The notes under the pieces were generated by a model that had not been told where the DNA came from, did not search any database, and saw only the letters and a list, made by a program, of their open reading frames with translations. A program made the translations under genes and the position numbers. From Asaia bogorensis (GTDB taxonomy: Bacteria; Pseudomonadota; Alphaproteobacteria; Reyranellales; Reyranellaceae): 52,362 nucleotides of DNA. Location: contig CAMDQJ010000011.1 in NCBI GenBank assembly GCA_945905835.1, positions 1 through 52,362 on the forward strand. The letters run 5' to 3'. Each line of letters starts with the position of its first letter. Positions within the stretch are counted from its first letter, which is position 1. Of this stretch, positions 1 through 52,362 are shown piece by piece.

Positions 1-138
1 GGCGTGCTTTTCGACCACTTCTCGAGCTACATGCCGGCGTTCGGCACCGGCATGGTCTTCAACCTGATGAACCTCTCCGTGCTGCTGTTCCTGGTCCTGC
101 GCAGGCACGGCAGTGCCCCACGTCTCGCCGCGGCGTGA
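1..138 (+). CDS. C-terminal end of an MFS-type transporter (partial)
   Basis: The reading frame is open from the first base and ends in TGA at 136-138, giving 45 residues of a protein whose start lies outside the window. It reads GVLFDHFSSYMPAF, then a hydrophobic stretch (GMVFNLMNLSVLLFLVL), then a short basic tail (RRHGSAPRLAAA). One membrane segment followed by a short basic cytosolic tail fits the last helix of a major facilitator superfamily permease. The family assignment is inference from this fragment only; another polytopic transporter is possible. It converges on the VOC gene, with only three bases between the two stops. Confidence 0.5.
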   Translation, partial: GVLFDHFSSYMPAFGTGMVFNLMNLSVLLFLVLRRHGSAPRLAAA

Positions 139-141
139 CGC

Positions 142-897
142 TCACACCAGGTTGATGCGACAACCGCAGACCTCGACCTGCGCCGGCCCGTGCTGCTTGT
201 GGCGCTTCTTGGCGGCGGCCAGCACGCGTTCGCGGTCGACCACCTTCACGTCGTAGGCCGAGACGCCCGGGCCGCGCCCGTCGGCGATCGGCACGAAACG
301 GATCTCGCCGTCGTCGTCGAGGCGGATGATATCGCCTTCCGCCGAACGGTTCAGGATCTTCGACCAAAGCGCCGCCGCCTTGTCGGGATCCTCATGCTGG
401 ATCTCGACGCCGGCCAGGCCATTGGTCATGTCCGAGCGCGCATGCTTCAGCCAGCCCTTCTCCGCCGGCGGCCACCACAACTTGGGGTCGGTGCCGGTGG
501 GCGCCGTGGTCGTGTCGAGCGACAGCAGCACGCTCGTCGTGTCCGAGGGATGGAAGTGCGTGTACTGGTATTCCGGCAGGTCCTTCTGCGCCACGGCGCG
601 GATGCCGAGGCCGGTGACGCGCTCGCGCTCGGCCTTGGCGTCGTCGACCTGGATGATGACCATGTAGCCGCCGTCGCCCTTGCGCCGGTCGATGTAACGG
701 CCGGCCGAGGTGCCGGCCTGGAAAGGCGTCACGATCTCGAGGAAGTCGTGGCCGGTCGGACAGACGACGTTGACCAGGCCCCATTTGGCGACGCCGGGAT
801 CGCGATAGGCAACCTCGATGCCGAGGACGTCGCCCAGCTCCTCGCGTGAGGTCTCCAGATCCTTGCAGACAAAAACGCACTGCCTGAGCTTCATCAT
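142..897 (-). CDS. VOC (glyoxalase/bleomycin-resistance-like) family protein, 251 aa
   Basis: The N-terminal half has the VOC pattern: a beta strand MKLRQCVFVCKDLETSREEL, then a region ending in GHDFLEIVTPF, where an acidic metal ligand is expected, and RYIDRRKGDGGYMVIIQVDD. The second half (from about residue 155, GLAGVEIQHEDPDKAAALW) looks like a second, weaker VOC repeat, so the protein probably folds as a paired-domain monomer. Proteins of this family bind a divalent metal and act as dioxygenases, isomerases or lyases; the substrate here cannot be told. The start used is the first of two adjacent ATGs. It is divergent from the LivM-like gene, with 43 bp between the starts. Confidence 0.75.
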   Translation of the reverse strand: MMKLRQCVFVCKDLETSREELGDVLGIEVAYRDPGVAKWGLVNVVCPTGHDFLEIVTPFQAGTSAGRYIDRRKGDGGYMVIIQVDDAKAERERVTGLGIRAVAQKDLPEYQYTHFHPSDTTSVLLSLDTTTAPTGTDPKLWWPPAEKGWLKHARSDMTNGLAGVEIQHEDPDKAAALWSKILNRSAEGDIIRLDDDGEIRFVPIADGRGPGVSAYDVKVVDRERVLAAAKKRHKQHGPAQVEVCGCRINLV

Positions 898-940
898 TGG
901 ATCCCTCCCGTTCGTCTTCTTGATCGCCTATGGTAGCCCC

Positions 941-1936
941 ATGCGGACCGTGTGGACCATGGGCTTCGTGGCGGCGGCCGCACTGGTGCTCTGCTTCCCG
1001 GACTTCATCCTTTTTCGCTTCAGTCAGGCCGCGATCTGGGCGATCGCGCTGTTGGGGCTGGTGATGCTGTGCGGCGTCAGTGGCCAATTCTCCTTCGCCC
1101 AGGCCGCCTTCTTCGGCATGGGCGGCTATACCGCCGCCCTGCTCGGCGCCCATACCTCGCTCTCCTTCTACTGGTCGCTGCCGCTGGCGGCCCTGGTCGG
1201 CTACGGCGCGGGTTACGGGCTCGGCCGGATCGCCGGCCGACACAACATCTGGACGCAGGCGCTGATCACCTACGCGCTCGCCATCGCCTTCCCGCAGCTC
1301 CTGCGCTGGCAACCCATCGAGAAATGGACGAACGGCGTGCAGGGCCTCTACATCGACCTGCCCGTGCCGCCGGCCTTCACCGGCCTGTCGAGCGACCAGG
1401 GTGCCTACCTGCTCGCTCTGACGTTGTTGGCGCTGGGTGTCTGGCTTGCCGGCAACATCGTGCGCAGCCGCTCAGGCCGCGCCCTCATGGCGGCGCGCGA
1501 CGATGAACTGGCCGCTGCGGCGCAAGGCATCGACGTGCCTCATCTCCGCGCCGTCGCCTCGGCGGTCGCCTCGACCTACATCGCCGTAGCGGGCGCGTTG
1601 GCAGCGGCGCAGATCGGTTTCGTCGGGCCAACCGGCTACAACTTCGCGCTCTCGGTGCAGATGCTGTTCGGCCTGGTGATCGGCGGCATGAACTCGGTCG
1701 CCGGCGCCATCGTCGGCGGGTTGTTCCTGCAGTTCTTCCCGGATGTCACAGCGGGCCTCGGCAAGGGTCTGAGCGCGCTGCTCTATGCTGTGCTGCTGGT
1801 CGCTGCCATCGTCATGGTGCCGGACGGCATCGTGGGCGGGCTGACGCGCCTCATACGCTGGGGGCACGCCACTCCAGTGGCGCGATCATGGCTGCAGGCG
1901 AAGACGCGCCACTGGAGTGGCGCGCCCCCAGCCTAG
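941..1936 (+). CDS. livM: Branched-chain amino acid ABC transporter permease, LivM type
   Basis: This 331-residue inner-membrane protein has eight to nine hydrophobic segments and the LivM signatures GQFSFAQAAFFGMGGYTAALL near residue 50 and SGRALMAARDDELAAAAQGI near residue 185. LivM forms the translocation pore with LivH and is driven by LivF/LivG. The ATG at 941 is preferred because translation upstream of it (818-940) runs into the VOC start region and is not hydrophobic. No LivH, LivF, LivG or binding protein is adjacent, so this is a solitary permease whose partners must be encoded elsewhere. The last ~24 codons run through a long inverted repeat (1860-1929), giving an unusual tail (GHATPVARSWLQAKTRHW). 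Its stop overlaps the stop of the convergent crotonase gene. Confidence 0.85.
   Translation: MRTVWTMGFVAAAALVLCFPDFILFRFSQAAIWAIALLGLVMLCGVSGQFSFAQAAFFGMGGYTAALLGAHTSLSFYWSLPLAALVGYGAGYGLGRIAGRHNIWTQALITYALAIAFPQLLRWQPIEKWTNGVQGLYIDLPVPPAFTGLSSDQGAYLLALTLLALGVWLAGNIVRSRSGRALMAARDDELAAAAQGIDVPHLRAVASAVASTYIAVAGALAAAQIGFVGPTGYNFALSVQMLFGLVIGGMNSVAGAIVGGLFLQFFPDVTAGLGKGLSALLYAVLLVAAIVMVPDGIVGGLTRLIRWGHATPVARSWLQAKTRHWSGAPPA
1860..1929. repeat. Near-perfect 25-bp inverted repeat at the convergent end of two genes
   Basis: Arm 1 (1860-1884, begins GGGGGCACGCCACTCC) and arm 2 (1905-1929) are reverse complements with a single mismatch, separated by 20 bp. Each arm contains GCCACTCCAGTGGC, itself almost a palindrome. 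The structure lies inside the 3' end of the LivM-like gene, just before the shared stop with the minus-strand crotonase. It could act as a bidirectional transcription terminator without a T-tract, or be a REP-like mobile palindrome that extended the livM frame. Confidence 0.8.
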
Positions 1937-2724
1937 TTGCCCTTGAACACCGGCGCACGCTTTTCGACGAAGGCGCGGGCGGCTTCCTTGTGGTCCTCGG
2001 TCTCGCCGGTGCGGATCATGCGCGCGGCCTCCGAATCGAGCGCCTCGGAGAGCGAACCCTCCTCCGCCACCTTCATGTTCTTCTTCACATGCCACCACGC
2101 CACGCGCGGGCCTGCCGCGAGCTTCCTGGCGAAGGTCATCGTTTCGGCGTCGAGATTGGCGTCGTCGACGATGCGGTTCGCCAACCCCAGCTTCTCGATC
2201 TGATCCGAATTCAGGATCTCGGCAGTGAAGTAGAGCTCGCGCGCCTTGGAGGTGCCGACGAGCTTGTGCAGAAAATAGTGCGAGCCGAAATCACCCGAGA
2301 AGCCGACCTTGGCAAAGGCCGTCGTCATGCGCGCGCTCTTGCCGGCAAAGCGCATGTCGGCCGCCAGCGCGATGGAGAGGCCGGCGCCCGCCGCCACGCC
2401 GTTCACCATGGCGATGGTAGGCTTGCCCATCTCGTGCAGCAGCTCCGACACGCGCATGCGATTGCGGATGTCGTGGACCTTGTCCTCGTAGGTCTTGTCC
2501 TGGTCGCGGCCCGCCGCCATCGACTTCACGTCGCCGCCGGCACAGAAGGCCTTGTCGCCCGCGCCGCGCACTACGACGCAGCCGACGTCACGACTGCCCG
2601 CCGCCTCCTCGAGCGCATCACTGAAACCCGACATCATGTCGCGGTTGAGCGCGTTCATCGCATCGGGGCGATTGAGCACGATCTTCATCACGCCGTCTTC
2701 GACGGTTTTGAGCACGAACGACAT
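1933..2724 (-). CDS. Crotonase-family protein (enoyl-CoA hydratase/isomerase, PaaG-like)
   Basis: The 263 residues carry the crotonase fold motifs: LNRPDAMNALN near residue 17, the oxyanion-hole segment AFCAGGDVKSM near 60, and AAGAGLSIALAADMRFA near 112. The two catalytic glutamates of hydratases (GGGCE and PEILLG contexts in rat enoyl-CoA hydratase) are replaced by Ser and by FAKVG. An Asp is present in SGDFGSHYFL, as in PaaG-type isomerases, so double-bond isomerisation of an acyl-CoA is more likely than hydration. It is divergent from a second crotonase gene, with a 109-bp intergenic region that probably holds both promoters. Its stop shares the tetranucleotide CTAG with the LivM-like gene. 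Confidence 0.85.
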   Translation of the reverse strand: MSFVLKTVEDGVMKIVLNRPDAMNALNRDMMSGFSDALEEAAGSRDVGCVVVRGAGDKAFCAGGDVKSMAAGRDQDKTYEDKVHDIRNRMRVSELLHEMGKPTIAMVNGVAAGAGLSIALAADMRFAGKSARMTTAFAKVGFSGDFGSHYFLHKLVGTSKARELYFTAEILNSDQIEKLGLANRIVDDANLDAETMTFARKLAAGPRVAWWHVKKNMKVAEEGSLSEALDSEAARMIRTGETEDHKEAARAFVEKRAPVFKGN

Positions 2725-2833
2725 GGCTTCCTCCGGGATTGCCTATTGGATCGGTTGCGACGATGGTTTCGCAAACCAAGCGCTCACGCAACGATATTCC
2801 GCCTCGCTGCGCGGAACCGTCCCGGAGGAAACA

Positions 2834-3673
2834 ATGGCTTACGAAACCCTGCTCACCGACCTCAAGGACGGCGTCATGACGGTGACGCTCAACCGTCCCG
2901 ACAAGCTCAACGCCTTCAATCCGACGATGAGCCGCGACCTCATCGATTTCTTCACCAGCGTGAATGCCATGGACGAGGTGCGCGCCATCGTCGTGACGGG
3001 CGCCGGCCGCGCCTTCTGCGCCGGCGCCGACATCTCCGGCGGCAGCGGCGCCTTCAAGGTGTGGAACGACGGCGACAAGCCGGCCAAGCGCGAGGCAGGC
3101 GATTCGATCACGCTCGCGATCTTCAACTGCCTGAAGCCGATCGTGGCGGCGATCAACGGTGCGGCGGTCGGCGTCGGCATCACCATGTGCCTGCCCATGG
3201 ACATCCGCATGATCTCGAGCGCCGGCCGGATCGGCTTCGTGTTCAACAAGCGCGGGATGGCGATGGAGGCCGGCTCCTGCTGGTTCCTGCCGCGCCTGGT
3301 CGGCATGCAGCAGGCGCAGGAATGGGTGATGACCGCCGAGCTGTTCGGTGCGGACGAAGCGCTGAGGGGCGGTCTGGTCCGCTCGATCCATGCGCCAGAA
3401 GATCTGGTGCCGACGGCCCAGGCGCTCGCCAGGAAATTTGCCGCAAGCACTTCGTCGGCCGTGGCCGCCGCGGTCAATCGCCGGCTGATGTGGAGCATGT
3501 GGGGTGCGCAGGACCCACTCGACGCCGTGACGCTCGACCTGCAGTGCGTCGGCCATCTCGCCGCCGGCGCCGACGCCCAGGAGGGCATAAAATCGTTCTT
3601 CGAGAAGCGGGCACCCAGTTTCCCCCTGAAACCGAGCTGCGACATGCCGCCCTTCGGACCTTGGCCCAAATAG
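2834..3673 (+). CDS. Enoyl-CoA hydratase/isomerase (crotonase) family protein
   Basis: The 279-residue crotonase begins MAYETLLTDLKDGVMTVTL. It has LNRPDKLNAFN, the oxyanion-hole motif AFCAGADISGGSG, and AAVGVGITMCLPMDIRM. The catalytic region reads NKRGMAMEAGSCWFLPRLVG, with a Glu where isomerase-type members have Asp or Glu. The ATG at 2834 is chosen because GGAGGAAACA lies directly upstream and the family N-terminus starts here. The substrate is an acyl-CoA in the cytosol; the pathway is not defined. It is paired head to head with another crotonase, and 56 bp downstream starts the unknown protein/P450 pair, which may be co-transcribed. Confidence 0.87.
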   Translation: MAYETLLTDLKDGVMTVTLNRPDKLNAFNPTMSRDLIDFFTSVNAMDEVRAIVVTGAGRAFCAGADISGGSGAFKVWNDGDKPAKREAGDSITLAIFNCLKPIVAAINGAAVGVGITMCLPMDIRMISSAGRIGFVFNKRGMAMEAGSCWFLPRLVGMQQAQEWVMTAELFGADEALRGGLVRSIHAPEDLVPTAQALARKFAASTSSAVAAAVNRRLMWSMWGAQDPLDAVTLDLQCVGHLAAGADAQEGIKSFFEKRAPSFPLKPSCDMPPFGPWPK

Positions 3674-3729
3674 CGGCTTGGAAGGCCGACGCGCCGGGCG
3701 TCTAATGGCACTCTCGCCGGAGGGAACCG

Positions 3730-5334
3730 ATGCCGCCTGATGCTTCAACCGCTTCGAGTACGCGTTCCGATCCTCTCTATGCCCAGCTCGAAGAGCGCGT
3801 CATGGCACGCGACCAGAAGGGCGCGAGCGAAGTCTACTACAAGCTTGTGAAGGCCGGCCGGCCGCTGCCGGAGATGCTGCGCGAAGCCGTGCGCATCCAT
3901 GGCCCCTATACCCACGTGCCCTATCACGAGCGCATGGACGACGGCTTCGTGAACTTCGTCAACAACGACCACTGCCTGCTGAGCGCGCGTTCCTCGCTCA
4001 ACCTCTCGCGCATGCTGCCGGGCGGTGCGTCGGGCCTGCCGATGGCGCAGACCATCTGGTATATCCCAACCGGTCTCGACATCTGGAATCAGAAGGTCGG
4101 CAAGGCGCCCGGCCACTATTCGCGCAGCCTCAAGCTCGCCGACGGTCCGCCGGTAGCCCCGGTCGTGCACTGGCCCGACCAGCAGCCGCTCACGCTCGAC
4201 GGCCCACTGCACGAGCGCCTCGGCAAATGGATGACGCTGGTCCATCGGGGCCAGGTGGTCGACGCCTACCGCACCTTCCTCGGCCTGATGGAAAATTCCG
4301 CCGAACGCCGCGCCGCCCTGGCCGAGCTGGTGTTCGCCGGCCTGATCGACGTGCAGGACCGCTCTTTCCAGAACCGCTCCTACACCACCGGCCACAAGTC
4401 CTTCCGCGCCCGCGCTACCGTCGAGTTGGGCGACTGTATCGGCTGGGACAGCGCGCACGACGTGCTCTATGCCGGTGCGCTCGACATTGCCGTCGGCCCG
4501 CGCTGGTACTCGCTCTACGAGATGGCCTGCAACGCGGTCACCGTCTATCTCGAGGGCCACGAGCTGCACGCCGTGCCCTATCGCGGCGCCGGCGAGATCG
4601 AGCGCAACATCCTGGCCAACAGCAAGGAGCCGCTGACCCAGGCCGAGGCCGATGCGCTGATCGAGGTTATCATCCGCCAGCCCGAGCCCGACTATCTCAA
4701 GCCGCTGACGGCGCTCCTGAAGGCCGGCAAGAACCCGCGCTCGATCCTCGATGCGATCCAGCTCGGCTGCGCCCAGGTCGCGATCGAGACCCACAGCGAC
4801 CTCAACTTCTCCCTGCCGCAGCACTGCTACGAGTACTGCAATACGATGGGTTGGTTCTGGGACAATTTCGCGCATCCGCAGCGCGTCAAGCTGCTCTATC
4901 TCGCCGCCGCCTACCTCAACCAGAACGCCTGGCATCAGAAGCTGACCGGCGATCTGCTGCCGGCGAAGATCGAAATGCCGTCGAACGCCTCGGGCCTCGG
5001 CGCCGAGGAAATGGCAACGCGTGTCGAGGCCGCGACCGTCGCGCTCGACGCGCCCAAGGCGCTGGGTTGGGTGAAGGCCCATCTCGCCAGCGGCAACGAC
5101 ACGGCGCCGCTGGTGCGGGCGCTTGCCATGTCCTGCTCGCGGCTCGGCAACGACCCGCACAACCAGGAAATCGCGCTCTGCATGCTGGAAGATTACGGCA
5201 AGAACCGCCTACCGGACCGCGGCCGCCTGCTGCTCGCCGCCGCCCAGCACACGGCGCGCCACCGCAAGTACGGCGACCCGCTCGACTGCAGCCGCCGCTT
5301 CGGAAAGGCGCTGGGCGTCGAAACGCTGAACTGA
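3730..5334 (+). CDS. Uncharacterised 534-aa protein encoded next to a cytochrome P450
   Basis: I do not recognise the family. The protein has no signal peptide or membrane segment and appears largely helical. It is rich in aromatic, His and Cys residues in motif-like clusters: HGPYTHVPYHERMDDGF near residue 58, NNDHCLLSARSSLNLSRML near 80, DIWNQKVGKAPGHYSRSLK near 118, YTTGHKSFRARATVELGDC near 218 and SLPQHCYEYCNTMGWFWD near 356. These could form metal, heme or substrate sites, but this is speculation. The C-terminal part after residue 420 resembles an alpha-helical repeat. The ATG follows CGGAGGGAACCG. Only 15 bp separate it from the P450 gene, so the two are very likely co-transcribed. Confidence 0.8.
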   Translation: MPPDASTASSTRSDPLYAQLEERVMARDQKGASEVYYKLVKAGRPLPEMLREAVRIHGPYTHVPYHERMDDGFVNFVNNDHCLLSARSSLNLSRMLPGGASGLPMAQTIWYIPTGLDIWNQKVGKAPGHYSRSLKLADGPPVAPVVHWPDQQPLTLDGPLHERLGKWMTLVHRGQVVDAYRTFLGLMENSAERRAALAELVFAGLIDVQDRSFQNRSYTTGHKSFRARATVELGDCIGWDSAHDVLYAGALDIAVGPRWYSLYEMACNAVTVYLEGHELHAVPYRGAGEIERNILANSKEPLTQAEADALIEVIIRQPEPDYLKPLTALLKAGKNPRSILDAIQLGCAQVAIETHSDLNFSLPQHCYEYCNTMGWFWDNFAHPQRVKLLYLAAAYLNQNAWHQKLTGDLLPAKIEMPSNASGLGAEEMATRVEAATVALDAPKALGWVKAHLASGNDTAPLVRALAMSCSRLGNDPHNQEIALCMLEDYGKNRLPDRGRLLLAAAQHTARHRKYGDPLDCSRRFGKALGVETLN

Positions 5335-5349
5335 GAATTCCCGGCGTTC

Positions 5350-6570
5350 ATGAGTTACGTTTTCGACCTCGGCAATCCCGCGACCAACGCCAATCCGTTC
5401 CCCGAGTTCGCCCGCCTACGCGCCGAGGAGCCGGTGCACTGGTCGCCGGCCATGAAGGCGTGGATCGTCACGCGCTACGCCGACGTGAAGCAGGTGTCGC
5501 TCAACAACAAGCAGATCTCGGCCGACCGCCTGATGCCCTTCTTCAAGACCAATCCCGAGTACCAGAAGGGCACGATCGACAGCCTGGTGCGCTATCTCAC
5601 GCACTGGATGGTGTTCCGCGATCCGCCCGATCACACCCGCCTGCGGCGCCTGTTCAACAAGGCTTTCACGCCGACAGCGGTCGAGAATTTGCGGCCCAAC
5701 GTCGAGGATATCGTGGCCCTGCTGATCGACGGCATGGAAGCCAAGGCCAAGCGCGACGAGCCGGTCGACTACATCGCCGACTTCGCCTATCCGCTGCCGG
5801 CCTCGGTGATCATGGACCTGCTGGGCGTGCCGCGCGCCGAGCTCGAGGTCGTCAAGGTGTGGTCGGACGAGATCGCGCTCTTCATCGGCACCGCCCAAGT
5901 CGCCGGCAACAAGTACCTGCGCGCCGAATCGGGTGCCAAGGCGATGTCGGCCTACTTCCGCACCCTGGTCGAGGATCGCACCCGCGAGCCGCGCGCCGAC
6001 ATGATCAGCCAGCTCGTACTGGCGCGCGACGACCGCGATGCACTGACTACCGACGAGATCATCGGCACCTGCATCCTGCTGCTGTTCGCCGGCCACGAGA
6101 CCACGAGCAACCTGATCGGCAACGGCTTCCTCTATTCGATGAAGAACCGCGATCAGTGGGAGCGCCTGGTCGCCGATCCGGCGCTGGCGGCGACGGCGGT
6201 CGAGGAGTTCCTGCGCTACGACGGACCATCGGGTGCGCTCGCCCGCGTCGCCGCCGCCGACGTCGAGATGGGTGGCAAGACCATCCGCGAGGGCCAGCGC
6301 GTGTTCGCCTTCATGAACTCGGCCAACCGCGATCCCGAGGCCTTCGAGGATGCCGAGCGCTTCGATATCGGCCGAGTCCAGAACCCGCACCTCACCTTCG
6401 GCCACGGCATCCATTTCTGTCTCGGCGCGCCGCTCGCGCGACTGGAGGCGCAGATCGCAGCTGTTCGGCTGAGCGAACGGCTAGCCAGGATTTCGCTTTC
6501 CGGCGGCGAGCCGGACTGGCACGATTCGCTGATCCTGCGCGGCGTGAAGAGCCTGCCGGTTTCCCTCTGA
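5350..6570 (+). CDS. Cytochrome P450 (soluble bacterial class I type), 406 aa
   Basis: The heme-binding loop FGHGIHFCLGAPLAR places the thiolate ligand at Cys357. The I-helix oxygen-activation motif is LLFAGHETTSN (A247-T252), the K-helix ExxR is in VEEFLRYDG, and MVFRDPPDHTRLRRLFNKAF is the conserved helix-C region with WxxxR-like character. The length is typical for soluble bacterial P450s, which monooxygenate small hydrophobic substrates using ferredoxin and a reductase. No ferredoxin gene lies nearby. The gene follows the unknown 534-residue protein by 15 bp, and that protein is the obvious candidate functional partner. The substrate is unknown. Confidence 0.93.
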   Translation: MSYVFDLGNPATNANPFPEFARLRAEEPVHWSPAMKAWIVTRYADVKQVSLNNKQISADRLMPFFKTNPEYQKGTIDSLVRYLTHWMVFRDPPDHTRLRRLFNKAFTPTAVENLRPNVEDIVALLIDGMEAKAKRDEPVDYIADFAYPLPASVIMDLLGVPRAELEVVKVWSDEIALFIGTAQVAGNKYLRAESGAKAMSAYFRTLVEDRTREPRADMISQLVLARDDRDALTTDEIIGTCILLLFAGHETTSNLIGNGFLYSMKNRDQWERLVADPALAATAVEEFLRYDGPSGALARVAAADVEMGGKTIREGQRVFAFMNSANRDPEAFEDAERFDIGRVQNPHLTFGHGIHFCLGAPLARLEAQIAAVRLSERLARISLSGGEPDWHDSLILRGVKSLPVSL

Positions 6571-6571
6571 A

Positions 6572-8205
6572 CTAGCCGCCCGTCCGAATTTCGAAAGGGC
6601 GCTGGCGGTGCAACACCACCCAATGGGCGTGCTCGCTCAGCGCCTCGCTGCCCAGCCGCGCCAGGGTCTCGCGCTGCCGGCGCGAGCTCCTTTCAGGGGC
6701 GCGGATATCGGCGATCGCCTGCTCGAACAGGTCGAGCATGCGCTCATACTGCCGGGCCTGGCTTTCGTGTCCCATCCGGTCGGTGTAGGTGGCGAACGCG
6801 CCGCCGATCGCCGGCAGGCCGACGATGGTGCCGATCAGGATCTCCCAGAATCTCGTATCCTTGGGCAGGTTGCCGAAAAACGGGCTCAATTCGAAGACCA
6901 GCGCACCCACGGCCAGCAGAATGCCGGCGGCGAACGATGCGTTCGCAATGGTTTTCATGGTGCGGCCAAGCCTGTTGTCGCGTCTGGCCGCACGCTCGAA
7001 GAACTGCCGCTGACCCTCGACCCAATGCTCGATCGCGAACGCCAGCCCTTGCGGACTGGCGCGCGGGCGGTCGTTGCGAATTTCCTCGGTCCGCAATGCC
7101 ATCGCCACCGAGTCGATCTCGAGCGCCAGATGCCCGGGATAGCGATCGGCCGGCTCGCCGGGCAGGCCAGCGCGCGGTATTCAAGGAACCGCGGCTGCGT
7201 GTGGCGCCGCGTCATCCATCGATAGGACCCAACCACGAGCGCCACGGTGCCGAGATAGCCCAGCATGTAACCCCATGGGTAATCGTGCTTGTGCGCGTGG
7301 GCATACTGGCCGAGCAGAACCACGCCCAGCACACCCCAGCACAGCAGCCATTTCCAGCCGATGCGCACCTCGGTCTGGCGCTGGATCGCCAAGGCATCGG
7401 CCACGGCATAGAGACTGCTCAGGCGCTTGAGCGCCGCGACCTCGACCGATGCCGCCGGCTTTTCACCGTGGAGAAAGCGCCGGCTCTCGGCGATGCGCTC
7501 GGGTTTTTTCGCCGCCAGCTGCGCGGCGTCGTGGTTGAAGCGCCGGATTCGTCGCGCCATTGCGGCGACCCGAAGCCAGACCGCGCCGTGCGGTTCGGGC
7601 CACTTGATCCCCACGGCAGGCTTCTCGCCGTCCGACTCGCGCGGCGTGATGACGTGCACGACGGCGCCGCGCGGCTTGTGCGACAGCGAATCGCCCAGCC
7701 CCACCACCATGCCATGCTCGCCGCGCAGCTTGAAGTGCACGATGTCCGACGTGCCGCCCGGCTTGCCGTTGTCGACGCCGTCCCATAGCGCCAGCAGGAG
7801 GTGACAGTTGCGCGCCACGGCGGTCCCGGCGCTGCGATATGCAACATCGCGCGCTTCCTCGCCGGTATGCGCCACCAGGCGTTCGACGACGAAGACGCGC
7901 GTCGCCCGCCCCAGCAGCTCGTCGAACTCGCGGCGCGATTCCGGCGTGGCAAAGTCCGTGGCGTAGTCCTCGACGGCGAGCGGCAGCGGCACGATCAGCT
8001 GATGGCCGCGCTCCAGCCCGATGCGTGCCACCAGCCGGTCGGCGCCCTCGGCCAGCGACGACAGCACGGTGATCGGACAGGCGAGGCCTTTCTCCAGGCG
8101 GGCGAACGCCTCGCGGACAAGCGCCTCGACCGCGGCCGACGCGTTCACCCCGATGTCGCGATGGCCGGTGACGCCGACGCACAGCGACAGTTCCGGGGCG
8201 GTCAT
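6572..8205 (-). pseudogene. SLOG-like nucleotide-sensor / SLATT-type 2TM membrane protein, frameshifted
   Basis: The 5' frame (from ATG 8205) encodes a SLOG-like Rossmannoid domain: LCVGVTGHRDIG near residue 8, SSLAEGADRLVARIGLERG near 50, RNCHLLLALWDGVDNGKPGG near 133. A two-helix membrane segment follows (KWLLCWGVLGVVLLGQY and GYLGTVALVVGSYRW). After FLEYRALA this frame becomes unrelated sequence. Recognisable protein resumes in another frame (GHLALEIDSVAMALRTEE) and runs to 6572 through FERAARRDNRLGRTMK and a second hydrophobic hairpin of the SLATT type. A stop in the second frame at 7181-7183 places the shift between about 7125 and 7180. SLOG and SLATT domains are known from predicted nucleotide-signalled conflict and stress systems. 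A broken gene, a programmed shift or a sequencing error are all possible. Confidence 0.65.
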
Positions 8206-8237
8206 GCCAAACTCCTGCTCACGGGAAAGGACGTTAC

Positions 8238-9248
8238 ATGCGGGCGATGATCTGCCGCCAGTGGGGCCAACCGGAAGATTTGCGGCTGGAGGAGGTCGAA
8301 CGGCCGCCGCTCAAGCCCGGCCAGGTGCGCCTGAAGGTCCGCGCCGCCGGGGTGAGCTTCGCCACCACCCTGGTGATCGCCGGCAAGTACCAGCGCCGCC
8401 CGCCTTTTCCTTTTGCGCCGGGCACCGAAGCCTCCGGCACCGTCATCGAGGCCGATCCCGCCTGCAAGCGCCTCAGGGTGGGCGACGAGGTCGTGGCGGT
8501 GCTCGACTGGGGCGGACTGGCCGAGGAGGCGGTGGCGCACGAGGTCAATGTTTTCCCTAAGCCGGCGAATGTCGGGTTCGTCGAGGCGATCCAGCTCGCC
8601 ATCTCCTACCCGACTTCGGCCGGCGCGCTCACCTGGCCGATGGCGCTCGACGTGCAGAAGGGCCAGACGCTGCTGGTCCATGCCGCGGCGGGCGGCGTCG
8701 GCATGGCGGCTGTCGAGATCGGCAAGCTTCTGGGCGCCACGGTCATCGCGACGGCCGGGGGTCCACGCAAGACCGCCTTCGCCAAGGCGCATGGCGCTGA
8801 CCACGTGATCGACTATGCCGCCTCGGACTTCCGCGAGGAGGTGCTGAAGCTGACCGGGGGCCGCGGCGTCGACCGCGTCTACGATCCGGTCGGCGGCGAG
8901 GTGTTCGCGCAATCGCTGCGCTGCATGGCGGTCGAGGGCCGCATCTGCCCCATCGGCTTCGCCGGCGGCAGCATCCCGCAGATCCCGGCCAACATCCTGC
9001 TAATCAAGAACCTCGCCGTGACCGGCTTCAACTACGGCTACTACGTCGGCTGGAGCCCGCACGACGCGCGCTTCGAGGAAGCCGGGCGCACGTTCGCTCT
9101 CGCCAAGCGTATCCGCGGCTGGTGCGAGGCAGGCCTTTGTCGCCCGCATGTCGACCGCATGTTCCGGCTCGACCAGACGGCCGGGGCGATGCGCGCGTTG
9201 CTCGAGCGCAGCGTCACCGGCCGCGTCGCCATCGTCATGGAGTCCTGA
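8238..9248 (+). CDS. NADPH:quinone oxidoreductase family protein (zeta-crystallin-like MDR)
   Basis: This 336-residue medium-chain dehydrogenase/reductase belongs to the zinc-independent quinone oxidoreductase branch. It begins MRAMICRQWGQPEDLRLEEV. It has the GroES-like domain (APGTEASGTVIE) and the Rossmann segment LLVHAAAGGVGMAAVEIGKLLGA near residue 148, followed by HGADHVIDYAASDFREEV. It reduces quinones or enones with NADPH in the cytosol. The ATG at 8238 follows GGGAAAGGACGTTAC. It is divergent from the frameshifted SLOG/SLATT gene (32 bp apart), so the two share a promoter region. It is a stand-alone gene with no obvious pathway partners. Confidence 0.88.
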   Translation: MRAMICRQWGQPEDLRLEEVERPPLKPGQVRLKVRAAGVSFATTLVIAGKYQRRPPFPFAPGTEASGTVIEADPACKRLRVGDEVVAVLDWGGLAEEAVAHEVNVFPKPANVGFVEAIQLAISYPTSAGALTWPMALDVQKGQTLLVHAAAGGVGMAAVEIGKLLGATVIATAGGPRKTAFAKAHGADHVIDYAASDFREEVLKLTGGRGVDRVYDPVGGEVFAQSLRCMAVEGRICPIGFAGGSIPQIPANILLIKNLAVTGFNYGYYVGWSPHDARFEEAGRTFALAKRIRGWCEAGLCRPHVDRMFRLDQTAGAMRALLERSVTGRVAIVMES

Positions 9249-9256
9249 CCCGGCCG

Positions 9257-9366
9257 TCAAAGATAGACGGAGCGGCGGATGTCGTAGGCGAGATTGTGCA
9301 TCTCCACGAGCAGGTCGAGCTCGCTCAGGAAGGGCCACGGCATCAGGTGGAACAGGTGAATTTCAT
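9257..9366 (-). pseudogene. Possible remnant of an LLM flavin oxidoreductase gene start
   Basis: On the minus strand, ATG at 9366 is followed by a frame that after one inserted base would read MKIHLFHLMPWPF, like the first residues of bacterial luciferase-like (LLM) monooxygenases. As written, an apparent single-A deletion after the ATG shifts the frame. The sequence continues as SELDLLVEMHNLAYDIRRS and stops at 9257. The later residues do not match anything I recognise. The identification rests on about a dozen residues and is weak; the region may simply be non-coding. Confidence 0.25.
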
Positions 9367-9420
9367 GGCTGCTGCCCTCTTTTCCCCGGGCTATGGTGGC
9401 GCAGGAGAACCCGACACGCC

Positions 9421-10464
9421 ATGCAAAACCAGTTCATCGATCTCTACAGCGATACCAAGACCAAGCCCTCGCCCGGCATGCGAAAAGCCATGGCCGAGGC
9501 CGAAGTGGGCGACGAACAGAAGTTCGAGGACCCCACCGTCAACCGACTGCGCGAGCGCGCCTGCGAGCTTCTGGGCACCGAGGACGCCGTCTTCCTGCCG
9601 AGCGGCACGATGGCCAACCAGATCGCCATCCGCGTCCATTGCCGGCTGGGCGACGAGGTGATCGCCGACAAGACCGCGCATATCATCAACGCCGAGTCCG
9701 GTGGCACCGCCGCTAATTCGGGCGTCATGATCCGCATGCTCGACGGGCCGAACGGCGTGTTCACCGCCGATCAGGTCAAGGCCGCGATCCGCGATCCCAA
9801 CAGCCGCAACTCGCCGCGCTCGCGGCTGGTCTCGCTCGAGAACACCTCCAACGGCGGTTTCGGCACGGCCTGGCCACTCGCCACCATGCAGGGCGTAGCC
9901 AAGGTCGCGCGCGACGCCGGCCTTTCCTTGCACATGGACGGCGCACGGCTCTGCAATGCTTCGGTCAAGACGGGCGTAAAACCCGCCGACTATGCCAAGT
10001 GCGTGGACTCACTCTGGCTCGACTTCACCAAGGGCCTCGGCGCGCCGGTCGGCGCCATCCTGGCCGGCAAGCGCGACTTCATCCACGAGGCGTGGCGGGT
10101 GAAGCAGATGCTGGGCGGCGCCATGCGCCAGTCCGGCGTCATCGCCGCCGCCGGCCTCTATGCCCTCGACCACAACTGGGACCGCCTAGCCGAGGACCAC
10201 GACAATGCCCAGCACCTCGCCAAGGGCCTGGCCAATATCAAGGGCATCCAGATCGACGCGGAGAAGATGGCGACCAACCTCGTCTTCTTCGAGATCACCA
10301 AGCCCGGCATGTCGTCGGTGAAGTTCGTCGAGGCCTGCAAGCAGCGCAATATCGGTGTCGGCGCCAACACCGCCACCCGCATCCGCGCCGTGACCCATCT
10401 CGACGTCAGTCGGGCCGACATCGACACCGCTCTAAAAGTCATCAGCGACGTGATGGCCGCCTAA
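9421..10464 (+). CDS. Threonine aldolase family protein (PLP-dependent beta-eliminating lyase)
   Basis: The 347-residue protein begins MQNQFIDLYSDTKTKPSPGM, typical of the low-specificity L-threonine aldolase family. It has EVGDEQKFEDPTVNRLRERA and the cofactor-binding FLPSGTMANQIA near residue 60, HMDGARLCNA near 171 and the Schiff-base lysine Lys204 in LDFTKGLGAPVGAI. It cleaves L-threonine or L-allo-threonine to glycine and acetaldehyde. The ATG at 9421 is chosen over earlier in-frame starts because it matches the family N-terminus. The molybdenum hydroxylase subunit gene begins 10 bp after its stop, so the two may share a transcript without an obvious biochemical link. Confidence 0.9.
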   Translation: MQNQFIDLYSDTKTKPSPGMRKAMAEAEVGDEQKFEDPTVNRLRERACELLGTEDAVFLPSGTMANQIAIRVHCRLGDEVIADKTAHIINAESGGTAANSGVMIRMLDGPNGVFTADQVKAAIRDPNSRNSPRSRLVSLENTSNGGFGTAWPLATMQGVAKVARDAGLSLHMDGARLCNASVKTGVKPADYAKCVDSLWLDFTKGLGAPVGAILAGKRDFIHEAWRVKQMLGGAMRQSGVIAAAGLYALDHNWDRLAEDHDNAQHLAKGLANIKGIQIDAEKMATNLVFFEITKPGMSSVKFVEACKQRNIGVGANTATRIRAVTHLDVSRADIDTALKVISDVMAA

Positions 10465-10474
10465 GACGGAACGC

Positions 10475-12757
10475 ATGAACGCTCCTCTCAAGCTCGGGCA
10501 ATCGATCACCCGCCGCGAGGATCAGCGCTTCCTCACCGGCGGCGGCCGCTATGCCGATAGCACCGCGCCCATAGATGCATTGGCTGTGCTGTTCGTGCGC
10601 TCGCCGTATGCACACGCGCTGATCAAGGGCATCGACAAGAGTGCGGCGCTCGCCTCGCCCGGCGTGGTCGCGATCTACACCGCCGAGGACACCGCCGCCG
10701 ACAAGCTCGGCCACCTGCCGGCAATCAGCGAGATCAAGGACGCCGCCGGCAACCGCCACCGCGAGCCGGCGCACTTGCCGATGCCGGTGGGCAAGGCGCG
10801 CCATGTCGGCGACATCGTGGCCATGATCGTGGCCGGCACGCTCGACCAGGCACGCGACGCCGTCGACCTGCTGGCGGTCGACTACGGCGAATTGCCGGCG
10901 GTCGTCACCGTCGAGCAGGCATTGGCGCCGGGTGCAGCGCTGGTGCACGACGACGTACCGGGCAATCTGATGTGCCGCTGGGGCAAGGGCGACGTTGCCG
11001 CCACCGACGCCGCGCTCGCGCGTGCAGCGCATGTCTCGAAGCTTTCGATCCGCTCGCCGCGCCAGATCGTGCACTACCTGGAAACGCGCGCGGCGTGGTC
11101 GGTCTACGACGCCACCAGCGACCTCGTCACCGTCACCTTCTCCTCGCAGGGCGTGCAGATCCCACACCGCCTGATGTGCGAGCGCGTGCTCAATGTCCCG
11201 AAGGACAAACTTCGTCTCATCACGCAGGATGTCGGCGGCGGCTTCGGGCCGAAATATCCGATCTATGCCGAGCCAACGCTCGTCGCCTGGGCGACGCGCA
11301 AGCTCAAGCGCGGCCTGCGCTGGACCTGCGACCGTTCGGAGCTCGCATTGTCGGACAGCCACGCCCGTGATCTCGTCGCCTCGGCCGAGCTGGCGCTCGA
11401 CAAGGACGGCCATTTCCTCGGGCTGCGCGTCGCCGCGCAGGCCAACTACGGCGCCTACCTCTCAATGTTCGCACCGAGCATTCCCACGACCGGCCTCGCC
11501 AAAGTGATCTCCGGCCTCTATCGCATCCCGGCGATCCGGGTCGACTTCGATTGCGCCTTCACCAATACCGTGCCGGTCGACGCTATCCGCGGCGCCGGCA
11601 AGCCGGAGGCACTGTTCCTGCTGGAACGGCTGGTCGATATTGCCGCCCACGAAACCGGCCGTTCGGCAGCCGATCTGCGCCGGCTCAATTTCCTGCAAGC
11701 GGCCGACATGCCCTACGCGGCGGCCAGCGGCTACACCTACGACGCCGCCGATTGTCCACGCCTGTTCGAGACGGCGCTGAAAGTCGCCGATCACGCCGGC
11801 TTCGCTGAACGCCGCGCCGAGAGCGAAGCTAAGGGCTTCCGTCGCGGCATTGGACTTTCCTGCCACTTGCATGGCACCGGCGGCATTGCCGACGAACACG
11901 CGGTGGTCCAGGCGACGGCCGAGAAGCTGATCGCCCATGTCGGCTCGCAAAGCCAGGGCCAGGGTCACGAGACGGTTTTCGCCCAGGTGCTGTCGGCCTC
12001 GCTCGGCATTCCGGTCGAGCGCATCGACGTCCGCCAGGGCGACACCGGCACCATCCCGCATGGCGGCGGCACCGGCGGCTCGTCCTCGACCATCATCAGC
12101 GGCACGACGCTGCGGCGCGCCGCCGACGTGGTGATCAGGCGCGGCCGCGATCTCGCGGCCGAAAAGCTCGAGACGTCGCCGGCCGATATCCAGTATCGCG
12201 ACGGCGCCTTCGAGGTGGTGGGCACCGACCGCCGCATCGGTTTGCTCGAACTGGCCAGCTACAAGCCGTTCGAGGGTGATGCCGTGTTCGCGGACAAGAT
12301 TGATTCCTTCCCGACTGGCGTCATGGTCTGCGAGGTCGAGATCGATCCCGAAACCGGCGCCGTGCGCGTCGATCGTTTCACCGCGGCGTTCGATGCCGGA
12401 ATCGTCGTCAATCCGCTTCTGATCGCCGGCCAGATGCATGGCGGCATCGCGCATGGGCTGGGCAACGCCTTGATGGAACAGGCGGTTTACGACGAGGAAA
12501 CCGGGCAGTTGCTGACCGGGACCCTAATGGACTATGCCCTGCCGCACGCCGACGATTTGCCGAACTTCACAGTCGGAAGCATCGCCACCACCTCGCCCAA
12601 CAATTTCCTGGGCCTCAAGGGCATCGGCGAGTTGCCGACCAACGGCGCGCCGGCGGCGCTCGGCAACGCGGTGATGGACGCGCTCCGCCCGCTCGGCGTG
12701 CACCACATCGACATGCCGATCACGGCAGCCAAGGTGTGGAAGGCATTGCAGCGATGA
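10475..12757 (+). CDS. Molybdopterin-binding subunit, xanthine dehydrogenase/CO-dehydrogenase-like family
   Basis: The 760-residue large subunit of a molybdenum hydroxylase starts KLGQSITRREDQRFLTGGG. It has QDVGGGFGPKYPIYAE near residue 255, a DAIRGAGKPEALFL active-site loop near 369, GQGHETVFAQV near 495 and the catalytic-Glu motif GLKGIGELPTNGAPAAL near 715. The active-site loop is RGAG-type, not the AYRCSFR loop of true form I CO dehydrogenase, so the substrate is probably an N-heterocycle or aldehyde. The FAD (CoxM-like) and 2Fe-2S (CoxS-like) partner genes are absent here and must be supplied from another locus. The start overlaps nothing, and the stop overlaps the next gene by the ATGA tetranucleotide. 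Confidence 0.9.
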   Translation: MNAPLKLGQSITRREDQRFLTGGGRYADSTAPIDALAVLFVRSPYAHALIKGIDKSAALASPGVVAIYTAEDTAADKLGHLPAISEIKDAAGNRHREPAHLPMPVGKARHVGDIVAMIVAGTLDQARDAVDLLAVDYGELPAVVTVEQALAPGAALVHDDVPGNLMCRWGKGDVAATDAALARAAHVSKLSIRSPRQIVHYLETRAAWSVYDATSDLVTVTFSSQGVQIPHRLMCERVLNVPKDKLRLITQDVGGGFGPKYPIYAEPTLVAWATRKLKRGLRWTCDRSELALSDSHARDLVASAELALDKDGHFLGLRVAAQANYGAYLSMFAPSIPTTGLAKVISGLYRIPAIRVDFDCAFTNTVPVDAIRGAGKPEALFLLERLVDIAAHETGRSAADLRRLNFLQAADMPYAAASGYTYDAADCPRLFETALKVADHAGFAERRAESEAKGFRRGIGLSCHLHGTGGIADEHAVVQATAEKLIAHVGSQSQGQGHETVFAQVLSASLGIPVERIDVRQGDTGTIPHGGGTGGSSSTIISGTTLRRAADVVIRRGRDLAAEKLETSPADIQYRDGAFEVVGTDRRIGLLELASYKPFEGDAVFADKIDSFPTGVMVCEVEIDPETGAVRVDRFTAAFDAGIVVNPLLIAGQMHGGIAHGLGNALMEQAVYDEETGQLLTGTLMDYALPHADDLPNFTVGSIATTSPNNFLGLKGIGELPTNGAPAALGNAVMDALRPLGVHHIDMPITAAKVWKALQR

Positions 12758-13041
12758 ACAAGTGGCTCCGCCGTCTCCTGGTCGCGTTCGGCACGCTCGT
12801 CGTGCTGGCCGTCGGCGGCATGCAGCAGGCGCTCGACATGGGCGGCGGCAAGCTCTGGGGCCGCGTCACGGCCGGGGATTTCAACAAGCTCGAGGACCTC
12901 TTCCTTGAAACCAAGCTGATCAAGCAGAAGAGCGCCAATCCCGCCGACTATGTCGTGGGTATCCCGAACTTCTTCGAGAAGGTGAACACCTTCGACCATG
13001 AGGCGGTCATCAAGCAGGCCAAGGAGTGCAAGATTCCTTGA
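12754..13041 (+). CDS. Small membrane-anchored or exported hypothetical protein, 95 aa
   Basis: I do not recognise the family. The ATG at 12754 overlaps the stop of the molybdenum hydroxylase gene (ATGA), which implies translational coupling. The product begins MNKWLRRLLVAFGTLVVLAVGG, a basic n-region followed by one hydrophobic helix, so it is either an inner-membrane anchor or a periplasmic protein with an uncleaved signal. The remaining ~70 residues are polar (DFNKLEDLFLETKLIKQK, NPADYVVGIPNFFEKVNTFD) with one Cys near the C-terminus (AKECKIP). Position suggests a link to the hydroxylase, but nothing in the sequence proves it. Confidence 0.75.
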   Translation: MNKWLRRLLVAFGTLVVLAVGGMQQALDMGGGKLWGRVTAGDFNKLEDLFLETKLIKQKSANPADYVVGIPNFFEKVNTFDHEAVIKQAKECKIP

Positions 13042-13076
13042 TTTACCGCCGCACGGTTACCGGAACGCTCCAGTGT

Positions 13077-13406
13077 TCAGGTACCGCCCAGCCATAGCCG
13101 TGCCGGCGGCCGGAACATCACGCCGTAGCGCTCCTTCAGTTCCGGCGAGGGTGGGCCCGACCACACGGTCTGCGGGATGGGATTCGTGACGCGAAAGTCG
13201 GCGTCCTCGGGATTGGCTTCCAGTTTTTGACAGCCGAACGGCTCAAGCGGCACGAGCCGTTCCGGCCGTCGCCAGGCGCCATCCGGTCCCTCTTCCCACT
13301 GCGGTATCAGATAGGGCTTGAACTGGTAGCTGATGGCATCGCGCAACACCATGCCCTCGCCCTCGACCTCCGCCCACACCTTGAAGATCGTGCTGTACGT
13401 CATCAT
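13077..13406 (-). CDS. Hypothetical protein, 109 aa, coupled to a GNAT gene
   Basis: The start ATG (13404-13406) overlaps the TGA of the upstream GNAT gene, and this overlap decides the start inside a longer frame. The product reads MMTYSTIFKVWAEVEGEGMV near the N-terminus, then QFKPYLIPQWEEGPDGAW and a Pro-rich C-terminus (PPSPELKERYGVMFRPPAR). There are no membrane segments or recognisable motifs. I do not recognise a family. The overlap makes it the third gene of a minus-strand unit with the AroQ-like and GNAT genes. Confidence 0.7.
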   Translation of the reverse strand: MMTYSTIFKVWAEVEGEGMVLRDAISYQFKPYLIPQWEEGPDGAWRRPERLVPLEPFGCQKLEANPEDADFRVTNPIPQTVWSGPPSPELKERYGVMFRPPARLWLGGT

Positions 13407-13849
13407 GACGGTGTCACCAGCGGATAATCGTAGCGGATGAAGCCGGCGAAGCGCGCGACCTTGTCGTAAAGCGCCCGGGCGCGCGCATTGTCCTGCTTGG
13501 TGAGCCAATAGAGGCGCGCGGCGCCGCGCTTCTTCGCCTCGGCCGCCACCGCCTCGATCAGCGCGCGGGCGGCGCCCTGGCCGCGCACCGTCTCGTCGAC
13601 GAACAGGTCGGCGAGGTAGCAGACGTCGTCGACCCAGACGTTGACGTGGAACAGGTAGTGCACGATGCCGACCAGCCTGCCGTCGAGGCGGGCGGCGAGG
13701 CCATGCAGTTCGGCACCTTCCTGCAGCCGGCGCCAGACATGGTCGTAGACTGCATCGGGCTGGGTCCGCTCGTAGAAGGTGTTGTAGCCGACGCTCAGCG
13801 TCTGCCACGTCGCGCGGTCGACATCTCGCAGCGGCGTGATTTCGATCAT
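13403..13849 (-). CDS. GNAT family N-acetyltransferase, 148 aa
   Basis: The protein starts MIEITPLRDVDRATWQTLSVGY and has the acetyl-CoA-binding motif A of GNAT enzymes, LFVDETVRGQGAARALIEAV (V/I-x-x-x-x-R-G-x-G-x-A near residue 88), followed by RLYWLTKQDNARARALYDKV, typical of motif B. The family transfers an acetyl group from acetyl-CoA to an amine on a small molecule or protein; the acceptor is unknown. The start overlaps the end of the AroQ-like gene by 4 bp and the stop overlaps the start of the next small gene, so the three are translationally coupled. Confidence 0.88.
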   Translation of the reverse strand: MIEITPLRDVDRATWQTLSVGYNTFYERTQPDAVYDHVWRRLQEGAELHGLAARLDGRLVGIVHYLFHVNVWVDDVCYLADLFVDETVRGQGAARALIEAVAAEAKKRGAARLYWLTKQDNARARALYDKVARFAGFIRYDYPLVTPS

Positions 13850-14283
13850 GGCGCCGCCTTGCCGAGCCGTACGGTCATGGCTTCGAGCGCCAACAGATAA
13901 GAGGCGACGCCAAAGCCCGCGATCATGCCGATCGCGGCATCGGCGGTGATCGACCGGCGGCCGCGCTTCTCGATGTTGGTCATGTGGATTTCCAGCGCCG
14001 GCACCTCGATGGCCTTGAGGCAGTCGCGCAGGGAGTGGCCGGCGTGCAGGAAGCCGGCGGGATTGAACAGGATGCCGTCGACGCCGGCCTTCACCGCCTT
14101 GTAGATCGCTGAAACCGCCTCGCCCTCGATGTTGGTGTAGAGGATGTCGAGCTTCACCTTCAGCTCGCGGGCGCGCTTGGTCAGGATCGCATCAAGCTCG
14201 CTGGCCGTGGTCGTGCCGTAGAGCTCGGGCTGGCGCTTGCCCAGATGCTCCATGTTGGCACCCTGGATGAGAAGTAGCTGCAT
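13846..14283 (-). CDS. aroQ: Type II 3-dehydroquinate dehydratase-like protein
   Basis: The 145 residues fit the AroQ (type II dehydroquinase) family, which dehydrates 3-dehydroquinate to 3-dehydroshikimate in the shikimate or quinate pathway. Key residues are present: Arg17 and Tyr22 in LGKRQPELYG, Asn74 in FNPAG and His100 in EIHMTNIEKRG. The usual N-terminal NGPNLNLLG is changed to QGANMEHLG, and the later RxxS segment is altered (RGRRSITADAA). It may therefore be a divergent paralogue with altered activity rather than the housekeeping enzyme. It is the first gene of the unit continuing with the GNAT and a 109-residue protein, and lies 16 bp downstream of a Lys-rich hypothetical gene. Confidence 0.8.
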   Translation of the reverse strand: MQLLLIQGANMEHLGKRQPELYGTTTASELDAILTKRARELKVKLDILYTNIEGEAVSAIYKAVKAGVDGILFNPAGFLHAGHSLRDCLKAIEVPALEIHMTNIEKRGRRSITADAAIGMIAGFGVASYLLALEAMTVRLGKAAP

Positions 14284-14299
14284 GCCGCCGGAGTGAACG

Positions 14300-14836
14300 T
14301 CACTGCAGCAGCGAATTCAAGTCGACGCCGGCACCGACCAACCTCTGCCGGGCAGCCTCGAGGACAGGCGGCTCGAAGCTGCCAGGATGGCGCAGCGCAA
14401 TCGCCTCGCCTGTGAGTTCGGGCATGCCGCGATCGAGCAGCATGCGGAAACCCTCCGTGTCGTGGCCGTTCAGCGCCCAGTCGCTCAGTGTCTGCACCAC
14501 GCCGACCTTGCCGACTTTCTGACGCGTGCGCGACAGGCGCGTCGTCTTGCCCCGCTCCTGCGTCAGCGTCTGCTCGAAGGCATTCACTGTCTGCCAGAAA
14601 TCGTGCTCGACCGAACCCGGCTGCTCGCCGGGCACCAGCGCGATCAGCTTGCGGAAAGCCGCTTCGGCGACGATGGCATTGCCGAGCTTGTTGGCATTGA
14701 CGATCAGCGATTTCAGCTTGTCGGCGTCGTCGCACGCGGTGACGTAGGCCAGGATCTTCTTGTCGCCCTTCTTGTTCGGATCGAAGGCGGGTTTCTTGAC
14801 GGGATCGGGCGTGTGCTTCTTCTTGGAGGAGGCCAT
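14300..14836 (-). CDS. Hypothetical protein with Lys-rich N-terminus, 178 aa
   Basis: I do not recognise the family. The N-terminus is strongly basic (MASSKKKHTPDPVKKPAFD, then NKKGDKKIL) and the rest is predicted helical: ACDDADKLKSLIVNANKLGN, FRKLIALVPGEQPGSVEHDF, DWALNGHDTEGFRMLLDRG. The helical-pair pattern is reminiscent of small ankyrin- or TPR-like folds, but no consensus is clear. The basic tail could bind nucleic acid. It lies between gltD (102 bp away) and the aroQ-like gene, all on the minus strand. Confidence 0.72.
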   Translation of the reverse strand: MASSKKKHTPDPVKKPAFDPNKKGDKKILAYVTACDDADKLKSLIVNANKLGNAIVAEAAFRKLIALVPGEQPGSVEHDFWQTVNAFEQTLTQERGKTTRLSRTRQKVGKVGVVQTLSDWALNGHDTEGFRMLLDRGMPELTGEAIALRHPGSFEPPVLEAARQRLVGAGVDLNSLLQ

Positions 14837-14937
14837 GCGAGTCCCTCGACTTTCTTCATGTTGTAATTGTGGGTCGCGAGGCGATCTAACGCACTATAAG
14901 CGCCAATTAAGGTGGAAAGTCACTTCGCCGGACTTAA

Positions 14938-16389
14938 TTACCGGGGCAGCGTTGTGGCGCCCATCAACGTTTCGTCGATCGCCCGGGCACATTGCCGACC
15001 CTCGCGGATCGCCCAAACGACCAGGGACTGACCGCGGCGCATGTCGCCCGCGGCAAACAGCTTGAGCACCGAGGTCTTGTAGTCGACGACATTGGCCAGA
15101 ATGTTGCCGCGCGGGTCGAGCGCGACACCCGCCTGCTCGACCATCCCCGCCTTGCGCGGCCCCAGGAAGCCCATGGCCAGCAGCACCAGATCGGCCTTGA
15201 GCTGGAAGGCGCTGCCGGCAACCTCCTGCATGGCCATGCGTCCGTCGGCGCCCTTTGCCCACTCGATGCGGGCGCATTCCAGCGCCTCGACCTTGCCGTC
15301 CTTGCCAACCGCGCGCTTGGTCAGTACCGCAAAGTCGCGTTCAACGCCTTCCTCGTGCGAGGACGACGTCCTCATCTTTAGGGGCCAGTCGGGCCAGGTC
15401 AGCGCCTTGTCTTCGTGCTCCGGCGGCTGCGGCATGACTTCGAGCTGGGTGACCGAGGCGGCACCCTGGCGGTTGGAGGTGCCGACGCAGTCCGAGCCGG
15501 TGTCGCCGCCGCCGATCACGATGACGTGCTTGCCCTTGGCCGTGAGCGTGCCGCGCGGGGCGGCGCGCGCCTCGTCGTCGCCGGCGACGCGCTTGTTCTG
15601 CTGCACCAGGAAATCCATGGCGTAGTGGATGCCGTTCAAGTCGCGGCCCGGCACTTCGAGGTCACGCGGCCATTCGGCGCCACCGGTCAGTGCCACGGCG
15701 TCGTAGCCTTCGAGCAGCGACTTCACCGAGATGGTCGTGCCGACTTCGACGCCGGTGCGGAACTCCACACCCTCGCCTTCCATCTGGCGCACGCGCCGGT
15801 CGATCAGTTGCTTCTCCATCTTGAAATCGGGAATGCCGTAGCGCAGCAACCCGCCGACACGATCGGCCTTCTCGAACAGCGTCACGATGTGACCCGCCCG
15901 CGCGAGCTGCTGGGCGCAGGCCATGCCGGCCGGGCCGGAGCCGACCACCGCGACGCGCTTGCCGCTCTTCTTCGCCGCCGGAAGGGCGACGATCCAGCCC
16001 TCCTCCCAGCCGCGGTCGACGATCGAGCATTCGATCGATTTGATGGTTACCGGATTGTCGTCGATGTTCAGCGTGCACGAGGCCTCGCACGGCGCGGGGC
16101 AGATGCGGCCGGTGAACTCCGGGAAATTGTTGGTCGAGTGCAGCGTCTCGAGTGCTGCCTGCCAGCGGTCGCGGCGCACCAGCTCGTTCCAGTCGGGGAT
16201 CAGGTTATTGACCGGGCAGCCGTTGTGGCAAAACGGGATGCCGCAATCCATGCAGCGCGCGCCCTGCTTCGACACCTCGGCCGGCGGCAGCGGCAGCACG
16301 AACTCGCGCCACGTCTTGAGACGCGCCTCGACCTTCTCGTAGGGACGGTCCTTGCGCTCGATATCCAGAAAGCCCGACGACAGACCCAT
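14938..16389 (-). CDS. gltD: Glutamate synthase (NADPH) small subunit
   Basis: The 483-residue beta subunit of glutamate synthase begins [19 protein letters not shown]. The N-terminal Cys cluster [19 protein letters not shown] near residue 45 and [12 protein letters not shown] near 97 hold 4Fe-4S clusters. Two Rossmann motifs bind FAD ([17 protein letters not shown] near 147) and NADPH ([15 protein letters not shown] near 289), and the C-terminal [18 protein letters not shown] completes the FAD site. It passes electrons from NADPH to GltB for conversion of glutamine and 2-oxoglutarate to two glutamates. It starts 3 bp after the gltB stop, a gltB-gltD operon. No clear terminator is visible in the 100 bp downstream. 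Confidence 0.97.
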
Positions 16390-16392
16390 ACG

Positions 16393-21036
<4,644 letters not shown>

Positions 21037-21146
21037 CGCCCAAATGCCCCAAATAGCCAGCCGGACGGGGCCGGCAAAAGCCAGCTCTCCCCCCGGAATA
21101 TAATGCATGTCCGACATTCGCCGGGCCGATGCAAGAGGCGAAGTGG

Positions 21147-21608
21147 CTACTCCACGGGCTTGAAATCCCGGGCGATCCCCATGGTGGTATAGGTCACCGT
21201 GTAATTGTTATCGACGATGCGGGTGAACAGCGCCGCCCGCAATTCCGGCGAGATCCAGATCTCCGCCCGGTTCGACAGCGGCTTGCCGTCGATCGTCCCC
21301 TGGACTGTCCGCGCCACCTTCACCAGCTCGAAGCGGCAGCCCTGGATTTCGGTCGAGACGGTGCCGGAGAAATCGATCTTCATCCGGGCCGCAAGGTAGA
21401 CCTTGCCGTCGGCTTCCTTCTGTTCGGCGGTGAAATCGAGCGGCTGTCGCCGGGCGAGATGGTCGACCGCGGGATCGATCGAATAGGTCCAGGTACGCGC
21501 CCGCAGCGGCTGGGACATGAAGCTCTCGGTGGGCAGCAGCGGCAGAACCGAGCGCACGCGGATATAGCGGCCGGGGCCGGATACCGTATAGGCCACGGTC
21601 TCGCCCAT
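21147..21608 (-). CDS. Hypothetical protein, probably 5'-truncated
   Basis: The frame encodes 153 residues beginning [20 protein letters not shown], then [34 protein letters not shown] and a conserved-looking C-terminus ([16 protein letters not shown]). It reads as the beta-rich C-terminal part of a larger exported protein, because it starts mid-domain without a signal peptide. The putative ATG coincides, to within a base or two, with the point where a truncated plus-strand binding-protein gene begins. This suggests that the true 5' part was lost at a rearrangement breakpoint near 21604. I do not recognise the family. Confidence 0.6.
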
Positions 21609-21822
21609 GCTGGGTGACTTCTATGCCCAGAATCCCAACCACCGGGTCGCCATCGGCCAGCTGCCGAGCATGACGGCGTGGTACGCCTTCCCCGGCGAGA
21701 ACGGCCTCAAAATCACCGACGTGATCAAGGATCATCTGCAGAGCGTGGTGAACCAGAGCGCCAAGCCGGACGCCGTGCTGACCAAGATGACGGCGGACAC
21801 GCAGGCGCTGCTGCCGAAGTGA
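21604..21822 (+). pseudogene. 3' remnant of an ABC extracellular solute-binding protein gene
   Basis: The frame ending at 21822 encodes about 71 residues: [57 protein letters not shown] and TADTQALLPK. This matches the C-terminal end of UgpB/MalE-like sugar or glycerol-phosphate binding proteins, which are normally over 400 residues with a signal peptide. Upstream of 21604 the sequence changes abruptly to the minus-strand hypothetical gene. More than four-fifths of the gene is therefore missing, and no functional product is expected. Confidence 0.7.
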
Positions 21823-21835
21823 CACGCGAACGCGT

Positions 21836-21891
21836 GTCATCCTGAGCGAAGCGAAGGATCTTTAAAGGTCCCTCGCTTTGCTCGGGATGAC
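21836..21891. repeat. Imperfect 28-bp inverted repeat (intergenic palindromic element)
   Basis: Arm 1 (21836-21863, begins GTCATCCTGAGCGAAGCGAA) and arm 2 (21864-21891) are near-complementary with only a few mismatches and essentially no loop. GTCATCCTGAGCGAAGCGAAGG-type sequences are a widespread intergenic repeat in proteobacterial genomes. It sits after the truncated binding-protein gene and before the metallophosphatase gene, so it may also act as a transcription terminator or mRNA stabiliser. Confidence 0.75.
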
Positions 21892-21909
21892 AGCGGTAAA
21901 GTGCGAGCA

Positions 21910-22698
21910 ATGCAAAAATTCATTCACATCACCGACACCCATCTGCTGCCGCCCGGCGAGCTGCTCTACGGCCTCAATCCGATCGACCGGCTGGCGCTGT
22001 GCGTCGCCGACGTGAACCGCAATCACAGCGATGCGGCGTTCGCGGTCCTGACCGGCGACCTCTGCCACAAGGGGCAACCCGAAGCCTATGCGGCGTTGAA
22101 GCGCGAGCTCGACAAGCTCGCTATCCCCTACCACCTGCTGATGGGCAATCACGACGACCGCGCCAACCTGCGGAACACCTTCCCGGCGGTGAAGGCCGAC
22201 GCCAACGGCTTCATCCAGTACACGCTGGAGCTCGGCGAGGGCGTTTTGGGTATCTGCCTCGACACCAACGAGCCCGGCAAGCCGTGGGGCACCTTCTGCG
22301 AGAAGCGGGCGGCCTGGCTGAAGGCGACCCTCGACCGGGCCGGCAACCGCCCGGTGATGATCTTCATCCACCATCCGCCCTTCAAGGTGCGGCTGAAGCG
22401 CATGGACGACATCTCGCTGCTAGAGCCACAGCACTTCATCGCGGCCGTGGCCGGCCGCGCCAACATCCGCCACTTGTTCTTCGGCCATCTGCATCGCCCG
22501 GTGGCCGGGAGCTGGCGCGGCATCCCGATCTCGACCCTGCGCGCCACCAGCCACCAGGTGGCGTTGGACTTCGTCATAGAAGGCCGGATCCCCGGCAGCC
22601 ATGAGCCCCCGGCCTACGGCGTCTGCCTGCTGGAGGGTGACCAGATGATCGTGCACATGCACGACTTCCTCGACCGGACCAACACCTTCTTGCTATAA
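21910..22698 (+). CDS. Metallophosphoesterase, cyclic-nucleotide phosphodiesterase CpdA-like
   Basis: The protein has the complete calcineurin-like metallophosphoesterase motif set in order: FIHITDTHL (D-x-H), LTGDLCHKG (GD), LMGNHDDR (GNHD), FIHHPP and FFGHLHRP (GHLH). These ligate two metal ions. The 262-residue length and motif spacing fit the CpdA class that hydrolyses 3',5'-cAMP or related phosphodiesters in the cytosol. The ATG at 21910 gives MQKFIHITDTHL, the normal family start; a GTG at 21901 is an alternative. The lipoprotein gene begins 23 bp after its stop. The gene lies inside the plus-strand block bounded by truncated genes. Confidence 0.9.
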   Translation: MQKFIHITDTHLLPPGELLYGLNPIDRLALCVADVNRNHSDAAFAVLTGDLCHKGQPEAYAALKRELDKLAIPYHLLMGNHDDRANLRNTFPAVKADANGFIQYTLELGEGVLGICLDTNEPGKPWGTFCEKRAAWLKATLDRAGNRPVMIFIHHPPFKVRLKRMDDISLLEPQHFIAAVAGRANIRHLFFGHLHRPVAGSWRGIPISTLRATSHQVALDFVIEGRIPGSHEPPAYGVCLLEGDQMIVHMHDFLDRTNTFLL

Positions 22699-22699
22699 T
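22694..22699 (+). promoter_or_regulatory. Possible -10 promoter element for the lipoprotein gene
   Basis: TATAAT lies at the very end of the metallophosphoesterase coding region (TTGCTATAATGG), about 22 bp before the lipoprotein ATG and ahead of its GGAGG ribosome site. No convincing -35 box is seen at the proper distance, so this is a weak suggestion. Perfect -10 hexamers are rare in this G+C-rich sequence. Confidence 0.3.
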
Positions 22700-22721
22700 G
22701 GCGTCGCACCTCGGAGGTTCG

Positions 22722-22949
22722 ATGCGTAAGGCTTTTGCACTCATGTCGTTGGTTGGGTTGGCCGGTTGCGCCAACTCCCAGATCGCCTGGAACGGGCCGG
22801 GCTGGTACCTCGAGAAGCCACATATCATCGCCTTTGGCCGCGACTACTATGGCGGGCCGATGACGTATGACGACTGCGAGATCGCGCGGAAGAAAGAGAC
22901 CAACGCCGAACTCCTGCTTTGCGTCAACGAGACCGTAAAACCGGAGTGA
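22722..22949 (+). CDS. Small putative lipoprotein, 75 aa
   Basis: The start at 22722 is favoured by TCGGAGGTTCG just upstream, and the product MRKAFALMSLVGLAGC has a basic n-region, a hydrophobic stretch and a lipobox (LAGC, Cys16). After cleavage it would be a ~60-residue membrane-tethered lipoprotein (NSQIAWNGPGWYLEKP, GRDYYGGPMTYDDCEIARKK) with two further cysteines that could form a disulfide. I recognise no family. Its TGA overlaps a GTG start for the downstream CoA-transferase (GTGA), suggesting coupling. Confidence 0.7.
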   Translation: MRKAFALMSLVGLAGCANSQIAWNGPGWYLEKPHIIAFGRDYYGGPMTYDDCEIARKKETNAELLLCVNETVKPE

Positions 22950-25306
22950 GCCCCGACGCCGGGTATAGAGGCCCGCTCTCCGGCTATCGCGTCATCGAGA
23001 TCGGAGCCCTGCCGGCCGGCGCCTATGCTGCCCGCCTGTTCGCCGATTTCGGCGCAGAGGTCATCAAGGTCGAGCCGACGGGCGGCGATCCCACCCGCTC
23101 CTTTCCGCCGATGATCGACGACGGTACCAGCGGCTGGTTCGCATACCTCAACTACGGCAAGAAGAGCGTCACTTCGGATGCCGTCGATCTTCCGGCGCTG
23201 CTGCGCGACGCGCACGTGCTGATCGACTCGGCCGACATCGATCATTCGGCCCACCCGCACCTTGTGGCGATCGAAGCGAGCTGGTTCGGCAAGACGGGGC
23301 CCTACAAGGACTTCAAGACCACCGACGCGGTCTGCCGCGCGCTCGCCGGCTTCGTGCAGCTGATCGGTCCGGCGGAAGGCCCGCCGCTTACCCTGCCCGA
23401 CTACCAGTTGGCGATCATGGGCGGGCTCGCCGCGTTCATCCCGGCGATGGCTTCGCTCCATGGCGCACAGAGCCGGACCTACGAGGTGAGCGTGCACGAG
23501 GGCACCATCGCGCTCGCCGAGTATCAGGCGATCGAGGCGTGGACGACCGGCGTCGCGCAGAAGCGCTGGGGTTTCAACCGCTTCACGCCGACCTATCCGA
23601 TGGGCGTCTATCGCTGCAAGGAAGGCTGGATCGGCATCACCATCGTGACGCCGGCGCAGTGGAATTCGTTCTGCGCCCTTCTCGGCATGCCCGACCTCGT
23701 GCGCCATCCGCAGTACGTCATGGGACCCGAGCGGCTTGCCCGCGCCGACGAACTCGAGGCGCGCTTCATCCCACGCTTCCTCGACCGCACGGCACGGGAA
23801 TGGTTCGAAGCCGGCCTCGAACTCCGCCTGCCCTTCGCCATCGTGCCGAACATGGCCGAGGTGCTGAGCTGGCCAGTGTTCCGCGACCGCAAGGCGATCG
23901 TTCCGATCAAGGTCGGCGACATGACCGTCGAAGCGCCCGGCACGCCGTTTCATCTCACCGCCACGCCGCCCAGGTTCGGCGGCACCGTTCCAAAGCTTGG
24001 CGAGCACAACGGCACGATCGTTCCGCTGAAAGTGCCGGCACCGACGGCCGCGACGGCACGGCCTCTGGAAGGCATGCGCATCATCGACCTGTCGATGGGC
24101 TGGGCTGGCCCGGTCTGCACGCGCAACCTCGCCGATCTCGGTGCCGACGTGATCAAGATCGAGGCCTGTGCCTATCCCGACTGGTGGCGCGGCGTCGACA
24201 ACCGGCCGGAGACGGTCGAGCAGCGGCTCTACGAGAAGTCCTCGCGCTTCAATATCATGAACCGCAACAAGCGGGCGATCACGCTCGACCTCACCATTCC
24301 TGACGGCGTGGCGTTGGCCAAGGAGCTGGTGAAGGGCGCCGACGCGGTGATCGAGAATTATTCCAGCGGCGTGCTGCGCAATTTCGGCCTCGACTATCCC
24401 GAGCTCAAGAAGGTGAACCAGTCGCTGGTCATGGCCTCGATGGCGGCCTTCGGCGGCAGCGGACCATGGTGCGAGACCCGGGCCTACGGCTCGACCTTGG
24501 AACAGGGCTCCGGCCTGCCGGGTGTCGGCGGCCGCACCACCGATCCGCCGATGATGAACCATCTCGCCTTCGGCGACGCCGTGGGCGGCCTCAACGCCGC
24601 CTCCGCGCTGCTGATCGCGCTCCTCCACAAGAAGCGCACCGGCGAGGGTCAGCACATCGACATCTCCCAGGTCCAGTGCATGTTGCCCTTCACGGCGGCC
24701 TGGGCAATCGAGCAATCGGCCACCGGTCGGGTGAAACCGCGTGCCGGTAACCGCCATCCGTCGTTCGTCCCGCACGGCGTCTTCCCGTCGGCCGGTACCG
24801 ACCGCTGGGTGTCGATCGCCGTCACGGACGACACCATGTGGTCCGCGCTGGCCCGGATCGCCGGCCTCGACGAACCGGCGCTTGCCACGGCGACAGGACG
24901 GCGTGCGCAGGAGGACCGCATCGAGGCGGCGATCGCCGCCTGGACATGCCAACGCTCGCCCGACGACGCCATGAATGCCCTGCAGAAGGCAGGAATCGCG
25001 GCCGGCGCCGTCCGTCCGCCATTCGAGCTTCTGGAAGATCCGCATCTCGTTGCGCGCGACTTCTGGCAGTGGATCGAGCGCGCCTATGTCGGCCGCCATC
25101 CCCAACCGTCGGCGCCCTACCGCGACGGCGACACTCCCATCGCAGTGCGGACGCCCGCCTCGACCCTGGGCCAGTACAACGACGAGGTGCTCGGCGGGGT
25201 GCTGGGCCTCTCGCAAGCCGAACTCGACCGGCTGACCCGCGAAGGCGTCACCGGCACGGCGGCGTTGCCGCCGGCCCAGCGCAAAGCGCGGGCGATGACG
25301 GGCTAA
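22946..25306 (+). CDS. Tandem CaiB/BaiF (class III) CoA-transferase, 786 aa
   Basis: Two complete class III CoA-transferase domains lie in one chain. The first starts with PLSGYRVIEIGALPAGAYAAR and FGAEVIKVEPTGGDPTR and has a candidate catalytic Asp152 in TLPDYQLAI. The second starts near residue 370 with PLEGMRIIDLSMGWAGP and LGADVIKIEA and has Asp544 in FGDAVGGLNAA. Family members are normally ~400 residues and form interlocked dimers; the fusion would build that dimer from one chain. They move CoA between acyl-CoA and a carboxylic acid. The GTG at 22946 overlaps the lipoprotein stop; ATG 22919 is an alternative start. The partner acids are unknown. Confidence 0.88.
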   Translation: MSPDAGYRGPLSGYRVIEIGALPAGAYAARLFADFGAEVIKVEPTGGDPTRSFPPMIDDGTSGWFAYLNYGKKSVTSDAVDLPALLRDAHVLIDSADIDHSAHPHLVAIEASWFGKTGPYKDFKTTDAVCRALAGFVQLIGPAEGPPLTLPDYQLAIMGGLAAFIPAMASLHGAQSRTYEVSVHEGTIALAEYQAIEAWTTGVAQKRWGFNRFTPTYPMGVYRCKEGWIGITIVTPAQWNSFCALLGMPDLVRHPQYVMGPERLARADELEARFIPRFLDRTAREWFEAGLELRLPFAIVPNMAEVLSWPVFRDRKAIVPIKVGDMTVEAPGTPFHLTATPPRFGGTVPKLGEHNGTIVPLKVPAPTAATARPLEGMRIIDLSMGWAGPVCTRNLADLGADVIKIEACAYPDWWRGVDNRPETVEQRLYEKSSRFNIMNRNKRAITLDLTIPDGVALAKELVKGADAVIENYSSGVLRNFGLDYPELKKVNQSLVMASMAAFGGSGPWCETRAYGSTLEQGSGLPGVGGRTTDPPMMNHLAFGDAVGGLNAASALLIALLHKKRTGEGQHIDISQVQCMLPFTAAWAIEQSATGRVKPRAGNRHPSFVPHGVFPSAGTDRWVSIAVTDDTMWSALARIAGLDEPALATATGRRAQEDRIEAAIAAWTCQRSPDDAMNALQKAGIAAGAVRPPFELLEDPHLVARDFWQWIERAYVGRHPQPSAPYRDGDTPIAVRTPASTLGQYNDEVLGGVLGLSQAELDRLTREGVTGTAALPPAQRKARAMTG

Positions 25307-25349
25307 AACACTCGTGTAAGCTCCCTCCCAATAGGGAGGCAACAAAAGC

Positions 25350-25468
25350 GTGGCGGCAACGACCACCCCATCGGCGGCGCTTCTGGATGTGCGCGGCCTT
25401 GGCATCTTTTTCCGCACCGAAGCCGGAGAAGTGCAGGCGACGCGCGACGTGAGCTTCGCCGTGCGGCC
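25350..25468 (+). pseudogene. 5' remnant of an oligopeptide-type ABC transporter ATP-binding gene
   Basis: A GTG start with AGGGAGGC upstream opens a frame reading MAATTTPSAALLDVRGLGIF, then RTEAGEVQATRDVSFAVRP. This is the first ~40 residues of a DppD/OppD-like ATPase, just before the Walker A motif. At about 25465 the sequence switches to the reverse complement of the putA fragment, so Walker A and everything after it are missing. The genes meet at a shared CGGCCGG. No functional product is expected. Confidence 0.7.
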
Positions 25469-25891
25469 GGTCAGCAGCAGGCCCCAGGTAGCGGCGTTCA
25501 CGAACAGCGAGGGACTGCGGCCGAGATGGGCCTGCCAGTCGCCGGCGCCGATCTTGTCGCGGATCAGGGCATCGCGCGTCTCGTCGTCGGGAATGCGCAG
25601 CAGCGCCTCGGCCAGGCACATCAGCGCCACGCCCTCCTGGCTGGACAGCGCGTATTCGTGGATCAGGGCCTCGACTCCGCCGCCGCTCCCGGTCTTTTCG
25701 TGCAGCCGCTCGACCAGCCAGCGCGCCAGGGCGGTGGCCCGTTCGGTGATCTCGCCCGGCAAGGTGGCCTGCTCGATCAGAGGCGGCAGGCATTCCGGTT
25801 CGGGCCGCCGGTAAGTCGCCGTGATCGCGGCCCGCAGCGGGCCCTGGGGCTGAATCGACTGCGCGAAATCGCGAAACGGCGTTGCGGGCAT
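25462..25891 (-). pseudogene. putA: 5' remnant of putA (proline dehydrogenase / P5C dehydrogenase)
   Basis: From ATG 25891 the minus strand encodes about 142 residues matching the N-terminal region of long PutA proteins: FRDFAQSIQPQGPLRAAI, LIEQATLPGEITERATALA, LIHEYALSSQEGVALMCLAE, RIPDDETRDALIRDKIGAGD and GRSPSLFVNAATWGLLLTGR. Full PutA has more than 1000 residues, with PRODH and ALDH domains that are entirely absent here. The match ends exactly where the ABC ATPase fragment begins on the other strand (25462-25468). The long minus-strand frame beyond that point is antisense to the CoA-transferase and is not coding. Confidence 0.75.
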
Positions 25892-25950
25892 GTCGGCCAG
25901 AGATGGGTTAGAATGACCGGCAAAACAAGCGCTCAGGGGTGGAAACAGTC

Positions 25951-26913
25951 GTGAAGGGTCTCGTTCGATCGCTGATCGTCCTGCTGGTGATGGCGTCGCC
26001 AGCTTTCGCACAGGGCAACTGGCCGCAGAAGCAGGTGCGCCTGATCGTGCCCTTCCCCGCCGGCGGCTCGGCCGACACGCTGTGCCGCATCGTCGGTGAG
26101 AAGCTCGGCACGGCCTGGAACCAGCCGGTGATCGTCGACAACCGCGCCGGTGCCGGCGGCAATGTCGGCGCCGAGATCGCCTATCGCGCCGATCCAGATG
26201 GCTACACGCTGTTGTGCAGCCCGCCCGGCCCGCTGTCGATCAACCACAATCTTTACAAAACCCTGCCTTACGACTGGACGAAGTTCGCGCCGATCACGGT
26301 GCTGGCGGTCGTGCCCAATGTCATCACCGCCCGCAAGGACCTGCCGGCCAATACGGCGCAGGAGCTCATAGCCTACGGCAAGGCCAACCTGGGCAAGATC
26401 ACCTATGCCTCGCAGGGCAACGGCTCGACCTCGCATCTGTCGGCGCAGATGCTGGCGACCATGGCCGGCATCGAAATGGTGCATGTGCCCTACAAGGGCG
26501 AGGGACCGGCGCTGATCGACATCATCGCCGGCCGGGTCGACATCTTCATCGGCAACATCTCCGCCGCCCTGCGCTTCGAGCAGGCCAAGCAAGTGAAGTT
26601 CCTCGGGTTGGCCAGCAAGACGCGCAGTCTCGTGGCGCCCGACGTTCCGAATGCCGCCGAGATCGGCCTGCCCGACCTTTTGGCCAGCGCTTGGTTCGCC
26701 TTCGTGGCACCGCCGGGCACGCCCGACGCGGTCGTGCAGAAGATCAATGCTGACGCGGCGGCGGCCTTGAAGCTGCCCGAGGTGCGGAGCAAATTCCTCG
26801 AGCAGGGCGCCGAGCCGCAGGGCCAGGGCACCACCGCCACGGCGGCGTTCATCAAGGAAGAAGAAGCGCGCTGGCGCGGCGTCATCAAGTCGGCCAACGT
26901 CACGCTGGAGTGA
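25951..26913 (+). CDS. Tripartite tricarboxylate-type (Bug/TctC, TphC-like) substrate-binding protein
   Basis: The product has a signal peptide (MKGLVRSLIVLLVMASPAFAQ) and Bug-family motifs: VRLIVPFPAGGSADTLCRIV near residue 33, VDNRAGAGGNVGAEIAYRA near 67, and PDGYTLLCSPPGPL. Bug proteins are periplasmic binding proteins for carboxylates; TphC, which binds terephthalate, belongs here. The GTG at 25951 follows a GGGGTGGA site; GTG 25939 is an alternative. Fifteen base pairs after its stop starts the Rieske oxygenase alpha gene, the same order as in tph operons, so uptake of the oxygenase substrate is the likely role. No TctA/TctB membrane genes are present. Confidence 0.88.
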   Translation: MKGLVRSLIVLLVMASPAFAQGNWPQKQVRLIVPFPAGGSADTLCRIVGEKLGTAWNQPVIVDNRAGAGGNVGAEIAYRADPDGYTLLCSPPGPLSINHNLYKTLPYDWTKFAPITVLAVVPNVITARKDLPANTAQELIAYGKANLGKITYASQGNGSTSHLSAQMLATMAGIEMVHVPYKGEGPALIDIIAGRVDIFIGNISAALRFEQAKQVKFLGLASKTRSLVAPDVPNAAEIGLPDLLASAWFAFVAPPGTPDAVVQKINADAAAALKLPEVRSKFLEQGAEPQGQGTTATAAFIKEEEARWRGVIKSANVTLE

Positions 26914-26927
26914 AGGGAAGGCTCACC

Positions 26928-28214
26928 ATGGACACCAGGATCGACCCCACCATCCACGAGGCCGCCACGACGCCACCTGGCCAAACTCCACATGGCCCCT
27001 GGCCCGAGGACTCCCTCGCCCGCGTGCCCTACTGGGTCTACCAGGACCAGGACAACTACGCCCGCGAGATGCAGCGCATCTTCGAGGGCGCCACCTGGAA
27101 CTTCGTCTGCCTCGAGGCCGACATCCCCAACAAGGGCGACTACCGCACCAACACCGTCGGCGGCATGCCGGTGATTGTCGTGCGCGATTCGGACGACTCG
27201 ATCAACTGCTTCGAGAACCGTTGCGCCCATCGCGGCGCGCTGATCGCCTTCGACGACGCCGGCAACGTCGAGAATAACTTCAAGTGCATCTACCATGCCT
27301 GGAGCTACGATCTCTGCGGCAACCTCAAGGGCATCGCCTTCGAGCGCGGCATCGCCGGCGCCGGCGGCATGTCGAAGGACTTCAAGCGCGAGAGCCACAG
27401 CCCGCGCAAGCTGCGCACCACGACGCTGGCCGGCCTGGTCTTCGCCACGCTGTCACCCGACACGCCGTCGATCGAGGAATACCTCGGCGCCGAGGTCCTG
27501 GGCCGCGTCAAGCGCGTGCTCAACCGACCGATTCGCATCATGGGCCGCTTCAGCCAGCCACTGCCCAACAACTGGAAGCTCTACGTCGAGAACGTCAAGG
27601 ACACCTACCACGCGAGCCTGCTGCACCTCTTCTTCGCGACCTTCCGCATCACCCGCCTGACCCAGGCCGGCGGCGTACTGGTCAGTCCCGACGGCGCACA
27701 CCACGCGAGCTACACCATGAGCAACACCGACATGGCGGGCTCCGAGGCCTTCAAGGAAAAGGGCCTGCGCTCGGAGAACGACGACTACAAGCTCGCCGAT
27801 CCCAGCCTGCTCGACCCGGTCGCCGAGTTCGGCGACAGCATCCAGCTGCAGATCCTGTCGATCTTCCCCGGCCTGATCCTGCAGCAGATCCACAATTGCC
27901 TCGCCGTCCGCCAGGTCGTGCCCAAGGGTATCAACAGGATGGAACTGATGTGGACCTACTTCGGCTTCGCCGACGACACACCGGAGATGAACAAGCGCCG
28001 GCTGAAGCAGCAGAACCTGGTCGGTCCGGCCGGCTTCGTGTCGATGGAGGACGGCTGCGTCGGCGGCTTCGTGCAGCGCGGCATCGCGGCGGCCGGCGAC
28101 AAGATCTCGGTGGTCGAGATGGGCGGCAGCGGCGCCGAGAGCCAGGCGACGCGCGCCACCGAATCCTCGGTGCGCGGCTTCTGGAAGGCCTATCGCCGCT
28201 ACATGGGTTTTTAG
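26928..28214 (+). CDS. Rieske non-heme iron ring-hydroxylating oxygenase, alpha subunit (TphA2-like)
   Basis: In this 428-residue protein the Rieske 2Fe-2S centre is complete: Cys99-x-His101 and Cys120-x2-His123 in NRCAHRGALI and FKCIYHAWSYD. The mononuclear iron site is ENVKDTYHASLLH (Asp225, His228, His233 plus a later acidic ligand). The enzyme would dihydroxylate an aromatic ring with O2 and electrons from a reductase. The ATG at 26928 follows AAGGGAAGG. It lies between the TctC gene and the beta-subunit gene, giving the operon order binding protein, alpha, beta, PdxA-like dehydrogenase seen for terephthalate. The reductase (TphA1 equivalent) is not in the window. The exact substrate cannot be read from sequence. 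Confidence 0.93.
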   Translation: MDTRIDPTIHEAATTPPGQTPHGPWPEDSLARVPYWVYQDQDNYAREMQRIFEGATWNFVCLEADIPNKGDYRTNTVGGMPVIVVRDSDDSINCFENRCAHRGALIAFDDAGNVENNFKCIYHAWSYDLCGNLKGIAFERGIAGAGGMSKDFKRESHSPRKLRTTTLAGLVFATLSPDTPSIEEYLGAEVLGRVKRVLNRPIRIMGRFSQPLPNNWKLYVENVKDTYHASLLHLFFATFRITRLTQAGGVLVSPDGAHHASYTMSNTDMAGSEAFKEKGLRSENDDYKLADPSLLDPVAEFGDSIQLQILSIFPGLILQQIHNCLAVRQVVPKGINRMELMWTYFGFADDTPEMNKRRLKQQNLVGPAGFVSMEDGCVGGFVQRGIAAAGDKISVVEMGGSGAESQATRATESSVRGFWKAYRRYMGF

Positions 28215-28225
28215 GGGCTTTTAGG

Positions 28226-28690
28226 ATGGACGTCGCGAAGCTGGTCGAGCTCAACGCCGCCTACGCGCGCGCCATCGACAACGAGAAGTTCGAGGACTGG
28301 CCCGAGCTGTTCCACGATCCCTGCGTCTACAAGCTCACGACCGCGGAGAACCTGGCGAAGGGCTACGAGGCCGGCATCATGTACGCCGATTCGCGCGCCA
28401 TGCTGCAGGACCGCGTGTCAGCGCTACGCAAGGCCAATATCTACGAGCGCCAGCGCTACCGCCACATCGTCGGCCTGCCGGCGGTGCTGGGCGAAGAAGG
28501 CGGCGTCGCCAGGGTCGAGACGCCATTCCTGATCGTGCGCATCATGCGCGACGGCACGATGGATGTGTTCGCCACCGGTTGCTACCACGACCAGGTCTCG
28601 ACCAACGGCAGCGGCGCGCTCAAGCTCAATGAACGCGTCGTGGTCTGCGACGGCGGAAGGTTCGACACGCTGGTCGCCATCCCGTTCTGA
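28226..28690 (+). CDS. Ring-hydroxylating oxygenase beta subunit (TphA3-like), 154 aa
   Basis: The small subunit (MDVAKLVELNAAYARAIDNE) has the NTF2-like cone fold pattern of oxygenase beta subunits: WPELFHDPCVYKLTTAENLAK, RANI-type RKANIYERQRYRHIVGLP and TPFLIVRIMRDG. Beta subunits stabilise the alpha3beta3 hexamer and do not carry cofactors. The ATG is preceded by TTTTAGG, a weak ribosome site, and lies 11 bp after the alpha stop. The gene ends by sharing the A of its TGA with the ATG of the PdxA-like gene. Confidence 0.88.
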   Translation: MDVAKLVELNAAYARAIDNEKFEDWPELFHDPCVYKLTTAENLAKGYEAGIMYADSRAMLQDRVSALRKANIYERQRYRHIVGLPAVLGEEGGVARVETPFLIVRIMRDGTMDVFATGCYHDQVSTNGSGALKLNERVVVCDGGRFDTLVAIPF

Positions 28691-29607
28691 TGCGCATCGC
28701 CATCACGCTGGGCGATCCCAACGGCATCGGCCCGGAGATCGCCATCAAGGCGGCGCTGGCGATGACCGGCAAGATCCGCCCGCTGCTGGTCGGCGATGCC
28801 TTTGTCATAGAACAAACAGCCGAGCGCCTGGGCGTCGACACCCCGGCCTTCATAGATGCGCCGGTACTCGAGGAAGCGGGCTACGCACCCGGTACACTCG
28901 ATCCTCGGGCCGGCAAGGCCACAGTCGGCTATGCCGAAGCGGCAGTGAAGCTCGCGCAGGCTGGCAAGGTCAACGCCATCGTCGGCTGCCCGCATTCCGA
29001 GACGGCGGTGAACCGCGCCGGCATCGCCTTCTCCGGCTATCCCGGCCTCATCGCCGACCTGACCGGCATGCCGCGCGGCGCGTCGTTCATGATTCTGGTC
29101 GGCAAGGGCCTGCGCATCACCCACGCGACCCTGCACGAATCGGTGCCCCAGGCCCTGGCCCAGCTCTCACCCGACCTCGTGGTCGCAGCCGCCCGCGCCA
29201 CCGTGGCGACGGCCAAGCGGCTGGGCATGACGTCGCCGAGCCTCGGCGTCTTCGGCATCAACCCACATGCCGGCGAAGACGGTCTGTTCGGCGACGAAGA
29301 CGAACGCATCACCAAGCCCGCCGTGGCGCGGCTCAAAGCCGAAGGCATCGCCGCCGATGGCCCGGTCGGCGCCGACCTGCTGCTGAGCCAGCGCAAGCAC
29401 GATTTTTATCTGGCAATGTTCCACGACCAGGGTCACATCCCGATCAAGCTTCTATCGCCCCTGCGCGCCTCGGCGCTGACTATCGGCGTGCCAGTACTGT
29501 TTGCGTCGGTCGCCCATGGCTGCGCCTTCGACATCGCCGGCAAGGGCGTCGCCGACCCGACCGGCGTGATCGAGACGCTGGAGTTGCTGGCCGGCGCGAA
29601 CGCCTGA
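28690..29607 (+). CDS. PdxA/TphB-family dehydrogenase (probable cis-dihydrodiol dehydrogenase)
   Basis: The 305-residue PdxA-family protein begins MRIAITLGDPNGIGPEIAIK. All three metal-binding histidines are present: His145 in ITHATLHES, His193 in GINPHAGEDGLFGDED and His245 in MFHDQGHIPIK. PdxA oxidises 4-phosphohydroxy-threonine in vitamin B6 synthesis, while TphB of the same family oxidises and decarboxylates the dihydrodiol made by terephthalate dioxygenase. Operon position directly after oxygenase alpha and beta genes (1-bp overlap) strongly favours the TphB-like role. True PdxA cannot be excluded by motifs alone. The gene converges with the VOC gene, with one base between stops. Confidence 0.88.
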   Translation: MRIAITLGDPNGIGPEIAIKAALAMTGKIRPLLVGDAFVIEQTAERLGVDTPAFIDAPVLEEAGYAPGTLDPRAGKATVGYAEAAVKLAQAGKVNAIVGCPHSETAVNRAGIAFSGYPGLIADLTGMPRGASFMILVGKGLRITHATLHESVPQALAQLSPDLVVAAARATVATAKRLGMTSPSLGVFGINPHAGEDGLFGDEDERITKPAVARLKAEGIAADGPVGADLLLSQRKHDFYLAMFHDQGHIPIKLLSPLRASALTIGVPVLFASVAHGCAFDIAGKGVADPTGVIETLELLAGANA

Positions 29608-29608
29608 A

Positions 29609-30010
29609 CTACTTGTACGACGAGATTTCGATCAGGTTGCCGTCGGGATCGCGGCAATAGACGGACACGATCGTGCCCATCGCGCCGCGCTTGTCGGTCG
29701 GGCCCTCCTCGACGGCGACACCGCAAGCGCGCAGATGGTCGGCCACCGCCGGCGGAGCCGCTTTCGTCAGGAAACAGAGGTCGTCGCTGCCGGGCGCGAT
29801 CGCCTTGCCGGTGAACCACATCTCCTGGCTGACCGTGTACGGCCGCAGATTGATCTTCTGCCGGCCGAACCTCATCGCCGTCACCGGTCCGTGCCGCGTA
29901 TCGAAGACCTCACGCGTCATGCCGAGCACGCGCTCGTACCAGGCAGCCGCCGTCTCGACGTCGCGCACGTTGACCACGAGGTGATCGAGACCGTCGACGA
30001 CGACGCTCAC
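29609..30010 (-). CDS. VOC family protein (virulence-protein/extradiol-like), 133 aa
   Basis: This single VOC unit begins VDGLDHLVVNVRDVETAAAW, with a metal-ligand His in the DHLV strand. It continues with RFGRQKINLRPY, GSDDLCFLTKAAP and ends YCRDPDGNLIEISSYK, which supplies the acidic ligand. The family includes small metalloenzymes acting as dioxygenases, lyases or resistance proteins. The GTG at 30010 overlaps the TGA of the ThDP enzyme gene (GTGA), so it is the last gene of the minus-strand operon. A role in processing an aromatic or 2-oxo acid intermediate is inferred from position. Confidence 0.85.
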   Translation of the reverse strand: MSVVVDGLDHLVVNVRDVETAAAWYERVLGMTREVFDTRHGPVTAMRFGRQKINLRPYTVSQEMWFTGKAIAPGSDDLCFLTKAAPPAVADHLRACGVAVEEGPTDKRGAMGTIVSVYCRDPDGNLIEISSYK

Positions 30011-31737
30011 AGCCTGGTCACCTTCGCATGCAGCAGCGCCGACCGCCCTTCCTTCAGCGCGGCGAGGCAGCGCGCGATGGCGCCTTCGACTTCGTCGGGG
30101 TCGGAGACCAGCTCGCCATGCGCGCCGGCGGCTTCGGCGACCAGGGCGAAGTTCATGTCGGGCGCGAGATGCGAGCCGTACTCGTCCTGCGCCTTGGCGG
30201 CGCCGTCGGGATAGACGCGCAGGGTCGATTCCTTCACCGCCGCCCAGCCGGCATTGTCGACCACGACGGTGAACACCGGCAGGCCGTAGTGCTTGGATAC
30301 CGACAAGGTCGACTGCGGGTTGGAGAAGTAGAAGGTGCCGTCGCCGACGACCTGTAGGATGGTGCTGCCCGGCTTTGCGAGCTTGAGGCCCAGCGCCACG
30401 CCACCCGAGAAGCCCAACCCGCCGCCGGCCAAGCCAACCAGCGAACCGGGTTCGGTCCGAGGCATCTGCGACAGCACGGCCGGCGTGTTGCGGATCGATT
30501 CGTTCACCACAATGTCGCCCGGCTTCAGCGCCTTGTTGAGCGAGGCACAAAGGAAGTGCGGGTTGATCTCGCCCTTCTTGCCCTTGTCGGCCGCCTGCTT
30601 CACCGCCTGCTCGCGCCGCGCCTTCAGCTCGCCCGCCATCGCTGCGACGCGCGCCGCGGCTTTTGTCCTGAAGCTCGCATCAGCTTTGACCTTCAGGGTG
30701 GCAAGAAGATCGGACAGCATACGGTAGCTGTCGCCCTGCAGGCGAACGTTGGCCGGGAAGCTGTACATCGGAAAGCCGCGCTTCTCTGCGTCGACGTCGA
30801 GATGCGCCCACCAGGTCTTGGGATTGTCCGGCGTCTGGCTCGGGATCCACGGCACGTCGACATCGACCAGCAGGCCCATATCGGTTTCAGCCAGGTGCTT
30901 GCCCGGCATGAAGCCGCCATGGCAGGGCGAGTCGTGCGGCAGGTTCACGTAGATCGTGTTGTGTTCGATCACGCGGATACCGGCAAAGCGCGCAAGTTCG
31001 TCCAGAACCTTCACCGTGGCATGGTTGCGGCCCGCATAGGCGGTGATCAGCAGTGGGCGCTCCGCCGTCAGCAGCTTGGCGGCGACCTTGTCGATGGCAG
31101 CGGCGTCGACACCGCCCGCCGATACCGGCCCGTAGCTCTCCTCGGGGAAGGAGCGGATCTGGCCCTCCGACCAGGTTTCGGTCAGCGTCTCGCGCGGGAA
31201 GGTGAAATAGACCGGCCCCTTGGGGTCGCTCTGCATCACCGAATGGGCGCGGCGCAGCGCCTCCTTGGCGATCACGCCCGACGGCAGATTGTATTCCCAT
31301 TTGGTGTAGGGCCGCACGACGCTCGCCTGATCGAACGGCTCCTGGATGAAATGCACGTAGATGTCGCGCGAGCCGAGCTGCTCGCCGCGCGAGCTGTAGG
31401 GCGCCTTGCCGGCCATCAGCAGCACGGGAATGCGCGTGCGGAAGAGATTGTGCAGGGCCATCGCCGAGTTGGCCGTGCCGGCATCGACATGCACCAGAAC
31501 GCCCTGGCCGCGGCCGGTGGCGATGGTGTAGCCCGCCGCCATATGCACGGCGACGTTCTCATGCGGGATCAGCAACGTCTTGGGCACCTTGCGATTGGAG
31601 CCCTTGAAGGCCGCCAGCTCCTCGATCAGCGGCGCGTGGTCGGTGCCGAAATTGCAGAACAGGTAGTCGAGGCCGATTTCGCTCAGGCCTTCGAGAAAGT
31701 AATGCGCCGTCGAGTGCCGCGCTTCGTTGCTGTCCAT
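30007..31737 (-). CDS. Thiamine diphosphate-dependent enzyme (benzoylformate decarboxylase/ALS-like)
   Basis: This 576-residue protein has the three-domain ThDP layout. The Pyr domain carries the conserved Glu60 (LLIPHENVAVHMAAGY), the central domain follows, and the PP domain carries the cofactor motif VVGDGTFYFSNPQ through VVVDNAGWAAVKES. Family members decarboxylate 2-oxo acids or form carboligation products. The start at 31737 follows GAGGAACAG and is 7 bp from the TctC stop. The neighbours (TctC protein upstream, VOC downstream) suggest catabolism of an imported 2-oxo acid or aromatic acid. Benzoylformate-type decarboxylation is one guess; sequence alone cannot separate it from acetolactate-synthase-like or oxalyl-CoA-like members. 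Confidence 0.85.
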   Translation of the reverse strand: MDSNEARHSTAHYFLEGLSEIGLDYLFCNFGTDHAPLIEELAAFKGSNRKVPKTLLIPHENVAVHMAAGYTIATGRGQGVLVHVDAGTANSAMALHNLFRTRIPVLLMAGKAPYSSRGEQLGSRDIYVHFIQEPFDQASVVRPYTKWEYNLPSGVIAKEALRRAHSVMQSDPKGPVYFTFPRETLTETWSEGQIRSFPEESYGPVSAGGVDAAAIDKVAAKLLTAERPLLITAYAGRNHATVKVLDELARFAGIRVIEHNTIYVNLPHDSPCHGGFMPGKHLAETDMGLLVDVDVPWIPSQTPDNPKTWWAHLDVDAEKRGFPMYSFPANVRLQGDSYRMLSDLLATLKVKADASFRTKAAARVAAMAGELKARREQAVKQAADKGKKGEINPHFLCASLNKALKPGDIVVNESIRNTPAVLSQMPRTEPGSLVGLAGGGLGFSGGVALGLKLAKPGSTILQVVGDGTFYFSNPQSTLSVSKHYGLPVFTVVVDNAGWAAVKESTLRVYPDGAAKAQDEYGSHLAPDMNFALVAEAAGAHGELVSDPDEVEGAIARCLAALKEGRSALLHAKVTRL

Positions 31738-31744
31738 CTGTTCC

Positions 31745-32701
31745 TCAGTCGAGCTTGATGTTGGCGGTGGCCGCGACGGCCTTCCAGCGCGTGGCATCGC
31801 CCGCGATCAGCGCGCGGTATTCCTCCGGTGTGCTGCTGCGCGGCTCCACGGCGATCGCTTCCAGCGCCGTGCGCACGTCCGGCAAGGCGATCGTGTCGCG
31901 GATGGCGTTCTGCAGCACGGTGACAACTTCCGGCGGCGTGCCGGCCGGCGCCACGATGCCGGCCCACAGCGATATGTCGAGATCGGCAATGCCGGCTTCG
32001 GCCATGGTCGGAACGTCCGGGAGGGCTGCATTGCGCTTGGGCGCCGTCAGCGCCAGCCCGCGCAGCTTGCCGCCCTTGAGCGGCCCGGCGATCGGGCCCG
32101 AATCGGCCAGCGCCATCAGCACCTGGCCGGCCATCACCGCCTGCACGGCATCGCCGCTGCCGCGATAGGGGATGTGCTGGAACTTCGAACCGGTGCGCTG
32201 GTTGAACAACTCGGCCGCGAGCTGAAACGGCGTGGCACTGGAGGCATAGTTGGCGAGGTTGGGATGGGCGCGCCCGTACTCGACCAGGTCGCGTACCGAT
32301 TTGATCGGCTGATCGGCTCCGACCACCAGCATCAGGGGAAATTCGGCCAGCAGCGATATCGGCGCGAAATCACGCACCGGATCATAGGGCAGCTTGGCAT
32401 AGACCGCAGGATTGATGGTGAGCGGCCCGCTCGGCGCGATCAGCAACGTGTAGCCGTCGGGTGCGGCCTTGGCGACCAGCTCGGACGCCACGATCGCCTG
32501 GGCACCCGGCTTGTTGTCGACCACGACCGGCTGGCCGAGTTTCTCCTGGAGTCTCGCCGCAACGATACGGGCTATGAGGTCGTTGCCGCCACCTGGCGAA
32601 TAGCCGACGACCAGGCGGATCGGCTTGGAGGGATAGGGCTGCGCCAGCACCGGGCCGGCGAGGAACAGCGCGCAAAGGCAGAGGATCAACCGTTGGATCA
32701 T
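31745..32701 (-). CDS. Tripartite tricarboxylate-type (Bug/TctC) substrate-binding protein
   Basis: The 318 residues begin with a signal peptide ending GPVLAQPYP (MIQRLILCLCALFLAGPVLA) and show Bug motifs: IRLVVGYSPGGGNDLIARIV, VVVDNKPGAQAIVASELVAK and APDGYTLLIAPSGPL. It should bind a carboxylate in the periplasm. Its ATG overlaps the TGA of the upstream EthD gene (ATGA), and 7 bp after its stop starts the ThDP enzyme gene. It is a different paralogue from the TctC protein at 25.9 kb; the loci may import related acids. No membrane subunits are present. Confidence 0.88.
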   Translation of the reverse strand: MIQRLILCLCALFLAGPVLAQPYPSKPIRLVVGYSPGGGNDLIARIVAARLQEKLGQPVVVDNKPGAQAIVASELVAKAAPDGYTLLIAPSGPLTINPAVYAKLPYDPVRDFAPISLLAEFPLMLVVGADQPIKSVRDLVEYGRAHPNLANYASSATPFQLAAELFNQRTGSKFQHIPYRGSGDAVQAVMAGQVLMALADSGPIAGPLKGGKLRGLALTAPKRNAALPDVPTMAEAGIADLDISLWAGIVAPAGTPPEVVTVLQNAIRDTIALPDVRTALEAIAVEPRSSTPEEYRALIAGDATRWKAVAATANIKLD

Positions 32702-33071
32702 GCCGCAGAGTAGATCACTTGCTCACGATTGAGCCAGAGCGGCGAGCGCGGCAGATCGATGAACTTCGCCTCGTCCTCCAGCAGCAGCCGGCCGGCTTCG
32801 CGCGCCTCGGGATTGCGGCGGCGGTGCGGTAGGTCTCCTCGCTCTCCCACCACAGCTCGGCCACGCCGTCGAACGGCTCGGGTGCCCCGCGCACCCGGCA
32901 CATGCCGTCGGCAAGGTCGTTGTCGAGGCGGTGGAGCTGGACATAGCGCACCATGCCGAGCGCCGGCTGCAGGCGGCGGACCAGCGGGCCGTGCTTGTTC
33001 AGCCAATAGTCCTGAAAGGCCGGCAGCGTCAGGCTGGGCAGGCGCCGCAGGCAGAAGGTGAGCTTGAGCAT
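32698..33071 (-). pseudogene. EthD-domain protein, frameshifted
   Basis: From ATG 33071 the frame reads MLKLTFCLRRLPSLTLPAF, DYWLNKHGPLVRRLQPALGM and ELWWESEETYRTAAA, an EthD-type ferredoxin-like (dabb) domain. After this the frame turns to nonsense. The expected continuation, PEAREAGRLLLEDEAKF and DLPRSPLWLNREQVIYSA, is found one frame away, ending at 32698 in a stop that overlaps the TctC start. One lost C in a run of GCC repeats near 32813-32826 would explain it. EthD-like proteins often act in aromatic or ether catabolism. It is the first gene of the minus-strand operon; a sequencing error is possible. Confidence 0.72.
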
Positions 33072-33126
33072 GGCGTTTCTCCCGCTTGCGTGGCCAGCAT
33101 ATGATAGTCTGACTGGAGAGGCACAC

Positions 33127-34101
33127 ATGAAGCGGCGCGCGTTCACCCAAGGTCTTGTCGGCGCCGCCGCAGCGTTGCCGCTCGCGACTCACGCGCAGCA
33201 ACCGGCCAGGGTCCCGCGCGTCGCCGTTCTGCTGTACAGCACGCCGCAATCCGACCTGCAGATGCCGGCGTTCCGCGGCGGTTTGCGCGAGCGCGGCTAC
33301 ACCGAAGGAAGAAACCTCGCCATCGAGTACCGTTATGCCGATGGCCGGCCCGAGCGCCTGCCCGAGCTGGCGGCCGAACTCGTCGGCACGAAGCCCGATG
33401 TCCTGTTTTCCATCGGCGGGGAAGTCACCTCGGTCGCGGTCAAGGCGACACGGACCATTCCGATCGTCTTCACGTCGAGTGCCGATCCCGTGCAGCTCCA
33501 GTTCGTCGCGAGCATTGCCCGGCCCGGCGGAAGCGCCACAGGCGCGACGTTCCTGCTGGACGAATTGGCCGCCAAGCGGCTGGAACTCCTGAAGGAAGCG
33601 TCTCCCGCCATCTCGCGGGTTGCTTGCATCTACAATCCCGATCACCTCGACAATGAACTGCTTGAAGCCGAGCGCGCGGCGCGTACGCTTGGCATGCAGC
33701 TCCATCCCCTGGAGGTACGGGACCTGGGGGCTTTCGACGGGGCCTTCGAGATGGCGACCAAGGCGCGCGTCGATGCGCTCTATGTCGTTTCCTCGCGTCT
33801 CACGTTGCGGGGCATCGAGCGGTTGATCGAATACGCGGCCAGGAACCGGTTGCCCTTGGCCGGTGGTTGGGGTGCCTGGGCCCAGCAGGGTGGGCTTTTG
33901 TCCTACGGACCGAACGTCAACGAAATGGTCCGTGGCGCAGTAACCTACATGGACAAGATCCTGAAGGGTGCCAGTCCAGGCGATCTCCCGGTCCAGCAAC
34001 CGACAAAATTCGAGCTGGTGCTCAACCTCAAGACAGCCAAGGCGCTCAACCTCACTGTGCCGGCCAGCGTGCTCAGCCGCGCCGACGAAACGATCGAATG
34101 A
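33127..34101 (+). CDS. ABC transporter substrate-binding protein (TrpX/ABC_sub_bind family)
   Basis: The protein begins MKRRAFTQGLVGAAAALPLAT, a Tat-like signal with RRAF. It then shows motifs of the PF04392-type binding proteins: VPRVAVLLYSTPQSDLQM, GLRERGYTEGRNLAIEYRYAD, ELVGTKPDVLFSIG and PTKFELVLNLKTAKALNLTV near the C-terminus. Such proteins usually work with a permease and ATPase; neither is next to it. Many alphaproteobacteria carry many orphan copies. It is divergent from the EthD operon across 55 bp, where TATGAT upstream of GGAGAGG could be a -10 element. The start at 33127 follows TGGAGAGGCAC. Confidence 0.88.
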   Translation: MKRRAFTQGLVGAAAALPLATHAQQPARVPRVAVLLYSTPQSDLQMPAFRGGLRERGYTEGRNLAIEYRYADGRPERLPELAAELVGTKPDVLFSIGGEVTSVAVKATRTIPIVFTSSADPVQLQFVASIARPGGSATGATFLLDELAAKRLELLKEASPAISRVACIYNPDHLDNELLEAERAARTLGMQLHPLEVRDLGAFDGAFEMATKARVDALYVVSSRLTLRGIERLIEYAARNRLPLAGGWGAWAQQGGLLSYGPNVNEMVRGAVTYMDKILKGASPGDLPVQQPTKFELVLNLKTAKALNLTVPASVLSRADETIE

Positions 34102-34139
34102 GACCGTTCGGCGGCCAGCACACTGTATAAGCGGACGCG

Positions 34140-36608
34140 ATGGATTCCCTTCCCATCGATGAGGCCCTGCCGCGCTTGAAGGCGGCGCTCGAACGCCGTC
34201 CCGCCGCCGTTCTTGTGGCACCGCCGGGCGCGGGCAAGACAACGCGCGTGCCGCTGGCATTGCTCGATGCGCCGTGGCTCAAGGGCCGCAAGATCGTCAT
34301 GCAGGAGCCGCGGCGGCTGGCTGCCCGCGCCGCCGCGCGCCGCATGGCCCAAAGCCTGGGTGAAGCGGTCGGCGAGACGGTGGGCTATCGCGTGCGGCTC
34401 GACACCAAAGTCGGCCCACGCACGCGCATCGAGGTCGTCACCGACGGCTTGTTCCTCAGGATGCTGCAGGACGACCCGTCGCTCGACGGCATCGGTTGCG
34501 TGATCTTCGACGAATTGCACGAGCGCGGTCTCGAAACCGACCTGTCGTTTGCCCTGGTACGCGAAGCCCAAGGTGCGCTGCGTGAAGACCTGCGTATCAT
34601 CGCCATGTCGGCGACGCTCGATCCCGGACCGGTGGTGGACCGGCTGGGCGGCGCCGAACTGGTCGAAAGCGCGGGCCGGATGTTCCCCGTCGAAACGCGC
34701 TACCTCGACCGCGAACCGGCCGGACGCATCGAGGACGCCGTCGCCTCGGCCGTGCGGCGAGCGCTGGACGAGGAGACCGGCAGCGCGCTGATCTTCCTCC
34801 CTGGCGTTGGTGAGATCCGCCGCGTCGAGGAACGTCTGCAGGGCCTCGGCCGAGATATCGACATCGCGCCGCTCTACGGAGACCTCTCCCCCTCCGACCA
34901 GGACCGCGCCGTTTCGCCGGCGCCGGCCGGCCGGCGCAAGGTCGTGCTCGCCACGTCAATCGCCGAAACCAGTCTCACCATCGAAGGTGTGCGCGTGGTG
35001 ATCGACTGCGGCCTGATGCGTGTGCCGACCTTCTCGCTGCGCTCGGGCATGACACGGCTGGAAACCGTGCGCGTGAGCCAGGCCTCGGCCGATCAGCGCC
35101 GTGGCCGCGCCGGCCGGTTGGAGCCGGGTATCTGCTATCGCCTGTGGACCGAGGAGGCACAGCGCGGCCTTGCGCCCTTCACGCCGCCGGAAATCCTCGA
35201 CGCCGATCTGGCACCCCTGGCGCTGGAACTCGGCGTGTGGGGCGTGGGCGATGCGAACGCGTTGCCCTGGCTGACGCCACCACCGACGGCATCACTCGCC
35301 ACCGCACGCGGCCTGCTCGCGGACCTCGGCGCGCTCGACGACAAGTCGGCGATCGCGCCGCACGGCCGGGCGATGGCGCGGATCGGGCTGCACCCGCGCC
35401 TCGCTCATCTCGTACTCAAAGGCCGAGAACTCGGCCAGGGCCGGGTGGCCGCGCTACTGGCAGCCATCCTGAGCGAGCGCGACTTTTTGCGGTTGCCGCC
35501 GGGGCAACGCGATGCCGATTTGCGCCATCGCGTCGACATCGCACTTGGCGGCAAGCGCGACGGCGCGCTGCGCCAGATCCAGGAATCGGCGCGACGGCTG
35601 ACGCCACGCAGTGCGACCGCAGAAACGCCCGATATCGCCATGACCGGCGCATTGTTGTCGCTGGCCTATCCCGACCGTATCGGCCGCCGGCGCGCCGGCA
35701 CGGCAGGGCGCTATCTCCTGTCGGGCGGACGCGGCGCGGCGCTGCCCGAAGGCGATCCGCTGGGCAACGAGGAATACCTCGCGGTGGCCGACCTCGACGG
35801 CAGCACACAGGATTCGCGCATCTATCTTGCCGCTCCCGTCACCGCAGGCGAGATCGAGGAACTGCACGCCGACCGCATCGTTGCCGAACAGATCGTGCAG
35901 TGGAGCGCCCGCGATGGCGCGATTCTGGCGCGCCAGCGTCGCCGGCTGGGATCGTTGATCCTCGAGGACAAGCCGCACAAGGCGCCGTATGCAGAGGCGT
36001 TGCGGACGGCGATGCTCGACGGCGTACGCCAGCTGGGCCTTCGGGCGTTGCCGTGGAACGAGGATCTCGACAAATGGCGCGAGCGAATCGCGTTCCTACG
36101 CGGCCTCGACGAGAACTGGCCCGACCTCTCGGACGTGGCGCTGCTCGCTGCACTCGATACCTGGCTGGGGCCGTTTCTAGACGGCGTGTCGCGCCGCGAT
36201 CATCTCGCGCAGATCGATCTTGGTGCTGCCTTGCGCGCCCTGCTGCCGTGGGAGAAGCAGCGTCAGCTCGACAGCTTGGCGCCGACCCATGTCGAAGTGC
36301 CCAGCGGTTCGCGCGTACCGATCGACTATGCCAATCCCACCGAGCCAACCCTGTCGGTGCGTCTGCAGGAGATGTTCGGCCTCTTGGACACGCCGCGCGT
36401 CGGCGGCGGTAAAGTGCCAATCACAGTCCATCTGCTGTCGCCGGCGCGCCGGCCGGTTCAGGTGACGCGCGATCTCGCGAGCTTCTGGGCCAACGGGTAT
36501 CGCTCGGTGAAATCGGAGCTGAAGGGCCGCTATCCCCGGCACTACTGGCCGGATGATCCACTGGTCGCCGAGCCGACGGCGCGCGTGCGCCGCCCAAGGC
36601 CGCGCTAA
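34140..36608 (+). CDS. hrpB: ATP-dependent RNA helicase HrpB
   Basis: The 822-residue DExH-box helicase has Walker A APPGAGKTTRVPL near residue 27, DELHERGLETD (DExH) near 123, SATLDPGPV motif III, ATSIAETSLTIEGVRVVID motif V and QRRGRAGRLEPGICYRLW motif VI. It is followed by the HA2/winged-helix and a C-terminal HrpB domain ending FWANGYRSVKSELKGRYPRH and WPDDPL, which is diagnostic of HrpB. It remodels RNA or RNP in the cytosol; its in vivo target in bacteria is poorly defined. It is a single gene whose stop overlaps that of the DUF2798 gene. Confidence 0.96.
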   Translation: MDSLPIDEALPRLKAALERRPAAVLVAPPGAGKTTRVPLALLDAPWLKGRKIVMQEPRRLAARAAARRMAQSLGEAVGETVGYRVRLDTKVGPRTRIEVVTDGLFLRMLQDDPSLDGIGCVIFDELHERGLETDLSFALVREAQGALREDLRIIAMSATLDPGPVVDRLGGAELVESAGRMFPVETRYLDREPAGRIEDAVASAVRRALDEETGSALIFLPGVGEIRRVEERLQGLGRDIDIAPLYGDLSPSDQDRAVSPAPAGRRKVVLATSIAETSLTIEGVRVVIDCGLMRVPTFSLRSGMTRLETVRVSQASADQRRGRAGRLEPGICYRLWTEEAQRGLAPFTPPEILDADLAPLALELGVWGVGDANALPWLTPPPTASLATARGLLADLGALDDKSAIAPHGRAMARIGLHPRLAHLVLKGRELGQGRVAALLAAILSERDFLRLPPGQRDADLRHRVDIALGGKRDGALRQIQESARRLTPRSATAETPDIAMTGALLSLAYPDRIGRRRAGTAGRYLLSGGRGAALPEGDPLGNEEYLAVADLDGSTQDSRIYLAAPVTAGEIEELHADRIVAEQIVQWSARDGAILARQRRRLGSLILEDKPHKAPYAEALRTAMLDGVRQLGLRALPWNEDLDKWRERIAFLRGLDENWPDLSDVALLAALDTWLGPFLDGVSRRDHLAQIDLGAALRALLPWEKQRQLDSLAPTHVEVPSGSRVPIDYANPTEPTLSVRLQEMFGLLDTPRVGGGKVPITVHLLSPARRPVQVTRDLASFWANGYRSVKSELKGRYPRHYWPDDPLVAEPTARVRRPRPR

Positions 36609-36847
36609 AGGGTCTGGTCCTCCTCGATGATGCGGGCCAGGCACCGGCGTACCACGGGCATCATGAAGTACATGGTCGGACAGGCAATCGCCCAGGCGAT
36701 CATCCAGGACGTCATCCAGCGGCTAAACATGCCATCGACCGGGCCGATCGCCAGGTAAGTTGCAACACCGGAGACCAGAAAGGTCATGAAGAAGGACGTG
36801 CCGAGCGGCAGGGCAAAGCGATTATAGGCGGCGGGGAGTTTCTTCAC
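36605..36847 (-). CDS. DUF2798-type two-helix membrane protein, 80 aa
   Basis: Two hydrophobic helices (LGTSFFMTFLVSGVATYLAI and the segment around WMIAWAIACPTMYFMMPVVR) are joined by a short loop containing GPVDGMFSRWMTSW. The N-terminus is basic and the C-terminus (RRCLARIIEEDQTL) is cytosolic by the positive-inside rule. This matches DUF2798 proteins, small inner-membrane proteins of unknown function. The stop codons of this gene and hrpB overlap within CTAA. Confidence 0.82.
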   Translation of the reverse strand: MKKLPAAYNRFALPLGTSFFMTFLVSGVATYLAIGPVDGMFSRWMTSWMIAWAIACPTMYFMMPVVRRCLARIIEEDQTL

Positions 36848-36906
36848 GGCGTCCGGGACAATATGGTACGGCTTCCATCGTCGTCCATCACTGAAACGGA
36901 AACCTG

Positions 36907-38361
36907 ATGTCCCTTGCCCTGCCCTTTCGCACCGCCAAGCAGCTCGCCGCGGCGGTCAAGAAGAAGAAAATCGGCTGCGTCGAATTGCTCGACCTCTATC
37001 TGAAGCGCATCGAGGCGCATAATCCCGAGCTTAATGCCGTCATCGCCACCGATATCGAAGGCGCCCGCAAGCGTGCCAAGGCGGCCGACAAGGCGGTGAA
37101 GGCCGGCAAGAAGCTGGGGCCCCTGCACGGCGTGCCGATGACGCTGAAGGAGTCCTACGACGTCGTGGGCTATCCGACGACCTTCGGCGATCCCGCGTTC
37201 AAGGACAATATCGCCAAGACCAACGCGCTGGTCGCCCAGCGCCTGATCGATGCCGGCGTCACCCTGTTCGGCAAGACCAACGTGCCGCTGAACCTGGCCG
37301 ACTGGCAGAGCTATAATGAGGTCTACGGCAGCACCAACAATCCCTGGGACCTCGGGCGCACGCCCGGCGGCTCGTCGGGCGGCTCGGGCGCCGCACTGGC
37401 CGCCGGCCTCACCGGCCTTGAGGCGGGCAGCGACGTCGGCGCCTCGATCCGCAATCCCGCGCATTATTGCGGCGTGTTCGGCCACAAGCCGACCTACGGC
37501 GTGGTTTCCTACAAGGGTCATACCCGCGGCAATGTCAGCCTCGGCGACATCACCGTGGCCGGCCCGCTGGCGCGCGGCGCCGAGGATCTCGAGATCGCCA
37601 TGGACGCGATCGCCGGCCCCGACGAGATCGATGGCCGCGGCTGGACACTCAGCCTGCCCCGGTCCAAGAAAAAGAAGCTGCGCGACTTCAAAGTCGGCGT
37701 GCTGCTCTCCGATCCCAACGCCGAGGTCGATCAGTCGGTGCAGGAGCAGATCCAGAAGCTCGCGAACTTCCTCGCGAAGAAAAAGACCAAGGTGAGCGAC
37801 AAGGCGCGACCGGCGATTGATACGGCCGAGATGAACGATGTCTTCATCCGCCTGCTGCGCGCCGCTACCTCTGGCCGCCTCTCCGACGCGGACCATCGCA
37901 AGGCGCGAGCCGATGCAGAGACGCTGCCGGCATCGGACAAGAGCTACTTCGCCCAGATGCAGCGCGGCAATGCGCTGTCGCATCGCGACTGGATCCAGCT
38001 CAACGAAAAGCGGCATCGCATGCGGCTGGCCTGGGACGCCTTCTTCCAGGACTACGACCTGATGCTCTGTCCGGTGGCGGTGACGGCGGCCTTTCCGCAC
38101 GACCAGAAGGGCCTGCGCCACCTGCGCACCATCGTCGTCAACAACAAGAAGGTGCCGGTGGTCGACCAGATCTTCTGGGCGGGTTACGCCGGCCTCACCT
38201 ACCTGCCCGCCTCGGTCGCGCCGATCGGGCAGAGCAAGGAAGGCCTGCCGATCGGCGTGCAGATCGTCGGCCCGCAATACGGCGACTACACCTGCATCGA
38301 ATTCGCCAAGCTCTTGGAGCGCGAGTATCGCGCCTTCGAACCGCCACCAGCGTACAGTTGA
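36907..38361 (+). CDS. Amidase signature family hydrolase, 484 aa
   Basis: The amidase signature triad is present: Lys81 (LHGVPMTLKESYDV), the cis-Ser in RTPGGSSGGSGAALAAGL (Ser156/157) and the nucleophile Ser180 in SDVGASIRNPAHYCG. The domain is intact and of normal length. These cytosolic enzymes hydrolyse amides. The substrate could be an aliphatic or aromatic amide; it is not a GatA by context because GatC and GatB genes are absent. It is divergent from the DUF2798 gene and followed 30 bp later by apt. Confidence 0.9.
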   Translation: MSLALPFRTAKQLAAAVKKKKIGCVELLDLYLKRIEAHNPELNAVIATDIEGARKRAKAADKAVKAGKKLGPLHGVPMTLKESYDVVGYPTTFGDPAFKDNIAKTNALVAQRLIDAGVTLFGKTNVPLNLADWQSYNEVYGSTNNPWDLGRTPGGSSGGSGAALAAGLTGLEAGSDVGASIRNPAHYCGVFGHKPTYGVVSYKGHTRGNVSLGDITVAGPLARGAEDLEIAMDAIAGPDEIDGRGWTLSLPRSKKKKLRDFKVGVLLSDPNAEVDQSVQEQIQKLANFLAKKKTKVSDKARPAIDTAEMNDVFIRLLRAATSGRLSDADHRKARADAETLPASDKSYFAQMQRGNALSHRDWIQLNEKRHRMRLAWDAFFQDYDLMLCPVAVTAAFPHDQKGLRHLRTIVVNNKKVPVVDQIFWAGYAGLTYLPASVAPIGQSKEGLPIGVQIVGPQYGDYTCIEFAKLLEREYRAFEPPPAYS

Positions 38362-38391
38362 CCGGCCTATAGCTGAAATGGATTCCTAGAA

Positions 38392-38916
38392 ATGTCCGAC
38401 ATCGACCTCAAACAGCACATCCGCTCGATTCCGGATTTTCCCAAGCCGGGAATCCTGTTCTACGACATCTCGACGCTGCTGGCGCACGCCAAGGCCTGGC
38501 ACGTCGCGATCGAGCGCATGACCGAGGTCATCTGCCCCTACAAGCCCGACCTGCTGGCCGGCATCGAATCGCGCGGCTTCCTGGTGGCGGCACCGCTCGC
38601 GCTGGCGCTGGGCACCGGCTTCGTGATGTTGCGCAAGAAGGGCAAGCTGCCGGGGCTCACCGTGCGCCATACCTACGCACTGGAATACGGCACCGACACG
38701 ATCGAGATCCAGCACGACGCGATCAAGAAGGGCCAGCGCGTCGTGCTGGTCGACGATCTGCTGGCGACCGGCGGCACCATGGCGGCGGCGATCACGCTGC
38801 TGCGCCAGATCGGCGCGGTCGTGCCCGCCGCAGCTTGCATCATCGAGCTCGACTTCCTCGAGGGCCGCAAACGCCTCGACGTGCCGGTGGCGTCGCTGCT
38901 CAACTACGACAGCTAG
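38392..38916 (+). CDS. apt: Adenine phosphoribosyltransferase
   Basis: The 174-residue protein begins [20 protein letters not shown], the typical Apt N-terminus. It has the catalytic-loop region [20 protein letters not shown] and the PRPP-binding motif [17 protein letters not shown] near residue 118. It converts adenine and PRPP to AMP plus diphosphate in purine salvage. The ATG at 38392 lies 30 bp after the amidase stop with TTCCTAGAA before it, a weak ribosome site. The next gene starts 20 bp downstream. Confidence 0.95.
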
Positions 38917-38936
38917 ATTGCATCCTGGTGCATTGC

Positions 38937-40028
38937 ATGACGTCCATTCCCGAGTGTTTTTCCGAGAGCTACGCCGAGGCGCGCGCCAAGTTCTGCGGCG
39001 CGGCGGCCAGCGGCGGCGGCGCACTGCGCTCGTGGCTTAACCCGTATGGACGCGGGCCGAACGGGGAACCGCTCTATCTCGACACGGCGCGATTCGGGCC
39101 CGTCGATGCCGCCAACGTGCTGGTGCTGATCTCGAGCACGCACGGCGTCGAGGGCCATTGCGGCTCGGGCGCGCAGATCGCCTGGCTGAGCACCGGCGGC
39201 CCGGCCAGGCTGCCCAAGGATACCGGCGCCCTGCTGGTGCACGCCATAAATCCGCATGGCTTCGCGTGGACACGGCGCGTCAACGAGGACAACGTCGACA
39301 TCAACCGCAACTTCGTCGACCACGACAAGCCCTATCCGAAGAACGAAGGTTACGTGGCACTTGCCGATGCCATCCTGCCCCGGCAGTGGAACGAGGCGTC
39401 GAGCGCGGAGACCGAGCGCACGTTCCAGGCCTTCGCCCAGAAGCACGGCGCCTACGGGCTGCAGGGTGCGCTGAGTAGCGGCCAGTACACCCATCCGGCC
39501 GGCATCTTCTACGGCGGCAGCAAGCCGGTCTGGAGCAACCGCACCATCCGCGCCATCGCGCGCGAGGAGCTCGGCCGGGCGCGCCGCATCGGCATCATCG
39601 ACTTCCACACCGGCCTCGGCCCGTTCGGCCATGGCGAACTGATCTGCGCCGTGCCGCCCGGCTCCAAGTCGTTCGACCGCGCCAAGGCCTGGTTCGGCGA
39701 CGAAATGACCTCGCCTGAATCGGGCACGTCGACTTCCGCCATCGTCGTCGGCGTCATGACCGACGCCTTCGCACAGGAATTGCCCGATGCCGAAGTGACG
39801 ATGATCGCCCTGGAATACGGCACCTACTCGGTACCGGAAGTGCTGGGCGCGGTGCGCCAGGACAACTGGCTGCACCAGCGCGGCGATCTCGCCTCACGCG
39901 AGGGCAAGGCCATGAAGGCCAACATGAAGGAGCGTTTCTTTCCGGCCGGTGACAAGTGGCGGGAGATGGTGTGGGCGCGCGCCGACCAGACGATCGGCTG
40001 GATACTGAAGGGCTTGAGCGGCGGGTGA
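38937..40028 (+). CDS. DUF2817 (M14-like) metallopeptidase family protein, 363 aa
   Basis: The protein begins MTSIPECFSESYAEARAKF and has the zinc-binding motif STHGVEGHCGSGAQ (H-x-x-E). It continues with HAINPHGFAWTRRVNEDNVD, the NRNFVDHDKPYP segment, and DFHTGLGPFGHGELIC near residue 215, containing the third zinc His. This is the DUF2817 branch of zinc carboxypeptidases. Substrates are unknown; related M14 enzymes cleave C-terminal residues or amide bonds. Its TGA overlaps the GTG of the next gene. Confidence 0.86.
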   Translation: MTSIPECFSESYAEARAKFCGAAASGGGALRSWLNPYGRGPNGEPLYLDTARFGPVDAANVLVLISSTHGVEGHCGSGAQIAWLSTGGPARLPKDTGALLVHAINPHGFAWTRRVNEDNVDINRNFVDHDKPYPKNEGYVALADAILPRQWNEASSAETERTFQAFAQKHGAYGLQGALSSGQYTHPAGIFYGGSKPVWSNRTIRAIAREELGRARRIGIIDFHTGLGPFGHGELICAVPPGSKSFDRAKAWFGDEMTSPESGTSTSAIVVGVMTDAFAQELPDAEVTMIALEYGTYSVPEVLGAVRQDNWLHQRGDLASREGKAMKANMKERFFPAGDKWREMVWARADQTIGWILKGLSGG

Positions 40029-41845
40029 ACGACCAGAGTCCCGCCCCCGATCTGGGCGACGATCCCCTGCGTCAGCGGCTGCGGCGCGCCTTGCGCCGTG
40101 CGGCGCTGTTCAGCGACCTCGACCAGGTGGCCATGGAAGCGGTCGAGCGCGAACTGACTCTCGTCAACCTGCCCGGCGGCGCGCCGCTGTTCCGCGAGGG
40201 CGATGCCGCCGATGCGCTCTACGTGGTGGCCAGCGGCTGCCTTGGCGTCTTTCGCAGCGACCCCGACAGCCCCGAGCCGGTGCTGATCGCCGACATCCCG
40301 GCGGGCGACATCGCCGGCGAGATGTCGCTGCTCGCCCACAGCAACCGCACCCGGACGGTGGCGGCACTGCGCGACAGCGAGGTCTGGCGGCTGGGCCAAA
40401 GTGACTTCGAGCGCCTGACTTCGGAGCATCCGCAGGCGCTGACGACGCTCACGCGCAAAATCGCCATCCGTAGTGCCTTCAGCAAGGTCCGCCGCGGCAC
40501 CCAGCCGCGCACCTTCGCCCTCCTGCCGGCGGGGCCGGACGTGCCGGCGGCGCGCTTCGCGGTATCGCTCGCCGGCTCCCTCGGGCGGCTGAACGACTTC
40601 GTCCAGATCCTCGGTCCCGACTCTTTCGGCCAGTCAGCGGAATGGTACGCCCAATGCGAGGCCGACTCGGCCTACGTCGTCTACCGCGCCGATGCGACGC
40701 CGACGCCCTGGACCGAGCTTTGCCTCCGCCAGGCCGACTGCCTGGTGGTCGTGCGCCGCGCCGACAACGACAAGCCGACCTCGGTGCCCTTTGCGCTGGA
40801 GACGGCGGAGACCAGCGGCGTCTTCCATCGTCGCCGCGAGCTGGTGCTGCTGCACGAAGGCCACGATCCCAAGCCGGGCAGCACGTCGGTGCATCTCGCC
40901 GACAGTGCCTATGGCCAGCACCATCACATCCGCCTCGACATACACAGCGATTTCGACCGCCTGGCGCGCCTGCTGACCGGCCAGGCAGTCGGCGTGGTAA
41001 TGGCGGGCGGCGGCGCGCGCGGCTTCGCCCATATCGGCGTGGTCCGGGCGCTGCGCGCGGCGGGCGTGCCGATCGACCTGGTCGGCGGCTCGAGCATGGG
41101 CGCGATCATGGCGGCTGGCGTGGCGGCGCGCTGGAGCGACGAGGAGATGGTCGAGCGCTTCCGCCGCGCCTTCGTCGAGACAAACCCGCTCAGCGACTAC
41201 ACGGTGCCGACGATATCGCTGTTCTCCGGCCGCCGCGTCGAGCGCCTGCTGCGCATGGCCTTCGACGACTATGACATCGAGGACCTGCCGTTGCCGTTCT
41301 TCTGTGTCACCGCCAACCTCACCGCCGGCCTCCCCGAGATGCACAACCGCGGCAAGCTGTGGCGCTGGCTGCGCGCGACGGTCTCGCTGCCGGGCGTGTT
41401 GCCGCCCTTCATCTCGGCGGGCCAGGTCCATGTCGACGGCGGCGTCATCGACAATTTTCCGGTACGTCCTATGCGCAAGCTGCGGCGCGGCGTCACCATC
41501 GGCGTCGGCATCGACACCGGCGGCGCCGTTTCGGCCGGCGCCGATGTCGTCGAGCCGTGGTCGGCCTGGGAGTTCTTCAGCCGCATGATCTGGCGGCGCA
41601 AGGAGACGCTGCCGATCCCCTCGATCGTGCGCATCCTGCTGCGCTCGGCATTGGTCTCGAGCGCCGCCCGCGACATCGCGGACCGTGCCGCCGCCGACCT
41701 GCTGATCGTGCCGCCGGTCAGCCATTTCGACCTGCTCGACTGGACGAGCTTCGACGCCTCCGTCGAGATCGGCTACCGCGCCGCCATGGACGCGCTCGAC
41801 AAGGCCAAGACCCTGCCGGTCGGCACGCGCATCTTCGTCGGCTAG
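40025..41845 (+). CDS. Cyclic-nucleotide-binding/patatin-like phospholipase (NTE family)
   Basis: An N-terminal cyclic-nucleotide-binding domain (residues ~20-140: LFREGDAADALYVVASGCLG and PAGDIAGEMSLLAHSNRTRT) is joined to a C-terminal patatin lipase domain. The patatin motifs are complete: oxyanion GGGARGFAHIG (Gly328-Gly333), nucleophile Ser357 in GGSSMGA and the Asp471 of VDGG. The middle region resembles the NTE/RssA linker. The enzyme should hydrolyse lysophospholipid or lipid esters, possibly under cNMP control. The GTG at 40025 overlaps the upstream DUF2817 stop. The CTAG ending this gene also serves the minus-strand DUF2000 gene. Confidence 0.9.
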   Translation: MNDQSPAPDLGDDPLRQRLRRALRRAALFSDLDQVAMEAVERELTLVNLPGGAPLFREGDAADALYVVASGCLGVFRSDPDSPEPVLIADIPAGDIAGEMSLLAHSNRTRTVAALRDSEVWRLGQSDFERLTSEHPQALTTLTRKIAIRSAFSKVRRGTQPRTFALLPAGPDVPAARFAVSLAGSLGRLNDFVQILGPDSFGQSAEWYAQCEADSAYVVYRADATPTPWTELCLRQADCLVVVRRADNDKPTSVPFALETAETSGVFHRRRELVLLHEGHDPKPGSTSVHLADSAYGQHHHIRLDIHSDFDRLARLLTGQAVGVVMAGGGARGFAHIGVVRALRAAGVPIDLVGGSSMGAIMAAGVAARWSDEEMVERFRRAFVETNPLSDYTVPTISLFSGRRVERLLRMAFDDYDIEDLPLPFFCVTANLTAGLPEMHNRGKLWRWLRATVSLPGVLPPFISAGQVHVDGGVIDNFPVRPMRKLRRGVTIGVGIDTGGAVSAGADVVEPWSAWEFFSRMIWRRKETLPIPSIVRILLRSALVSSAARDIADRAAADLLIVPPVSHFDLLDWTSFDASVEIGYRAAMDALDKAKTLPVGTRIFVG

Positions 41846-42267
41846 AGAAATTTCAGCGCGTTCACGACCTTGTCGATGATCTTACGTGGGCCGTGGACGC
41901 CGACCCCGACGAAATCCAGCGCCTCGGTGGCGCAGGCGACGACGGCGGTGCGGTTGTCGGCATCGTTGGTAGTGTGGAACATCGGCTCGATATAGATCGC
42001 CGGCACCAGCTCGCGGGAGAGCGACCGCTGATGGGTGCGCTTCAACTCATCGAGGGTACCGCCATAGACGAATACCGGCTCTCGGATCAGCGGCGTATAC
42101 GGCCGGGCGCTGCCGTCACGGTAGGGTTCGCCGACGATGTGCGGATGGGCGCCCGTGAGGCCGCCGGCCAGGAAGGCCGCGACATTGGCCATCTGCCAGG
42201 GCAACAAATCCCGGCGGATCACCAGGGCGGTCGTGGTTTCGTAGATCATGGTGCCAATATCGATCAT
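41842..42267 (-). CDS. DUF2000 family protein, 141 aa
   Basis: The sequence MIYETTTALVIRRDLLPWQM, VAAFLAGGLTGAHPHIVGEP, LIREPVFVYGGTLDEL and the C-terminal KIIDKVVNALKFL match the small DUF2000 proteins, which have a PTH2-like fold. Their function is unknown. An internal ATG at 42249 gives MIYETTTALV and is also plausible. It is divergent from the AraC-type regulator (30 bp between starts). In many genomes these two genes sit together, suggesting that the regulator may control DUF2000. Confidence 0.78.
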   Translation of the reverse strand: MIDIGTMIYETTTALVIRRDLLPWQMANVAAFLAGGLTGAHPHIVGEPYRDGSARPYTPLIREPVFVYGGTLDELKRTHQRSLSRELVPAIYIEPMFHTTNDADNRTAVVACATEALDFVGVGVHGPRKIIDKVVNALKFL

Positions 42268-42296
42268 TGTGCGAAGCGGGTCTTGAAGGTTTGTGC

Positions 42297-43103
42297 ATGA
42301 TTTCCGATCGCATCCTGTTCGACGAACCCAGCGCCGGCGTGCAGCGGCTGGCGGCGCGCTTTGCCGGCCATGCCTTCGACCCGCATCGCCACGAGACCTA
42401 TGCCATCGGCCTGACGCTGAGCGGCGTCCAGGCCTTCCGCTACCGCGGCGCCGGGCAGGCGAGCCGCGCCGGCTAGGTCATGGTCATCCATCCCGACGAG
42501 GCACATGACGGCCACGCCGCCGCTGTCGAGGGCTTCGCCTACCGCATGGTCTATGTCGACCCCGCCCTGATCGGGGAGGCGCTCGACGGCCGCGCCGCGC
42601 CGTTCGTGCGCGACGTCGTCGCTAACGATCCGGCGATACGAGACATCGTCAACGAGGCCTTCGTCGATTTCCCGCAGCCCCTCGAACCGCTGGCCATGGA
42701 TTCAATCGTCGAGCGCCTCGCCGATGCACTGGCGATGCGGGCCGATTCCCGGCTGCCGGCCCGCACCCGCCCGGTCGCGCATCGCGGCGTGACGCTTGCC
42801 CGCGAGTTTCTGATCGCCGAGGTGCACCGCACCGTGGGCTCGGCGGAGCTGGAGCACGTCTCCGGCCTCGACCGCTTCGCACTGGCCCGCCAGTTCCGCG
42901 CCGCCTTCGGGACCTCGCCGCATCGCTTCCAGGTCGGCCGACGGCTGGCACGGGCGCGCACCCTGATCGGCCGCAGCATGGCCCTGGCGGACGTGGCCGC
43001 GTCAGCCGGTTTCGCCGACCAGAGCCACCTCACCCGGCATTTCTCCGCCCGGTTCGGGCTGACCCCCGGCCGCTGGGCGACGCTGGCGCAACGCACGAAC
43101 TAG
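42297..43103 (+). pseudogene. AraC family transcriptional regulator interrupted by an in-frame amber codon
   Basis: From ATG 42297 the frame reads MISDRILFDEPSAGVQRLAA, FDPHRHETYAIGLTLSGVQA and QASRAG, an AraC-type cupin sensor. It then meets TAG at 42474-42476 and continues in the same frame: VMVIHPDEAHDGHAAAVEGF, to a C-terminal AraC HTH (FALARQFRAAFGTSPHRFQV, ADVAASAGFADQSHLTRHF). A CAG to TAG change at a conserved Gln explains the break. Internal ATG 42480 could start a separate product with most of the cupin remnant and the whole HTH. It is either a true pseudogene, a sequencing error or suppressed readthrough. The family normally controls adjacent genes, here DUF2000 and the FAD monooxygenase. 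Confidence 0.75.
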
Positions 43104-43131
43104 TCCGGTTTCAGTACTTTTTTCCCGCCGT

Positions 43132-43149
43132 TTCCCGACCGGTCGGGAA
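43132..43149. promoter_or_regulatory. Perfect 18-bp palindrome in a TTTCCCG-repeat intergenic region
   Basis: TTCCCGACCGGTCGGGAA is an uninterrupted palindrome between the AraC-type gene and the convergent FAD monooxygenase gene. Nearby, TTTCCCG recurs at about 43121, 43131, 43186 and 43194. It could be a dimeric regulator site or part of a terminator. No gene is seen between 43104 and 43217. Confidence 0.45.
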
Positions 43150-43217
43150 GCCTCCGATGCTTATGCCATTGGCATTTCTTGCCGTTTTCCCGATTTCCCG
43201 ACCGACCCCCCCGGGGT

Positions 43218-44453
43218 TCAATCCAGCGGATAGCGACCCTCGACATCCAGCGAAGTCGAGCCCAGCCAGCCGCGCCGCGTGCCGGCGAGCGTCGAGGCCA
43301 TCATCCGCGACATCACCGGCAGGTGGCAGGACGGTCCCATGAAGGCGTCGCGCAGCCAGCCGAGGGACCGGAGATTGGACTGGAAGAACGGCGTCAGCAG
43401 GTGGCTAGCGTGGCGATAGAAGCGCGTCGACGGCACCCGCCGCTGCTCGAACAGGCGGAGCGCATCGCCGACGCGATCCTCACCCGCCAACGAGCGGACG
43501 AGAGCATGCGCATCGAGCAGCACCAGGTTAGCGCCCTGGCCCAGTTGCGGGCTGGTGCCGTGGGCTGCGTCGCCCATGAACACGACCGGCCCGTCGCTCC
43601 AACCCGAGAGCGCGACATGGCGATAGCTCGCCGACGTGAACGCGGCGACGCCGTCGATGCGCTCGACCAAGGCCCGCGCCTCCGGCCACAGAGCCGTTGC
43701 CTCGGCCTTCCAAGCCGCGATGTCGGCCGGCGGATGCACCGTCCCGCCAACGATGGGCAGGCTCCAGAACAGGGTGACTCGGCGAGTCCCAGGTGCATCG
43801 TCCGGCAGGCGACCAACCGGGAGCAGGCCCATCATGACGGCCGTCCCTCGGAAGCGCTGGCGCAGCATGCCGTCGAAGTCGGCCGAGTCGTCCGTCACCG
43901 TCGCCCAGACGCAGCCCCAGGGATAGAGCGGCGCCCGCGCCTCGGGCATCAGGCGCTCGCGCAGGGCCGAGTGCGCGCCGTCGGCTACGATGACCACGTC
44001 GAACGGGCCATGTGCGGTGCCCGTGGTGTCCGAGAGATAGGCCCGCGCGCCGTCCTGCTCGATGCTGACGATCTCGGTCGACGTGACGAGGCTCGCCGCG
44101 GACCGCTTCAGCCGGCCGTATAGAAGCTCGAACAGGGCGCCACGGTGGATGCCGAGGCCGAACGCCCGTGGATGGAGCGTGCGGTAATGCAGGTCGAGAA
44201 CGCGGCGACCGCCGGCGGTACGGCCGTCGAGACCATCGATACGTGCACCCAGCGCCAGCGCCTCCTCGTCGAGGCCGAGGCGGGCCAGTACCGCGAGGCC
44301 AGTCGGCTGCAGCAGCAGCCCGGCGCCCAGCGGCCGCGGTTCTGCAAAGCGCTCCACCAGTGTGACGCGATGGCCGGCATCGGCCAGCAACGTCGCCGCA
44401 GCCTGGCCACCGACGCCGCAGCCGACCACCGCGATATCGAGCGAGATCCGCAC
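43218..44453 (-). CDS. FAD-dependent monooxygenase (PHBH/salicylate hydroxylase type)
   Basis: The 411-residue class A flavoprotein monooxygenase has an N-terminal Rossmann FAD motif, LDIAVVGCGVGGQAAATLLA, then HRVTLVERF. A DG-like segment (DVVIVADGAHSALRERL) and the second FAD motif VVFMGDAAHGTSPQLGQGAN near residue 285 complete the cofactor site. Family members hydroxylate aromatic or cyclic substrates with NAD(P)H and O2. The start is GTG at 44453 (MRISLDIAV). It lies 26 bp downstream of the SDR gene on the same strand and may be co-transcribed with it. The substrate is unknown. Confidence 0.88.
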   Translation of the reverse strand: MRISLDIAVVGCGVGGQAAATLLADAGHRVTLVERFAEPRPLGAGLLLQPTGLAVLARLGLDEEALALGARIDGLDGRTAGGRRVLDLHYRTLHPRAFGLGIHRGALFELLYGRLKRSAASLVTSTEIVSIEQDGARAYLSDTTGTAHGPFDVVIVADGAHSALRERLMPEARAPLYPWGCVWATVTDDSADFDGMLRQRFRGTAVMMGLLPVGRLPDDAPGTRRVTLFWSLPIVGGTVHPPADIAAWKAEATALWPEARALVERIDGVAAFTSASYRHVALSGWSDGPVVFMGDAAHGTSPQLGQGANLVLLDAHALVRSLAGEDRVGDALRLFEQRRVPSTRFYRHASHLLTPFFQSNLRSLGWLRDAFMGPSCHLPVMSRMMASTLAGTRRGWLGSTSLDVEGRYPLD

Positions 44454-44479
44454 GACCCGATCCTAGGCCGTTTTTCTGC

Positions 44480-45304
44480 CTAAAGTCCGCCGTTCACGAC
44501 CAGGGTCTGGCCGCTGACATAGTCGCTGTCGGGGCTGCAGAAGAGATAGACCGAGCCCGCCGCTTCCGTCGGCAGGCCGCCACGGCCGAGCGGGATCATC
44601 TGGTTCATGGCGGCGATACGGCCGCCCTGGACGCCGACCTTGACCTTGCGGCCCTGGACCTCGATCTCGCCTGCCTCGCCCTGGGAAAGCGGCTGAGTGA
44701 GGCGAGTCTGGATGTAGCCGAAGGCCACGGCGTTCACCGTGACGTCGTAGCGGCCGAACTCCTTGGCCAGCGTCTTGGTCAGGCCGACGATGCCCGCCTT
44801 GCCGGCTGAATAGTTCGACTGGCCGGCATTGCCGTTGACGCCCGAGGTCGAGGAGATGTTCACGACCTTGCGCACGATGCGCTTGCCGGCCGCGCGCTCC
44901 TTCTCGACCTCGCCGCGGAAATGGATCTGGAAGGCGCGCAGGATGCGGAACGGCGCGGTCAGGTGCACGTCAAGGATGGCGTACCACTGCTCGTCCGTCA
45001 TTTTCTGGATGACGCTGTCCCACGTGTAGCCGGCGTTGTTCACGATGACATGGCAGCCGCCGAAGGCGTCGACCGCCGTCTTGACGATACGGTCGCCGAA
45101 ATCGGGCTTGGCCACGTCGCCGACGCAGGCCACCGCCTTGCCGCCCATCTTCTCGATGGCGGCGATGGTTTCCTCGGCCGGCCCCTCGTCGATGTCGTTG
45201 ATCACGACCCTGGCACCGTCACGCACGAGGCGAAAGGCGATTTCCTGACCGATGCCGCGACCCGAGCCGGTGACGATCGCCACCTTGCCGTCCATCTGAC
45301 CCAT
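44480..45304 (-). CDS. SDR family oxidoreductase (3-hydroxyacyl-CoA dehydrogenase-like)
   Basis: The 274-residue classical short-chain dehydrogenase has TGSGRGIGQEIAFRL for the dinucleotide, VNNAGYTWD, the catalytic Ser in NISSTSGVNG and the Tyr-x3-Lys in SNYSAGKAG. It ends SDYVSGQTLVVNGG. It is upstream of the FAD monooxygenase and downstream of the two MaoC-like genes, so it probably oxidises the 3-hydroxyacyl-CoA made by the hydratase. A repeat-containing 152-bp gap separates it from the MaoC gene. Confidence 0.88.
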   Translation of the reverse strand: MGQMDGKVAIVTGSGRGIGQEIAFRLVRDGARVVINDIDEGPAEETIAAIEKMGGKAVACVGDVAKPDFGDRIVKTAVDAFGGCHVIVNNAGYTWDSVIQKMTDEQWYAILDVHLTAPFRILRAFQIHFRGEVEKERAAGKRIVRKVVNISSTSGVNGNAGQSNYSAGKAGIVGLTKTLAKEFGRYDVTVNAVAFGYIQTRLTQPLSQGEAGEIEVQGRKVKVGVQGGRIAAMNQMIPLGRGGLPTEAAGSVYLFCSPDSDYVSGQTLVVNGGL

Positions 45305-45329
45305 GTCGTGTCTCTCCTTGAGCCTAAAG

Positions 45330-45437
45330 CCCTCATCCTGAGGAGCATCGCGCAGCGATGCGTCTCGAAGGATGAGAGCCAGTCGTGCTGTAGCCCACCC
45401 TTCGAGACGGACGCTGCGCGCCCTCTTCAGGGTGAGG
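45330..45437. repeat. Long imperfect inverted repeat (Rhizobiales-type intergenic element)
   Basis: Arm 1 is 45330-45375 (begins CCTCATCCTGAGGAGCATCG) and arm 2 is about 45394-45437 (begins CCACCCTTCGAGACG). They are imperfect reverse complements around an 18-bp centre. Sequences of the type CCTCATCCTGAGGAGC / CTTCGAGACG are a common intergenic repeat in alphaproteobacteria. It fills most of the 152-bp gap between the SDR and MaoC genes and could form a large hairpin in either transcript. Confidence 0.75.
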
Positions 45438-45456
45438 TGGTGGTGTTACTGCAGGT

Positions 45457-45882
45457 TTAGGCCGCCGCGACCGTCGCGTGGCCCTGCAGCGTGTCCTGGC
45501 CGTTCTGGTTGGTGCACTTGACCTCAAGGTCGATCAGCTTCTCGCCGTTCTCCTCGCGCTTGCCGGTGACCTTGCCGGAGAGCGTGATGACGTCGCCCAC
45601 CCAGGTGATCGAGGTGAAGCGCGTACCGAGCCGGCGGACGCGGTCGCGTGGCGCGTAGCTGGTGACCAGGCGCCCGAGGAAGCCCATCGACAACATGCCG
45701 TGGGCGAAGACGTCCTTGAAACCGAACTTCTTGGCGAAGTCGATGTCGACATGGATCGGATTGTGGTCGCCCGAGCCGCCGCAATAGAGCGCGAGCTGGT
45801 GGCGGCTGATCGGCGGCAGGACGATCGGCTTGATCGCGTCGCCGACCTTGACCTCCGCGAACTTGGGAACGGGTGCGGTCAT
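45457..45882 (-). CDS. MaoC-type (R)-specific enoyl-CoA hydratase, catalytic subunit
   Basis: The 141-residue hot-dog protein carries the hydratase-2 motif YCGGSGDHNPIHVDIDFAKK, with the catalytic Asp-x4-His, then DVFAHGMLSMGFLGRLV. It should hydrate a trans-2-enoyl-CoA to the (R)-3-hydroxyacyl-CoA. Directly upstream is a second hot-dog protein lacking the motif, and heterodimers of this kind are known (for example ChsH1/ChsH2). The gene lies 9 bp after its partner, and the SDR follows across a repeat-containing gap. Confidence 0.87.
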   Translation of the reverse strand: MTAPVPKFAEVKVGDAIKPIVLPPISRHQLALYCGGSGDHNPIHVDIDFAKKFGFKDVFAHGMLSMGFLGRLVTSYAPRDRVRRLGTRFTSITWVGDVITLSGKVTGKREENGEKLIDLEVKCTNQNGQDTLQGHATVAAA

Positions 45883-45891
45883 GTGTTCCTC

Positions 45892-46356
45892 CTACTTCTT
45901 CGCGGCGTCGGGATTGCGCACGACGGTGGTGCCAGTGACCTTGGCCACCAGCTTGCCCGCCTGGTCTTTCATCGAGGTCTCGTGGACCACGAACCACAGG
46001 GCGCCGCCCTTCTTGTCGTAAATGTCGACGATCTTCTGCTGGCAGGTGATCTTGTCGCCGACGAAGACCGGCGCGTAATAGTCGTAGTGCTGCTCGCCGT
46101 GCAGGATCAGGCCTATATCGACGTCGATCAGCTTGAGCAGCGCGCCCTTCTCGGGGTCGTCGTTGGTGATGGCCTGCAGGAAGGTCGGCGTCACCGGGAT
46201 CTTCGGATAGCCGGCCTTCTTGGCGGCGGTCTCATCGACATAGATCGGATCTTCCTCGCCGATGGCCTTGCAGAACAGCTTGAGCTTGCCGGCCTCGGCG
46301 ACGCTCGAATAGGCGTTGAACGTGTGGTCGATGTGCTTCTTGTCGATCTGGACCAC
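45892..46356 (-). CDS. MaoC-like N-terminal (FAS1-type) hot-dog protein, hydratase partner subunit
   Basis: The 154 residues (VQIDKKHIDHTFNAYSSVAE after the GTG start) have the hot-dog pattern of the N-terminal half of MaoC-type dehydratases: LFCKAIGEEDPIYVDETAA, IPVTPTFLQAI and HGEQHYDYYAPVFVGDKIT. The catalytic Asp-His pair of the downstream hydratase is not seen, so it is likely a structural or substrate-binding partner. The GTG at 46356 follows GGGAGGAAGAC. It lies just downstream of a terminator after the thiolase gene, which implies its own promoter or readthrough. Confidence 0.82.
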   Translation of the reverse strand: MVQIDKKHIDHTFNAYSSVAEAGKLKLFCKAIGEEDPIYVDETAAKKAGYPKIPVTPTFLQAITNDDPEKGALLKLIDVDIGLILHGEQHYDYYAPVFVGDKITCQQKIVDIYDKKGGALWFVVHETSMKDQAGKLVAKVTGTTVVRNPDAAKK

Positions 46357-46370
46357 GTCTTCCTCCCTCT

Positions 46371-46411
46371 AAAGAAAAACCCTCCCTCCGGCTCCCCAGC
46401 CGAAGAGAGGG
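46371..46411 (-). terminator. Rho-independent terminator after the thiolase gene
   Basis: On the minus strand the stem CCCTCTCTTCGGCT, loop GGGG and pairing arm AGCCGGAGGGAGGG (12 of 14 pairs) are followed by TTTTTCTTT. This is a good intrinsic terminator placed 15 bp after the thiolase stop. It separates the HMGCS-DUF35/thiolase pair from the downstream MaoC/SDR genes at the transcript level. Partial readthrough is possible. Confidence 0.8.
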
Positions 46412-46426
46412 TCGTTCGATCCGTCG

Positions 46427-47626
46427 TTACTCGTAGCGGCCGACGATGGCGACGCTGGAAATGTTCTCGCGCGGCGCGCCGCCGAGATTGTGCGTCATGC
46501 CGATGCGCGGGTTCTTGAGCTGGCGCGGGCCGGCCTTGCCCTGGATCTGCAGGTACATCTCGTAAAGCATGCGCAGGCCCGAGGCGCCGATCGGATGGCC
46601 GAAGCACTTGAGACCGCCGTCGATCTGGCAGGGGATGGTGCCATCGGCGTCGTAGAAGCCGTCGAGCACATCCCTCCAGCCCTTGCCGGTCTCCGAGATG
46701 TGCAGGTCTTCCATGGTCACCAGCTCGGTAACCGAGAAGCAGTCGTGGACCTCGAACATCGAGACCTCGTCGCGCGGGCTCTTGATGCCGGCCTCTTCAT
46801 AGGCCTTCTTGGCGGCGATGCGCGTGGTGTGGAAGTAGCTGCCGTCCCAGGAGTTATGGCCCGACTCGGAGCCGTTGGAGACCGAGAGCTGCAGCGCCTT
46901 GACGCTGACGATGTCTTTCTTGCCCAGCGCCTTGGCGATCTCGGGCGTGGTGACGATGGCCGCCGCCGCACCGTCCGACACGCCGCAGCAGTCGAACAGG
47001 CCGAGCGGTGAGGCGATCATCGGGGCGTTCAGGATGGTCTCCATCTCGACGGCCTTCTGCAGATGGGCCTTCGGGTTCTTGGCGCCGTTCTGGTGGCTCT
47101 TCCACGAGACGTGGCCAATCGCCTTCTTGAGGTCCTCGCCGCTGACGCCATGCGCCGTCATATAGGCCGTGGCGAGCTGAGCGAAGTTGCCCGGCGCCGT
47201 GCCGCTGGCGTTCCACAGGGCCTGCAGCGGGCCGCCACGGCCGCCGGGAAGGCCGCCGTAGCCGGTGTCCTTCAGCTTCTCGACGCCGAGAGCCAGGGCA
47301 AAGTCGGCCGCGCCCGAGGCCACGGCGTAGCAGGCGCCGCGGAAAGCCTCGGTGCCGGAAGCGCACATGTTCTCGACATGCGTGACCGGAATGTTGGGCA
47401 GGCGCAGCGTCGTACTGAGCGGAATGCCCGACTTGCCGACGTGCACTTCATCGATCGCGGTGGAGAACCACGCGGCCTGGAGCTGGTTCTGGTCGATGCC
47501 CGCGTCCTTCAGGCACTCCTTGTAGGCTTCGAGCATCAGCTCCTCGGCGCCGCTGTCCCAGCGTTCGCCGAACTTCGAGCAACCCATTCCGAGAATAGCG
47601 ACCTTGTCCTTGATGCCCCGAGCCAT
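46427..47626 (-). CDS. SCP2-type thiolase (acetyl-CoA acetyltransferase family)
   Basis: The 399-residue thiolase begins ARGIKDKVAILGMGCSKFG. The nucleophilic Cys88 lies in HVENMCASGTEAFRGACYAV. Later come the motif EVHDCFSVTELVTMEDL and the C-terminal GLKCFGHPIGASGLRMLY with His and base residues. SCP2-type thiolases cleave 3-oxoacyl-CoA, often branched or steroid chains, and in archaea one is in a channelling complex with HMG-CoA synthase and a DUF35 protein. Here the gene follows the fused HMGCS-like/DUF35 gene by 55 bp on the same strand, consistent with such a complex. A terminator follows it. Confidence 0.9.
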   Translation of the reverse strand: MARGIKDKVAILGMGCSKFGERWDSGAEELMLEAYKECLKDAGIDQNQLQAAWFSTAIDEVHVGKSGIPLSTTLRLPNIPVTHVENMCASGTEAFRGACYAVASGAADFALALGVEKLKDTGYGGLPGGRGGPLQALWNASGTAPGNFAQLATAYMTAHGVSGEDLKKAIGHVSWKSHQNGAKNPKAHLQKAVEMETILNAPMIASPLGLFDCCGVSDGAAAAIVTTPEIAKALGKKDIVSVKALQLSVSNGSESGHNSWDGSYFHTTRIAAKKAYEEAGIKSPRDEVSMFEVHDCFSVTELVTMEDLHISETGKGWRDVLDGFYDADGTIPCQIDGGLKCFGHPIGASGLRMLYEMYLQIQGKAGPRQLKNPRIGMTHNLGGAPRENISSVAIVGRYE

Positions 47627-47681
47627 GGCAGGCCTCCTGTAGTGGCGTTGGAATTCTAGACCTTTGTCCGGTGGAAGGCGA

Positions 47682-49124
47682 TCAAATCGGCGCCGCCTTC
47701 CAGAAATAACGCTTGAAGCCGCCGCGCATGATGTCGTTGTCGCGGATTCGGAAGGTCATGCGCATCTTGGCGCCGACCTTGACCTGATCCTTGTCGCTGT
47801 CGGTGAAGTCGGCCATGAAGCGCCCGCCCTCGGGGAAGGTGATCATGCCGTAGTAACCCGGCGGATCCGGCGAATAGACCAGCGAATCGGCGGTGAACGA
47901 CATCACCGCGCATTCGAGGCCGGCCATCGCATAGGGATCCTGGCTGTCGATGGCATGGCAGTTGGGATTGACGCAGACCTGGCTGCGCGGAAACTGCACG
48001 GTGCCGCAGACCTTGCACTTGCCGCCGACCAGGCCGTAGATCATGTCGCGCTTGCGCCACAGGACCGAGAGCGCGGTCTTCTTGTCGAACTCCGCGCGCA
48101 TGCCCTTGTCGATCGGCAGCATCTCGTTGAAGGCGAGGAACTTCATGTAGTTCTTCTCTTCCTTGCGCCGCGCCAGCCAGCCCGACAGGCCCTTGCGCTT
48201 GGGCAGCTTGTCCTTCTCGGCCGTGACCTCGAACACCAGGATGTCGACGCCCTGGCCGAAGGCCACGACCATGATCTTGTCGCCTTCCTTGGCGGTCTCG
48301 AGCGCATCGACCAGCATGACCAGCGCGTGCGCCGCACCGGTGTCGCCCAGCGCGGCGCCCAAAAGATCGCGCACGGCTGTTTCGGCGATGCCGCAGAACT
48401 TGGCCATTTGCTTCGGCACCGCCGGCATCAGGCTGGGCATGATGAAGTGGGTGATGTCGGCGCCTTTAAGCTTGCAGGCGGCGAGGCCGGCCTTGATCGC
48501 TGGCGGCACGATCTTCGAATAGCCCTCGTCGCGGATCCAGCGCTCTTCCCAGCCGTAGTCAAAGTCGGTTTCGTCGCCGCGGAAATGGTCGACGAAATCC
48601 ATCGACACGGAGTGACGGCCGACCAGCTTGGCGATGACATTCTCGGTGCCGCACAGAAGTGCCGCCGCGCCGTCGCCGTAGTTCAGCTCGTTCGACGAGG
48701 CGACCCGGGCCATGCGCTTGTCGGCGGCGGCGACGAGAGACGGCGCGCCGTCCTTCGAGGCGTTCAAGCCGGCGATTAGCGCCGAGGTGCCCGCCTTCAG
48801 CGAGCCGCCGATATCTGTCGTGGAAAGATTCTGCTCGACGTTCAGCGCCGTGCCGATGACGCCGGCATTCTGGCGATCCTTGAAGGGATGCGTCGTCGAG
48901 GCGAAGTAGATGTTGCGAACGTCCTCGGCCTTGTGGCTCGTGAGGCAGTCGCGTGACGCCTCGACCGCCATGGTGATCGAATCCTCGTCCCAGTTGGCCA
49001 TCGAGCGCTCGCCCTTGGCGAGGCCGCGCAATCCGCCGGCGAACCATTTGTTGGCGTCATAAACGGCCTGACGACTGAGGCGCAGGCGCGGGACATAGGC
49101 CCCGAAGGCCACGATTCCGACCAT
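47682..49124 (-). CDS. Fused HMG-CoA-synthase-like/DUF35 (OB-fold zinc-ribbon) protein, 480 aa
   Basis: Residues 1-300 have the thiolase-like fold of HMG-CoA synthase/ketoacyl synthase III: MVGIVAFGAYVPRLRLSRQA, DRQNAGVIGTALN, NLSTTDIGGSLKAGTSAL, SSNELNYGDGAAALLCGTEN and LGDTGAAHALVML. Residues ~355-480 form a DUF35 acyl-CoA-associated domain with a zinc ribbon (Cys370, Cys373, Cys384, Cys389) and OB-fold (YYGMITFPEGGRFMADF). The nucleophilic Cys expected before KAGT is Leu109, and the F-H-x-P His motif appears replaced (FIMPSL). A canonical synthase reaction is thus unlikely; a scaffold or altered role with the adjacent thiolase is inferred. ATG 49124 follows GGAGGAAACAAC. Confidence 0.85.
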   Translation of the reverse strand: MVGIVAFGAYVPRLRLSRQAVYDANKWFAGGLRGLAKGERSMANWDEDSITMAVEASRDCLTSHKAEDVRNIYFASTTHPFKDRQNAGVIGTALNVEQNLSTTDIGGSLKAGTSALIAGLNASKDGAPSLVAAADKRMARVASSNELNYGDGAAALLCGTENVIAKLVGRHSVSMDFVDHFRGDETDFDYGWEERWIRDEGYSKIVPPAIKAGLAACKLKGADITHFIMPSLMPAVPKQMAKFCGIAETAVRDLLGAALGDTGAAHALVMLVDALETAKEGDKIMVVAFGQGVDILVFEVTAEKDKLPKRKGLSGWLARRKEEKNYMKFLAFNEMLPIDKGMRAEFDKKTALSVLWRKRDMIYGLVGGKCKVCGTVQFPRSQVCVNPNCHAIDSQDPYAMAGLECAVMSFTADSLVYSPDPPGYYGMITFPEGGRFMADFTDSDKDQVKVGAKMRMTFRIRDNDIMRGGFKRYFWKAAPI

Positions 49125-49226
49125 TGTTGTTTCCTCCGAACGACCTGAACGCTTGTTCATTTTTGTTTAGCGCGGCGGCCCGTGACGGGCGAGCCGGTTT
49201 TCGACATGGCTGCCAGCCTGGTGAAA

Positions 49227-50075
49227 CTAACTTCCGACTGGCGGAACGACGCCTGGCGGTCCCGGCGGCAACTCGCGTGGCGAGCCGATGTAGCCGGCAT
49301 CCGGCGGGATCATCAGGAACTTCTTGCCGTCCTTCACCTCGACCCAGGGCAGGACCGTCTTGACCTTGCGCGTCACCGAGGCGGCGATGGCGCCCGCGAC
49401 CGTGCCGCCCTCGCCCAGCAACTCGAGGTTCTTCTGCGTAGGATAAACCACCGTGCGCTTGCCAGCCAAGGCCTCGGTGAGAGCGACGCTCGGCCGGATC
49501 CAGATCGAGTCGACGGATTCGCTGCCGTCATGCAGTGCCACCTGATCAGCCGGCGCCTCGGCCAGGAAGAACCAGGTGTCGAAGCGCTTCGGCACGAAGG
49601 CCGGCGTGATCCAATGCGCGAACGGCGTCATCAAATCGGTGGCAAGATCGAGATCTTCGGCCTCGACGGCATCGGTGATCGACGCGGTGTTCTTGACCAG
49701 CCGGTCGCGCCAACGCTCCTCGATCGGCTTCAGATCGGCCGCGCCGATCAGCCCGTTATGGCCGCGCTTGCGCGCCAGCAGCACACCGCACTCCTCGAAG
49801 GCCTCGCGGACGCCGGCGATGCGGAAGGCGAGCTCTGAGTCGGACAGGCTCGCAGAGCCAGTGCAGCGACTGCGCATGCGGGCGTCGCTGTCGGCCTTCT
49901 CAACCTTGCCGCCGGGAAACACGATGGCGCCGGAAAACGAATCGATCTGGTGATGACGCACCACCATGAAGACCTCGAGCGGCGACGTGGCATCGCCTCG
50001 TTTGCTCGGCCGCAGCATCAGGACGGTGGTGGCGGGAACGGCGGGGGCCGGTTCCTTCTTGGGTTTGTCGCTCAT
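49227..50075 (-). CDS. NUDIX hydrolase, NUDT7/NUDT19-like (CoA-type), 282 aa
   Basis: The product has a VFPGGKVEKADSDARM start of the Nudix domain and the catalytic helix VREAFEECGVLLA (R90-E91-x2-E94-E95-x-G97). There is a larger than normal spacing of about 33 residues between GGK and REAFEE, a feature of NUDT7/NUDT19 CoA and acyl-CoA diphosphatases. The remaining part, FAHWITPAFVPKRFDTWFFL, fits that class. It likely trims CoA or acyl-CoA. It is upstream of the HMGCS-DUF35 gene on the same strand (102 bp) and divergent from the alpha/beta hydrolase gene (88 bp). Confidence 0.86.
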   Translation of the reverse strand: MSDKPKKEPAPAVPATTVLMLRPSKRGDATSPLEVFMVVRHHQIDSFSGAIVFPGGKVEKADSDARMRSRCTGSASLSDSELAFRIAGVREAFEECGVLLARKRGHNGLIGAADLKPIEERWRDRLVKNTASITDAVEAEDLDLATDLMTPFAHWITPAFVPKRFDTWFFLAEAPADQVALHDGSESVDSIWIRPSVALTEALAGKRTVVYPTQKNLELLGEGGTVAGAIAASVTRKVKTVLPWVEVKDGKKFLMIPPDAGYIGSPRELPPGPPGVVPPVGS

Positions 50076-50163
50076 CTTTCCTCACTCATGCGCCGCTCCC
50101 CGCCAGGAGAGAGGTCGCAGGCAACCTAGCACGCACGCGACAATGTGCTAAGACGCGGCCGGC

Positions 50164-50904
50164 ATGGCTTCCGCATCGCGCATTTACATCTGCCTCCCCG
50201 GCGCCTGGATGGGTGCCTGGACGTGGAAACTCGTCGTCGAGCGCGTCGCGGCAGCAGGCCACGACATCCGCGCCTTGTCGTTTCGCGGCGTCGGCGAGCG
50301 CGCGGCGGAACTCTCGCCCGACATCGACAACGATGTGCTGATGGCCGACACGATCGCCTATCTGGAGAAGGAAGACCTTCGCGACGTCGTGCTGGTCGGC
50401 CACAGCTTCGGCAGCCTGATCGCCAGCCTCGTCACCGATCGCGTGCCCGAGCGCATCGGGCATCTCGTCATCATAGACGGCGGCATCGCGACCGACGGCC
50501 AGTCGATCTTCGGCCGCATCCCGGCGGAGATCGTGGCCAAGCGCAAAAAGCTGGTGAAGATCGTGAACGGCACCGAGGTGCTGCCCTTCGCCCCGATCGG
50601 CAGCCTGATCATCGACGACCCGGAGCTGGCGGCGTGGACGCACCGCCAGCTCACGCCGCATCCCGTCGCCTGCTACACTAAGCCGATCCGCCTGTTCCAT
50701 CCCGCCGGCAACGGACGGCCGATGACCTATATCGCCTGCACCAAGCCGCGCTATCCCGTCTCCGCCGGCATGCACGAGAAGGTGCAGACCATGGCGCATA
50801 TCCGCTACCGCTCGATCGAGGCCGGGCACAACTGCATCCTTTCAGCGCCCGACCTTGTCGCGCGCGAATTGCTGGAGATCCCGAGATGCCCCACCAAACC
50901 ATGA
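50164..50904 (+). CDS. Alpha/beta fold hydrolase, 246 aa
   Basis: The protein begins MASASRIYICLPGAWMGAWT, an LPGxW oxyanion loop, and has the nucleophile elbow VLVGHSFGSL (Ser81). The catalytic His is near the C-terminus in SIEAGHNCILSAP, and an acidic residue lies in between. This pattern is found in esterases and related hydrolases (methyl-esterase/MenH-like lineage). The substrate is unknown. The coding end overlaps the next gene's start by 19 bp, implying coupling. Confidence 0.87.
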   Translation: MASASRIYICLPGAWMGAWTWKLVVERVAAAGHDIRALSFRGVGERAAELSPDIDNDVLMADTIAYLEKEDLRDVVLVGHSFGSLIASLVTDRVPERIGHLVIIDGGIATDGQSIFGRIPAEIVAKRKKLVKIVNGTEVLPFAPIGSLIIDDPELAAWTHRQLTPHPVACYTKPIRLFHPAGNGRPMTYIACTKPRYPVSAGMHEKVQTMAHIRYRSIEAGHNCILSAPDLVARELLEIPRCPTKP

Positions 50905-51275
50905 CTGGGCAGCTGATGATCCTGGTCGCCGGCCCCTACCGTGGCGGCACCAACGACGATCCCGTGCTGATCCAGCGCAACGTCGACGCCATGGAGGACA
51001 TGGCGCTGGTGGTGTTCCGCCTCGGCCACCTGCCCGTGCTGGGCGAATGGTTTGCCCTGCCGCTGCTGCGGCACGCCGGCTCGAAGAAGATCGGCGATGC
51101 GGTGTTCGACGAGATCTTCCATCCCATCGCCCGCGAATTGATCGGCAAGTGCGACGCCGTGCTGCGCATCGGCGGGCCGTCAGCTGGCGCCGACGACATG
51201 GTCGCCACCGGCCAGAAACTCGGCAAAAAGATCTTCCGCGGCGTCGCCGAAATCCCGAAACGGGTGCGCGGGTAA
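50886..51275 (+). CDS. DUF4406-like (nucleoside deoxyribosyltransferase-like fold) protein
   Basis: The 129 residues have LMILVAGPYRGGTNDDPVLI near residue 10, then VDAMEDMALVVFRLGHLPVLG, SKKIGDAVFDEIFHPIAREL and CDAVLRIGGPSAGADDMV. This resembles the DUF4406/2'-deoxyribosyltransferase-like Rossmannoid fold that binds nucleosides. The activity is not known. The ATG at 50886 follows CTGGAGATC; ATG 50901, overlapping the upstream stop as ATGA, is an alternative. Confidence 0.75.
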   Translation: MPHQTMTGQLMILVAGPYRGGTNDDPVLIQRNVDAMEDMALVVFRLGHLPVLGEWFALPLLRHAGSKKIGDAVFDEIFHPIARELIGKCDAVLRIGGPSAGADDMVATGQKLGKKIFRGVAEIPKRVRG

Positions 51276-51316
51276 GGCTTGCCGGGCGCAGGCCCGCTTC
51301 GCTACGGTCCGGCCGC

Positions 51317-51829
51317 ATGAAAACAGCGCCCTACCCCCTGATCGACCTCGATCTCGCCGCACCGCTCGATCTCCACCGTGCCACCGTTCAGCCCGACTGG
51401 ATCGACTGGAACGGCCACATGAACGTCGGCTTCTATGTCGTGGCCTTCGACAAGGCGACCGACACGCTGTGCCAGCAGTTCGGCTGCGGCTTCGAGTACA
51501 CGCGCGACAAGATCGGCATGACCTTCGTGCTCGAGGCGCATGTCACCTACGACCAGGAGGTCAAGGAAGGCGATCCGCTGCGTATCACCACCCAGATCCT
51601 CGACCACGATCCCAAGCGCCTGCACTACATCCACGCCATGTATCACGCCACCGAGGGCTACCTCGCCGCGACCAACGAGCTGATGCTGATGAACATCGAC
51701 TATGCCACCCGCCGCTCGGCGCCGTGGCCCGACTTCGCCATGGAGCGCATCGACAAGCTCGCCGCCGCGCACAAGAAATTGCCGGTGCCGAAGCAGGCCG
51801 GCCGCCTCATCGGCATCCGCAAGAAGTAG
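51317..51829 (+). CDS. Thioesterase family (4-hydroxybenzoyl-CoA thioesterase-like) protein, copy 1
   Basis: The 170-residue hot-dog thioesterase has the motif DWIDWNGHMNVGFYVVAFDK (Asp/Asn catalytic region), then GMTFVLEAHVTYDQEVKEGD and LHYIHAMYHATEGYLAATNE. It belongs to the acyl-CoA thioesterase group that hydrolyses acyl- or aroyl-CoA or carnitine esters. The start is ATG 51317, a G+C-rich context with no strong ribosome site. It is a tandem paralogue of the next gene, 5 bp away. Confidence 0.88.
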   Translation: MKTAPYPLIDLDLAAPLDLHRATVQPDWIDWNGHMNVGFYVVAFDKATDTLCQQFGCGFEYTRDKIGMTFVLEAHVTYDQEVKEGDPLRITTQILDHDPKRLHYIHAMYHATEGYLAATNELMLMNIDYATRRSAPWPDFAMERIDKLAAAHKKLPVPKQAGRLIGIRKK

Positions 51830-51834
51830 CGCCG

Positions 51835-52350
51835 ATGCTGGTCACCCTGCCTTATGAATTGCCCGAGCTGGTGACGCACGCGCCCTTCGACATCCATCGC
51901 TCCGTCGTGTTACGGGAATGGCTCGACTGGAACGGCCATATGAACGTGGCTTTCTACGTCACCGCCTTCGACCAGGCCTCGGGCGCCTTCATGCGCAACA
52001 TGGGGTTGGGCCGACAATACGTCGACGGCAATCACGGCATGACCTTCGTGCTGGAAATCCACGTCACCTACGACCGCGAGATGAAGGGCGGCGCGCCGAT
52101 GCGCTTCACGACCCAGTTGCTCGAGCGCGACGCCAAGCGCGTGCACCTCTATCACGAGATGTTTCACGCCGATGAGGGCTACCTGGCCGCGACCAACGAG
52201 GTGATCGTGATGAACATCGACTACGCCACGCGCCGCGCCGGGCCGTGGCCGGTTCAGGCGGCCGAGCGGCTGGAGGCAGTGTGGGCCGAGCACAAGGCGC
52301 TGCCGCGGCCAGCCAAGGCCGGGCGGGTCATGGGGTTGGCTAAAAAGTAG
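51835..52350 (+). CDS. Thioesterase family protein, tandem paralogue (copy 2)
   Basis: The 171 residues align along their length with the preceding gene: EWLDWNGHMNVAFYVTAFDQ, GMTFVLEIHVTYDREMKGG, YHEMFHADEGYLAATNEV and INYD-like MNIDYATRRAGPWP. The same hot-dog active-site motif is retained. The two copies have diverged clearly at the N-terminus, suggesting different acyl-CoA or carnitine substrates. The gene ends 12 bp before the window edge, so the operon may continue. Confidence 0.88.
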   Translation: MLVTLPYELPELVTHAPFDIHRSVVLREWLDWNGHMNVAFYVTAFDQASGAFMRNMGLGRQYVDGNHGMTFVLEIHVTYDREMKGGAPMRFTTQLLERDAKRVHLYHEMFHADEGYLAATNEVIVMNIDYATRRAGPWPVQAAERLEAVWAEHKALPRPAKAGRVMGLAKK

Positions 52351-52362
52351 TCAGGCGGACCG

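Follow-up and report, generated by a model that had tools for sequence, protein, structure and literature searches.

The protein of 480 aa encoded directly upstream of an SCP2-type thiolase in this stretch of DNA is reasonably likely to be a pseudo-HMGCS/DUF35 accessory subunit of that adjoining, catabolic thiolase. Under this proposal, the DUF35 half would dock on the thiolase and help to wall its acyl-CoA site, and the HMGCS-like half, its catalytic residues gone, would act as a rigid partner that stabilizes the complex and shuts off the substrate chamber, the part that PhlA plays for PhlC. Acyl transfer would then be performed by Cys88 of the thiolase alone. When the protein is placed into the context of its neighboring genes, from which both the substrate and the direction of the thiolase reaction are read, the operon may be seen as one round of (R)-specific beta-oxidation by hydratase 2, (3R)-hydroxyacyl-CoA dehydrogenase, and SCP2 thiolase. 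A MaoC pair and an SDR would make the 3-ketoacyl-CoA, and its CoA-dependent cleavage would yield a shorter acyl-CoA, with bulky or branched acyl-CoAs as the probable substrates.

Architecture of the fused protein and its operon

The relevant features of the window, which is the whole stretch of 52,362 nucleotides analyzed, are as follows.

47682..49124, minus strand: fused pseudo-HMGCS/DUF35 protein, 480 aa, frame open to 49160
48225..49124, minus strand: HMGCS/KAS III-like half, about residues 1 to 300, with catalytic Cys, Glu, and His replaced by Leu109, Thr77, and a non-His residue
48798..48800, minus strand: codon of Leu109, corresponding to HMGCS Cys114 (counted from the ATG at 49124)
47685..48062, minus strand: DUF35 half, zinc ribbon and OB-fold, from about residue 355, with a conserved RYFWK tail
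46427..47626, minus strand: SCP2-type thiolase, NCBIfam NF004810 (PRK06157), with Cys88, HDCF, and GHP
45892..46356, minus strand: MaoC-like partner subunit (FAS1_DH_region; MFE-2 hydratase-2 N-terminal type), without G-D-x-N-P-I-H
45457..45882, minus strand: MaoC-like catalytic subunit (HadB-like), with a G-D-H-N-P-I-H motif
44480..45304, minus strand: SDR, whose best solved relative is 2et6, a (3R)-hydroxyacyl-CoA dehydrogenase
43218..44453, minus strand: FAD-dependent monooxygenase-like gene, 26 bp after the SDR

A sequence-only reading of this region had described a fusion of HMGCS-like and DUF35 parts located 55 bp upstream of the thiolase gene, and both the open reading frames and the Pfam and NCBIfam matches bear this out. 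The two halves, the second comprising a zinc ribbon and an OB-fold, share a single frame. GGAGGAA lies just 5' of the ATG at 49124, and residues are numbered from this start, that is, as in the longer ORF of 492 aa (open from 49160) minus 12. Pfam families OB_ChsH2_C, zf-ChsH2, and ACP_syn_III_C each match above their cut-offs. The C-terminal half belongs to DUF35 by its zf-ChsH2 and OB_ChsH2_C scores (27.3 bits against a cut-off of 23.2 and 34.7 against 27.1, respectively), and all four zinc cysteines, Cys370, Cys373, Cys384, and Cys389, are present, in agreement with the intact ribbon described earlier. The best NCBIfam match of the N-terminal half is the archaeal-type HMGCS PRK04262 (172.5 bits, below the cut-off of 244), and TIGR00748 scores 118.4 bits, below its cut-off of 353.35. 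An assignment as HMG-CoA synthase (EC 2.3.3.10) is thus at odds with the curated NCBIfam cut-offs as well as with the absence of the Cys, the Glu, and the His of F-H-x-P.

The solved structures nearest to the N-terminal half are PhlA, which is closest by sequence, and the HMGCS subunit of the archaeal thiolase/HMGCS/DUF35 complex. A single-chain model of the fused protein has a mean pLDDT of 72.9 and is weak in residues 37-46, 180-183, and 336-362 and in much of the DUF35 half; the fold match (Z of 38.0 between the N-terminal half and archaeal 6esq_I) rests on the synthase half. No DUF35 chain appears among the 50 fold matches listed, which is no argument against a DUF35 fold of the C-terminal half. 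A sequence search against solved structures matches the C-terminal half to 6esq_E.

The thiolase, whose ATG at 47626 is preceded by AGGAGG, scores 692.9 bits against NF004810 (cut-off of 403). Cys88, reported intact by the sequence-only reading, is indeed present, together with H294-D-C296-F and a GHP containing H344; Cys88, HDCF, and GHP are motifs of SCP2-type thiolases, and their presence agrees with membership in NF004810. Within the family alignment, the nucleophile and the His of HDCF are each kept in 97 of 99 rows. Among solved structures, the thiolase reaches 205.7 bits with 7yvy (named acetyl-CoA acetyltransferase), and PhlC chains match weakly, at 64 to 68 bits. Its single-chain model, built from a 20-row alignment, has a mean pLDDT of 46.7, and no conclusion is drawn from it.

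The MaoC and SDR partners that had been proposed from the sequence are supported by domain matches, by the G-D-x-N-P-I-H motif of the catalytic MaoC-like subunit, and by the score of the SDR with 2et6, a yeast MFE-2 (222.8 bits, the next match being 161.7). The monooxygenase-like gene is a doubtful member of the unit, as it is found in many but not all related loci. Neither a ligase nor an acyl-CoA dehydrogenase was seen among the 19 window proteins scanned. The host operon is best read as a five-gene (R)-specific beta-oxidation set resembling peroxisomal MFE-2 plus SCPx.

Loss of catalytic residues in the synthase half

The earlier observation that Leu109, directly before KAGT, stands in place of the nucleophile (Cys114 in 6esq_I) is confirmed, and the loss of the nucleophile extends across the family, with Cys at this position in none of 130 distinct homologues. 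Leu itself, however, is a local feature, being one of several residues found there (Gln in 72 rows, Leu in 47, Arg in 3, Met in 2, five others once each, and one gap), so that the supposed change from Cys to Leu is conserved as a loss of Cys and not as a gain of Leu. The catalytic Glu is lost as well, which had not been anticipated: Glu82 corresponds to Thr77, and Glu is found in 0 of 130 homologues. The suspected replacement of F-H-x-P is also seen, as FIMP, in a stretch whose alignment is less secure than that of the Cys and Glu motifs; His occurs at the column in 2 of 130 rows and within three columns in 3 of 130.

Two simpler explanations of the absent Cys can be set aside. A rare local error is ruled out by its absence from all 130 rows, and a conserved replacement elsewhere in the old active site by the distribution of the remaining cysteines. 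Of the cysteines in the N-terminal half, C60 alone is kept by a majority of rows (109 of 130), and it aligns to Ala in 6esq_I and PhlA. A Cys no more than six columns away from the nucleophile occurs in 7 of 130 rows, at scattered places. On the tree, Leu must have been gained or lost at least six times at the nucleophile position, where the codons are mostly CAG (Gln) versus CTG (Leu), and this switching and codon pattern fit a residue without a catalytic task. The synthase half is thus probably non-catalytic.

It may nevertheless do more than hold a complex together. Arg182 and Glu193 are each kept in 128 of 130 homologues, His266 in 124, His180 in 120, and His226 in 107, and these polar residues count against a pure scaffold, which need not keep them. 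One alternative, which we hold to be possible though rather unlikely, is that the HMGCS-like half is a repurposed CoA or acyl site that holds acyl-CoA or passes it to the thiolase with no bond chemistry of its own. The near invariance of Arg182 and Glu193, the W192-E193-E194-R195 stretch (weighted conservation of 0.86 to 0.92), and His180 and His266 would suit such a site, as would the archaeal complex, in which thiolase, HMGCS, and DUF35 share one CoA site (PMC6392133 and PMC12329534, both in excerpt), but the CoA-binding residues are described as missing in the PhlA-type complex in the available part of PMC6392133. Moreover, Arg182 and Arg195 are Arg also in 6esq_I and both PhlA.

KSQ domains, in which Gln substitutes for Cys, are decarboxylases. 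Since Gln outnumbers every other residue at the former nucleophile position (72 of 130) and His180, His226, and His266 are conserved, it could be speculated that the synthase half carries out a new catalysis such as decarboxylation or hydrolysis, the other option raised by the sequence-only reading beside that of a scaffold. We regard this as improbable. The repeated switching to and from Leu and the lack of His conservation where the catalytic His once stood disfavor a KSQ-type decarboxylase, and four Actinobacteria rows carry Pro, Ala, Gly, or nothing at the nucleophile, keep His180 in none of the four, and keep His266 in one. C60 offers no substitute, being Ala in both catalytic HMGCS and PhlA. 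Of the two options in the earlier reading, the non-catalytic one is the more probable.

Coupling to a catabolic thiolase and its implications

Fused homologues of 28% to 95% identity adjoin a related thiolase in most loci examined, so the pairing is not chance. Among 385 genomes of the host class, 64 hold both genes and none holds the thiolase family without the fused protein (p = 9e-69, a statistic that ignores the relatedness of the genomes); four yield no more than a weak HMGCS-like match for the N-terminal half. For the 69 of 74 fused-gene places that entered the distance count, a thiolase lies downstream within 300 bp in 58 and within 10 kb in 68, which supports the suggested coupling. 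Pairing is not strictly gene by gene, as 5 of 73 thiolase places have no adjoining fused gene, and the thiolase can thus be encoded apart from its partner. Four of these five are second copies (genomes G082, G197, G290, and G358), for which the 8 to 10.5 kb inspected contain neither a fused gene nor one for DUF35; the fifth, the only copy in G356, sits on another contig. It may be that the thiolase sometimes works without the fused protein.

Each of the 17 annotated loci examined, out of 55 plasmid records with a match, has a dehydrogenase, hydratase, or SDR gene in the vicinity, and the partners are those of beta-oxidation, CoA activation, and in some cases ring hydroxylation. Although PhlA is the nearest solved relative of the N-terminal half by sequence, a biosynthetic pair, whether acting as a Friedel-Crafts C-acyltransferase in the manner of PhlACB or as a thiolase run in the condensing direction, is very improbable given these partners, the absence of polyketide genes from the 17 loci, the far better match of the thiolase to 7yvy than to PhlC, and the presence of one member in an estradiol-type catabolic gene set.

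The accessory-subunit reading has direct consequences for annotation. Genes named "HMG-CoA synthase," "OB-fold domain-containing protein," or "3-oxoacyl-ACP synthase III C-terminal domain protein" within degradation-type clusters would become thiolase subunits and not synthases, removing a false mevalonate-type label, and expression of such thiolases should include the neighboring gene. Judging by description and gene order, the pair probably explains EGO55_13555, an estradiol-catabolism gene of no assigned role, which supplies a candidate for one of the two unassigned genes of that pathway. A more tentative extension is that the decayed HMGCS fused to DUF35 forms a second, non-covalent acyl-CoA chamber for a catabolic thiolase family, gating or holding bulky substrates, including steroid ring fragments; if so, the family would offer a general means of thiolysis for acyl-CoAs whose size puts them beyond ordinary thiolases. 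The predicted chamber residues are W-E-E-R and R182, with His180 and His266 in Proteobacteria. Caulobacter vibrioides, a laboratory model, may be a carrier, with a thiolase above the NF004810 cut-off and a DUF35 OB-fold (PF01796) match but no match to zf-ChsH2; its match to HMGCS family NF003274 says little, since 11 of 14 control genomes, E. coli included, match too.

Comparison with known systems

The archaeal thiolase/HMG-CoA synthase/DUF35 complex (6esq, 6et9) has the same three building blocks, but its synthase is catalytic through Cys114 and Glu82 (PMC6392133, in excerpt), the residues replaced here. PhlACB of Pseudomonas protegens (5m3k; 9skh) comes closer, with a Cys- and Glu-less HMGCS-like subunit, a thiolase-like subunit with Cys88, and a DUF35 subunit. 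In the excerpted text, PhlA lacks catalytic Cys and Glu and only PhlC residues act (PMC6392133), and PhlA is termed an inactive member of the thiolase superfamily (PMC2954200, in part). The differences are that PhlACB has three separate chains, whose A and B halves form one frame here, that PhlC is only distantly related to the present thiolase, that no phl-type genes are seen here, and that the PhlA nucleophile position is Gly instead of mostly Gln or Leu.

The proposal of an undescribed module consequently survives in part. The kind is partly known already, PhlA being equally Cys- and Glu-less, and an estradiol "HMG-CoA synthase" gene is in print; what is new is that the fusion forms a broad family, carries a Gln/Leu signature, and is coupled to the thiolase, and the portions of the literature searched nowhere describe the fused protein in the role of a thiolase subunit.

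Thiolase-fold enzymes with a DUF35 partner are also known from BbsAB (benzoylsuccinyl-CoA thiolase), Ltp2-ChsH2, and Sal-Shy, for which an HMGCS-like half is not described. The steroid aldolases Sal and Ltp2 rely on different catalytic residues (PMC12329534, in excerpt), whereas the thiolase residues are intact in the present enzyme. VceA/VceB of Sphingobium were dropped as a characterized relative, being named a vanilloyl-acetate-converting enzyme and a thioesterase with no link found in the source portions available, and in the accessible description of an acetone-degrading Desulfotomaculum cluster the DUF35 protein is separate and no fused protein was found.

A link to a defined pathway is EGO55_13555 of the edc estradiol operon in Caenibius/Novosphingobium tardaugens, which adjoins the thiolase gene EGO55_13550 and is matched here by description and gene order; the available part of PMC7793797 prints it as "HMG-CoA synthase" without an assigned role. 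Plasmid p3 of Novosphingobium sp. ES2-1 carries a like pair, in which a fused relative of 467 aa, 29% identical and with Leu in the nucleophile position, is encoded next to an NF004810 thiolase. This relative is distant and sits on a long branch. Finally, the peroxisomal arrangement of MFE-2 and SCPx thiolase parallels the operon in its (R)-hydratase-2 type pair, (3R)-hydroxyacyl-CoA dehydrogenase-like SDR, and SCP2-type thiolase, which are here separate bacterial genes joined by a fused accessory protein.

The fused gene and its thiolase partner

The fused protein and its thiolase form a real, conserved and functionally coherent pair, and the positions that the sequence-only reading gave for both genes are confirmed in the window.

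47682–49124, minus strand (start at 49124): fused pseudo-HMG-CoA synthase (HMGCS)/DUF35 gene, 480 residues, GGAGGAA upstream of the start
46427–47626, minus strand: SCP2-type thiolase gene, start 55 bp downstream of the fused gene, NF004810/PRK06157 member

OB_ChsH2_C, zf-ChsH2 and ACP_syn_III_C score above the Pfam cut-off in the fused protein, whose N-terminal half is nearest to archaeal-type HMG-CoA synthase (172.5 of 244 bits, well below the curated cut-off). The thiolase is a clear member of its family (692.9 bits against a cut-off of 403). Upstream of the fused gene lies a 282-aa protein (49227–50075, minus strand), kept in Reyranella-type loci at about 64–75% and without matches in Pfam or NCBIfam. 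At 39956–41845 (plus strand) the window encodes a cyclic-nucleotide-binding/patatin (NTE-type) phospholipase found in many related loci.

The window's class, judged by named relatives, is Alphaproteobacteria. Of 385 genomes searched in it, 68 match the fused protein (E <= 1e-20) and 64 match the thiolase family (E <= 1e-100); every one of the 64 is also among the 68 (Fisher p 9e-69, uncorrected for relatedness). The four extra genomes hold weak matches of 28–34% identity that end short of the DUF35 half. Once five weak or fragmentary places of 74 were excluded, 69 fused places remained; 68 of them are followed on the same strand by the thiolase at no more than 10 kb, and 58 at no more than 300 bp. 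Where fetched loci carry both genes, the distance is at most 300 bp in 118/128; no thiolase was seen in two loci with a 1.5-kb flank, and the flank was too short in eight.

Pairing is looser in the other direction, as no fused gene adjoins the thiolase in 5 of 73 thiolase places. One is a single copy whose fused gene sits on another contig (genome G356), and four are second copies in genomes that also carry a complete pair (loci L146–L149 in G358, G290, G197 and G082, respectively; 68–76% identical to the window thiolase). Within 8–10.5 kb around these four, no fused, DUF35, MaoC or SDR relatives of the window operon were found. Unpaired copies may borrow the subunit or work without it. The fused family is rare phylum-wide (10/398 genomes sampled). 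Caulobacter vibrioides, which has a thiolase over the cut-off and a PF01796 match, may be a convenient carrier of the pair; neither a zf-ChsH2 match nor the fused gene came up there.

A synthase half without its catalytic residues

The alignment set out from 141 loci. After removal of short (<430 aa), stop-containing and duplicate rows and of three loci that lack a fused gene, 130 distinct full-length proteins remained, which we aligned with 6esq_I, the catalytic HMGCS chain of the archaeal complex, and two PhlA sequences; all 130 also differ from one another over residues 20–470. Gln (72) and Leu (47) predominate at the HMGCS Cys114 position, Leu109 here; Arg (3) and Met (2) are rare, Pro, Ser, Ala, Gly and Thr occur once each, and one row has a gap. 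The Glu82 column holds Thr (125), Ser (3), Ala (1) and Gly (1) with no Glu, and the His238 column, in a stretch harder to align, Pro (117), Ala (6), His (2), Ser (2) and others (3), with a His within three columns in only 3/130 rows. Two loci, L132 and L136, form a sub-family of their own: they are zinc-less, read Arg at the nucleophile and are alone in having His in the His238 column (AVHEP).

The Cys-to-Leu replacement noted from the sequence alone divides into two parts: absence of Cys holds family-wide (0/130), and conservation of Leu does not. The tree, made by a quick method without the nucleophile column, holds three references and 61 representatives (cut at 86% identity). On it the seven rows with Leu require seven changes, of which starred branches force six, with gains and losses not distinguishable; three rows (L141, L138 and L140) have long branches. 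The codons are one base apart, CAG in 67/72 Gln rows and CTG in 39/47 Leu rows. As the position is swapped so freely, its residue is unlikely to be catalytic.

The fused-protein model (mean pLDDT 72.9) matches best 6esq_I (Z 38.0, 321 residues, 3.0 A), 9skh_C (37.3) and PhlA 5mg5_A (36.8), followed by MucABC and catalytic HMGCS (Z about 34 and 31). A second, weaker HMGCS/KAS III-like match lies elsewhere in the genome (G000:C66:12398-13321, 81.8 bits).

All four zinc Cys are kept in 121/130 fused proteins. They are lost in nine (L115, L118, L125, L126, L127, L129, L131, L132 and L136; seven read C-T-S-x and two have none), and the ribbon can therefore decay. Partner thiolases, in an earlier set of 99 rows, keep Cys88 in 97, the HDCF His in 97 and the HDCF Cys in 98. 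Three further thiolase-like genes of the genome (L001, L002 and L004, on contigs C30, C5 and C76), each with a separate small DUF35 neighbour and best scores with other families, are candidate steroid-type aldolases; they read YDCF, YDSF or YDAF, Tyr replacing the His. Therefore, among the four DUF35-coupled thiolase-like genes of the genome, the fused partner goes with the one that keeps the standard thiolase residues.

By analogy with the PhlACB acyltransferase, the DUF35 half would most likely dock on the thiolase, as PhlB does on PhlC, and the dead synthase half would complete the complex, as PhlA does for PhlC, with the chemistry most likely performed by thiolase Cys88. More than scaffolding may take place in the synthase half, given R182 and E193 in 128/130 rows each, W192-E193-E194-R195 at 0.86–0.92 weighted conservation, and His266, His180 and His226 kept in 124, 120 and 107 of 130; however, R182 and R195 are Arg in catalytic HMGCS and PhlA as well, and the four Actinobacteria rows keep His180 in 0/4 and His266 in 1/4.

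Operon context and known systems

Reyranella/Enhydrobacter relatives, like several deeper loci (L056, L059–L062), share the gene order fused-thiolase-MaoC-MaoC-SDR, and in the most distant of one fetched set (54–59% identical) only the fused protein and thiolase remain as close relatives. The SDR best matches (3R)-hydroxyacyl-CoA dehydrogenase 2et6, an MFE-2 (222.8 bits; next 161.7). For the first MaoC protein, the MFE-2 hydratase-2 N-terminal domain scores 46.8 bits (cut-off 27) and FAS1_DH_region more (113.4); the second contains G-D-H-N-P-I-H, the hydratase-2 motif. With the SCP2-type thiolase, these proteins give the same parts list as the peroxisomal MFE-2/SCPx branch.

Among 55 matching plasmid records, 17 were opened; they come from Alpha- and Betaproteobacteria, Actinomycetes and one haloarchaeon. 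In 15/17 the annotation lists the thiolase as the next gene; in locus L121 tblastn places it next, and in the haloarchaeal locus it lies immediately upstream. Each of the 17 has an SDR, hydroxyacyl-CoA dehydrogenase, hydratase or acyl-CoA dehydrogenase nearby, some also ring-hydroxylating dioxygenases, CoA transferases or ligases. On Natrialba magadii plasmid pNMAG02 (L141), a haloarchaeal 481-aa HMGCS-like/zinc-ribbon protein adjoins a thiolase, Thr replacing the catalytic Cys.

A dead subunit has published precedent, and a gene of the same kind is in print, unplaced by its authors. PhlA, in the portion of PMC6392133 available to us, is without the key Cys and Glu, the active residues being those of PhlC only; in both aligned PhlA sequences the HMGCS Cys, Glu and His positions are occupied by Gly, Cys and Gln, respectively. 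A fused relative on plasmid p3 of Novosphingobium sp. ES2-1 (29% identity, Leu at the nucleophile) adjoins an NF004810 thiolase (415 bits, cut-off 403); with the surrounding genes, for indolepyruvate ferredoxin oxidoreductase, VOC, P450 and acyl-CoA dehydrogenase, it makes up a set resembling the N. tardaugens edc operons. There, in the portion of PMC7793797 available to us, the authors leave two genes unplaced, one being EGO55_13555, an 'HMG-CoA synthase' gene next to thiolase EGO55_13550; they doubted its condensation activity and deleted it only as part of the entire OpA operon. Judged by its description and the order of the genes, EGO55_13555 resembles the fused family.
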